Shown: positions 1 to 47,265 of the stretch, one piece after another | Position numbering within the stretch: the stretch's first letter is position 1 | Layout: each line of letters begins with the position of its first letter | From: an uncultured Candidatus Poseidoniales archaeon | GTDB taxonomy: Archaea > Thermoplasmatota > Poseidoniia > Poseidoniales > Poseidoniaceae | Direction: 5' to 3' | NCBI GenBank assembly: GCA_902520595.1 | Contig: CABYOM010000006.1 | Span: 1-47,265, forward strand | Length of the DNA: 47,265 bases | Notes under the pieces: model-generated | Seen by the model: only the letters and a program-made list of their open reading frames with translations | Database searches by the model: none | Told to the model about the DNA's origin: nothing | Made by a program: the position numbers and the translations under genes

Positions 1-1682
1 AGAAGTATACGCTTGTTTTCGGATTTATCCTGTCGTAATTTCACAACGAGTTGGTCAATGTCGTTTTTACTCCACTCTCGGTTTTCAATTATTTTCTCGA
101 CACCATCAAATTCGAAATCCGTTAATATTTCATTCATTACTCCATAAGATTGGGAAAAGACAGCGACATGGCCAGGTGTTTGTTCAAGAAGTGCATGAAT
201 GTGATTACGTATTTTATCCCACATTTGTGGTGATCTTTGGGTGTACTTTGTCGTTACATCTCGGGCAACCAAAACCGGTCTTCGCTCCCCTGCAAATGGC
301 GATTCATAAGCCGTTTTCGTGGTTTTTTCTTTCGGTAAATCAAGAATATCAGCATACATTTGAGGCGGGTAGAGTGTTCCCGACATGAGAATTGAGCCTT
401 GAACAGATGAAAATAAAGGTCCAGATACAAGACCCGGGTCAAGAAGGTGCGATGTGATTTTTCCATGCTTTGTTCTTGATTTTTTGCTAGAACTGAAGAC
501 AAGAGAGATAGCAGTTGTTCCTCTAAACATTTCGATACATTTGAGGACATGTCCTAAGCGATAAGAAGAGGTTTCCTTATCTTCTTCATCTGCTTCCACA
601 TCCTGTTCAACAACCACTCGAAATAATACATCAGCCAATCGAGGTAATCGGTGATTCCTTTCGACTGCTCGTTCAGGGTCATTTGATTCTTGATTCAATG
701 TTTTTTGGCCGGTAATCCCCTCATATTCATCGCACGAACGGTGAAAAATATCTGTTAAACGGTCGATTTCAACCATCGATTCTTCATCGTTACCAATGAG
801 GTCCGAGTGGAGTTGTCGAAACAGATTCTCCATCTTTGTTCGAGCGATTTTCATAATTTCCCACGCCCAAGTTGCTACATCAAGTTCTATTGCTGTCGAT
901 GTGGATGCTGTCTTTTGATATGTTTTTGTAAGGGTTCCGACATATTCTTCAAGTTCAAACACGCTACTTCGTATGATGGAAGGAGTAAGGACTCTTTCCA
1001 TACTCATACGAATTCGATCAGGTAAGTTGTGTGCTTCGTCGACAATGAGTATTGATTGCCCTAAACTGATATTCATGGTATTGAGTGAACTCTCTCGAAC
1101 GACTTCAGAGAAGACGTGATTATAATCGCACACGAGAATGTCACAGTCTTTTACTGCAGAACGGCATGTTGACCAAGGACATACGCCCCATGTTCGGCTT
1201 TTTTCGATAATTTCTTCAACGTGGCGAGGGTAATGAAGGATGAAATCTCTCACCTCTTCTCGTCCAGATGCTTTTTCTGAATCTGGTGTTCCTTGTTCAC
1301 AGAAACATTTCCCCGAAAGTACATCGACGTCTCTGCACATTGATTTTCTTCCGATGATATCGGCGACTTTGACAGGCCGTTGTCCTTCATGGAGGCGTGA
1401 ATTGATACTTCTTACCGTTTCAATCACGATATTGTGCTGGGATTGACGACCAGTCAAAAAGAGAATTTTACAAGAGGAACTGGATGTTCGGGCAATTTCC
1501 AATGCAGCAGCGAGTGAAGCAGCCGTTTTACCAATACCCGTTGGAGCGGCTGCAAGATGGTGCCCTTTTTTGCGAAGTGCTTCAGTCGATTCTTGAATCA
1601 TCTCAATTTGACCAGGTCGGGGCTTTTCATGGGCCAGAAAGGGGAAAGTTTGCCCACTTTCCTGACTCACCCCTTCTGTCAT
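1..1682 (-). CDS. XPD/Rad3-like (DinG-type) superfamily 2 DNA helicase with FeS-type cysteines; C-terminus runs off the window
   Basis: Manual reverse-strand translation from ATG at 1682: MTEGVSQESGQTFPFLAHEKPRPGQIEMIQESTEALRKKGHHLAAAPTGIGKTAASLAAALEIA...; Walker A APTGIGKT, Cys cluster (CRDVDVLSGKCFC...CPWSTC), DEAHN box, late motif GSILMSGTLYPP. Absent from the ORF track because no stop lies in the window. Confidence 0.9.
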   Translation of the reverse strand, partial: MTEGVSQESGQTFPFLAHEKPRPGQIEMIQESTEALRKKGHHLAAAPTGIGKTAASLAAALEIARTSSSSCKILFLTGRQSQHNIVIETVRSINSRLHEGQRPVKVADIIGRKSMCRDVDVLSGKCFCEQGTPDSEKASGREEVRDFILHYPRHVEEIIEKSRTWGVCPWSTCRSAVKDCDILVCDYNHVFSEVVRESSLNTMNISLGQSILIVDEAHNLPDRIRMSMERVLTPSIIRSSVFELEEYVGTLTKTYQKTASTSTAIELDVATWAWEIMKIARTKMENLFRQLHSDLIGNDEESMVEIDRLTDIFHRSCDEYEGITGQKTLNQESNDPERAVERNHRLPRLADVLFRVVVEQDVEADEEDKETSSYRLGHVLKCIEMFRGTTAISLVFSSSKKSRTKHGKITSHLLDPGLVSGPLFSSVQGSILMSGTLYPPQMYADILDLPKEKTTKTAYESPFAGERRPVLVARDVTTKYTQRSPQMWDKIRNHIHALLEQTPGHVAVFSQSYGVMNEILTDFEFDGVEKIIENREWSKNDIDQLVVKLRQDKSENKRIL

Positions 1683-1706
1683 AACAGCAGTTCTGCGTCG
1701 ACCCCT

Positions 1707-1997
1707 CTAAAGGATTGGGGGAATAACAGTTGACAGCGGTCGCACTGTCGTGAGTAATTGTGCCCAGGTATGTGGGGGTCCTGGACACGTGGGAACCAAC
1801 CAACTTAGCAAGCTGGCGTGGAATCTGAGTCCCCCCCGCCCGTCTTTCGAGGGGAGGTGTGTTGGGTTTTGTTGTAGTCCAGCGCGTGCAAGACGGGCAC
1901 GCAGACGCAAAGCGGCAAATCCATACGGCTTGGACAAATCCCGTACGGCGTTGAAGGTGGCATCCCGAGTCTCGCTAACATCGTTTTGCCAATTCAT
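1707..1997 (-). CDS. small hypothetical protein (96 aa)
   Basis: ORF between the RHH gene (29-bp gap) and the helicase (24-bp gap), same strand; GGAGGGG motif just upstream of the ATG. An overlapping plus-strand ORF (1750-2118) is less consistent with the operon layout. Confidence 0.45.
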   Translation of the reverse strand: MNWQNDVSETRDATFNAVRDLSKPYGFAALRLRARLARAGLQQNPTHLPSKDGRGGLRFHASLLSWLVPTCPGPPHTWAQLLTTVRPLSTVIPPIL

Positions 1998-2026
1998 TTT
2001 CCATCCCCTCCTGCACTCTCACCCAC

Positions 2027-2401
2027 TCATTCGTGGTATTCTTCGCGTCGTATCGTTGAACTCTTTGCTTCAGCAAGGAGTTCATCGAGTTGTTGTGTCA
2101 TTTCAGAACGGCTCTTAATCGCCTGTTCGATGTAAAGTGAAAGCCCTTCTTGGGCTGCTGCTTCAGGAGTCGTTCCTTGAAGTTCGTAGAGTTGGCCGAG
2201 AAGCATCTTATCGCCATGACCGATCGGGATTCGGACTGAATCCATACCCGTAAGCATTGGCTGTCCTTTGAGGTATTGCTGAATAGCAGCTCGAATAACA
2301 TCGGAGCGGTTACGTGCTCCATCAAGACCGACTCGTGCATCGAGCAATGCGATTTCGTCTTCAGTAATTCTGAGTGAGACAAGGTTGCTTGGGGTTGCCA
2401 T
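2027..2401 (-). CDS. ribbon-helix-helix (CopG/MetJ-like) transcriptional regulator
   Basis: N-terminus MATPSNLVSLRITEDEIALLDARVGLDGARNRSDVIRAAIQQYL has the RHH pattern. Start trimmed from 2506 to ATG at 2401, which has an upstream GGAGGAAT. Confidence 0.8.
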   Translation of the reverse strand: MATPSNLVSLRITEDEIALLDARVGLDGARNRSDVIRAAIQQYLKGQPMLTGMDSVRIPIGHGDKMLLGQLYELQGTTPEAAAQEGLSLYIEQAIKSRSEMTQQLDELLAEAKSSTIRREEYHE

Positions 2402-2623
2402 TTTGATTCCTCCGTATCCGTTGGGTAGGTAAGGAGGTATATCAATGTAGCGCAATTGATGACATATTGTCTTACAAGTGATTACTGTATGAAGGGCTTG
2501 CAGCACCCCGTCTACTCATGCAGAGAGGAAATTGTGTAGACAAATTCGTATTCAGCCGTCATACAATTGTATCACGGCGTCTTGAAGCGCAAGTAGAACC
2601 TTCTAATACGGGTAACTTTACCA

Positions 2624-3076
2624 TTGAACATGGCTCTTGAACCATCCCGTGGACTCTACCTTTACCTGCGGACACTCACCAGTGCAATGGAAGACTCAAT
2701 CATTACCGATGATGAAGCGAGCATCTTGCACGTTCTTGCCGTTGCTCTTGGCGTCAATCCCAGTGACACTGCTTTCTGCCTTGCCGTCGTAAGGGGCGAG
2801 GAGACAAACCCGTTTGACGGAACTGAATTTGACTACTCTGGCCATCACACTGGAGATGCCATCACCTACCAATCTGCATTGATTGCAGCTTTGGATGACG
2901 AAGTGATCACTGAAGATGAATGGGCAATGCTCACCGTACTACGAACGCTTATTGGCCTGCAAGAAGACCAACACTCTATGATTGAGGAAGCAATTCACGC
3001 GATGGCTGAAACCGATTCAAACGGTGTTCGAAGACTCGAACGACTGAAGCGGTTCAATACTGTCTGCCCTTTCTGA
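2624..3076 (+). CDS. TerB-like acidic helical protein
   Basis: Two similar helical halves (AMEDSIITDDEASILHVLAVALGV and ALDDEVITEDEWAMLTVLRTLIGL) resemble the TerB-like fold. Confidence 0.5.
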   Translation: MNMALEPSRGLYLYLRTLTSAMEDSIITDDEASILHVLAVALGVNPSDTAFCLAVVRGEETNPFDGTEFDYSGHHTGDAITYQSALIAALDDEVITEDEWAMLTVLRTLIGLQEDQHSMIEEAIHAMAETDSNGVRRLERLKRFNTVCPF

Positions 3077-3140
3077 TTTGCAGGTAGCCCATTTGTCTGC
3101 AACTGTGCTTCTAAGCAACTCTGTCCATGGTAATACTTAG

Positions 3141-4544
<1,404 letters not shown>

Positions 4545-4599
4545 TTTTAATTAATCATTCAAGGCAAACAATCTAAAGCCATGCTTAGCAGCGGACATC

Positions 4600-5142
4600 A
4601 TGCCTCAACTAAATGCCGGCGACGACGCGCCTTCTATTGTATTGCCTGCCATTGATGGGACTGATTTCGACCTTTCAAAATTCAAGGGAAAGCGAGTGAT
4701 TCTGACCTTTTTCCGTTTTGATTCATGTCCGTTCTGTAACCTTCGCGTTCACCGACTGGTCAAGCGTTGGGGTGAGTTCCCTGAAGATACGGTTATGGTC
4801 GGTATTTTCGATGCGAAATTAAGTGCATTGAAGAAGCGAATGAAAAAGCACAAAGTTCCGTTCACATTAGTCGCGGATGAAACGTATGAACACTTCCTCA
4901 ACAACGGTGTTAAGAAATCCTTCTTCAGAATCATGATGGCACCTTTGCGTGCTCCGATTACGTTCTTGGAAACGGTCGTTCGCGGTTACCTCCCACTGAC
5001 GCTCTCAATATCCAAACTTTCAACCCTTCCAGTAGATATCCTGATTGATGAGAACGGTAAAATTGTCGAAGCACATTATTGCAGAGATACTGTTGACCAC
5101 CTTCCAATTGAGAGAATGGTTGACTTTGCAAAAGGCAATTGA
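4600..5142 (+). CDS. peroxiredoxin / AhpC-TSA-like redoxin
   Basis: N-terminal AGDDAPSIVLPAIDGTDFDLSKFKGKRVILTFFRFDSCPFCNLRVHRL, thioredoxin fold with CPFC. Confidence 0.8.
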   Translation: MPQLNAGDDAPSIVLPAIDGTDFDLSKFKGKRVILTFFRFDSCPFCNLRVHRLVKRWGEFPEDTVMVGIFDAKLSALKKRMKKHKVPFTLVADETYEHFLNNGVKKSFFRIMMAPLRAPITFLETVVRGYLPLTLSISKLSTLPVDILIDENGKIVEAHYCRDTVDHLPIERMVDFAKGN

Positions 5143-5147
5143 TTGAT

Positions 5148-5627
5148 TTAGGCTTCTTTTCCTTTACCGAAGATTTCCTTTGGACGTAAAATCTGTTGAC
5201 ACACCCAAGTGTCGTCTTGTTCAATAAACAGCGCACACGCTGCAGTAGGCATTGGGTGGTATTCACCTGTCAGTTCATACACTGCAAGTTCAGTTGCCGG
5301 ATTGTGAGCAAGAATCAGGAGTGTTTCCTCTGGTTGCGAAGACGCCATGCATGAAAACAGAGTCGGCACGGTTGGATGATACAATTCGGTCAAAGGCTCA
5401 ATGGAGATTTCACCAAATTTGCCCTTCATCAAGTCCAATGTCTCCATGGTTCTCTGTGAGTCACTGGTGAGAACTCTGTTTGGTTGCCAACCTAATTCAA
5501 ATAATTTCACTGCCATTCTCGGAGCATCTCGTTTTCCCCTTGGATTCAAAGGTCGTTGATGGTCAGATAAAGATGAATCATTCCAATCGCTTTTGGCATG
5601 GCGCATGAGAATGACTCTTCGTGACAT
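5148..5627 (-). CDS. SixA-like histidine phosphatase
   Basis: RRVILMRHAKSDWND...TSDSQRTMETL...LILAHNPATELAVYELTG; start trimmed to MSRRVIL at 5627. Confidence 0.85.
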   Translation of the reverse strand: MSRRVILMRHAKSDWNDSSLSDHQRPLNPRGKRDAPRMAVKLFELGWQPNRVLTSDSQRTMETLDLMKGKFGEISIEPLTELYHPTVPTLFSCMASSQPEETLLILAHNPATELAVYELTGEYHPMPTAACALFIEQDDTWVCQQILRPKEIFGKGKEA

Positions 5628-5665
5628 CAAACACACGATTGTGCAGTCATTGAAGAGTCTTGTCT

Positions 5666-8600
5666 TCACTGTTGATAGGCAATCCAAGCGCCCGATGCAG
5701 TATCGTAATACGAGAGAGAGCCATCGGCTGCCTTTGACCAGTTTACTCCATTATCTTCCCACTGTTGTGGTTCTTGACTAATCGAAGGAACCTCTTTCAC
5801 CGCTTCGTATTGCATGTTTGAATCGGTTGCAGAGTCGGTATACTGTTGTTCAGCAAAAGGAGAAGCATCTGTGACATCTTGATTTCTTCGAACAATGAGT
5901 AATGCTGCGATGGCAATGAAAACCAGCAGAGCGACAACAGCGATGATCAAGCCGCCACTTCCGCCACTTTCAGAGGCTTTCTCCGAGCGTGCAGGGTCTT
6001 CAGGATAGTAGTCATAGGTGTCTGAGACCCCGTCACCATCAGTGTCTGTTGTTTCATTACGGTCAAGAGGGAAGTCATCTTCTGCATCATTGACACCGTC
6101 TTGGTCAGTATCCATTTGTGTCAAAGCACATCCATCATCAAATACTATTGAGCCAATTGGAGAAAGTGGACAGGTGTCGTTAATATTTTTCACACCATCT
6201 TCATCGTCGTCTTTTTGATATTCTGAACATCCGTCAAAATCAACACCATGTTCTTCATCGGTATTTGGACACAGATCTTTGGCGTTGTTGATGTTATCGT
6301 TATCGGTATCGAGCTGCGAATCTGCACAACCTCTGTTGTTGACTTGTTCTCCTTGAGGTGTAGCAGGGCATGAATCAATAGTATTGTCAATCATATCTGC
6401 GTCATCGTCAATTTGGTTGTCAGCACATCCAGTTGAATTGGTAATTTGACCGATTTCCGTATCCGGGCACAAATCATCGCTGTTCCAGATTGCATCGTTA
6501 TCGTCATCACGTTGAGCATCAGAACACCCATCTTCATCGACTTCGGCACCTTGTGCGGTCGTTTGACAAAGATCATCCATATCGTTGATGCCATCGTTGT
6601 CCGTATCACGCTGAGCTGCCGAACAGCCTACCCCATTTACCAAAGATCCTGGTGAGGTTGAAGGACATTCATCCAGTTGGTCATTGATACTGTCTCCATC
6701 TGTGTCAAGTTGTGAATCTGCACATCCAGCAGCATCCACGGAAGAACCCAGTGGTGTCATAGGGCAAGCATCAAACGCATCCATTACTCCATCGTTATCT
6801 CCATCCTCTTGTGAACCTGAACATCCTGTATCATCTACTGTTTCGCCTGCCGGTGTTGTAGGACACGCATCAAGGTCGTTGGTTACTCCATCCAGGTCAT
6901 CGTCTTTCTGCTGCGCGCTGCATCCGTTCAAATCGACAGTTTGCCCAACAGGAGTGTTGAGGCACTGGTCAGGAGTGTCACCATTTGGATTGTCTCCATA
7001 CCCATCGCCGTCATCATCAAACCATTGAGTTGGCTCGGATGGGAATCGGTCTGCAGCGTTTCCGTTTTGGTTGTCACCGTAACCGTCTCCATCAGAATCT
7101 TGCCACTGTGTGCCATCCATAGGGAAGGCATCAGGGTCATTTCCGGCTTGGTTATCACCGAAACCATCCTTATCTTGGTCAGCCCATTGGGTAGCATCAC
7201 TTGGGAATGCATCGCCGTTGTTTCCCGTTGGATTATCCCCATAGCCGTCACCATCGGAATCTTCCCATTGGGTAGAGTCGGTCGGGAAATCATCAGGAGA
7301 TGTCCCGGGGGGGTTGTCTCCATATCCATCACCATCTTGGTCAGACCATTGGCTTGAGTCAGCAGGGAATGCATCACCGTTCGTACCTGTTGAATTATCT
7401 CCATATCCGTCTCCATCAGTGTCTTCCCATTGCGTTGGGTCTGCAGGATACTCGTCTGCATAATTGCCTGCAGAATTATCTCCGTAACCATCACCGTCTT
7501 GATCGGACCATTGAGTAGGGTCGTAGGGGAATGCATCAGAGGAATTACCGTTTGGATTATCTCCATAACCGTCTCCATCCTGGTCATTCCATTGTGAACT
7601 GTCTAATGGGAATGCATCGGGTGAATTACCAGTAAGATTGTCTCCATAACCATCTCCATCAAGGTCTGAATACTGGCTGCCGTCGGTGGGGAATGCATCG
7701 ATGAGGTCGTTGTAACCATCACCATCGGAGTCTTTCTGAGAAAGTTCGCATCCATTCAGATCCACAGTTGCACCAGCAGTCGTGTTCGCACACAGGTCAT
7801 ACTCATTGGCAACGCCATCGTTATCATCATCAAGCGTCAAAGAGAAACAATCACTGTCACCAATCAATTGGACATTGACATCAGAATACAGATTGACGAC
7901 CGCACAGTAGATTCCGCTCATGTTTGGTGTTGCGTAAGTGAAGGTTTGCATACTCATGTTTTGGGCAGTCGCCGTGAAATTCGAGAGAGCGGAAGATGCA
8001 AGTGAAGCACCAGCAGCATCGGTAACTAAAATCTGGTATTTGTATTGGTCTCCAGTAACCAAGTCGCTGCCTTTGACCATGACATCATTGGTTGCAGAAG
8101 TTGGACTGGTCGAATACGAGTCGATGAGCATGCTTGGTAGTTGAGGAATGAACTCATCATTGTGGATTCCAATTGCGCCTCCATTTGAAGTTAAATTGAC
8201 TTGAGTGTTGTTGAAGGAAAGGAACGCAACAAATCCATGATCGTTCATGGTTGTCGGTCCATTCCATGTAATCTGCCAAGATTTATCGGTGACGGTATCG
8301 GTAGAGAAGGTAACATTCACTTGGTCAACAACGGATGCTGATAGTGCTACATCGACGTCCATAGAATTGGTGAAGTTGTTGTCGAATTCAACTATATCAT
8401 AGACAAGCCACCAAATTGTGTAATCGGTATACATGGTGAGGTTCGATGCATAGATTTCACCAGTCGTCGATGAGGTAACATCGATTTCAAGCATTTCGAT
8501 GTAGATACAGTCTTCATCTTCATCAAGCATAGCGCCATTTATATCCTTCAATACCGATTCAGAGCAATATTCTGATTCTTCCATACTCGGTGATGCAGCA

Positions 8601-9766
8601 GTGGCATTGACCATCATTGATGTAGCAGTTGCATTCAATGTGCCGTTTGTAGGTGCGGACCAAGTTTCGGTTCCATCGAGGAAATACTGAACGCTCGAGT
8701 GGTTGTAGAGATAGGAATTTCCGACGGTTAATCCCGTAAATTCAAGTAACGAATCAGTGGTGCTGTTCATGGTTACTTCAACTGATTCAAACGTCTGACC
8801 GCCTCCTGGTAAATTGGTCGTAATCGAAATATCGTAGACATTGACGTCTCCGCTGTATCCATAGACCTGCAGATACGTCGTTTGATTTGAGGAGGAGAAA
8901 ACAGTCATCGATTCAATATTTCCGGTCGAACCAGAGCTTGAGAGATAAGCCCCTGCTGCACTGTTCCAATCGGTATCGATGTCACCGTTCGCACCGTTAA
9001 AAGTGATGTTTGCATAATAGGTCACACCCGTGATCATATCGATTTCAAAATAATCCTGATCGATTGAGGTGTGAATCGATAGGCCTGTACATGAAAGTGG
9101 AAGCATCGATGCTTGAGTAGCAGTCGGTGCAGCATCGTTTGGTTCCAGAATATCCGAAACGAGTGTTCCTGAGCCAGCACAGTTTGATGGCGGTGAGGTA
9201 CCATTACCTCCACCAGTACCGTTTCCGGATGAGATGCTAAATGTCCAGAAGTCAAGGATGTAGAATCCATAGCCGTCATAACGCGACATTTGGACATAAA
9301 CGGTTCCTCCATGAGCAGTAGCTGAATTATTGGTGCTTACAGATTCGGGATTATACATGTATGAGGAATCCATGACGTTTCCATTCGCATCAAAGATTGC
9401 AATATCAAAATCATTGAAGTATGTTGATCCGTTTGAAGAAGTATATGTTGAATTAAAAGAAAGTTCCAGTGCCATCCCTTCATTTGCTGAAAGATTAACT
9501 GCGAACCAATCTAAATCATCGTTAACATCGAATTCTCCGAAGTCAGAGAAATACACAGGAGCGAACCCTGAAACATTGGCAACAAATGTTGAATTAATTC
9601 CAGACATGTTGTCTGGTAGGTCGAAACTGGTTCCGAAATCGTTTTGATTTGGCCCTATCGCTGACGCGGTTGGAACAGCAAGAGTAAGCGTTGTAAATAC
9701 GAGCATCAATGCCAAAAAAAAGGCGTTGGTTTTGCTTGTGGCTGTAGTTCTCGATAACGAGGGCAT
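5666..9766 (-). CDS. giant secreted/membrane-anchored TSP3-type Ca-binding repeat protein with C-terminal TM and short cytoplasmic domain
   Basis: Signal/TM sequence MPSLSRTTATSKTNAFFLALMLVFTTLTLAVPTASA; PPC-like N-terminal regions; 27-aa DxDGDGYGDN...FPxDxTQW repeats, then ~33-aa DxDxDGxxDxxDxCPxT...GC repeats; TM GGLIIAVVALLVFIAIAALLIVRR; C-terminus WEDNGVNWSKAADGSLSYYDTASGAWIAYQQ. Start trimmed from 9880 to avoid overlap with the upstream gene. Confidence 0.85.
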   Translation of the reverse strand: MPSLSRTTATSKTNAFFLALMLVFTTLTLAVPTASAIGPNQNDFGTSFDLPDNMSGINSTFVANVSGFAPVYFSDFGEFDVNDDLDWFAVNLSANEGMALELSFNSTYTSSNGSTYFNDFDIAIFDANGNVMDSSYMYNPESVSTNNSATAHGGTVYVQMSRYDGYGFYILDFWTFSISSGNGTGGGNGTSPPSNCAGSGTLVSDILEPNDAAPTATQASMLPLSCTGLSIHTSIDQDYFEIDMITGVTYYANITFNGANGDIDTDWNSAAGAYLSSSGSTGNIESMTVFSSSNQTTYLQVYGYSGDVNVYDISITTNLPGGGQTFESVEVTMNSTTDSLLEFTGLTVGNSYLYNHSSVQYFLDGTETWSAPTNGTLNATATSMMVNATAASPSMEESEYCSESVLKDINGAMLDEDEDCIYIEMLEIDVTSSTTGEIYASNLTMYTDYTIWWLVYDIVEFDNNFTNSMDVDVALSASVVDQVNVTFSTDTVTDKSWQITWNGPTTMNDHGFVAFLSFNNTQVNLTSNGGAIGIHNDEFIPQLPSMLIDSYSTSPTSATNDVMVKGSDLVTGDQYKYQILVTDAAGASLASSALSNFTATAQNMSMQTFTYATPNMSGIYCAVVNLYSDVNVQLIGDSDCFSLTLDDDNDGVANEYDLCANTTAGATVDLNGCELSQKDSDGDGYNDLIDAFPTDGSQYSDLDGDGYGDNLTGNSPDAFPLDSSQWNDQDGDGYGDNPNGNSSDAFPYDPTQWSDQDGDGYGDNSAGNYADEYPADPTQWEDTDGDGYGDNSTGTNGDAFPADSSQWSDQDGDGYGDNPPGTSPDDFPTDSTQWEDSDGDGYGDNPTGNNGDAFPSDATQWADQDKDGFGDNQAGNDPDAFPMDGTQWQDSDGDGYGDNQNGNAADRFPSEPTQWFDDDGDGYGDNPNGDTPDQCLNTPVGQTVDLNGCSAQQKDDDLDGVTNDLDACPTTPAGETVDDTGCSGSQEDGDNDGVMDAFDACPMTPLGSSVDAAGCADSQLDTDGDSINDQLDECPSTSPGSLVNGVGCSAAQRDTDNDGINDMDDLCQTTAQGAEVDEDGCSDAQRDDDNDAIWNSDDLCPDTEIGQITNSTGCADNQIDDDADMIDNTIDSCPATPQGEQVNNRGCADSQLDTDNDNINNAKDLCPNTDEEHGVDFDGCSEYQKDDDEDGVKNINDTCPLSPIGSIVFDDGCALTQMDTDQDGVNDAEDDFPLDRNETTDTDGDGVSDTYDYYPEDPARSEKASESGGSGGLIIAVVALLVFIAIAALLIVRRNQDVTDASPFAEQQYTDSATDSNMQYEAVKEVPSISQEPQQWEDNGVNWSKAADGSLSYYDTASGAWIAYQQ
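6060..6974 (-). repeat. tandem ~99-bp coding repeat (TSP3-like 33-aa DTDNDGINDMDDLCxxTxxGxxVxxxGCxxxQ units)
   Basis: Regular paired-Cys TSP3-like units in the same ORF. Confidence 0.8.
6975..7740 (-). repeat. tandem ~81-bp coding repeat (27-aa DQDGDGYGDNxxGNxxDAFPxDxTQW units, about 9 copies)
   Basis: Read directly from the translated ORF; units differ by substitutions but keep length. Confidence 0.85.
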
Positions 9767-9809
9767 AAACAAGCGATTCCGTAATAGTTTAAGATACTCT
9801 CTGATGGAA

Positions 9810-10091
9810 TTAAATCGCTGTAGGAGCAACATGTCCATCATTTTTGTCTTCTGGCTTGCGAACTCTCGACCAAACTCCACCCATCAAGTCATCATGGCAT
9901 TTTGTGCAATAGTAGAATCGACGGTATGCTTCTCTGAAAGAATAGGCCTTCTTTCCTGTAGCGACGAGGAAACCTTCCGGGGAGAGTCGAGATACTATGC
10001 CCCCTTCTTGTCCACACCCAGGGAAATCACACACCGCTGGTCCGCTCATGATACGCACACATGCTTGAGGGTCTTTAATGGTCGTATCCAT
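9810..10091 (-). CDS. small Cys-containing putative zinc-binding protein
   Basis: MDTTIKDPQACVRIMSGPAVCDFPGCGQEGGIV...FYYCTKCHDDLMGGVW; CxxxxC and CxxC knuckles; fits between flanking genes on the same strand. Confidence 0.65.
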   Translation of the reverse strand: MDTTIKDPQACVRIMSGPAVCDFPGCGQEGGIVSRLSPEGFLVATGKKAYSFREAYRRFYYCTKCHDDLMGGVWSRVRKPEDKNDGHVAPTAI

Positions 10092-10121
10092 TGTTCGGTT
10101 GAATGAGATTTGGGGGCTATC

Positions 10122-10523
10122 TCACTCTGTTTCTGGTGCGGGTTCAATGATGACTAGAGGAATATTTGCTTCAATGGCTTGGCCTTCTTCACAATTCACT
10201 GAAGTCACTTTGCCTGTAACAGGTGCCTGAATCTCATTTTGCATTTTCATCGCTTCGAGGATCAAAATTACTTGACCTTCAACGACTTCATCACCTTGCT
10301 TGACTTCTACAGTGACAACTTTTCCAGGAATATTTGCAGATACGGTGCCTGATTTTTTCTTTTTTCCACCGCCGCTTCGCTTCTTCTTAGCGACAGGTGC
10401 AGCATCGGGGATCTCGATTTGGAAGGTTTTTCCTTCAACGGTAGCAGACCATGAAGTTCCTTCGCCTTCAATAGCGACTTCGAATTCAGCTCCATCAACA
10501 ATCACTTTTCGAGTTTCAGTCAT
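10122..10523 (-). CDS. biotin carboxyl carrier protein subunit of an acyl-CoA carboxylase
   Basis: C-terminal biotinyl domain with EAMKM (LILEAMKMQNEIQAPVTGKVTSVNCEEGQAIEANIPLVIIEP), preceded by a KKKRSGGGKKKKSG linker. Confidence 0.93.
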   Translation of the reverse strand: MTETRKVIVDGAEFEVAIEGEGTSWSATVEGKTFQIEIPDAAPVAKKKRSGGGKKKKSGTVSANIPGKVVTVEVKQGDEVVEGQVILILEAMKMQNEIQAPVTGKVTSVNCEEGQAIEANIPLVIIEPAPETE

Positions 10524-10527
10524 TTCT

Positions 10528-10719
10528 TCACTTCCATGGCGAGCGGCCAGCTCGTTTTTGCATCAAGGACGCTTGACCCATATTCATTCTTCGATGGTCT
10601 TGTGACCAGGCAAGGCCTGGCTTTCGTGCAATTTGTCCTGGGTCTTCACCCTCTTGCGATAACATTGAGATGACCGCTGCAATGGCTGCCATTCGGAGAG
10701 TGTCATCGTCATGTTCCAT
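10528..10719 (-). CDS. small carboxylase-associated subunit (OadG-gamma/AccE-epsilon-like, without obvious TM)
   Basis: 63 aa, between the carboxyltransferase and carrier genes: MEHDDDTLRMAAIAAVISMLSQEGEDPGQIARKPGLAWSQDHRRMNMG...; AAIAAVI...W...R pattern and gene position resemble OadG/epsilon C-terminal segments. Confidence 0.55.
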   Translation of the reverse strand: MEHDDDTLRMAAIAAVISMLSQEGEDPGQIARKPGLAWSQDHRRMNMGQASLMQKRAGRSPWK

Positions 10720-10728
10720 GTAATCGCC

Positions 10729-12282
10729 TCAAAGTGGAATGTTGCCGTGTTTACGAGCAGGACGTAATTCTTCCTTGTCGAGCAACATTTCGAGTGCCCT
10801 ACAGAGTTTGCTTCGAGTCTGGTTCGGTTCGATTACGTCATCCAAATATCCGAGCGCTGCTGCAGTGTAGGGGTTTGCAAACTTCTCATTGAAGTCATCA
10901 GTGAGTCTTTGACGCTCCTGTTCCGCATTTCGCGAGGAGGATATGCGCTTGCGGTGAATAATTTCTACCGCTCCATCAGCACCCATCACTGCAAGTTCGC
11001 CTGTAGGCCAAGCCACGTTGTAATCACCGCGAATATGTTTCGATGACATGACATCATATGCGCCACCGTATGCTTTGCGGAGAATCACGGTGAGTTTGGG
11101 GACGGTCGCCTCAGCATAGGCGTAGAGGAGTTTGGCGCCATGTCGAATAATGCCACCCCATTCTTGGCTTGTGCCTGGCAAGAATCCGGGAACGTCTTCA
11201 AGCGTGATAAGTGGAATGTTAAAAGCATCACAGAATCGAACAAATCGGGCTGCTTTATCACTTGCATCGATATCGAGACATCCTGCTAGAACTTTCGGCT
11301 GATTTGCTACCACACCAACGGTATGACTGCCGAGGTGTCCGAAACCAACCACGATGTTTTGAGCCCAGTCCGCTTGAACTTCAAGGAATGCACCATCATC
11401 AAGAATTTCAGATATCACGTCAACTACATCGTATGCTTTGGCCGCTTGATCAGGCATAATCGTGTCAAGAGCGTCACACGAACGGTCAATTGGATCACTG
11501 GTTTTCTTATCAGGCGGCCGTTCAAGGTTGTTTTGAGGGAGCATATCGCACAAATCTCGTGCCAATTGAATAGCGGCCTCGTCATCGGGTGCCGAGAAAT
11601 GAGATACCCCCGATTTGGCACCGTGAGTCGATGCGCCACCTAAATCTTCGAAGTTGACTTCTTCATTGGTCACCGTTTTGATAACTTCTGGTCCGGTAAT
11701 GAACATGTATGAAGATTCCTCGACCATGATAACAAAGTCGGTGATTGCAGGAGAGTATACTGCGCCTCCAGCACATGGTCCCATGATGACTGATATCTGG
11801 GGTACGACTCCAGATGCGCGAACATTTCGGAAGAAAATTTCTGCATAGCTGCCTAAAGATGCTACTCCCTCCTGAATTCGTGCTCCTCCGGAGTCGTTGA
11901 GTCCGATAACAGGGCGACCCGTTTTTAGGGCCATATCCAGCACTTTGCAGATTTTGAGTCCGTGCATTTCGCCAAGAGAGCCTCCGTAGGAAGTAAAATC
12001 TTGAGCAAATGTGAACACTTGTCGACCGTTGATAGAACCGTGACCGGTGACGACACCGTCTCCAGGGATGATGTCCTTATCCATTCCAAAATCACGGCAA
12101 CGGTGTTCAACCAATGCGTCAATCTCTTGGAATGTACCTTCGTCAAGCAAAACTTCAATTCGTTCACGAGCCGTCATTTTACCTTTGCTGTGTTGCCTAT
12201 CTATTCGGTCTTGGCCACCGCCCATTTCACTGCGAGATTTACGATTTCGTAAATCTTGAAGTCGTTCTTCTGTTGATGCCAT
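10729..12282 (-). CDS. pccB: acyl-CoA (propionyl-/methylmalonyl-CoA type) carboxylase carboxyltransferase subunit
   Basis: [47 protein letters not shown]...[53 protein letters not shown]...; typical PccB/MmdA. Confidence 0.95.
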
Positions 12283-12451
12283 AGGCTTCCCAAGGGGGTC
12301 TACGAAAAACCCGCCCTTATGCGTTGCCGTTCAGAATGGTCGGTATTGAAGTTCTTAAGAGCAATCAATTTTGACGCAAATCAAGCCTTATTGCAGGCAT
12401 GAGAACTCTTTGAGGGGGCGCGTTGATAGGGAGGCAGTACCTGCAACAACC

Positions 12452-12898
12452 ATGAGCGAACCGTGGCGCATTGTTGTAGCAAAGCCCGGTCTTGATGGCC
12501 ACGACCGTGGTGCTAAAGTTGTTGCACGAGCCTTACGAGATGCTGGTAATGAAGTGATTTACACTGGGTTGAGGCGCAGTGCCCAACAAATCGTTGACAC
12601 CGTACGAGATGAAGACGCTCGGTTCCTCGGCCTTTCTTCGCTTTCAGGTGCTCATCAACATCTTTTCCCAAAAGTCTGTGAACTTCTCAAACAACAAGGA
12701 TTGAATGATGTGATCGTCTTTGGAGGTGGAATCATTCCTCTTGATGACCGGGAGCCACTGTATGCGTGTGGGATTCGAGCCATTTTCGGACCCGGCACTC
12801 CAACTTCTGAAATTTTAGAATTTTTAGACCAAGCCACTCAACATGAGAACACTGGTGTTGGCCAAGACAGCGATTGGTATTGGACCTCATCGGCATGA
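12452..12898 (+). CDS. mcmA2: methylmalonyl-CoA mutase small (cobalamin-binding) subunit
   Basis: MSEPWRIVVAKPGLDGHDRGAKVVARALRDAGNEVIYTGLRRSAQQIV...; DGHDRG B12-binding motif. Start trimmed from 12371. Confidence 0.93.
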   Translation: MSEPWRIVVAKPGLDGHDRGAKVVARALRDAGNEVIYTGLRRSAQQIVDTVRDEDARFLGLSSLSGAHQHLFPKVCELLKQQGLNDVIVFGGGIIPLDDREPLYACGIRAIFGPGTPTSEILEFLDQATQHENTGVGQDSDWYWTSSA

Positions 12899-12907
12899 GG
12901 TGTTTGA

Positions 12908-13819
12908 ATGACGGATGATTTTCTCGCACAAGCCAAATCTGGCGACCGCCGTTCACTTGCTCGAACTTTAAGTGCCCTTGAGAATGGAACTTTAGATATT
13001 CATCATGCGCTCAAGATTCTTGGTCCAGTCTCTGATGTGTCAGATGAGAGTTGGCAAACCTTAGCCATCACTGGTGCACCAGGCGTAGGCAAGTCCTGTC
13101 TTTTGGATGGGTTGCTTCGTTCATGGGCTCAGGAAAATATTCGAGTTGCTGTGCTGGCAGTCGACCCTTCATCACCACGGACAGGGGGGGCTTTACTCGG
13201 AGATCGCGTACGAATGACAGTTGTTGATGATGTCAATCTCAATGGCCTGATTTATTTGCGCTCTGTTGCGACACGAAAAGCGTCTGGTAGTGTTCCTGTC
13301 ATCGTTGAAGACATGACCAAAGTACTGTTGGCTCTCGGGTGGCAGAAAGTCATCATTGAGACTGTAGGTGCGGGTCAATCAGAAGTGAGATGTGCTGCTC
13401 TTGCTGACCGAATTGTTGTCGTGGAAGGGCCGGCGAGAGGAGATGGAATACAAGCTGAAAAAGCCGGTTTGTTAGAGTTAGCCGATGCTGTTTTAGTCAA
13501 CAAGTCTGATCTGCCTGGTGCTGAATTGCACGCCGATGAAATTCGAGAATCCTTTGAATTGGGAATCGGCAATTCACCTCCAGTTCATCTAACCTCTGCT
13601 TTGCATTCCACTGGTGTCCAAGAGGCTGCAGCGATGCTCCTCACACTTTCTTCCTCTGGTCGTTCAAAACGTGCTCGGTGGCGGGAACGATTGCTCGCCC
13701 ACCATGAACGAAAGATTCTGGAATCTCCAAAACTTGACGAAATACTCGAAGAATTGGCGAAGGGTTCAATTCTCTTGGATGAAGCGTTACGAAGTATTGG
13801 AGGTTCTCATGATGAGTGA
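12908..13819 (+). CDS. meaB: methylmalonyl-CoA mutase-associated GTPase MeaB/ArgK
   Basis: GAPGVGKSCLLDGLLR, AVDPSSPRTGGALLGDRVRM, IIETVGAGQSE, NKSDLPGA. Confidence 0.93.
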   Translation: MTDDFLAQAKSGDRRSLARTLSALENGTLDIHHALKILGPVSDVSDESWQTLAITGAPGVGKSCLLDGLLRSWAQENIRVAVLAVDPSSPRTGGALLGDRVRMTVVDDVNLNGLIYLRSVATRKASGSVPVIVEDMTKVLLALGWQKVIIETVGAGQSEVRCAALADRIVVVEGPARGDGIQAEKAGLLELADAVLVNKSDLPGAELHADEIRESFELGIGNSPPVHLTSALHSTGVQEAAAMLLTLSSSGRSKRARWRERLLAHHERKILESPKLDEILEELAKGSILLDEALRSIGGSHDE

Positions 13820-14435
13820 ACAAGTCGAATTGACCAACCCTGTCGAGCTTTCTGTGGGAGGGATGAGCGGACACATTTTCCGTAGGAGCATCCATGTTGG
13901 AATGATTCTGCTTCCCTGGATTTATTTTGAACATGGCGAAATGATTTCAGACAAACTTGGTCTTACCCTGCCACAGTTTGTTTCAACCATGGTTTTCATT
14001 CTGTTCATCCTCGAAGCCTTACGTCTTCAGTTTGGTATTACCATTTTTGGCCAGAGAGAATACGAGGCCAATCAGATATCAGCTCTTGGCTGGGGTGCAT
14101 TTGGTATCGGAATAGTTTTTGTTATGGCGCCAATTGAAGCATATGCGTGGCCAATTATTCTTTCTTTGTCCCTAGGCGACCCATTTCTCGGCGAGATGCG
14201 ACGTCGAGGTATGAGTACTCGTGATGTGGTGCTTTCATCAACCGCTTTACTGATTGCTGTTTGGCTTGCATGCTGGCATTTCTTTGGCACACCATGGTGG
14301 ATGGCATTTTTCTTCGCTCCGTTGTGCGTAGCATCGGAATGGCCTCGTCTTCGCTACATTGACGATAATGCGACGATGGTTCTCATTCCACTTGGAATGA
14401 TTTTGTTGCTCGAACCGTTTTTGCAACTTATGTGA
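13812..14435 (+). CDS. multi-TM dolichol/phytol kinase-like (CTP-dependent polyprenol kinase family) protein
   Basis: FRRSIHVGMILLPWIYF start, SLSLGDPFLGEMRRRG, terminal DDNATMVLIPLGMILLLE (DDNxTxPL-like) resemble SEC59/VTE5-type kinases. Start overlaps the meaB stop; ORF-track start at 13614 rejected. Confidence 0.55.
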   Translation: MSEQVELTNPVELSVGGMSGHIFRRSIHVGMILLPWIYFEHGEMISDKLGLTLPQFVSTMVFILFILEALRLQFGITIFGQREYEANQISALGWGAFGIGIVFVMAPIEAYAWPIILSLSLGDPFLGEMRRRGMSTRDVVLSSTALLIAVWLACWHFFGTPWWMAFFFAPLCVASEWPRLRYIDDNATMVLIPLGMILLLEPFLQLM

Positions 14436-14506
14436 ACAGATTATGGACGGATATTTCCTCTCTATCCATATGTTCAAATGATGGATTGCATTGGCAAGGA
14501 TAAGTG

Positions 14507-14629
14507 ATGACCATGAGTGAAGAGACAGGAAGTTCAGAACCTCCTCAAATTGCTTACTTCGTAGTGTTTTCTATTGCAATTATTTTCCTCGCCATCTCCA
14601 TGGTTCGATACCCGCTTTGGGGCCTTTAA
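14507..14629 (+). CDS. 40-aa single-TM microprotein
   Basis: Manual translation MTMSEETGSSEPPQIAYFVVFSIAIIFLAISMVRYPLWGL*; below the ORF-track size cutoff, sits between coupled genes. Confidence 0.6.
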   Translation: MTMSEETGSSEPPQIAYFVVFSIAIIFLAISMVRYPLWGL

Positions 14630-14671
14630 TTTCAAGCGATGCTTGAAGAAGGTTCCACCCCTCGACAGTTC

Positions 14672-16456
14672 ATGTGTGGCATAGGTGGGATGTTCGGAGA
14701 ACCCGACCCTGCTGTTGTTCAACGGATGAACTCACTTCTTCGCCACCGAGGACCTGATGGCAATGCAGTGTGGTCTGATGAGAATATTTCGCTCGGCCAT
14801 ACCCGACTTGCCATCGTTGACTTGATCGGTAGTAATCAGCCACTCAAAGGCTTACAGAGCGAAGTTCTCATTGTGAATGGGGAGATTTATAATTACGTCG
14901 AAATACGTTCCCAGAATCCTTCATACTCTTGGAATACACAAGGTGATTCTGAAGTTATTTTGGCGCTTCACCATTCTGCTCAATCACGCTCAAATGCACA
15001 TTTAACCGCCCGTCAACATGCGGAATGGATTTCGCAACTCAACGGCATGTATGCATTCGCTCTCTGGGATGCAGGGTCACAACAATTACTCCTCGCTCGT
15101 GACCCGATGGGAATCAAACCTCTTGTTCGAACTTCAGTCGACGGTTCTCTCCTTTTCGCCAGTGAAAGTAAAGCTTTGAGAGCCCACGAGGGGCATATTC
15201 CTCAACTCGATGAACAGGCGCTTGTTGCACGCCTTGCTTGGGAATATCCGCTTGATGGAACTACACTTCTGAAAGATGTTGTTCAAATTCGGCCAGGTAC
15301 CGTTGAAGTCTGGAAACTCGATTCAACAGGCTTGGCATACCTGGCAGACAGAGCAACCATTGAGTCGCAGAAGATTGATCCTGCAAAAGATTGGAATCCC
15401 GAACGTGATGCTGGCAATCTGCTCGAAACCTTTGTTGAAGGTGTATCAGAACGCTTGATGTCAGATGTCCCAGTAGGAATTGTACTTTCAGGTGGACTTG
15501 ATTCTTCATTGGTTGCCGCAGTCGCTCATGAAGCGGCTGAACGAGCCCAACAACCTGTTCCAGCTTGCTGGACGGTTGCGGAAAGTGAAGATAATCCAGA
15601 TTGGATGGCTGCAGAGGAGGTCGCATCAAGTTTCGATTTGATTCACCACCAACACATCCTTGAATCCGATTCATTTGACACACTACTTCCAGATTTATCT
15701 TGGCACGGTGAAGATCTCGATGTGACTGTCTTGTTCTTTCAACCGCTTTTCCAGAAGATGTCTCAACATGTAACGGTCGGGCTGTGTGGTCAAGGTGCTG
15801 ATGAATTACACGCTGGTTACCCACGATATCGTGATTTGAAGCAGCATGGTGAAACAATCAATTCTCGCCTTGCTTCGATGTCTCACCCTTTTGCCCGACA
15901 GATAGAGAACAAAATGTTACCCGTGAACGATTCATGGTATTCCAAAGGTCACGCAGGCGACTCGCACACCAATTCACTTGAACAATTTCTTCAGTTCGAA
16001 CTCGACCATGGGCAACTTTCCAATTTCCAATTACGGCTCGTTGACCGCCATTCTATGGCCCATTCACTTGAAGTTCGAGTACCTTTTCTCTCTTCCTCAC
16101 ATCGCCTTGCAAGCCATCGGTTACCGATGAAATGGCGTCTCCCTTCACACGGAGAAGAAAAAGCGGCATTACGCGCTGCTGCCTCACTGACTTCTCTCCC
16201 TCAACACATCGTACGCCGACCAAAATTACCGGCAGGACGTGCTACATCACCTCGCCTCATCGATAATCTCTTGGCAGAATTCAAACCGCAAACCGATGAA
16301 TTAGTGGCGCGATATCCTCAGTTTTCAGGGGCTTTGCAAACACAGCCTGAAATAGCCTTGGGACTGGGTTTATTTGAAGCAGTTCACATTTTGGACCGAG
16401 GTTGTAAAAAACCCACAGGCTCAGCATTTGATTTGCTCAATGAGGTGATTGGATGA
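14672..16456 (+). CDS. asnB: asparagine synthase (glutamine-hydrolysing) family protein
   Basis: MCGIGGMFGEPDPAVVQRMNSLLRHRGPDGNAVW (Cys2 nucleophile) and PP-loop GIVLSGGLDSSLVAAVA. Confidence 0.92.
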   Translation: MCGIGGMFGEPDPAVVQRMNSLLRHRGPDGNAVWSDENISLGHTRLAIVDLIGSNQPLKGLQSEVLIVNGEIYNYVEIRSQNPSYSWNTQGDSEVILALHHSAQSRSNAHLTARQHAEWISQLNGMYAFALWDAGSQQLLLARDPMGIKPLVRTSVDGSLLFASESKALRAHEGHIPQLDEQALVARLAWEYPLDGTTLLKDVVQIRPGTVEVWKLDSTGLAYLADRATIESQKIDPAKDWNPERDAGNLLETFVEGVSERLMSDVPVGIVLSGGLDSSLVAAVAHEAAERAQQPVPACWTVAESEDNPDWMAAEEVASSFDLIHHQHILESDSFDTLLPDLSWHGEDLDVTVLFFQPLFQKMSQHVTVGLCGQGADELHAGYPRYRDLKQHGETINSRLASMSHPFARQIENKMLPVNDSWYSKGHAGDSHTNSLEQFLQFELDHGQLSNFQLRLVDRHSMAHSLEVRVPFLSSSHRLASHRLPMKWRLPSHGEEKAALRAAASLTSLPQHIVRRPKLPAGRATSPRLIDNLLAEFKPQTDELVARYPQFSGALQTQPEIALGLGLFEAVHILDRGCKKPTGSAFDLLNEVIG

Positions 16457-17670
16457 CATTTGTTGACGAATACGCCGAATTACTTGAGAGCAAACGCTCT
16501 GAAATCGTAGCTTGGATGTCACAAAAAAGAAATGAAGTTCCGATTCCAATTTATGGCAGTGTTGACATTCGAGATGCGGGTTGGAAAGTCAGTGTGGTTG
16601 ACGCCAATCACTTTCCTGCCGGTTTCAATAATATCGGTGATGAAGAGAAACCAAACACTGCTGTATTGCTCAAGACCCATATTCAACGTGAGTTCCCTGA
16701 TTGCGGTTGGGTCCACCTTTACCCTGAATCTCACACGAGAAATACGGGCTATGTTGAAAACCTCATGGCAATAAAAGAGCTCTTGGAAATCGCAGGTTTC
16801 CGTTGTACTGTTGGTTCAGTTGATTTTGAAGATTTGGGACACTTAAACGGCATCTCCGGTCCGTTAAAGTTAGACCCTGTAGAATATATTGAGTTCGATG
16901 GGAAAGAGGTTATGCAAATTGATGGTAAGACTCCGGATTTGATTCTTCTGAACAACGACTTGACAGATGGACTCATTGAAGGTCTAGGTAGCCAAATTGT
17001 TTCTCCTCCTCCATCCATGGGATGGCACCGTCGAAGAAAATCTCAACATTATGAAGCACTGCAAGGGTATGTAGATGAAATGGCAGAAATGCTCGGTATC
17101 GATTCTTGGCACTTGATGACTGAATGGTTTGTTTCGAAAGACAAGTGTCTTGACAAAGAAGCATGCCGTATTGAATTGGCTGCCGAGGTGAATCAATTTC
17201 TTGATCGTCTTCGAGAGAAATATCTGGCGCTTGGCATCAAGCGAGAACCTGTTGCTTTCATCAAAAACGATAGAGGTACCTATGGGCTTGGAATCATGAC
17301 CGTAACCAACGGTGAACAGCTGCTTCAATTATCAAACCGTAAAATGAAGAAACTGATGTACTCCAAAGGAGGTGTTGATGTTGAAAATTTCCTCATTCAA
17401 GAAGGAATACCTACCGTTTTGAAAAACGAACAGGATGCCCCAGTTGAACCGGTTGTGTACTTAGTCGATGGCCAAGCAAGTTCGTGGTTCTATAGAATTA
17501 ATTCCAAGAAATCTGATATCGAAAATCTCAATTCTCCAAGCGCTCAGTTTGAATCCTTTTCACAATCTGGTGGCCAATACGGTGAGCACGCACACAGTTG
17601 GCATGCCTTGGTTGCAGAACTTTCCATGCTCGCCATGGGTAAGGAATTACTCTCTTATGGTAATGAATGA
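16453..17670 (+). CDS. gshA: glutamate-cysteine ligase, Acidithiobacillus ferrooxidans/proteobacterial GshA family
   Basis: YGSVDIRDAGWKVSVVDANHFPAGFNNI, HLYPESHTRNTGYVENL, LILLNNDLTDG, MGWHRRRKSQHYEAL, FIKNDRGTYGLGIMTV match that family as I remember it. ATG overlaps the asnB stop. Confidence 0.85.
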   Translation: MTFVDEYAELLESKRSEIVAWMSQKRNEVPIPIYGSVDIRDAGWKVSVVDANHFPAGFNNIGDEEKPNTAVLLKTHIQREFPDCGWVHLYPESHTRNTGYVENLMAIKELLEIAGFRCTVGSVDFEDLGHLNGISGPLKLDPVEYIEFDGKEVMQIDGKTPDLILLNNDLTDGLIEGLGSQIVSPPPSMGWHRRRKSQHYEALQGYVDEMAEMLGIDSWHLMTEWFVSKDKCLDKEACRIELAAEVNQFLDRLREKYLALGIKREPVAFIKNDRGTYGLGIMTVTNGEQLLQLSNRKMKKLMYSKGGVDVENFLIQEGIPTVLKNEQDAPVEPVVYLVDGQASSWFYRINSKKSDIENLNSPSAQFESFSQSGGQYGEHAHSWHALVAELSMLAMGKELLSYGNE

Positions 17671-17709
17671 GACCCGTTCTTGCTAAAAACTGGACCCCCT
17701 CGTATTAAC

Positions 17710-18393
17710 ATGCACCGAGCGTGGGTCTACATTTTGACCATCGCTCTTGGATTGTGGTTTTCTGCAACGGCATGTAATGGACTTATTCCAGACCATTATG
17801 CAGAAGTTCCAGTTAATCTTTGGTGTTGGGGGCTTTTTGCTTGGCTTTATCGCAACGGTTCGAAAAAGCAACGCATCGAGATGTTAACGGTCGTTGCTAT
17901 AGCCACTCCAATGGAACTGTTTTTCAGTGAAGTTTGGTTGATTTATGAATATCAGCGTGACCTCATGCCACTGTTTGTTCCTGCAGGTCATTATTTCCTT
18001 TTTGACTTGGGTCGAATGGCAGCTGATAAGATGAAAGAATCTTGGGCCATGCCTTTGCTGATGCCCTTTGTGCCATTGGTGATGTACGGTGCTTGGACTG
18101 GCGGAGATACTTCAGCAGTGTTCCTTTTGGTACTTGTTCTGGCATTCACAAAGTGGGGTCCACAACCGCGTTTGTATTCTGCGATGGCTTGGGCTGCACT
18201 GGCTATGGAATTATGGGGCACATACCTGGCAAACTGGACTTGGGCAAATGAGGTTCCATGGACAGGTCTGACAGCGTGGAATCCGCCTTTGCTTGTTGGT
18301 TCCTTTTACTGCTTAGGTGACCTTTTGGTAAACATGGCAGTCGTCAAGTTTGAAGGGAAGGACCGATTGGGAGTACTGCATGACCACCTCTGA
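17710..18393 (+). CDS. multi-TM membrane protein, unknown function
   Basis: Several hydrophobic segments; MHRAWVYILTIALGLWFSATACNG...; start trimmed from 17680. Confidence 0.75.
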   Translation: MHRAWVYILTIALGLWFSATACNGLIPDHYAEVPVNLWCWGLFAWLYRNGSKKQRIEMLTVVAIATPMELFFSEVWLIYEYQRDLMPLFVPAGHYFLFDLGRMAADKMKESWAMPLLMPFVPLVMYGAWTGGDTSAVFLLVLVLAFTKWGPQPRLYSAMAWAALAMELWGTYLANWTWANEVPWTGLTAWNPPLLVGSFYCLGDLLVNMAVVKFEGKDRLGVLHDHL

Positions 18394-18712
18394 GGAGTTG
18401 CGCAAACGTCGTGAAAAGGAGGCTGTACGCATCCGTACCTCTCTCAATCGACTTCGCGGAGAACAGCGTGCATCTATCAAAGGCGGTGAATCTGCAGTCG
18501 CATTTGTTGAAGAGCGTTCATGCATCGGTTGTGACCAGTGCACCATCGTCTGTGATGATATGGCAATCGAAGTGTACAAGGTACCTATGGCCAGCCCTCT
18601 TATCAAAGTTGAATCGAACCAAAAGGCGAAGATTTTGCGTGCAGATTGCACTGGATGTCGTTTGTGTGTTCTCGCATGCCCAACCGACGCAATTTCGATG
18701 ATCGATCGTTGA
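18380..18712 (+). CDS. 2x[4Fe-4S] ferredoxin-like protein with basic N-terminal extension
   Basis: CIGCDQCTIVC and CTGCRLCVLACP; start (MTTSEELRKRREKEA) overlaps the previous stop. Confidence 0.9.
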   Translation: MTTSEELRKRREKEAVRIRTSLNRLRGEQRASIKGGESAVAFVEERSCIGCDQCTIVCDDMAIEVYKVPMASPLIKVESNQKAKILRADCTGCRLCVLACPTDAISMIDR

Positions 18713-18721
18713 GGTGAGAAT

Positions 18722-19012
18722 ATGTCAAAAAAAGATAAACAAGACACTGCTCAACGATTTGGTGGCGAGTTTGGACCGTATCGGAAAGAAGGAACACCCG
18801 GAGTCTCTCTCTCAACATTCAAGACGCTTGTGTGGACCTCAAACATCGGTGGGATGATTTTAGTTGTCATTGCCCTTGAGATGCTGTTTGTACGGCAAAT
18901 GTTTGGCTGGGGTCTTGCATCACTCATCTTGGGTGTACTCATCGCTTTATTCCCGTCAAACTATGAGATTGTGGGTATGGAAGAAGGGCAAGCACCTGCA
19001 CAAGATGACTGA
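18722..19012 (+). CDS. small two-TM membrane protein
   Basis: MSKKDKQDTAQRFGGEFGPYRKEG...TLVWTSNIGGMILVVIALEMLFVRQMFGWGLASLILGVLIALFPSNYEIVG. Confidence 0.7.
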   Translation: MSKKDKQDTAQRFGGEFGPYRKEGTPGVSLSTFKTLVWTSNIGGMILVVIALEMLFVRQMFGWGLASLILGVLIALFPSNYEIVGMEEGQAPAQDD

Positions 19013-19756
19013 TTACACACGCATGACTGCATTGCACGTTGGACATTCAATTTGTCCTTCATAGTCACTTGGAACTTGTAATTCAGCTTCACATGAACTG
19101 CAACTTACAGTTGTCTTTCCGCTGGAATCACTGTTTGAACCAAGGATTCTTTCAATCGGTTCAGGCCATCCACTTTTCAATGTTGGAGATATCATCAACG
19201 GAAGTGCTACAATGACCATACATGAGACTGAGCACATAATTGAGGTGAGAACCATGCCATCACCCCACGCAATCGAAACAGGATTAACTTGGTCGCCGTG
19301 AAAAATGATACTCAATAATCCAGAAATTACGAGAACTCCAAGTGTGAAATTAATTCCATTCCGATATCCAGAGTAAGTCATTGCTCCCCCTAATAAAAAT
19401 CCGAGACCAAGAATGAAAGCAATAGGTGAAAGAATCCACCCTAATCCTCCCATTCCTCCTACAGAGAATATGACGGCCCAGAACAAGCGAAAAATTGCAT
19501 AGAGAATGATACAAATTCCAATTCCACTGGCAAGTTCGCTTTCTTTCTTAACGTAGATCATTTGTTGTTGAGGGTATGTACCAGGGGCATGTTGAGGGAA
19601 GGCTGGAGATTGAATCTGGGATTGTGCAGGTGGGAGTCCAACTTCGTCGTTCTCCATCAGTCGGATAACGACTTCTGATTTATTCCCAGATACTCGAAGA
19701 CCTCTCTCTTTGCACAATGTTTTGAGCTGTAATAACGTCATATCGTCATAGTCCAT
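19013..19756 (-). CDS. SAP-domain / multi-TM / C-terminal zinc-ribbon protein
   Basis: N-term MDYDDMTLLQLKTLCKERGLRVSGNKSEVVIRLMEND (SAP-like); hydrophobic middle; C-term VSCSSCEAELQVPSDYEGQIECPTCNAVMRV (CxxC...CxxC). Confidence 0.8.
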   Translation of the reverse strand: MDYDDMTLLQLKTLCKERGLRVSGNKSEVVIRLMENDEVGLPPAQSQIQSPAFPQHAPGTYPQQQMIYVKKESELASGIGICIILYAIFRLFWAVIFSVGGMGGLGWILSPIAFILGLGFLLGGAMTYSGYRNGINFTLGVLVISGLLSIIFHGDQVNPVSIAWGDGMVLTSIMCSVSCMVIVALPLMISPTLKSGWPEPIERILGSNSDSSGKTTVSCSSCEAELQVPSDYEGQIECPTCNAVMRV

Positions 19757-19799
19757 AACCTATGTTAGGTAGATGAACAATTAAGCCTTTATCCGTTCT

Positions 19800-22628
19800 T
19801 CAAGCCTCAACTTCTGTTAGAGGAGTTGATTCAGTAGCCGCCTTTGCCTTCTTCGCTTCAACCTGGCGAGCAAGGAACGATACGACATCCAGAATCTCAA
19901 TGTCTTCGTAGCGCTCATCGCCTTCAAATTTGAGACACTCAAAGTGCGATACACACTTTGGACATGATGTTAGCATCGTATCTGCTCCAGTCGACCGAAT
20001 CTCTTCCATGCGGGACACACGCAGAGAGCGTGCATTCTCGTTACATGACATCATACTCGAGACACCACAACACATTGCGTCTTCGCCATGGTGTTCCATT
20101 TCAACAATCTCGACACCGTCAACGCCAGCAATCAGTTGTCTTGGTTCTTCATAGATACCCATTTGGCGTCCAAGTCGACATGGGTCGTGGTAGGTGACGG
20201 TTGTTTCTTCTTCGGCTTTGAGGTTCATGTCAAAACCATTTTCGATGAGGAATTCGGTTGTATGCATCACTTTGACGCCTTCAAGTTCATAGTCACGGGC
20301 AAAAGTTCGGAAACATTCAGCGCAAGAAGATACGAGAGTATCAATACCCGATTGCTCGATTTTCTTCTGATTGTAAGCCTTGAGTTTGTCAAAGACTTCA
20401 TCCAAGCCTTGCCACTTTTGGTCGTGGCCACAGCACTTCAAGAAGTCACGTCCAAGATAGGATACGTCCATTTCCATTTCATCAAAGAGTGTGAATGCAG
20501 ATGTCGTGGCGTCACCAAGATTCATTTCACCTTCATTGACATGAGAGAAGACCATTTCCTGATCAAGGTAATCAACACAGCCAGGGTAATATCCAATACT
20601 CGAGGAGAGTGGGTAGTCTTCGATGGAGATGAAGTCACTGTTTGCAGCTTCTTCTGCTTCTGCAGCAAGAACGGCTTGCAAGACAGTGTGTGCAATTTCC
20701 GCTTGGGGTCCTCCGACAATCAACGAACGTCGAATGTCAATGTATGAATCGTAGTCTACAAGTTGCGGACAAGCGTTTGTACAGGCGGTGCATGTTAGAC
20801 ACGAATAAAGAGGAACGCCGTCATCTTCATTGTTCCAAGAGTTGTAAATGATGTTGAGTTTATCTCCACCGTTAAACAATCGAACTGGACAAGCATCGTC
20901 ACAAAGGTCACAGCCGTAACACTTGTTCATTTCAAACTCATATCCTCGTCCCATTGAGCGTAACAGAATAAACACCATTGCTCCAAAGGTCAGACAAGGT
21001 ATGAACATTGAATAGGTGAGTTTTGCATCCAATGCCTTTGGATTTGTGTGGTAGGTTGGATTCTCAATTGCGGCGAATTGACTTCCACCTAGGGCCATGT
21101 CTTCTGCGCTGGAAAGGTTCACGGTTGTTCCAGCAAGGGTTGCAGGTGCATCGGCGTTCCAAACCAAGAGTGGTTGGAATGAGGCGATACCGAAAGAGGT
21201 TTCAGTTTGAATACTGTTGTTGAGTGCAAGTGCACCGCTTACAGTGACAGAGTAAGTGTAATCATAGTCACCAACAGGTAACTCAATTGTTGCACCAGCA
21301 CAATTATCGAAAGAGGAAACAACAGAACCTTTGCTGTTGGTAACCGTCAGTGTTGAAGAAATCATACTCGCTGTTGCGATGTCGTTAATCTTGCGCTCAG
21401 AGGAACGGTATTCACAACTCAGGTCGGTAGTGAGTGTCTCAACGGTTTCATGGTGGCCATCAGGGAAGAGCGAGATGTCTTCAGTAACAGTAAATGAACC
21501 AGATGTTTCCCATCCTTCTCCACCGTTGAAGGTCGTTGTGCCTGCTGCAGCATTGATTCCATTTTCGGCATCTTGATGTCCATTGGCGTCATTGAAATCG
21601 GTGATGATATATCGAGCTGGTTGGTAAATCACCCAATCGAGCCACGCAGTTGTGGGCACTGTTTCAGATTCAGACCAACCCCGATCGTCGGTGAATTCAT
21701 TGGTAGCATGAACGTGCACATCGGTTGGTTGCGTACGCATTGCTTCTAATTCGGGATAGTAATCGTGAGTCAAACCTTTGATAGTGAGCAATCCGCCTTG
21801 GTCCCAAAATCCATCATCATACGTATCCCAAGTTGCCACAGTTCCAGCAGTTGCAATCAGAAGCGTTCCAACAAGGATTTGCTTTGCATGACTCGGTTTG
21901 AATCCTGCACCCCAGGCTTTCACCATGAGTCCGCGAGCTAAGAAATAGATACATATCCAAGCTAGAACGCCTGTCATCACCCACGGGATCGAGTTGAAGG
22001 CATCAGCCACCCAAGGTTCTCTCGTTCCGCACAACAGGTCACCATGGCTATCCAACTTACAATAATCTGAACGATTTTTCGCATAGAGTTCAAGGAAAAT
22101 ATTGATCGAAAATACGGAAATGAACCAAATGTGAGCCAGATAAACGGCACCTGCAGTTGCGAACCAAGGATCTTCAACAGGTCGCTTTTCACGGCCGCCA
22201 AGGAATGGAGGCAGTGCGAGGATACTCACGGGGATACCAGTGAGTGCTGCGCCCCACCATGCAGCGTTCCAAGGGAACACAGGTTGGCCAACGATTTCAC
22301 CAATGAAACCGGTTGGCACTGTGAATTGAGGGAGATATTCACCCCAACGCAGGTATCCGTATGAAAACAACACATACCAATCAGGGAAAACGAACCCTGC
22401 CTGAGCATATGGGTCAGCAGCACTGTGGAGTGGAGGTGGAATGAGCCAAGCGTAAAACAGCAGAACTGCAGCCATGAAGGCGAGCAGAATAGTATCTCTC
22501 AAAACTTCATGCGGCCAGAATCCATGCCCTGTACGCGTACGCTTTCGTTTACCTGCAACCTCTTGTAACTGTTCTTTCTCTTCCATGTAGGAAGTAGCAA
22601 CACGCCCGAAATTCTCGATTAGTCCCAT
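19800..22628 (-). CDS. fusion: cytochrome b C-terminal/subunit IV-like TM region, extracytoplasmic insertion, two 4Fe-4S motifs, two CCG (HdrD/GlpC-like) domains
   Basis: N-term TMs; TM FIPCLTFGAMVFILLRSMGRGYEFEM; CYGCDLCDDACP and CLTCTACTNACP; CCG set 1 (YYPGCVDY...FLKCCGHDQ...CAEC) and set 2 (YHDPCRLGRQ...MCCGVSSMMSC...CPKC). Start trimmed to MGLIENFG at 22628. Confidence 0.88.
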   Translation of the reverse strand: MGLIENFGRVATSYMEEKEQLQEVAGKRKRTRTGHGFWPHEVLRDTILLAFMAAVLLFYAWLIPPPLHSAADPYAQAGFVFPDWYVLFSYGYLRWGEYLPQFTVPTGFIGEIVGQPVFPWNAAWWGAALTGIPVSILALPPFLGGREKRPVEDPWFATAGAVYLAHIWFISVFSINIFLELYAKNRSDYCKLDSHGDLLCGTREPWVADAFNSIPWVMTGVLAWICIYFLARGLMVKAWGAGFKPSHAKQILVGTLLIATAGTVATWDTYDDGFWDQGGLLTIKGLTHDYYPELEAMRTQPTDVHVHATNEFTDDRGWSESETVPTTAWLDWVIYQPARYIITDFNDANGHQDAENGINAAAGTTTFNGGEGWETSGSFTVTEDISLFPDGHHETVETLTTDLSCEYRSSERKINDIATASMISSTLTVTNSKGSVVSSFDNCAGATIELPVGDYDYTYSVTVSGALALNNSIQTETSFGIASFQPLLVWNADAPATLAGTTVNLSSAEDMALGGSQFAAIENPTYHTNPKALDAKLTYSMFIPCLTFGAMVFILLRSMGRGYEFEMNKCYGCDLCDDACPVRLFNGGDKLNIIYNSWNNEDDGVPLYSCLTCTACTNACPQLVDYDSYIDIRRSLIVGGPQAEIAHTVLQAVLAAEAEEAANSDFISIEDYPLSSSIGYYPGCVDYLDQEMVFSHVNEGEMNLGDATTSAFTLFDEMEMDVSYLGRDFLKCCGHDQKWQGLDEVFDKLKAYNQKKIEQSGIDTLVSSCAECFRTFARDYELEGVKVMHTTEFLIENGFDMNLKAEEETTVTYHDPCRLGRQMGIYEEPRQLIAGVDGVEIVEMEHHGEDAMCCGVSSMMSCNENARSLRVSRMEEIRSTGADTMLTSCPKCVSHFECLKFEGDERYEDIEILDVVSFLARQVEAKKAKAATESTPLTEVEA

Positions 22629-22644
22629 GTTATACCCTCCAATA

Positions 22645-23514
22645 TCAATGCGGTTCAGCAATGCCTTGCACCCAGACAATAAATAAGTGGATAATGATCA
22701 GTGTCGTCACGATAACCGGAAGGATGAACACGTGAATGAAATACATTCGAGTGACTGTTCGAGCGGTAAGTGATGAGCCGCTAAAGAGGAGGGTTGCGAT
22801 ATATTTGCCAACCAAGGGGCTTGAGTTCGCAAGATTGATGCCAATAACGGCAGCCCCATAGGCAAGAGAATCCCAAGGCAAGAGATATCCTGAATACCCG
22901 AAAACGATGGTGAGTGCCATCAAAGCTACTCCAATCAACCAGTTTAATTCTCGAGGGTTGCGGTATGCGCCGGTGAAGTAGACGCGACACATGTGCAGGA
23001 ATACACTTGCGACCATGAAGTGCGTACACCAGTGATGGACAGCACGAATAATGTAGCCGAATGGGAGTTCAGTCATGATGAATTGCATACTTGCGTAAGC
23101 AGGCGAAGGGTCTCCTTCTCCTCCAGGAACGTAGTATATGCCAAGGACTGTTCCTGTAATGACTAAGATAATGAAGGAAAGGAATGAGATTCCGCCGAGG
23201 CAATACAAAGGATACCAATACCAAATGATTCGTAGTTTATACTTCTCTGCGTGAGAAAGAGGCATCTGACGGTGCATGTTGTAATATGCGCCTTTCGACA
23301 TGTTCCAGTAGTCTTGCAGACGGAAACGGGTGTCTAACCATGAGAATACCCACAGGAACAATCGTTCAGCAAAACCCATCTTTCCAGTTGATTCAACTGC
23401 TCGAAGAATTTCACGGCGTGGGGTGTCGCTGCTCTCTTGGCGCAGAGTGAGTGCAACAAGTACAACCACAAAGGCGATGAAGAACCAAAGAATCCAAAAC
23501 ATTGTTGTCATCAT
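22645..23514 (-). CDS. cytochrome b/b6 N-terminal subunit
   Basis: LGIYYVPGGEGDPSPAYASMQFIMTELPFGYIIRAVHHWCTHFMVASVFLHMCRVYFTGAYRNPRELNWLIG... and RMYFIHVFILPVIVTTLIIIHLF (paired heme-ligand His). Confidence 0.93.
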   Translation of the reverse strand: MMTTMFWILWFFIAFVVVLVALTLRQESSDTPRREILRAVESTGKMGFAERLFLWVFSWLDTRFRLQDYWNMSKGAYYNMHRQMPLSHAEKYKLRIIWYWYPLYCLGGISFLSFIILVITGTVLGIYYVPGGEGDPSPAYASMQFIMTELPFGYIIRAVHHWCTHFMVASVFLHMCRVYFTGAYRNPRELNWLIGVALMALTIVFGYSGYLLPWDSLAYGAAVIGINLANSSPLVGKYIATLLFSGSSLTARTVTRMYFIHVFILPVIVTTLIIIHLFIVWVQGIAEPH

Positions 23515-23521
23515 AATCACC

Positions 23522-24367
23522 TCAGTCGCAATACGTATACCAGTCAAGATAGTCCGTTATGCCCTCAATAACATCTCCATTCAATACAATCGGGATAATA
23601 GGGAGTCCGACTGGTGCGGGTCCACCAGCCTTTCGGATGCCAGCATAGTTAAATGTGGCCCCATTTGAACGGTTTCGGTTTGTGTTCATCTCAAGCACTG
23701 TTGGGTCAAATCGTGACGAATGGCAGATACAGAACAGTTTCGTGCCGCCATCATCACCGCCCCCGGGCGTCCATGAATCGTCAGTGAATGAGTTTGAAAC
23801 AAGTTGCCAACCAGGGATGCAGCACAAATGGGTGCAGCGGCCAAAAATCATGACCAAGTTATCCGATGGCAGCAGTCGAGGGTCGGTATCACTCAAATCT
23901 TCAAAGTGTCCGATCGTTTTACCGGTTTCATCAACACCTTCTGTGTATTGGAACCGGGCCTTACCGTTTGAAAGCGGAGTCGATGCATATTTTGAATGGT
24001 TGACGTAGGTGACAACAACAGGAACGCCGTTCCATATTCCTGCAGCACCTGAGGTTTCGGTGTTTGATTTTGCAGCTTCATCAACGAAATCTTGGCGAGT
24101 CATCACCTGTTCATGCTTTGCTCCATACCATGCGGAGTCTTCTCGTCCCTTCGCCCAGAACTTGACACCAAGTTCTCCCTCGGTGGAACCGCCTGGTGGC
24201 AGTAGAATGGCTGCAAAACCAAGCACGCCGAGTGATGCGGCTAGTACACCAGTAGCGGTATTGAACCCGTAGCGCAAGAATTGCCGACGATTGACAGTCG
24301 CTGATGTCGATGCATCATTGGAGCCTCCGGAAGAAGGAGCCGGTTTGAGGTCATATTCACGTGCCAT
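23522..24367 (-). CDS. Rieske [2Fe-2S] protein with Tat-like N-terminus
   Basis: NRRQFLRYGFNTATGVLAASLGVLGFAAILLPP; Rieske boxes CTHLCCIPGW and CICHSSRFDP. Confidence 0.93.
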   Translation of the reverse strand: MAREYDLKPAPSSGGSNDASTSATVNRRQFLRYGFNTATGVLAASLGVLGFAAILLPPGGSTEGELGVKFWAKGREDSAWYGAKHEQVMTRQDFVDEAAKSNTETSGAAGIWNGVPVVVTYVNHSKYASTPLSNGKARFQYTEGVDETGKTIGHFEDLSDTDPRLLPSDNLVMIFGRCTHLCCIPGWQLVSNSFTDDSWTPGGGDDGGTKLFCICHSSRFDPTVLEMNTNRNRSNGATFNYAGIRKAGGPAPVGLPIIPIVLNGDVIEGITDYLDWYTYCD

Positions 24368-24373
24368 GTCCTA

Positions 24374-24820
24374 TCACCACTTGTACTCCTTCCAGTCCTT
24401 CTGGTGCTCAGGTACGAATTTATTCATTCCATGCTTAACAATGATTGTATCTGGTAGGACGAACTTGAGATAAGCCATTCCCATGAGGCAAAGTGTCACG
24501 AGCATCATTGCAAGGTGGTAAGCAAGTTGTTGCTGATCCCAGCCTTTTGCAAGGCCGTAAATCATTGAGAATACCCAGAAACACGACCAGAATAAGCCCC
24601 AAGAAAAGAATATGATGATGAGATTTGAAGCGCCGGATGGTGCCAATGAGGCGCTAACAATCGTTCCAGATTCTGCGATGTTGAATACACCATGGTCGAT
24701 GGCAGATTGCATCTGGTCTTCGGTGAGCGAAGCATCTTCCAATGCTTCTCGGGCATCTTCAACACTGACTTTGCCGCTGGCAACTTTCCGAAGGAGTGTG
24801 GTTATTGTGTCATCCATCAT
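24374..24820 (-). CDS. membrane protein of the bc-like cluster, unknown function
   Basis: Helical N-terminus, two TM segments (IIIFFSWGLFWSCFWVFSMIYGL; LAYHLAMMLVTLCLMGMAYLKFVL); tightly spaced with flanking genes. Confidence 0.75.
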   Translation of the reverse strand: MMDDTITTLLRKVASGKVSVEDAREALEDASLTEDQMQSAIDHGVFNIAESGTIVSASLAPSGASNLIIIFFSWGLFWSCFWVFSMIYGLAKGWDQQQLAYHLAMMLVTLCLMGMAYLKFVLPDTIIVKHGMNKFVPEHQKDWKEYKW

Positions 24821-25644
24821 TGATCACCTCGTCGCATGAGTTTGTAACGCAGCCGCAACTGATTTGTTCGACCAGTGTAGGATGTTGAGAAACTGTAACG
24901 CAGCATGAGTCCAGCAAAAATGATCACGAGAATCACAGCGCCGAATCCAAGAAGTCCAAGCCAATGCGCTCGCAACTTTGCACCCATGTGATGTAAATCA
25001 ACTCCATGGTGGTCAGGTTCAGGAGGACTGACATTTCCATCACCTGCAAACAGAGTTCGTGTTCCAAGCGCGCTGGTTGAGTCGCTGCCTTCTTGCATTG
25101 AGAACAGTAATTGATTCCATTTGTCTTCTTCTCCGCCGCCGTTATTCAACTGATCGCCGTTTACTGAATTACCTGTAATCCAGAAGTCAACGCTGCCTGT
25201 TCCTGCCTCGGGGGCTTGCCAAGAGAGCGTCCACATCCGATCAGCCTTACTGGCAGATGCCTCGGTGTGAGTAAGCGTTGTGACGTCCTCGTCCCAGTTT
25301 TGCAAACCGTCACCGGAAAGAGCGCCAGCACTGATGCGCATGGCAAATCCTGCGGTATAGGTTCCAGTAGCAGCGGGTCCGCCGATGATTTGAAGCGTCA
25401 TTTCATAGGTCTCGCCAGCAATCCATCCGTAGGGGACATCGTCGAGAATAATCTGGACAGAATTATCAGCCGCGCCATTGTGGCAAAGACAGCCTCCTTT
25501 AGCTACGTCGTCTATGGTTTCTCCGGCGTTGTCTTGGGCTCCTCCAACGCCGCTGTGAAGCGAGGAAACAAGGCCGGGTACAAGCAGCAAAACCGCAAGA
25601 ACGAGGATTACTCCCGAACGTGTAGAAAATGTGCTTACGCGCAT
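24817..25644 (-). CDS. secreted/membrane-anchored choice-of-anchor V / cytochrome-like protein with CxCH motif
   Basis: Signal peptide, GGCLCHNG, beta-rich domain (YEMTLQIIGGPAATGTYTAGFAMRISAG...RMWTLSWQAPEAGTGSVDFWITGNSVNGD), C-terminal TM. Overlaps the next gene by 4 bp. Confidence 0.7.
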   Translation of the reverse strand: MRVSTFSTRSGVILVLAVLLLVPGLVSSLHSGVGGAQDNAGETIDDVAKGGCLCHNGAADNSVQIILDDVPYGWIAGETYEMTLQIIGGPAATGTYTAGFAMRISAGALSGDGLQNWDEDVTTLTHTEASASKADRMWTLSWQAPEAGTGSVDFWITGNSVNGDQLNNGGGEEDKWNQLLFSMQEGSDSTSALGTRTLFAGDGNVSPPEPDHHGVDLHHMGAKLRAHWLGLLGFGAVILVIIFAGLMLRYSFSTSYTGRTNQLRLRYKLMRRGDQ

Positions 25645-25863
25645 TGCATCACCCAATTGTTTGAACCCACTCGCAAGTGCCCCTTAAACATTACCAGTGT
25701 GAACCATCAATAACACCTTCGCAGTGCCCCGTTTTTTTAGGCGAAAAAAGTTCGTAAAAACCGTTGGTAATCCACTCATTTTCCTCTCCAAAACTGCGTA
25801 ATTCCGATGCTGGAGATGGGAGGCTTCTTGAAGGTCCACCCTGAGCGCGACAACGAGACCACG

Positions 25864-26157
25864 ATGGCTGCCCACTTTGACAACACCTATGAGTTGACTT
25901 CTGAACAACTGGAGCAACTGGATCAGGCGGAAGAGATGATGCTTCGAAACGATCTTGGAGCTGCTGAAAAATTGCTGCTTTCTATGATCGGAGACGAACC
26001 CGATTGCATCCCCATTCTTTCCAATCTCGGTCATCTTTACGGCCGTCACCTTTCTGAATTTGAAACAGCAATCGAATATTACGATAAGGTGCTTGCATTG
26101 GAGCCAGACAATGCTTGGGCTAGAGACGCACGTCGCCGATATTTGCGATATGTCTGA
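25864..26157 (+). CDS. TPR-like small protein
   Basis: LDQAEEMMLRNDLGAAEKLLLSMIGDEPDCIPILSNLGHLYGRHLSEFETAIEYYDKVLALEPDNAWARDA; upstream in-frame ATG at 25807 also possible. Confidence 0.8.
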   Translation: MAAHFDNTYELTSEQLEQLDQAEEMMLRNDLGAAEKLLLSMIGDEPDCIPILSNLGHLYGRHLSEFETAIEYYDKVLALEPDNAWARDARRRYLRYV

Positions 26158-26206
26158 CAATACTCAACACTGCAAAGTTCATTGAGGTTCGGCTGGATGG
26201 CCCTCT

Positions 26207-27124
26207 ATGGAAGCGTCTCACATCCTCATTGCTGGAGTGGGTGGCGTTGGTTGTTCTTGGGCAAAGGGGGCGCATGCTCGATGCGAAGATTTTGCAGACA
26301 TCTGTTTGGTAGATGCTGATGATTCGAGTTTTGAAAAGAATGCCTCAGCTCATTTGTTACGGTTGGGGCACGCACTTGATTCAATGGGTTGTGCAGCGCT
26401 CCCTCCGTTAGCAGAACAACGAATGCGGGGTTTGTCTGCACTTGCAAGAACCGTCCTTGAACCCGTAGAGTTGGTTCTTTTGCTTGTTGGCCTTGGTGGT
26501 GGCACTGGAACAGGTGCGGCGCATGAATTTGCCCGTCAAGCACGACAATCTGGTGCAATTGTTGTCGCTGTTGCTGCTCTGCCTTTCGACGTTCAAGAAA
26601 CCCGTGCAACCATCGCCGAAGAGGGCTTAATGCGACTCGAGAAAAATGCTCATGTAACTGTCCGGCTTTCGCTTGAACGACTCGCTCGTCAGGCAAGAGA
26701 GCGTGGAACTGCATGGCAAATGGGAGCCGAATGGGTCGAGGATCTCATCGAGGGTCTGGTTCGTACATTGATGAGAATGGGACTTATTAACTTGGATTTG
26801 ATGGATTTACGAGCAATTGTTGAAAAAGATGGAGAAGCGACACTGCTTGTCGGTATTGGGAAACCGGATGACCCTGAAGGGATTCTTGAATCTGCCATGA
26901 TGGCGCCACTCGCTGAATTGGACGTCGGTGGTGCTCGAGGATGTTTAATTCAGGTTGAAGGCGGTGTTGGGATGACTATAGGGCAACTTGATGAAGTTGC
27001 CAACATGTTTACAGAAGCATTAGATCCGAATGCGCAAGTAATTCTTGGTGCTCGTGTAAGCGAAGATCTCGAAGATACAATTCGAGTCGTTACACTTCTT
27101 TCAGGAATTCATTCAGAATCTTAG
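26207..27124 (+). CDS. divergent FtsZ/tubulin-superfamily GTPase
   Basis: HILIAGVGGVGCSWAKGA, tubulin signature GLGGGTGTGAAHEFA, T7-like GLINLDLMDLRAIVEKDGEATLLVGIG, C-terminal domain ending IRVVTLLSGI. Confidence 0.85.
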   Translation: MEASHILIAGVGGVGCSWAKGAHARCEDFADICLVDADDSSFEKNASAHLLRLGHALDSMGCAALPPLAEQRMRGLSALARTVLEPVELVLLLVGLGGGTGTGAAHEFARQARQSGAIVVAVAALPFDVQETRATIAEEGLMRLEKNAHVTVRLSLERLARQARERGTAWQMGAEWVEDLIEGLVRTLMRMGLINLDLMDLRAIVEKDGEATLLVGIGKPDDPEGILESAMMAPLAELDVGGARGCLIQVEGGVGMTIGQLDEVANMFTEALDPNAQVILGARVSEDLEDTIRVVTLLSGIHSES

Positions 27125-28491
27125 TCCTTAATTTCGATAACATCATCCCACTCGACATCTTCGCTAATTGTGGGGCCAACATTTCCGTCCCATTCGACTT
27201 CAATAGATTGGTCGGAAACGTCTTCCAGTTCTTCCAAATCCACCGACTCTTTACTTGAATCTTCAGATTCAGCGGGGCTCTGAGAGGATTGTGATGTTCG
27301 AATTGAAGATACAACAAGGTCATGTTGGTCAAGAATTTGCGCCAAAACGCTTCTTTGCATCCAAGTTATGGTGAGTAGAGCAATGATATGTCCGGATACC
27401 ATAACGGTTGTAATGTCATTGAAAGCCGTTGCCAGCATTGCAACACTACCTGCATATGCGTAACCGAATGAAAGCCCCCAAGGGAGCGCATTTTCAGTTG
27501 AGAGCAGTTTGAATTTATCTCCGACTGACTGAGATGTAATTGACCAAATGGCCATAAATACAGTGAACATCATCAACAACGCTTCTTCAATGAACACTTC
27601 AATCGGACCGGGAGACATAACCAGTTGCCGCCATACCGTGAGAAGGTGCCACGTGGCGAATATGTGAGCGAAGAGAGTCCATCTGGAAGAAAACTGCTTC
27701 AGTGCTTTGTCACGAAGTGCCATTTGGCGGTATTTCCAGGTCCATGCAACAGTTAAGCCATAGACGCCGATGGCTGTAAAGAAGAATCCAAGATTTGAGA
27801 CAATTGCATTTACAACATCAAATTGCTGTTCGTAAATCGATTGAAAAGCCAGTATCCCTAAAACTGAAAGAGAGAAAACGATGAAACTTTGAGTAAGAAT
27901 CATTATTTTGATATTTCCGGAAGTGGTTTCCTTCTCCGGCAAATTCTTTGCTGCTTTCGATGAAGCCCAAGAGCCGAAAGAACGTCCTTGTGCAACTGCC
28001 CACAGTACAAACAGCGAGCCCAAACTCAGGGGTATGGCAGCCGGCAAGTCAAAGGCAGAATCCCCTGGGAAAAGCATCAAAATAAGTATCCCAAGTATGC
28101 CGGCAATCGTTAACGGGAACAAGCAAATTTTGAAACTCGAAAAGGGTCGCATGATTGGACTCGATTTTTCTTCATCCCCTGTGTGAGATAACGTGATCCA
28201 TGCTTTCACTTTCTCATTACTCGAAAAAATGGCAGTCACTGCATATCCACTGGACAGAGAGATGAATCCTAATGCAGCCACATCCCCTCCACTCGATGTA
28301 TTTGCGATGATGTAAAGTAACGTGGAGGCGATGGATATAAGCGCAAGGTGGGGAAGAGTTTTGGGGGAAAGTAATGTACCCATGAGGCGGAACAATGAAG
28401 TCTCATTTGCCGCCAAGTTTGTGAGGGCGTCGTTTACTTCTTCGGAAGGCGTTAACGGCGCTTCTGCATCCTCCATGCCCAAGCCTCTCAT
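27121..28491 (-). CDS. multi-TM membrane protein with acidic C-terminal tail
   Basis: Many hydrophobic segments; C-term EDSSKESVDLEELEDVSDQSIEVEWDGNVGPTISEDVEWDDVIEIKD. Confidence 0.75.
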   Translation of the reverse strand: MRGLGMEDAEAPLTPSEEVNDALTNLAANETSLFRLMGTLLSPKTLPHLALISIASTLLYIIANTSSGGDVAALGFISLSSGYAVTAIFSSNEKVKAWITLSHTGDEEKSSPIMRPFSSFKICLFPLTIAGILGILILMLFPGDSAFDLPAAIPLSLGSLFVLWAVAQGRSFGSWASSKAAKNLPEKETTSGNIKIMILTQSFIVFSLSVLGILAFQSIYEQQFDVVNAIVSNLGFFFTAIGVYGLTVAWTWKYRQMALRDKALKQFSSRWTLFAHIFATWHLLTVWRQLVMSPGPIEVFIEEALLMMFTVFMAIWSITSQSVGDKFKLLSTENALPWGLSFGYAYAGSVAMLATAFNDITTVMVSGHIIALLTITWMQRSVLAQILDQHDLVVSSIRTSQSSQSPAESEDSSKESVDLEELEDVSDQSIEVEWDGNVGPTISEDVEWDDVIEIKD

Positions 28492-28561
28492 TCCTCTATT
28501 TTCATTCTATGCACGAATTTGACGGTCAAAGGTATTGAAGGAGGAGTTCATGGATTGCATG

Positions 28562-28948
28562 ATGGCAAAGCGTTTGTCAAAGGCTCTGCGCGGAAAACGC
28601 CGTTGGATCGGTGTTGAATGCACTGAACGATTCACATCACGCGCATCTCTGGAAAAACAAATTTTGAGCATTCTTCAAACCAACGGTTTATCGGATAATT
28701 TTCGATTGATGGACTTTCACGCGTGTGGCTCAGATATCTCTCAATCGGCGTGCAAGAACTTAGAACTTGATGAGCAAAGAGGTTTTGCCATTCTCGAGAT
28801 ACCTCTCCCATCGTATCACGCAGTTCGGCAATGCTTTGGAACTGAGACTTCACTCTCACTACACGGAATTCTCACTCGAACCACCAGTGGCAAAATTCGA
28901 TTGGTGCGGGAACGACTGATGTTACCTCGGCCAATTCGCAAAAATTGA
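28562..28948 (+). CDS. possible RNase P protein component Pop5/Rnp2-like
   Basis: LRGKRRWIGVECTERFTSRASLEKQILSIL...GFAILEIPLPSYHAVRQCFGT...LTRTTSGKIRLVRERLMLP resembles the Pop5 pattern (KKRYI...; SGTIxxxRxR). Start uncertain (28535-28562). Confidence 0.45.
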   Translation: MAKRLSKALRGKRRWIGVECTERFTSRASLEKQILSILQTNGLSDNFRLMDFHACGSDISQSACKNLELDEQRGFAILEIPLPSYHAVRQCFGTETSLSLHGILTRTTSGKIRLVRERLMLPRPIRKN

Positions 28949-28987
28949 TACCACCACCTTCATTTGTTTTCGCCTGTTGGTCGTGAC

Positions 28988-29488
28988 ATGGCTGGAGGCG
29001 GAAGTGCACCTGCGATGAAGATGAGTGATGTGTTCATTCTTCTGGGTGTGACTTTTTTGCTTGGCGGTCTTTTCATTCACGGATTAGTCTCACCTGTAGG
29101 AGTTGATTCTGAATCTGAAGCTTATACCAGCGGAGCGTCATTACTGAAAGGTGATTCAATGCAATTTACGATTGAGGCTGTCGACCAATCTTCATTCAGC
29201 ATCGAGATCTTCGATGAGGGGGGGTCGGTCCTTTTGACTGAATCTTTTGACCTTGCCAGTGGAGACTCGGAGTCGATTGATTTTGAAGCTGATGAGAAAG
29301 GATTCTACTCGTTTTCCATTGAATTTTCAGATGGCTCTGGTGATGTTCTGGTCGATGTGGACCGCAAACTTTTGATCGATTTCATCATCTATCCACTCGG
29401 TGCGGTATGTATCGTGTTTGGTATTGCTAAGAGGAAAGATGAGCAAGGGAAAGAAGCACTCGATGCCGTGTTGGAACCAAGCGATTAA
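28988..29488 (+). CDS. membrane protein: two TM helices flanking an extracytoplasmic beta domain
   Basis: MAGGGSAPAMKMSDVFILLGVTFLLGGLFIHGLVSP...FIIYPLGAVCIVFGIAKRKDEQ. Confidence 0.65.
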   Translation: MAGGGSAPAMKMSDVFILLGVTFLLGGLFIHGLVSPVGVDSESEAYTSGASLLKGDSMQFTIEAVDQSSFSIEIFDEGGSVLLTESFDLASGDSESIDFEADEKGFYSFSIEFSDGSGDVLVDVDRKLLIDFIIYPLGAVCIVFGIAKRKDEQGKEALDAVLEPSD

Positions 29489-30966
29489 TACGTATCGTAA
29501 TTTGACCAAATTACGTGTTCTCCATCTTCGATAGTGTGCAACTTTTTTGGAGCCTCAAGAAGCGTCATTTTACCTTCTGTATCAATCGAGTTAAATTTCA
29601 TCTCAGTGTCTCTATAGAAAGGCTTTCCTAAGACCTCTAGTGTAGTTCCAAAAACCTCTGAATAATATTCTAAAAAACTCTTCTTTTTAACATCATTTAT
29701 TCCTGATTTTTGTTCAAACCAAGAGGCGACAGATGCTTGTATTGAACGTTCAAATTCTGGCAGGGTAATACCCTCATTTATCTCTTCGAGTGTTGCAATG
29801 GAATACTCGTTTTTATGGAGTTCTGTAGATGAGACATTACACCCAATCCCAAGGATTGCCCGAGTTACTTTTCCTCGACTCGAACTTTCAACCAAAACGC
29901 CGCCTACTTTTCGCAATTCACCTTTGACCAGTAGCAAGGCATCATTCGGCCATTTGAGCACGACACTCGCATTTTCCGGGCACGAGGAATTGATGGCTTC
30001 ATGTAATGCAAGTCCTCCTTGAAGTTGAAGCAATCCCGGACTTGAAATTGAACTGCTGTCATGAATAACCCAAGATCCTGCAAAAGCTACATCTTCATGG
30101 GACCATGGTCTGCCGCGACGACCATGGCCTGCAAGTTGGCGGCCTGCTTGTAGAAAACTCCCTTTTGGATGCATTGAGTTGAGTAAAAAAGTGTTGGTTG
30201 AATCGATTTCGGTTTCATACAATTTCGCTTGTTGCTCAAACGGTCGCCAAAGAGCAAAAACTTCGAGGCATTCCCCATCTTCTAAGCGTTGAACAGAGAC
30301 GCTACGAATTGCAAAACCTTCTCGTATACACGTCGTTCGAATTCTCCTGCTTCGTTCATTTCGAGAAACGAGAAGAAAAACGGTCCCGCCGTCGGCTAAA
30401 ATCGTCGTAGTATTCAGTTGCATGAGTAAGCGAGAAACAAGACCTTTTTGATCGGTATCTAAGAGCGCTGCTTCCTCAAGGGGTCCCAAATGAGGCGAGT
30501 CCTTAGCAGGAACCAAATAAGGTAGATTCCAAATGATGACATCATGTCGTTTATCTCCCGCCCATTGACTGACTTCTCCGTCAATAAGTGGACCTGGTCC
30601 GCCTTCATTAACCGTGATTTTAAGGTCGTTTTTTAGAGACGAATTACGACTGCTCGCAACTGCAAAAGGATTGATGTCACACGCAGTTACTGAAAAACCA
30701 ATTTGTGCAGAAAAAAGAGAAATTGCGCCTGAGCCACAACCGATCTCGAGTAGGTTTTTTCCTCTGGGTTGATCGTAGTTGTGAAGCACGCTTGCAAGTA
30801 AGTCAGTATCTTCTCGAGGCGGATAGACAGTGGGAGGAATTGTAAGGTGAATTTCTCGATTTTGAGGCGTGGTCCAAATTCGGTCCTCAGCAACCCTGTC
30901 GAGCCGCTCAATTTCTTGTTCGGCGTCGAGAGAGCCGAAGTATTCCTCCTCTACCATTTGGTCCAT
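29485..30966 (-). CDS. fusion: HemK/PrmC-like class I methyltransferase plus biotin-protein ligase (BirA)
   Basis: N-half VYPPREDTDLLASVL...LLEIGCGSGAISLFSAQIGFSVTACDINPFAV...IIWNLPYLVP; C-half IDSTNTFLL...AGRQLAGHGRRGRPWSHEDVAFAGSW...LKWPNDALLLVKGELRKVGGVLVES...AILGIGCNV. Confidence 0.9.
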   Translation of the reverse strand: MDQMVEEEYFGSLDAEQEIERLDRVAEDRIWTTPQNREIHLTIPPTVYPPREDTDLLASVLHNYDQPRGKNLLEIGCGSGAISLFSAQIGFSVTACDINPFAVASSRNSSLKNDLKITVNEGGPGPLIDGEVSQWAGDKRHDVIIWNLPYLVPAKDSPHLGPLEEAALLDTDQKGLVSRLLMQLNTTTILADGGTVFLLVSRNERSRRIRTTCIREGFAIRSVSVQRLEDGECLEVFALWRPFEQQAKLYETEIDSTNTFLLNSMHPKGSFLQAGRQLAGHGRRGRPWSHEDVAFAGSWVIHDSSSISSPGLLQLQGGLALHEAINSSCPENASVVLKWPNDALLLVKGELRKVGGVLVESSSRGKVTRAILGIGCNVSSTELHKNEYSIATLEEINEGITLPEFERSIQASVASWFEQKSGINDVKKKSFLEYYSEVFGTTLEVLGKPFYRDTEMKFNSIDTEGKMTLLEAPKKLHTIEDGEHVIWSNYDTY

Positions 30967-31112
30967 TTCGGGCCAAGCATTCTGAGTCTTTATGACTATC
31001 CAATACTATCAAATCGTGCAACCCGCCTCTAAAACCAGTATTTTCATTGAAAGAAAACTACAAAACCAATCGACACCTCTACACATCGGGCCAAAGAGTA
31101 AGTTGCGCAAGG

Positions 31113-31120
31113 TATAAAAG
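31113..31120 (+). promoter_or_regulatory. candidate archaeal TATA box (TATAAAAG) for tRNA-Lys and possibly the rpo operon
   Basis: TATAAAAG about 40 bp upstream of the mature tRNA 5' end. Confidence 0.5.
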
Positions 31121-31159
31121 CAGTAGCAAAGTCGGGCAAAAAGCCCAAGTTGCTATTTT

Positions 31160-31233
31160 GGGCCTGTAGCTCAGTCAGGTAGAGCGTCGGACTTTTAATC
31201 CGATGGTCGCGGGTTCGAACCCCGTCAGGCCCG
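31160..31233 (+). tRNA. tRNA-Lys (anticodon UUU)
   Basis: Cloverleaf by eye: acceptor GGGCCTG/CAGGCCC, anticodon stem TCGGA/TCCGA with loop CTTTTAA, T arm GCGGG-TTCGAAC-CCCGT; no encoded CCA. Confidence 0.95.
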
Positions 31234-31281
31234 CCTGATTGGGTTTCTGGGCAAAATAGCGGGGTTATACGGGGTCTGAGC

Positions 31282-31932
31282 ATGGTAGTAAAAAGCGCAA
31301 CAAAAAAGCGTCTCATGGAGCTTGGAGTCTCCGAAGAGTTCGCACATAAACTAGCAACTGATCGAAACATGACTGACATCAAGGCGATGTCTTCTGATGA
31401 AGTCGCATCGACACTCGGTGTTTCCAAAGATTCTGAACAATTCATCAATACCATGTCGGTCATCGCCGAGCAAGGTTCACGTCGCCGCTCGAAATCGAAG
31501 AGTAAGAAGATTACAATTCGTGCCAAGGCTATCGATGACTTCGACCGTCCTGAAATTACCATGCGATTCAATGCTCTCAACCACATTTTGGTTCCTCACC
31601 AAGAGTTGGTCGGCGAAGCAAATATTTCTGTTGAAGACCAATTCGCCGTCGAAAGCGAAGAACTCGCTCCGTGGGAAATGCTTCAGGAAGACAGCGAAAC
31701 AGGCGAGCCACGATTGGCTAAAGAGTGGTTGCCGAAGATTCTCATCACCGACCCGGTCGTTCAAGTTATCAAAGAAACGGCAGAAGCCCAAGACAATGCT
31801 CGTCTTGCTGCTGACCCAGACCACAAACCACTCGCCGCAGGTTGGATCGCCGACCGCGTACTGAAAGTTGTCCGCAAGTCTCCATCTGCTGGCAAAACCG
31901 TTGCTTATCGACTCATCGTAGAGGGTAACTAA
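31282..31932 (+). CDS. rpoH: DNA-directed RNA polymerase subunit H with N-terminal helical extension
   Basis: FNALNHILVPHQELV...WLPKILITDPVV...DRVLKVVRKSPSAGKTVAYRLIVEG (Rpb5 C-terminal-like) after [29 protein letters not shown].... Confidence 0.92.
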   Translation: MVVKSATKKRLMELGVSEEFAHKLATDRNMTDIKAMSSDEVASTLGVSKDSEQFINTMSVIAEQGSRRRSKSKSKKITIRAKAIDDFDRPEITMRFNALNHILVPHQELVGEANISVEDQFAVESEELAPWEMLQEDSETGEPRLAKEWLPKILITDPVVQVIKETAEAQDNARLAADPDHKPLAAGWIADRVLKVVRKSPSAGKTVAYRLIVEGN

Positions 31933-31944
31933 GGAGGTATTATC

Positions 31945-34900
31945 ATGCAAGAAATAATTCAATCATTTTTCAAAGAACGTAGCCTCGTCAACCACCAACT
32001 CGCATCCTATGACGACTGTATCCCGTCTGGCGACAATTCCATTTCCCGTATGGAAAAAATCATTCGCAACATCCGTGTTGGAACCGATGAAGAAATCATC
32101 GATGATGATGGTGGTTACATCAAACTTGACGTTGTCGATCACGATATCACCATCCGTTTGAAGAACATCAAACTCGGCGAGCCAACCATTCGTGAAGCAA
32201 ACGGTGCTGAACACCCTTCTTCGCCTATGGAATGTCGACTTCGCAAGTTGACCTACATGTCTCCAGTCACCATCGATTTCCAAATCTCACGTAACGGTGT
32301 TCCTTCACCTGTCGAAGCAGGAGTTCAAGTTGGTAGTATGCCAATTATGGTTCGTTCAACCCGATGTAATTTGCATGCAAAGCACATTGCTGGAGAGCGA
32401 CAACTCTATCCAACCACCTCATCTGAAGACGCTGCTATGTGGGATGAACTTCTACGAAAGCGTGGCGAAGACCCTCTTGACCCAGGAGGCTACTTCATCA
32501 TCAACGGAACAGAACGTGTCCTCATTTCTATGGAAGACCTTGCACCAAACCGTGTTACTGTCGAAATCAACAAGCGATATGCTAAGCGCACAGAAGTTGC
32601 TAAAATTTTCTCTCAGAAAGACGGAATGCGCAAGCCGCTTAATGTTGAAAAGCGACGTGACGGAATGCTCATGGTCAAAATCAGTACAGCTGGCACGACT
32701 GCAATCCCTGTCGTTCTCTTGATGCGAGCACTTGGAATCGAAAACGACCAAGAAGTGTTCCAGACAGTTGCAGGTCCAACTGAGACGTTCAAGTATATCG
32801 TCGCAAACCTCAATGAAGTCAATGACAATGAAGAATATGCAGTTCAATCAATGGTCGAAGCACACGAATGGTTGCAAAAGAAATTCGCTGCTGGGCAACA
32901 AAAGGAATACCGTGAACAACGTGTTAACCAATTGCTTGACCGTGAACTTCTCCCTCACTTGGGTGACCAACCAACCGATCGTAAGAAGAAGGCTATTTTC
33001 CTAGGACGTATCGTTCGACAAGTTCTTGAAATGGCTTTGACAAACCGTGAGCCGAACGACAAAGACCACTACGCAAACAAGCGTGTCCGTCTTGCAGGAG
33101 ACCTTATCGAAGATTTATTCCGTGTTTCATCAGGGCAACTCGCTCGAGATTTGAAGTATCAACTTGAACGCCACCACAACCGCAAGCGTGAACTGAAAAT
33201 CACTTCTTGCCTTCGACCGGATGTTCTCACTTCCAAGATCATGCACGCATTGGCCACAGGTAACTGGGTTGGTGGACGTTCTGGTGTCAGTCAACTGCTT
33301 GACCGAACAACCTACCTTGCATCTCTTTCGCACATGCGCAGAGTCACCTCTCCACTTGTTCGAAGCCAACCTCACTTCGAAGCACGTGACCTTCACCCAA
33401 CACAATGGGGCCGATTATGTCCGAACGAAACCCCAGAAGGACAAAACTGTGGTTTGGTAAAGAACGCAGCTCAAATGATCGATATCTCGGAGCATATCAG
33501 CGAAATCGAAGTTCGTGAACAACTTGACGAACTCGATGTTAACAGCGAACTTGAAGATTGGAGTTCTGGTGACCGTATTCACGTTAACGGTGATATTTAC
33601 GGTATTCACAAGAACGGTAAAAACTTGGTTCGCCACTTCAAATCCGCTCGTCGGCGAGGAACCATTCCCGCTGAAGTATCGATTCGCCACGACAAGGAGA
33701 ACAAGGACATTTTCATCAACACCGACAAAGGACGTATTCTGCGACCTTTGATCATCCTCTATGACGGGGCACCTCGTTTGACAGGCGACCACCTACAAGC
33801 TTTGCGTGAAGGTGAAATGACGTTCAAGAACTTGGTCAACGAAGGTGTTGTTGAATGGGTCGATGCTGAAGAAGAAGAAGACCTTCTCATCGCAGCTCGT
33901 CCATTCGTTCTTCCTGAGACAATTCCGTCTGGTCCTTTCGAAGGTCGTCCACTGACAAATGAAAATGTTGAGTGGGTGAATCTTGGAGAGCCCGGTGCTA
34001 CTGAGGCTAAATTAGTAGCAAAGGTCCGCATGCCGAATGGTGATTGGGAATCTGCAGAGGTTTCAGTCCCTCTCATGTATGATGAAGAATACACACACTG
34101 CGAAATTGACCCTCAACTTGTTTTGGGAGTTTGTGCATCACTTATTCCTTATCCGGAACACAATTCCACTCCACGTGTTACTGGTGGAACAGCCATGGTC
34201 AAGCAATCGCTTGGTCTGCCAAGTTCCAACTATCGTATGCGTCCAGACACACGTGCGCACATTTTGCACTATACTCAGACATCGATTACACGAACTGCGG
34301 CTATGGAGTCTACTCATTTCGATGAGCGCCCTGGTGGTCAAAACTTCATCGTGGCAATCATGTCGCTTCATGGATACAACATGCAAGACGCAGTCATCAT
34401 GAACAAAGGTTCAGTTGACCGTGCTCTTGGACGTTCAACATTCAACAGGACATACAACGCTGAACGTCGTAGATTCCCAGGTGGTCAAGTCGAAGAAATC
34501 GAAAAGCCAGGTAGTTCTCTGCAAGAAGTCAAGGGACTCAAACCTGAAGAGTCCTACCGACATTTGGAAGCAGACGGTCTGCCGTTGCCAGAAATGTATC
34601 TTGAAGGCGGAGATGTGCTGGTTGGTAAAACCAGTCCACCTCGTTTCCTTGAAGAATCCGCAGGTGGAGCTTTCTTACTCGCTCAAGAACGTCGTGAATC
34701 ATCAATGCTCGTTCGCCATGGTGAGAAGGGATGGGTCGACAATGTCTATGTTACCGAGTCTCTCGACTCCGGTCGCTTGGTCAGAGTCATGGTCCGAAGC
34801 CACAAAGTTCCTGAAGTTGGTGACAAGTTTGCATCTCGACACGGTCAAAAGGGAGTCATTGGACGACTTGTTGAACCTGAAGACATGCCGTTCACTGCCG

Positions 34901-35552
34901 ATGGAACCGTTCCTGACTTGATTATTAACCCGCACGCAATTCCGTCTCGAATGACTGTTGCTCACGTTTTGGAAATGATTGGCGGTAAAGTTGGTTCATT
35001 GGAAGGTCGCCGAATTGATGCTACTGCATTCCGCGGTGAAAAAGAAAGCAGCCTCCGTGATGGACTTGTTCGTAACGGACTTGCTCACACCGGCCGTGAG
35101 ACAATGATTAACGGTGAAACTGGAGAAGTCTATCCTGCTGACATCTTCATCGGCTGTATCTACTATCAACGATTGCACCACTTGGTGTCTTCAAAGATTC
35201 ACGCTCGTTCTCGTGGTCGTGTCCAAATCCTCACACGTCAACCGACTGAAGGTCGAGCACGTCAAGGTGGTCTACGATTCGGTGAAATGGAACGTGACTG
35301 TTTGATTGCTCACGGTGCATCTATGGTTATCAAAGACCGTCTTCTGGATGAATCTGACGGAATTGACATGTATGTCTGTGCTCAATCCGGCCACATTGCC
35401 TGGTATGATCCGAAACGACGAACTTATGTCAGTCCAATCCATGGTGATGGTGCTGAAGTCTACAAAGTACAAACCTCGTATGCATTCAAGCTGCTCCTCG
35501 ACGAAATGAAGAGTTTAGGTGTGGCCATGAGACTCGAACTGGAGGACCGACG

Positions 35553-35556
<4 letters not shown>
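31945..35556 (+). CDS. rpoB: DNA-directed RNA polymerase subunit B (unsplit)
   Basis: 1203 aa; CPNETPEGQNCGLVKNAAQ; VGDKFASRHGQKGVIG; YAFKLLLDEMKSLGV. SD-like GGAGGT upstream of the ATG. Confidence 0.97.
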
Positions 35557-40312
<4,756 letters not shown>

Positions 40313-40359
40313 TGAATTTCCACCCATGAGAAACTATGTGGAGTATGGAGGAATAAAAT

Positions 40360-40659
40360 ATGGACCTAAACCGACAATTGAAAAACGCAATAGCAACTGG
40401 AAACCTGAGATTTGGACAACGCCAAGCCATCGATGCATGTGCCCGTGGTGAAGCGAAACTGATCATTTTTGCAGCGAACTGCCCTACTGAATTTACCGAT
40501 GAACTTCATGCGAATCATCCTGAAGTTACCAAATTCCGTGCAGGCATGGTGAACCGAGAACTTGGAATTGCTTGCAGCAAGCCATTTTCCGTATCTACTA
40601 TTAGCATCATCGATGCTGGTGATAGCGATTTACTTCAACTCGAGACAAATCTTGAGTAA
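40360..40659 (+). CDS. rpl30e: ribosomal protein L30e
   Basis: MDLNRQLKNAIATGNLRFGQRQAIDACARGEAKLIIFAANCP...; usual position after rpoA''. Confidence 0.92.
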   Translation: MDLNRQLKNAIATGNLRFGQRQAIDACARGEAKLIIFAANCPTEFTDELHANHPEVTKFRAGMVNRELGIACSKPFSVSTISIIDAGDSDLLQLETNLE

Positions 40660-40729
40660 CTTGCTTCTCACCTGGTTTTACGAACCATCGAATGAAAGGT
40701 TTGATGTCTGTCGACCGCTTGGTCAGTGT

Positions 40730-43700
40730 ATGCGCCTATCGAATGCAACGTTTTCTGCGTTTTTGTTGACCTTTATGATGCTCTCATCTTTACTGATCTT
40801 TGAGCATCCAAATTTCACTGACACTGAGCTCAAAGATTCAAGTCAAGATGACCTTCTTTCTACCTCTGCACGTAATTCTGCAAAATCTTTCCTCGTATCA
40901 GGGGGATCTTCGACTCAAAGTATTGATGCTGAATATATCGATTCCAATCCAACCGGTGGCTGGGTCATAGGTTCGACATTTAACCAAACGTTGACATTTG
41001 GAACTCAAACGCTCTCGCCCTCCTCACCGTATACCTTTGGCGAATTTTTCCTTGCCTCTGTAGATGATGCAGGTAACTGGCTATCCGTTTTCGGTGCTGA
41101 CCACAGTTTTGGCTCTGGAGGTCTTTCTTCTCTCAATGATATCACAGTTGATGCGGGTGGAGAAATCATTGTAACTGGATTTTTTTACGGTGAAATTTCC
41201 TTCTCCGGTGGTGGCGGACCCGCTGCTGTCATCTCAAATACCAATCCAAATTTTCATCGCGAGGGTTTTGTGGCTAAGGCAGACCCGATGGGTAACTGGC
41301 TTTGGGCACACAGTTTCGTGACACTGGTCAACGGTTCAGGAGAATTTAGCGATACCGAATCTGTCGTACTGAACACGATGGGTGAAGTATACCTCACCGG
41401 AACTTTCCAGGGCGAAACCGATTTTGGTGGCTTTTCACTGAATGAATCAAGCACACAAATCTATGTTGCCAAATTCGATGGAATGAACGGCTTACTTCAG
41501 TGGGTTGTTAGCGGTGGTGGAATAGGTACAAACGCAGTGTTCGATATGGCTACAACCTCTTCTGGAGGCGTGAAGATTGCGACTGTATGTGATGGTTTTT
41601 CCCAGTGGTCGACTTCAAGTTATGTGGCTAAAGGAACCTTTGATGCATTGATTGTCGAATTAGACAGTAATGGTGGTGTCATCAATCTCAATGGAATTGG
41701 AACCACGGGACAGCAAACAGTGGTTACTCAAATCCAAATCGACCAAGCAGGTGATACCTACCTGGCTGGAACCTTTGGCGGAACTATTACCAGTAGTGGC
41801 TGGAGTGCAACAGCGAGTTATGGAGGAAATGATGTTTTCGTTTCACGTAGTGCAGCATCTCCTTCCAACAGTTGGGCAGTCGTCTCTGGGTCCAGTGCAG
41901 AAGATGAACCGTGGGCTCTTGCAGTCACCTCATCGGGACAAGTCATCTTTGGGGGATATTACTCTGCAGCATTTACTGCTGGTTCAACAACAATAAGTCC
42001 GTCAAATCACGATGGTTATGCAGTTGGAATTTCATCAACTGGTACAATTGATTGGACTGAAAGAATTGGAGGTTCACAGTATGATTATGTGTGGAGCATG
42101 ACCGTTAACATGAGTGATTTCGTTGGTGTAGGCGGTTCCTATTCTGGTTCGATGACTCATGATGGTACCACACTGACATCATCTGGTGGTCGAGATTCCT
42201 ATGTTTGGGTTTTCGACCCATCATCTCTCAAGGATTCGGACGGTGACAGCGTCGTTGATGTTGATGATAATTGTCCAAATGTTGCAAACCCTTCACAAGC
42301 CAATACTGACGGTGACTCCTACGGAGATGAGTGTGATTCTGACGACGACAATGATGGTTTAACTGACAATTTCCCAGACCTTTGTCCTCGAAACGGCGAG
42401 TTCAATTGGACCAGCGACCAAGACTTTGATAATCCTTCAGATTCAACCGACTGGGATAACGATGGTTGTAAAGATGACTCCGAAGATCTTGATGACGATA
42501 ACGATGGAGTTCTTGACGTAAGTGACTTGTGCCCTTACACATCATACAGTCCTCCTCGCCCAACATGGGTCTCAGATACTACTACCAATGATATCGATGG
42601 CGATGGATGCCGTGACAGCGACGAGGATGTCGATGATGACGCTGATACCTTTGACGACGTGAACGACGATTGTCCAACGCTTGCGGGAACATCGACACTT
42701 GGAACAACTGGCTGTCTTGATACAGATGGAGATGGATGGTCCGACACAACCGATGATTGCCCAAATGAAGCTGGAAACTCGACTCTTGGTGGTAAGAATG
42801 CTTGTCCAGATAATGACGGTGACGGTTGGTCAAATGCGGACGATGCATTCCCTGATGAGGTAACTCAGTGGGCTGATGCAGATTCTGATGGTTTTGGTGA
42901 TAATACTATGGGTATAACCCCTGACGACTGCCCTACTGTTCCAGGAACATCAACGCTTGACCGGCTTGGATGTTTTGATGCTGATGAGGACGGTTATTCA
43001 AATGCCGATTCAACTTGGTATACAGAAGACGGTGCAGATGCATTCCCGTCAGATGCTACCCAATGGTCAGATTTTGACGGGGATGGATTCGGTGATAATT
43101 GGGGCAATTCAAGTTGGGACGACCGCAAGACCTCTTGGCCTGGTGAGCTCGTAGCCGGTGCTACAACGCAAGATGCTTGTCCTACACTTGCTGGAGATTC
43201 TTGGAGAGCAGATACTCTTGGATGTCCTGACGCAGATGGTGATGGATGGTATGACCTCATGGATGCGTTTGTCAATGATGCAACTCAATGGGAAGATATG
43301 GATATGGATGGTTTTGGTGATAATCTATCGGGCAATGAACCAGATGCTTGCCCAACGATTCCAGGAAATTCCTCAATGGACCGATTTGGCTGCATAGATA
43401 CCGATGGTGATGGCTACTCAAATGCCGACATTTCTTGGGGCTTTGACATGGGTGGCGATGCTTTTTCCAACGATCCTTCTCAATGGCTTGACAGTGATGG
43501 TGACGGGTATGGTGAGAATCCTCTCGGAACAACTCCTGACGCGTGTCCTACAATTCGCGACACCTCAAATGTTGACCGGTATGGTTGCGCAGATACTGAC
43601 GGTGACGGCGTTTCAGACCCGGATGATTCTTGGACACTTACTGATGGTGCTGACGCCTGTATCTTAGGTGCCGGCAATTCAACTGCAGACCGTAACGGTT

Positions 43701-44278
43701 GCTTTGACGGGGATGGTGACGGATATTCAAACCCAACCGAAGATTGGAAAGTGAGTGATGGAGCGGACGCTTATCCTGACGACCCTTTCCGATGGCTCCA
43801 AGAAACTTCATCCAGTGACGATGCATCATCTTCAACGACCCTTTTCCTTGGAATAGGGGGAGTTCTTGTTCTGGCAATTGTTGCCGTACTTGCAATAATT
43901 TTCCTCCGTAAGCCTGGAGATGAAGAGCCAGTTAACAAAACCTGGAATGATGGTTCCTTTGCCCCAATGGGTAGCGCAATGCCTGCAATGCCAAACATGG
44001 CAGCCCAGCCGGCGGTCATGATGCCTGTATACAGCAATCCTCCACAGCAGATGGCGCAAGTCGCTTCCACCCCCGCAGTTGCAATGCCGAACATGGCCGC
44101 TCAACCTGCAGCAGTTGCACAACCTGCAGCAGTTGCTCAGCCAGCTCCTGTTGCACAACCTGCACCTGTTCAGCCCGACCCTGCCCGTGAATATTACAAC
44201 GGATTGATTGCGCAAGGATATCCTCAGCCGAGTGCTCTTCAATATACCCAGCAATACTATCCAACGTTCCAAGCGTGA
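40730..44278 (+). CDS. giant surface protein: N-terminal beta-propeller-like repeats, TSP3-like Ca-binding repeats, TM, Pro/Ala/Gln tail, C-terminal helical motif
   Basis: Signal MRLSNATFSAFLLTFMMLSSLLIF; repeated GEVYLTGTFQGETDFG-type segments; DSDGDGYGENP/DTDGDGVSDPDD repeats; TM STTLFLGIGGVLVLAIVAVLAIIFLRK; C-term PAREYYNGLIAQGYPQPSALQYTQQYYPTFQA. Start trimmed from 40562, which overlaps rpl30e. Confidence 0.85.
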   Translation: MRLSNATFSAFLLTFMMLSSLLIFEHPNFTDTELKDSSQDDLLSTSARNSAKSFLVSGGSSTQSIDAEYIDSNPTGGWVIGSTFNQTLTFGTQTLSPSSPYTFGEFFLASVDDAGNWLSVFGADHSFGSGGLSSLNDITVDAGGEIIVTGFFYGEISFSGGGGPAAVISNTNPNFHREGFVAKADPMGNWLWAHSFVTLVNGSGEFSDTESVVLNTMGEVYLTGTFQGETDFGGFSLNESSTQIYVAKFDGMNGLLQWVVSGGGIGTNAVFDMATTSSGGVKIATVCDGFSQWSTSSYVAKGTFDALIVELDSNGGVINLNGIGTTGQQTVVTQIQIDQAGDTYLAGTFGGTITSSGWSATASYGGNDVFVSRSAASPSNSWAVVSGSSAEDEPWALAVTSSGQVIFGGYYSAAFTAGSTTISPSNHDGYAVGISSTGTIDWTERIGGSQYDYVWSMTVNMSDFVGVGGSYSGSMTHDGTTLTSSGGRDSYVWVFDPSSLKDSDGDSVVDVDDNCPNVANPSQANTDGDSYGDECDSDDDNDGLTDNFPDLCPRNGEFNWTSDQDFDNPSDSTDWDNDGCKDDSEDLDDDNDGVLDVSDLCPYTSYSPPRPTWVSDTTTNDIDGDGCRDSDEDVDDDADTFDDVNDDCPTLAGTSTLGTTGCLDTDGDGWSDTTDDCPNEAGNSTLGGKNACPDNDGDGWSNADDAFPDEVTQWADADSDGFGDNTMGITPDDCPTVPGTSTLDRLGCFDADEDGYSNADSTWYTEDGADAFPSDATQWSDFDGDGFGDNWGNSSWDDRKTSWPGELVAGATTQDACPTLAGDSWRADTLGCPDADGDGWYDLMDAFVNDATQWEDMDMDGFGDNLSGNEPDACPTIPGNSSMDRFGCIDTDGDGYSNADISWGFDMGGDAFSNDPSQWLDSDGDGYGENPLGTTPDACPTIRDTSNVDRYGCADTDGDGVSDPDDSWTLTDGADACILGAGNSTADRNGCFDGDGDGYSNPTEDWKVSDGADAYPDDPFRWLQETSSSDDASSSTTLFLGIGGVLVLAIVAVLAIIFLRKPGDEEPVNKTWNDGSFAPMGSAMPAMPNMAAQPAVMMPVYSNPPQQMAQVASTPAVAMPNMAAQPAAVAQPAAVAQPAPVAQPAPVQPDPAREYYNGLIAQGYPQPSALQYTQQYYPTFQA
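42230..43790 (+). repeat. TSP3-like Asp-rich calcium-binding repeat region
   Basis: Repeated DxDGDGxxDxxDxCP and DGDGYSNADxSWxxxxGxDAFxxDxxQW units in the translation. Confidence 0.8.
44090..44180 (+). repeat. short in-frame tandem repeat encoding (V)AQPA(A/P)V units
   Basis: PNMAAQPAAVAQPAAVAQPAPVAQPAPVQP in the cytoplasmic tail. Confidence 0.85.
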
Positions 44279-44347
44279 AGAATTGGCATTGGGTTATGCT
44301 GAATACGCCGGATAAGCATAACTACAAGTTTTTCAAACTTGGATCTA

Positions 44348-45172
44348 TCAAATCATGGGTTGACATTGAGGACAGTAATCAAGCCGCCTACCTCCAGGTC
44401 GTGTATGCAATATCAGCGCTGCACAACGATGGCAGGGGAGTTCATCGCGAGTGAATACCCAGTGCCTTGCTCTCCCTCTGGACTGTCCTAAATCTCGAAG
44501 TTGATCGTATAATTCAAGGTCCACTGTAATTCCAGGAACGTCATAGGATTGACGTGAAAGGAATAATGCTTGTTGAGCCAATGTGATTTTTTCCTCATCG
44601 CTCAATGAGGCGACAGTACGATCGGGATGAAGGCTTGAAGTGAACAAAATCTCACTGCGAAGATAGTTCCCGACACCGGCAAAAAACCCTTGGTCTAAAA
44701 GCAAAGTTTTCAACCGACGTCGCTGAAACTTCTTTTGACTCATGTGTGTGATGAGTTGTTCAACCGTCGTTTCTGAAATGACGACATCTGGACCAAGTTT
44801 CTCGAGATATGGATGGCCCGTTAACTCCCACGGCTCCATCAAGAGGATATCTGTCGCAGACCATAATCGGCAAGTGTGTTTGTCTGTAGTGAGAGCGATT
44901 CGAAGCGAGCGATTCCACTTTTTTGGAGCAGTATCTTTCCGATTAACAGTCCATCTTCCATACAGTTGGTTGTGGCTATACATGACGAAGGAATCGAAAT
45001 GAATCAGCATCGCCTTTCCTCGGGCCTCAACTTTGAGCACTTTTTTACCAATGAAGTCAGAAGTTCTTTCGAGGTATCTTGGTACTGTAATTTCTATGTC
45101 GTGGATGACCTTTCCTTCCAATGCTTTACGAATCTTATTCGCAGCACGATGTATTTCAGGTCCTTCTGGCAT
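44348..45172 (-). CDS. nei: endonuclease VIII-like DNA glycosylase (Fpg/Nei family)
   Basis: MPEGPEIHRAANKIRKALEGK; RGKAMLIHFDSFVMYSHNQLYGRW; LLLDQGFFAGVGNYLRSEILF; zinc finger CHRCAALILHTRPGGRRLDYCPQC. Confidence 0.95.
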   Translation of the reverse strand: MPEGPEIHRAANKIRKALEGKVIHDIEITVPRYLERTSDFIGKKVLKVEARGKAMLIHFDSFVMYSHNQLYGRWTVNRKDTAPKKWNRSLRIALTTDKHTCRLWSATDILLMEPWELTGHPYLEKLGPDVVISETTVEQLITHMSQKKFQRRRLKTLLLDQGFFAGVGNYLRSEILFTSSLHPDRTVASLSDEEKITLAQQALFLSRQSYDVPGITVDLELYDQLRDLGQSRGRARHWVFTRDELPCHRCAALILHTRPGGRRLDYCPQCQPMI

Positions 45173-45228
45173 GTTTTGAATTTATTGTAACCAATTAAGA
45201 AGTTCTGTATTCATTATCTCCGAGGAAA

Positions 45229-45651
45229 TCAGTAATCCAATACATTGTAGCCCTCTTGCATCCAATGGAAACCTTTTACCGACCAGTGCAGCAATTGGTC
45301 GACATGGGTTGTGCTAAGTCCCGCAGCCGATGCAACCTTGATGAGAACAGTGCGCTCTGCATCGTCGACCTCTCTATCAGCCATTGTCATGAGGCAGATG
45401 TCACGAAGAGCCAATTTGATGGAGCGAGGCTGCATCTTTGCAAGGTGGGCATCCAGGTCTAATTGTTGGAGCATGCTTTCACGAAGCTGTTGCTTTCGCT
45501 GTGGAGAAAGCAGTGTAGCCCCGAGTCTCTGTTCATAAAATGCCATTTCAATACGAGTGATATCGTCATCAACACTTGCAAGATAAGCCAAAAGTTGAGC
45601 GTATTGGAAGCGTTCGGAGGGTTCCATTTCGTGGATGACGTCATGAAGCAT
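45229..45651 (-). CDS. TerB-like helical protein
   Basis: QYAQLLAYLASVDDDITRIEMAFYEQRLGATLL...LALRDICLMTMADREVDDAERTVLIKVASAAGL. Confidence 0.65.
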   Translation of the reverse strand: MLHDVIHEMEPSERFQYAQLLAYLASVDDDITRIEMAFYEQRLGATLLSPQRKQQLRESMLQQLDLDAHLAKMQPRSIKLALRDICLMTMADREVDDAERTVLIKVASAAGLSTTHVDQLLHWSVKGFHWMQEGYNVLDY

Positions 45652-45735
45652 GAACAACCGTCACACCCTTTATCCAAGAGCATTTTGGTATCAAGTGAAT
45701 GGAAAATAGACATAAAGGGGTTTGAACAGCAGGGC

Positions 45736-47265
45736 ATGAGGGGTATAATGAATAAGCGCCGAATCTCAATATTTTTGACTGTCCTCTTGCTCGTACCGCT
45801 GTTGAATACAGTTCAAGCAGATGGGACAGAACAAGCCGCACTTGAGGCAAAGAATCTCACTGCTTCGTTCAATTTAACCAGTGAAACGGTGACGGTGAGT
45901 TGGGAAAACATCGATACAAACGATTACGTTATTCTTGAAGAGTTGCAAAATACAAACTATTCTCTTTATCGATCTGATGAACCCTTAAACAGTTCCAATT
46001 ATCAAAACGCACAACTTGTAGAAGATAATATTCAAGCCTGCTTTGAAGACGATTCGCTTACACAGTGCAAAAATCGCCAACACATCATCGTCTTACAGAC
46101 GCCAGCAAATACCGATGGTGGATTCTACTATGGCGTTGTGAGCACGTTGCTGAACGGAACCATCATCGCAGATTTTTCTATTGGAAATGCTTCTCTCGAC
46201 CAGCCACTTTACGAATATGGCTCACCGATTACCTCTCCATATTCACTCCAGGCAACATATGATCCTGAGACTTCAACAACCAATCTAAATTGGATTGACG
46301 TTTCTCAAGTCGACCCTTCAGTTGATTCGAACCACACAACTTCTCTTTGGTCGCATGCCGTAAAAGCAAATCGAAGTAACTGGGATTCAATCAACAAAAC
46401 GAGTATTGTAGACAACCTTTCTTCAGATATCAATTCCTATGAGATTTCACATCCAACAAATACCAGCCGAGTTCAATTCTACACCGTCATGCATTCGCTT
46501 GATGGCCAGCAAGATGAGCGATTGCTCTCAAGCAATTCTCTTGCTCAAGGCATCACTGAAGACAATGTGGGCTCATCAATTACTGGAACTCTCGTGGTGA
46601 ATTTTGATGCTGCGAATAGTACGACAACCCTCAACTGGAACGGTTCAATTATTGAAGATGCGAACCACACTTTGCACATTTGGCGCAGTCCAGCTGTGAT
46701 TAGTGATGTCCATGCAGACGAGGTTGTGGAGATTGCTCAATTGGCGGCAAATTCAACCCACTTCAATTTCTCAGTGCAATCAGGATACAGCGGTAACTCG
46801 CACTACCTTGTTACTCTTTCAGATGAACTCGGAAATCAACAGGAGGATCTCTCCGCTGCACCAAATGGTTTTGTCAATGAATTCACATTGAGTTTGAATG
46901 AGAACATCGTTACAGATTTGGCTGCTACCCATTCCATGGGCATAACGCAACTGACCTGGACGGACCTTGAGAATCACTCTGAGGCACAGTATCAGATTTG
47001 GCGCTCGATTACAGGACAAATTGCATCAACTTCGGATGGAACTCTCATTGCGACTGTCGATGCTGGAATTCAGCATTACAATTACACACTTGATTCCGGA
47101 GTATCTGAGAATTCATGGTATGCAATTACGGCAGTTGCTTCTTTCGGCACACAAAACGTAACTTATGCACAAAGCAATATTTCTCTTGGCCTGAATTCAC
47201 TGAATGCGCTTCTGGTTGAAGATACCAAGAAACCCGTTTCTCCTTCAACCCTGGGTGCAAATTAC
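45736..47265 (+). CDS. secreted repeat protein with fibronectin-III-like modules; 3' end off the window
   Basis: Manual translation from 45736/45748: M(RGIM)NKRRISIFLTVLLLVPLLNTVQADGTEQAALEAKNLTASFNLTSETVTVSWENI...; open to the window end, so absent from the ORF track. Repeated xLxWxD and YQIWRS-type strands. Confidence 0.8.
   Translation, partial: MRGIMNKRRISIFLTVLLLVPLLNTVQADGTEQAALEAKNLTASFNLTSETVTVSWENIDTNDYVILEELQNTNYSLYRSDEPLNSSNYQNAQLVEDNIQACFEDDSLTQCKNRQHIIVLQTPANTDGGFYYGVVSTLLNGTIIADFSIGNASLDQPLYEYGSPITSPYSLQATYDPETSTTNLNWIDVSQVDPSVDSNHTTSLWSHAVKANRSNWDSINKTSIVDNLSSDINSYEISHPTNTSRVQFYTVMHSLDGQQDERLLSSNSLAQGITEDNVGSSITGTLVVNFDAANSTTTLNWNGSIIEDANHTLHIWRSPAVISDVHADEVVEIAQLAANSTHFNFSVQSGYSGNSHYLVTLSDELGNQQEDLSAAPNGFVNEFTLSLNENIVTDLAATHSMGITQLTWTDLENHSEAQYQIWRSITGQIASTSDGTLIATVDAGIQHYNYTLDSGVSENSWYAITAVASFGTQNVTYAQSNISLGLNSLNALLVEDTKKPVSPSTLGANY

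Follow-up and report, generated by a model that had tools for sequence, protein, structure and literature searches.

According to our analysis, an open reading frame of an uncultured Candidatus Poseidoniales archaeon (GCA_902520595.1, contig CABYOM010000006.1) attaches two 4Fe-4S motifs and a pair of CCG domains to the C-terminal half of a split cytochrome b, and the complex that carries this fusion is, judging by gene content in nearly every genome checked, the sole cytochrome b complex of Poseidoniales aerobes. We propose that complex III of this order may be a b6-type Rieske/cytochrome b complex with an Hdr-derived electron port on the n-side, which would be fed by ferredoxin and would deliver electrons to heme ci/bH; we give this reading an even chance. 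The window, i.e., the whole stretch of DNA that was analyzed, comprises 47,265 nucleotides, and all coordinates refer to it unless a locus is named.

Architecture and topology of the fusion and its gene cluster

An earlier account of Poseidoniales (PMC6336850) gave their complex III as cytochrome b and Rieske only, with no canonical bc1. In the window, five genes lie on the same strand in the order choice-of-anchor V, DUF7318-like, Rieske, cytochrome b6-type and fusion, with gaps of -26 to +16 bp. This ORF order confirmed the placement of the fusion gene by the sequence-only reading, directly downstream of the genes for the Rieske protein and the cytochrome b N-terminal subunit. The features are:

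24817-25656 (-), choice-of-anchor V protein, first in the cluster, conserved CxCH (domain match, motif)
24374-24820 (-), small membrane subunit, co-conserved (weak DUF7318 match)
23522-24367 (-), Rieske protein with a twin-arginine start and CTHLCC...CICHSS (weak TIGR01416 match, E 8e-9; cluster-binding boxes)
22645-23547 (-), cytochrome b6-type subunit (PF00033, E 6e-42; best PDB match cytochrome b6, 1vf5_A, E 8.5e-44)
19800-22628 (-), fusion gene, 942 aa: cytochrome b C-terminal/subunit IV-like transmembrane helices (TMs), ectodomain, 2x[4Fe-4S] and two CCG domains
21879-22628 (-), subunit IV-like membrane part, residues 1-250 (hydropathy; PF00032 on homologs; weak b6f subunit IV match)
21018-21878 (-), extra TM (251-269) and p-side ectodomain, residues 251-537 (hydropathy, alignment, predicted structure)
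20961-21017 (-), last predicted TM, residues 538-556, followed by the basic RSMGRGYE on the n-side (hydropathy)
20766-20921 (-), two 4Fe-4S motifs, residues 570-621 (570-581 and 610-621; Fer4_8 and Fer4_9 above cut-off)
20313-20579 (-), CCG domain 1, residues 684-772, Cys 684/732/733/769/772 (complete Hdr-type set)
19953-20180 (-), CCG domain 2, residues 817-892, Cys 817/853/854/889/892 (PF02754, alignment)

The fusion ORF starts with ATG at 22628, and an alternative in-frame TTG lies further upstream at 22679. Its previously claimed composition, a cytochrome b C-terminal half followed by two 4Fe-4S and two CCG units, was borne out by domain search and homologs. The CCG (PF02754, two matches, E 3e-22) and Fer4 profiles fired on the protein itself; Cytochrom_B_C (PF00032) was silent on it, the sequence being too diverged, and the phmmer match to b6f subunit IV was weak (E 0.27). 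The similarity to the cytochrome b C-terminal half holds via homologs: fused proteins of two sister-class families, L116 (E 7.8e-10) and L147 (E 1.4e-4), pass PF00032 and can be aligned to residues ~13-180 of the fusion protein. The PEWY-type Qo motif, here PDWY (residues 82-85), was found in homologs of every lineage.

Six TMs were predicted in the fusion protein, four of them by hydropathy in the subunit IV-like part (46-64, 127-145, 161-179 and 213-231), followed by 251-269 and 538-556. Homologs without the ectodomain appear, by inspection, to have four TMs ahead of the Fe-S part. In either layout the module ends up on the same side as the subunit IV N-terminus, the n-side. The Fe-S module is thus predicted to face the cytoplasm, as had been proposed from the basic residues after the last TM. 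A p-side location is unlikely, given the TM count and the absence of a twin-arginine motif before the last TM. Among the lineages read, the extra TM pair and the ectodomain occur only in Poseidoniales. AlphaFold predicted the ectodomain as a beta-sandwich (pLDDT mostly about 65-89 across residues 300-520), and its C405 and C443 are invariant; the full-length model was poor (pLDDT 53), and the C-terminal module modeled separately was better (pTM 0.67).

The partner subunits retain their expected ligands. In the cytochrome b6-type subunit, the heme-ligand His residues are invariant in 70/70 aligned homologs, and so is C116, which aligns with YCLGG of cytochrome b6; by this alignment, the Poseidoniales subunit keeps the heme-ci cysteine. 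Both Rieske boxes (CTHLCC/CPHLCC with CICHSS or CPCHLS) were present in 115 of 116 matching ORFs, while PF00355 gave no match to the Rieske protein of the window, which has an additional Cys in box I (CTHLCC) and a long spacer separating the boxes. The CxCH of the choice-of-anchor V protein varies across homologs (CLCH, CTCH, CSCH or CNCH). No cytochrome c1 or cytochrome f was recognized in the gene cluster. The heme-ci cysteine, the p-side ectodomain and the ferredoxin cassette described below were absent from the sequence-only reading. Elsewhere in the window, a conserved neighbor diverging from the cluster (26207-27124) has, by eye, an FtsZ/tubulin-family look (GGGTGTG loop), and 29485-30966 encodes an apparent fusion of an N-terminal methyltransferase (NLPY motif) with a biotin-protein ligase-like part, also by eye.

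Conservation of the fusion and origin of its Fe-S module

A scan of species genomes yielded 249 relatives, from which 80 loci with 71-97% identity were kept, and a phylum-wide sample of Thermoplasmatota comprised 392 genomes, 127 of them Poseidoniales. The survey of homologs showed that the fusion is conserved, with matches at E < 1e-200 in 124 of the 127 Poseidoniales genomes (counted by hand from the match table). All eight Fer4 cysteines are invariant (110/110), as are all ten CCG ligand cysteines (105-106 aligned sequences). Within the protein, conservation is highest in the Fe-S module: mean pairwise identity was 96% for Fer4, 90% for CCG1, 86% for CCG2, 84% for the cytochrome b part and 59% for the ectodomain, with synonymous sites near saturation. 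Because of this presence across genomes, the identity of the 80 loci and the invariant cysteines, the fusion is neither chance nor chimera. A chimeric assembly was also ruled out by 249 independent contig stretches, including AH-287-P07 and AH-273-F07, whose names suggest single-cell genomes. A plasmid-borne fusion was likewise rejected, since tblastn of plasmids matched the Fe-S/CCG part alone and never the fusion. PF00033 marked a single gene in nearly every Poseidoniales panel genome; one genome of the sister family f2 (3% contaminated) has two.

Homologs were present in two Thermoplasmatota classes. In f3, a family of the same class as Poseidoniales that is probably MGIII, the cytochrome b-Fer4 and CCG parts are separate genes; these halves adjoin, with an overlap of 4 bp, and are followed by genes for a polyferredoxin and a membrane protein. 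The N-half of this polyferredoxin matches the Sulfolobus Zn-ferredoxin domain (E 9e-28), a domain not found in Poseidoniales. In two genomes of the sister-class family f25, a gene for an HdrA-Fer4-FlpD protein (NCBIfam HdrA2, 2e-17; PDB HdrA, 3e-16; FlpD, 1.4e-17) lies directly downstream of the fusion with a 4-bp overlap, and in f22, also of the sister class, the fusion is followed by a polyferredoxin; the loci inspected in Poseidoniales, the MGIII-like class and f22 showed no HdrA/HdrE partner. The cytochrome b6 genes of f22 and f25 (L147:8086-9948, L148:788-3613) have, by eye, a large N-terminal extension with repeated Ig-like p-side domains. In a tree of the Fe-S/CCG region, all modules linked to cytochrome b group together (100/99) and are separate from EtfD and other Thermoplasmatota CCG proteins, with long-branch warnings for f22 and f25. 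Since the CCG part is an overlapping separate gene in f3, and HdrA-Fer4-FlpD is directly downstream in f25, the Fe-S module is, on this genomic evidence, Hdr-derived (HdrCB/HdrD-like).

The best PDB match of the fusion protein is EtfD (9ojn, E 1.6e-23 by sequence), and a fold search with the predicted structure gave EtfD (4.7e-14) and HdrB (7.5e-8). In EtfD, Thr539 and His583 give rise to a linear [3Fe-4S] cluster and to a noncubane cluster with full coordination (PMC13083937). At these positions the fusion carries Cys733 and Glu771, which corresponds to the Hdr-type set. An EtfD identity was ruled out by these residues, the tree and a separate paralog. The latter, an EtfD-like protein, has 681 aa, shows the signature C[ST]G and CPHC and is encoded in the same genome (G000:C24 = L144:6021-8066, minus strand). 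It shares 30% identity over its length with the third gene of an EtfBA operon on a haloarchaeal plasmid, and its f3 counterpart has an ETF alpha gene close by. Near-complete Poseidoniaceae genomes encode two CCG proteins, the fusion and EtfD; in f2 genomes a third protein, about 288 aa long, has a single CCG domain (e.g., G045:C6:9961-10185, G149:C6:23260-23487).

Possible roles of the Fe-S module

Two further features of the window lie beside the fusion gene:

18350-18712 (+), 2[4Fe-4S] ferredoxin, weak RnfB-like match (profile match, linkage)
18722-19012 (+), 96-aa small membrane protein after the ferredoxin (homolog adjoins the ferredoxin in the MGIII-like class)

Both genes adjoin the fusion in most Poseidoniaceae, usually convergently, and in f2 the ferredoxin gene is downstream of the fusion and codirectional. 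In 10 of the 11 Poseidoniales genomes of the panel, no more than about 1.5 kb separates the ferredoxin gene from the fusion. An orphan RnfB has been reported in MGII; given the weak RnfB score and the linkage to the complex, the ferredoxin of the window may be this protein. NuoF (PF01512) was absent from every Poseidoniia panel genome, which conflicts with the "canonical NADH dehydrogenase" given in PMC6336850. Most of these genomes have NuoD and nearly all have a POR gamma domain, so that ferredoxin is likely a major carrier. A complex I without NADH module and a ferredoxin-dependent oxidation of 2-oxoacids make ferredoxin a plausible partner of the Fe-S module.

The proposed ferredoxin-fed port would start from 2-oxoacid:ferredoxin oxidoreductases as the source of reduced ferredoxin, which would pass electrons via the linked ferredoxin subunit to the CCG/4Fe-4S clusters and from there to heme ci/bH at the Qi site, where quinone would be reduced; meanwhile, quinol would be oxidized at Qo in the usual way, with electrons going to Rieske and oxidase. 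We infer the direction and the partner of the port; sequence by itself does not show which way the electrons run. In cyclic photosynthetic electron flow, a ferredoxin-to-b6f route with n-side electron entry is a proposal, and the port would be its fused respiratory counterpart. The single cytochrome b, the invariant ligands, the high conservation of the Fe-S module, the predicted n-side topology, the ferredoxin linkage, the grouping in one clade and the separate EtfD for ETF may be counted in favor of the port, as may the Zn-ferredoxin domain of the MGIII-like class, the HdrA-Fer4-FlpD gene of f25, the Nuo and POR gene content and the fold matches. Against it, a non-pumping transfer from ferredoxin to quinone would waste energy if the complex I without NADH module also oxidizes ferredoxin; moreover, the ferredoxin cassette of Poseidoniaceae is mostly convergent and, in one genome (G015), 14 kb distant, and the Zn-ferredoxin domain of the MGIII-like locus has no Poseidoniales equivalent among our matches.

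The main rival of the ferredoxin-fed port reverses the flow: after bifurcation at Qo, the low-potential electron would leave via bL and bH through the Fe-S/CCG module and reduce ferredoxin or a similar acceptor in the cytoplasm, with the passage of the high-potential electron to O2 as the driving force. A Qo-bifurcation output has been proposed for anammox Rieske/cytochrome b complexes with NAD(P) oxidoreductase modules, whose layout of b6-like cytochrome b, SUIV-like subunit and n-side Fe-S module is shared (PMC12954380), and the linked HdrA-FlpD flavoprotein of f25 fits such an output. However, in a sole complex III each turnover would be in competition with reduction at Qi, it is not obvious why an aerobic heterotroph should need low-potential electrons, and the Poseidoniia version has no linked flavoprotein; we consider this output rather unlikely. 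The wider statement, that quinone-based bifurcation pushes electrons into the Hdr-type module and to ferredoxin with O2 as the driver, or that the module is a two-way hub between cytoplasm and quinone pool, also seems unlikely, though slightly less so.

The sequence-only reading had suggested that a bc-like complex is connected to a redox module in the cytoplasm, which the architecture and placement support, and had named thiol/disulfide, lactate or glycerol-3-P oxidoreductases as partners. Thiol/disulfide chemistry, in which catalytic noncubane clusters of the Hdr type would pass electrons back or forth between quinone and a (di)thiol of the cytoplasm, agrees with the HdrB fold match and with the fusion protein, in which both five-Cys CCG sets are complete and the EtfD T539 and H583 substitutions are lacking. 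This part of the suggestion is weakened by the MGIII-like homologs, whose CCG1 has only four Cys (CSG, or CAEG for CAEC), while Hdr chemistry uses both clusters; an electron relay is therefore favored over disulfide chemistry. No thiol enzyme is linked, and in an aerobe O2 sensitivity would be expected of catalytic Hdr clusters; we regard the thiol/disulfide role as improbable. Direct entry from a flavoprotein dehydrogenase (ETF, lactate, glycerol-3-P or another FAD enzyme) on the CCG module would resemble the known CCG proteins EtfD, GlpC, LutA, GlcF and LdhH, which take electrons from flavoproteins, and EtfD is the best PDB match. Yet a separate EtfD exists, with ETF nearby in MGIII-like genomes and on the haloarchaeal plasmid, no flavoprotein gene is linked in Poseidoniia, and no LutB, GlpA/B or GlcD partner genes were recognized in the neighborhoods read. 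The lactate or glycerol-3-P partner thus found no backing, with no linked gene and EtfD as the only other CCG protein per near-complete Poseidoniaceae genome, and flavoprotein entry in general seems to us hardly probable. Finally, the complex may be an ordinary complex III whose Fe-S appendage has a structural or regulatory function and takes no part in catalytic electron flow. As the sole cytochrome b complex, it must at least carry out normal quinol oxidation, but the higher conservation of the module than of the cytochrome b part, the invariance of all ligands and the redox-active Hdr ancestry make a mere appendage very improbable.

Significance and comparison with known systems

Each cellular complex III of these abundant planktonic archaea would carry a cytoplasmic Hdr-related Fe-S module, and cytosolic electrons may join or exit the respiratory chain directly at complex III. 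A search of the open-access literature found no description of such a cytochrome b/Hdr-module architecture. The nearest likeness in layout is seen in the anammox complexes Kuste4569-4574 and Kustd1480-1485 (PMC12954380), in which the n-side Fe-S module, next to a b6-like cytochrome b and an SUIV-like subunit, is proposed to exchange electrons with the b/c hemes. Those complexes have a separate NAD(P) oxidoreductase and a p-side multiheme cytochrome c, whereas the Poseidoniales version has its HdrCB-like CCG module fused to subunit IV and carries no FAD/NAD domain in cis. In mycobacterial EtfD (PDB 9ojn; PMC13083937), too, two 4Fe-4S and two CCG domains come after a membrane part. That part is, however, a five-TM b-heme unit, and EtfD has T539/H583, whereas the fusion system has a membrane part of cytochrome b6 and subunit IV, a Rieske protein, and the residues Cys733 and Glu771. 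HdrD and HdrCB share the 4Fe-4S and two five-Cys CCG domains, and HdrA-FlpD is adjacent in f25, but HdrD is normally paired with HdrE, HdrCB is soluble, and for the fusion there is no sign of CoM-S-S-CoB as substrate. Cytochrome b6f, finally, has the same split cytochrome b (b6 plus subunit IV), heme-ci Cys and Rieske; the Poseidoniales cluster differs in having no recognized cytochrome f and in the covalent fusion of the n-side electron partner. If electrons do pass between the module and heme ci/bH, this fused system would make the debated n-side feeding of the heme-ci site in b6-type complexes directly testable.

Follow-up and report, generated by a model that had tools for sequence, protein, structure and literature searches.

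Archaeal RNA polymerase is usually treated as having core subunits that hardly vary, with RpoH no more than an assembly domain. The RNA polymerase operon of a Candidatus Poseidoniales (marine group II, MGII) genome bin raises the question of what the N-terminal extension of its RpoH is, where it came from, and what it might do for the enzyme. The window analysed is one whole contig of this bin, 47,265 nt in length. The gene order on its + strand is tRNA-Lys (TTT; 31160-31235), rpoH (31282-31932, an open reading frame of 216 aa), rpoB (31945-35556), rpoA' (35553-38753), and rpoA'' (38753-40312, 519 aa). The RpoH of the window has 99% identity to proteins of public Poseidoniales MAGs. Archaeal RpoH has been described without an N-terminal domain (PMC3906176, PMC2675907), which agrees with the preliminary description of this locus, where archaeal RpoH was said to be normally only the short Rpb5 C-terminal-like domain. 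In what follows, the first Poseidoniales family is read as MGIIa (Poseidoniaceae), the second is taken to be MGIIb (Thalassarchaeaceae), and f3, a third family of the same class, is taken to be MGIII.

Extra residues at the start of a protein can be the product of annotation or assembly, and the window does come from a metagenome-derived bin with a completeness of 69.6%. However, numerous independent MAGs show the same architecture, as do single-contig assemblies (G060, CM001443.1). Over 92 genomes the start codon of rpoH is ATG in 74, TTG in 16, and GTG in 2, the substitutions all falling at one and the same position, and the gene starts 46 nt past the end of the tRNA-Lys. For rpoA'' the start codon is ATG in 61 of 61, and in the window this ATG and the stop codon of rpoA' share one base. 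An artefact is therefore scarcely credible, a wrong start codon or assembly error being refuted by these comparative data. Both the RpoH and the RpoA'' starts hold up as correct by comparison across genomes, and true starts downstream of the extensions, a case that the preliminary description had considered, are ruled out. The tRNA-Lys (TTT) directly upstream of rpoH is a mark of synteny, being found there also in MGII, MGIII, and several other families. It follows that the extension emerged within a stable neighbourhood, between the tRNA and the Rpo5 core.

Other features of the window were recorded in passing. At 5666-9880 (-) and 40562-44278 (+) lie genes for two very large proteins of secreted type, each with long Asp-rich repeats (DxDGDGxxD) and, at the C-terminus, a membrane segment; one of these genes is directly downstream of the RNA polymerase operon. 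One open reading frame, judged by eye, resembles a HemK-type methyltransferase fused to a biotin-protein ligase (29485-30966, -). SAP-like motifs (LKKAELVEKAEALSLAKSGTKADLIERI; LLQLKTLCKERGLRVSGNKSEVVIRL), also found by eye, are in two proteins, one Pus10-like and one a small membrane protein with a zinc ribbon, at L221:4236-5000 (-) and at 19013-19756 (-) of the window.

The RpoH of Poseidoniales is a fusion of an ordinary archaeal Rpo5 assembly domain and an N-terminal five-helix module, connected by a basic, probably disordered linker; that is, it is an Rpo5 with an added domain. The module, defined by its homology to the RpoA'' N-terminus, spans residues 1-65 (31282..31476, +) and is in all complete MGII RpoH read. 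The linker, defined by charge and pLDDT, spans residues 66-81 (SRRRSKSKSKKITIRA; 31477..31524, +), with a net charge of +9 over residues 66-82 and of +5 to +9 in relatives. The Rpb5/Rpo5 assembly domain follows at residues 82-216 (31525..31929, +). This core is a match to PF01191 at 34.1 bits against a curated cut-off of 23.5, and RpoH matches the Rpo5 chain 1hmj of the PDB at residues 98-117, 148-163, and 192-213. When aligned to the short RpoH of MGIII, the MGII Rpo5 core contains two lineage-specific insertions, at about residues 112-149 (31615-31728) and 171-191 (31792-31854). In RpoA'', a paralogous copy of the five-helix module is present at residues 1-64 (38753..38944, +), as identified from alignment, profiles, and AF2. 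It is followed by a basic, little conserved linker, defined by identity and charge (residues 65-137; 38945..39163, +), which has 22% identity between MGIIa and MGIIb and a net charge of +2 to +10 over residues 65-105. The catalytic core with the trigger-loop region (residues 138-519; 39164..40309, +) matches TIGR02389 at residues 138-515, with 425 bits against a cut-off of 420.65.

The N-terminal modules of RpoH and RpoA'' are almost certainly homologous, with an order-wide distribution. A local BLOSUM62 alignment of RpoH residues 1-65 and RpoA'' residues 1-64 scores 129, where 5,000 shuffles gave a mean of 28.6 (sd 5.3) and a maximum of 55, for a z of about 19. The first 9 residues are identical between the copies, and past residue 25 the likeness of a single RpoH/A'' pair is weak (p 0.017). 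Comparison of profile with profile, from 88 RpoH and 60 A'' proteins, gives an E of 2.6e-24 over residues 1-66. Trimming of the first 16, 25, and 34 residues leaves E-values of 1e-13, 3e-6, and 2e-4, every score being above the best of 60 column-shuffled controls. Since these values persist after trimming, the likeness extends past the first few residues. Likeness confined to the first residues is rejected by the trimmed profiles, and chance or low-complexity likeness by the shuffled controls. The homology of an N-terminal helical domain of RpoH to the N-terminus of RpoA'', as put forward in the preliminary description, is thus confirmed, and the sharing of only the first few residues, which would have spoken against it, is ruled out. 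The alignment that it had suggested at both protein and nucleotide level gives a different result for the DNA, where the local alignment spans only 38 nt. The 4-fold sites of the two paralogs agree at 3 of 9. From these two observations it is clear that the copy is not recent.

Presence and absence across Thermoplasmatota, the mapping of which had also been suggested, follow the order. A profile of both MGII copies combined (A1) was run on 127 sampled Poseidoniales genomes and matches 124, with two matches in 113, three in one, and a single match in ten. In 262 further Thermoplasmatota genomes it has no match. Two of the three Poseidoniales genomes without a match also have no RpoH match in the RpoH search, as incomplete bins would give. 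Complete MGII RpoH proteins read are 195-216 aa, and shorter frames look cut by contig ends. The RpoH of MGIII is about 81-88 aa. In 43 other genomes of the phylum the RpoH open frames are 31-181 aa; the frames that were read match the Rpo5 core and carry no such module. The module on RpoH is found in MGII only, and elsewhere in Thermoplasmatota A'' often starts with a distant relative. The MGII profile has no match in 21 MGIII genomes even at E 10, yet the RpoA'' of MGIII starts with a related module, so that an empty sequence search is not the absence of the domain class. The profile survey covered Thermoplasmatota, and one contig scan with the full RpoH beyond it returned close relatives only. 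A scan of IMG/VR found no relative, and a viral source was rejected on this basis. None of the open-licence papers found by search describes the domain, and Poseidoniales are not mentioned in a 2026 survey of archaeal small subunits (PMC13257274).

The identical first 9 residues could suggest that the RpoH module is a recent copy without a separate role, kept alike by gene conversion with rpoA''. This is highly improbable. Identity between the RpoH and A'' copies is 0.496 in the same genome and 0.508 between genomes of one family, so there is no excess within genomes (permutation p 0.96), and the 4-fold sites of the paralogs are as divergent as stated above. In the proteins read, the copies are told apart by positions 10 (R in RpoH, K in A''), 13 (E/D), 29 (N/K), and 33 (I/V), with position 30 being M or L in RpoH and W in A'', and position 45 mostly L in RpoH and C in A'', which makes six fixed or near-fixed copy-specific positions. 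In a tree of the modules, the MGII A'' copies group as a single clade (99/99), which excludes the RpoH copies of either family; the alignment is short and the RpoH branching order is without resolution. The tree, the 4-fold sites, and the same-genome identity together reject a recent copy, and there has been no gene conversion between the copies since the duplication.

What the copies do share is under constraint. Identical in all 148 proteins (88 RpoH and 60 A'') are M1, V3, K4, S5, T7, K8, K9, L24, and A25, and E18, A21, H22, D27, and K34 are nearly invariant in both copies. Between MGIIa and MGIIb, A'' residues 1-34 have 86% identity, where the core has 66% and the trigger-loop region 90%. 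For RpoH residues 1-34 the figure is 69%, similar to that of the Rpo5 core. Constraint is much weaker in helices 3-5 (42% and 27% identity). At 4-fold synonymous sites of codons 2-34, agreement with the window across families is 35-38%, so with protein identity this high the constraint is on the protein, and on helices 1-2.

Relatives of the module are found on the RpoA'' of other families. Many other Thermoplasmatota carry, at the RpoA'' N-terminus, a module that agrees with that of MGII in length and pattern, such as MAKKDTINALVKRGVSEEVANLL, or MARLDTIRALEKRGLSPELAEKT in MGIII; in other families there are plain HhH_5 repeats at this site, and in still others a different domain. These modules (MAKKDTINALVKRGVSEE..., MARLDTIRALEKRGLSPE...) are like those of MGII in their position on A'', their length, and their colinear profile alignment, but the MGII copies bear a strongly conserved signature, M[VA]VKS[AS]TKK[KR]L, which the others do not. 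A profile of the non-MGII A'' modules only (A2), with no MGII sequence in the query, matches A''-sized frames in many families and also, in six MGIIb genomes, RpoH (E 9e-6 to 8e-4). By hhalign, MGII RpoH matches the non-MGII A'' modules with an E of 1e-7 (score 39 against a shuffled maximum of 15), and these modules match HhH_5 repeats with an E of 3e-7. The match of MGII A'' to the non-MGII A'' modules is weak (E 3e-4, score 23 against a shuffled maximum of 15, probability 24-38%), and in the tree the MGII copies stand apart from all others (100/97). The best explanation is that the module belongs to a divergent helix-hairpin-helix/SAM-like set at the RpoA'' N-terminus of many Thermoplasmatota.

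Because other Thermoplasmatota have relatives of the module on A'', the donor was probably A''. A single ancient copying event, in the direction from A'' to RpoH, is very probable. The copy is most likely to have been made before the split of MGIIa and MGIIb, in the Poseidoniales ancestor. The direction is drawn from the distribution rather than from rooting, the link of MGII A'' being weak and the main link running through RpoH. An intra-operon domain duplication, as it was called in the preliminary description, therefore stands as far as copying within the operon is concerned, but the event is ancient and order-wide, with A'' the likely donor, and is not local to this genome.

The N-terminus of A'' varies in other ways. 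In several deep Thermoplasmatota families, represented by L160, L164, L165, L166, and L169, clear HhH repeats (PGIGxxKAExLxxAGF), one or more in number, stand at the start of RpoA'', which makes the N-termini of A'' a hot spot of domain change in Thermoplasmatota. In MGIII (L140-L152), L162, L168, and L174, an extra region of several hundred residues, for example VEKKLGVIWSLPEGYTIDG..., lies between the N-terminal module and the core of A''. This region of MGIII and some other families has no significant Pfam match in the part tested. In Thermoplasma-like families, A'' starts with another domain (LLWKDT...).

Searched with the RpoH module, the genome of the window yields two copies only, and the A'' family profile finds one further protein besides. 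This third MGII protein, about 363 aa long and bearing a zinc-ribbon-like pair (CPxCG/CWxC), has an A''-type module at its start (MAKKDTYLALLRRGIDETTAQQLADSG, E 3.5e-11). By the A'' family profile it is at G000:C1:66116 (L215:1617-2708 +), L216:1414-2508, L220:4914-6008, and L221:517-1608 (-), and its gene is downstream of genes taken as rpl21e, rpoF, DUF655, and ksgA. The remainder of the protein is in 32 of 34 MGII genomes and in 0 of the other Thermoplasmatota searched.

The fold of the module is probably a SAM-like/(HhH)2 five-helix arrangement, as modelled. The five helices that AF2 places have a pLDDT mostly of 80-89. In the model of the A'' module the mean pLDDT is 82.9, and the helices are at 5-13, 18-25, 30-34, 38-45, and 49-64. 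In the full RpoH model, the helices are at 5-13, 18-25, 30-34, 38-45, and 52-72, with a pLDDT of 80-86 over residues 1-60, below 50 in the linker at residues 68-82, and about 60-80 in the core. Foldseek with this full model found poor matches only. Fold comparison of the A'' module gave FANCM (Z 8.3) and NusA C-terminal domains (7.9), and also XPF, UvrC, the Rad51/RadA N-terminal domains, and SAM domains; a Z of at most 8.3 is middling and, according to the warning of the tool, may mean just a common arrangement.

By its sequence the module appears to be a degenerate relative of HhH_5. A search of Pfam and NCBIfam with the module gave no match over threshold, and a PDB sequence search no significant relative. 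For HhH_5 (PF14520) no member is over the gathering cut-off, one of 20 having an E of 0.039 and the window sequence none. The first hairpin reads G-V-S/A-E-E/N instead of G-h-G, the second Gly being replaced by Ser or another residue and then followed by acidic residues. The HhH_5-like pattern noted in the preliminary description is thus upheld as a distant profile link, but only in a degenerate form that Pfam does not recognise over its cut-off and that has lost the second hairpin Gly.

That the two modules hold downstream or promoter DNA as classic HhH domains do is unlikely. The distant relation to the HhH_5 repeats at the A'' N-terminus elsewhere, the HhH-type structures among the best fold matches, and the basic linkers would all fit with this. 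However, the modules themselves are near neutral or acidic, with a net charge of -4 to +1, and the positive charge sits in the linkers. This and the degenerate hairpin, the first Gly of which is also lost in 12 of 60 A'' proteins, make the classic grip of DNA doubtful, as does the lack of a Pfam HhH match. Docking of protein by the module, with contact to nucleic acid by the linker, would fit better.

In the Sulfolobus enzyme, Rpo5 adjoins the groove of Rpo13 and the site of the eukaryotic Rpb5 jaw, near the downstream DNA (PMC2675907), and Rpo5 has been linked to downstream-DNA contact (PMC7289017). A module on the RpoH N-terminus would hang there. The best explanation as a whole, and a likely one, is that of a fusion RpoH, a single ancient copy, and tethered docking arms. 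The rpoA'' module would have been copied once to the 5' end of rpoH, between the tRNA-Lys and the Rpo5 core, and kept since. The two modules would then be tethered arms at the downstream-DNA/jaw end of the enzyme, on both of which the shared patch of helices 1-2 (K4, S5, K8, K9, K/R10, E18, H22, D27, K34) may dock one kind of partner, while the basic linkers would touch nucleic acid. Taken alone, the role as docking arms is somewhat favoured, and any named ligand would be doubtful.

The arms may help promoter opening or elongation in a lineage where no TFE has been found. There is no match to TFE-alpha (PF02002) in 15 MGII genomes, and Thermoplasmata have been stated in review to be without both TFE subunits (PMC7289017), which makes a part in opening promoters where TFE is lacking a reasonable guess. 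Strong TFE-alpha matches are present in three other families (f4, f15, f23), which also have A'' HhH domains. There is therefore no general trade-off with TFE, and replacement of TFE as a rule is weakened.

The two modules might instead dimerise as a pseudo-symmetric pair, like the (HhH)2 domains of XPF-ERCC1 or FANCM-FAAP24 and SAM domains, with the RpoH module clamping A'' as a jaw strap. The predicted fold does resemble domains that pair, the helix 1-2 surface is common to both copies and strongly conserved, and the fixed differences (10 R/K, 29 N/K, 30 M/W, 45 L/C) could mark the two sides of an interface. Nevertheless, the long linkers need no contact between the modules, and the A'' module occurs elsewhere in the phylum without an RpoH partner, so that such pairing is rather unlikely.

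Bacterial polymerase has two flexibly tethered copies of the alpha-CTD on one enzyme. The paired modules of RpoH and RpoA'' could be a joint recruitment platform near the downstream DNA, an independently evolved archaeal counterpart of the two alpha-CTDs that does the work of TFE, Rpo13, or the Rpb5 jaw, although this is at present a long shot. The alpha-CTD, NusA acidic repeats, the (HhH)2 domains of XPF and FANCM, the RadA N-terminal domain, and SAM domains are all small and helical, as the MGII modules are, and have no detectable sequence relation to them. The alpha-CTD is not among the fold matches listed, unlike NusA, FANCM, XPF, RadA, and SAM domains. The traits observed that would fit an alpha-CTD-like tether are the predicted disorder and the basic charge of the linkers.

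The MGII are among the commonest archaea of the surface ocean, and the whole order has fixed an extra RpoH module matching A'', a clear case of a polymerase growing by internal domain copying. That A'' residues 1-34 are held tighter than the catalytic core points to a ligand at the position that Rpo13 or the Rpb5 jaw occupies in other lineages. The eukaryotic Rpb5 jaw domain and Rpo13 of Sulfolobales are, as the MGII module would be, extra domains on or beside Rpo5 at the downstream-DNA side. However, the Rpb5 jaw has a length of about 130 aa, Rpo13 forms a subunit of its own, and no sequence match of the module to either was found; the RpoH profile matches eukaryotic Rpb5 chains at their C-terminal part only, for example at chain residues 189-209. 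The canonical RpoH/Rpo5 of Methanocaldococcus, Pyrococcus, and Sulfolobus shares with that of MGII the C-terminal assembly domain (PF01191) and its place as the first gene of the rpoH-B-A'-A'' operon. The canonical protein is about 80 aa without an N-terminal extension (PMC3906176), whereas MGII RpoH, at 195-216 aa, has the module, the basic linker, and the two core insertions.
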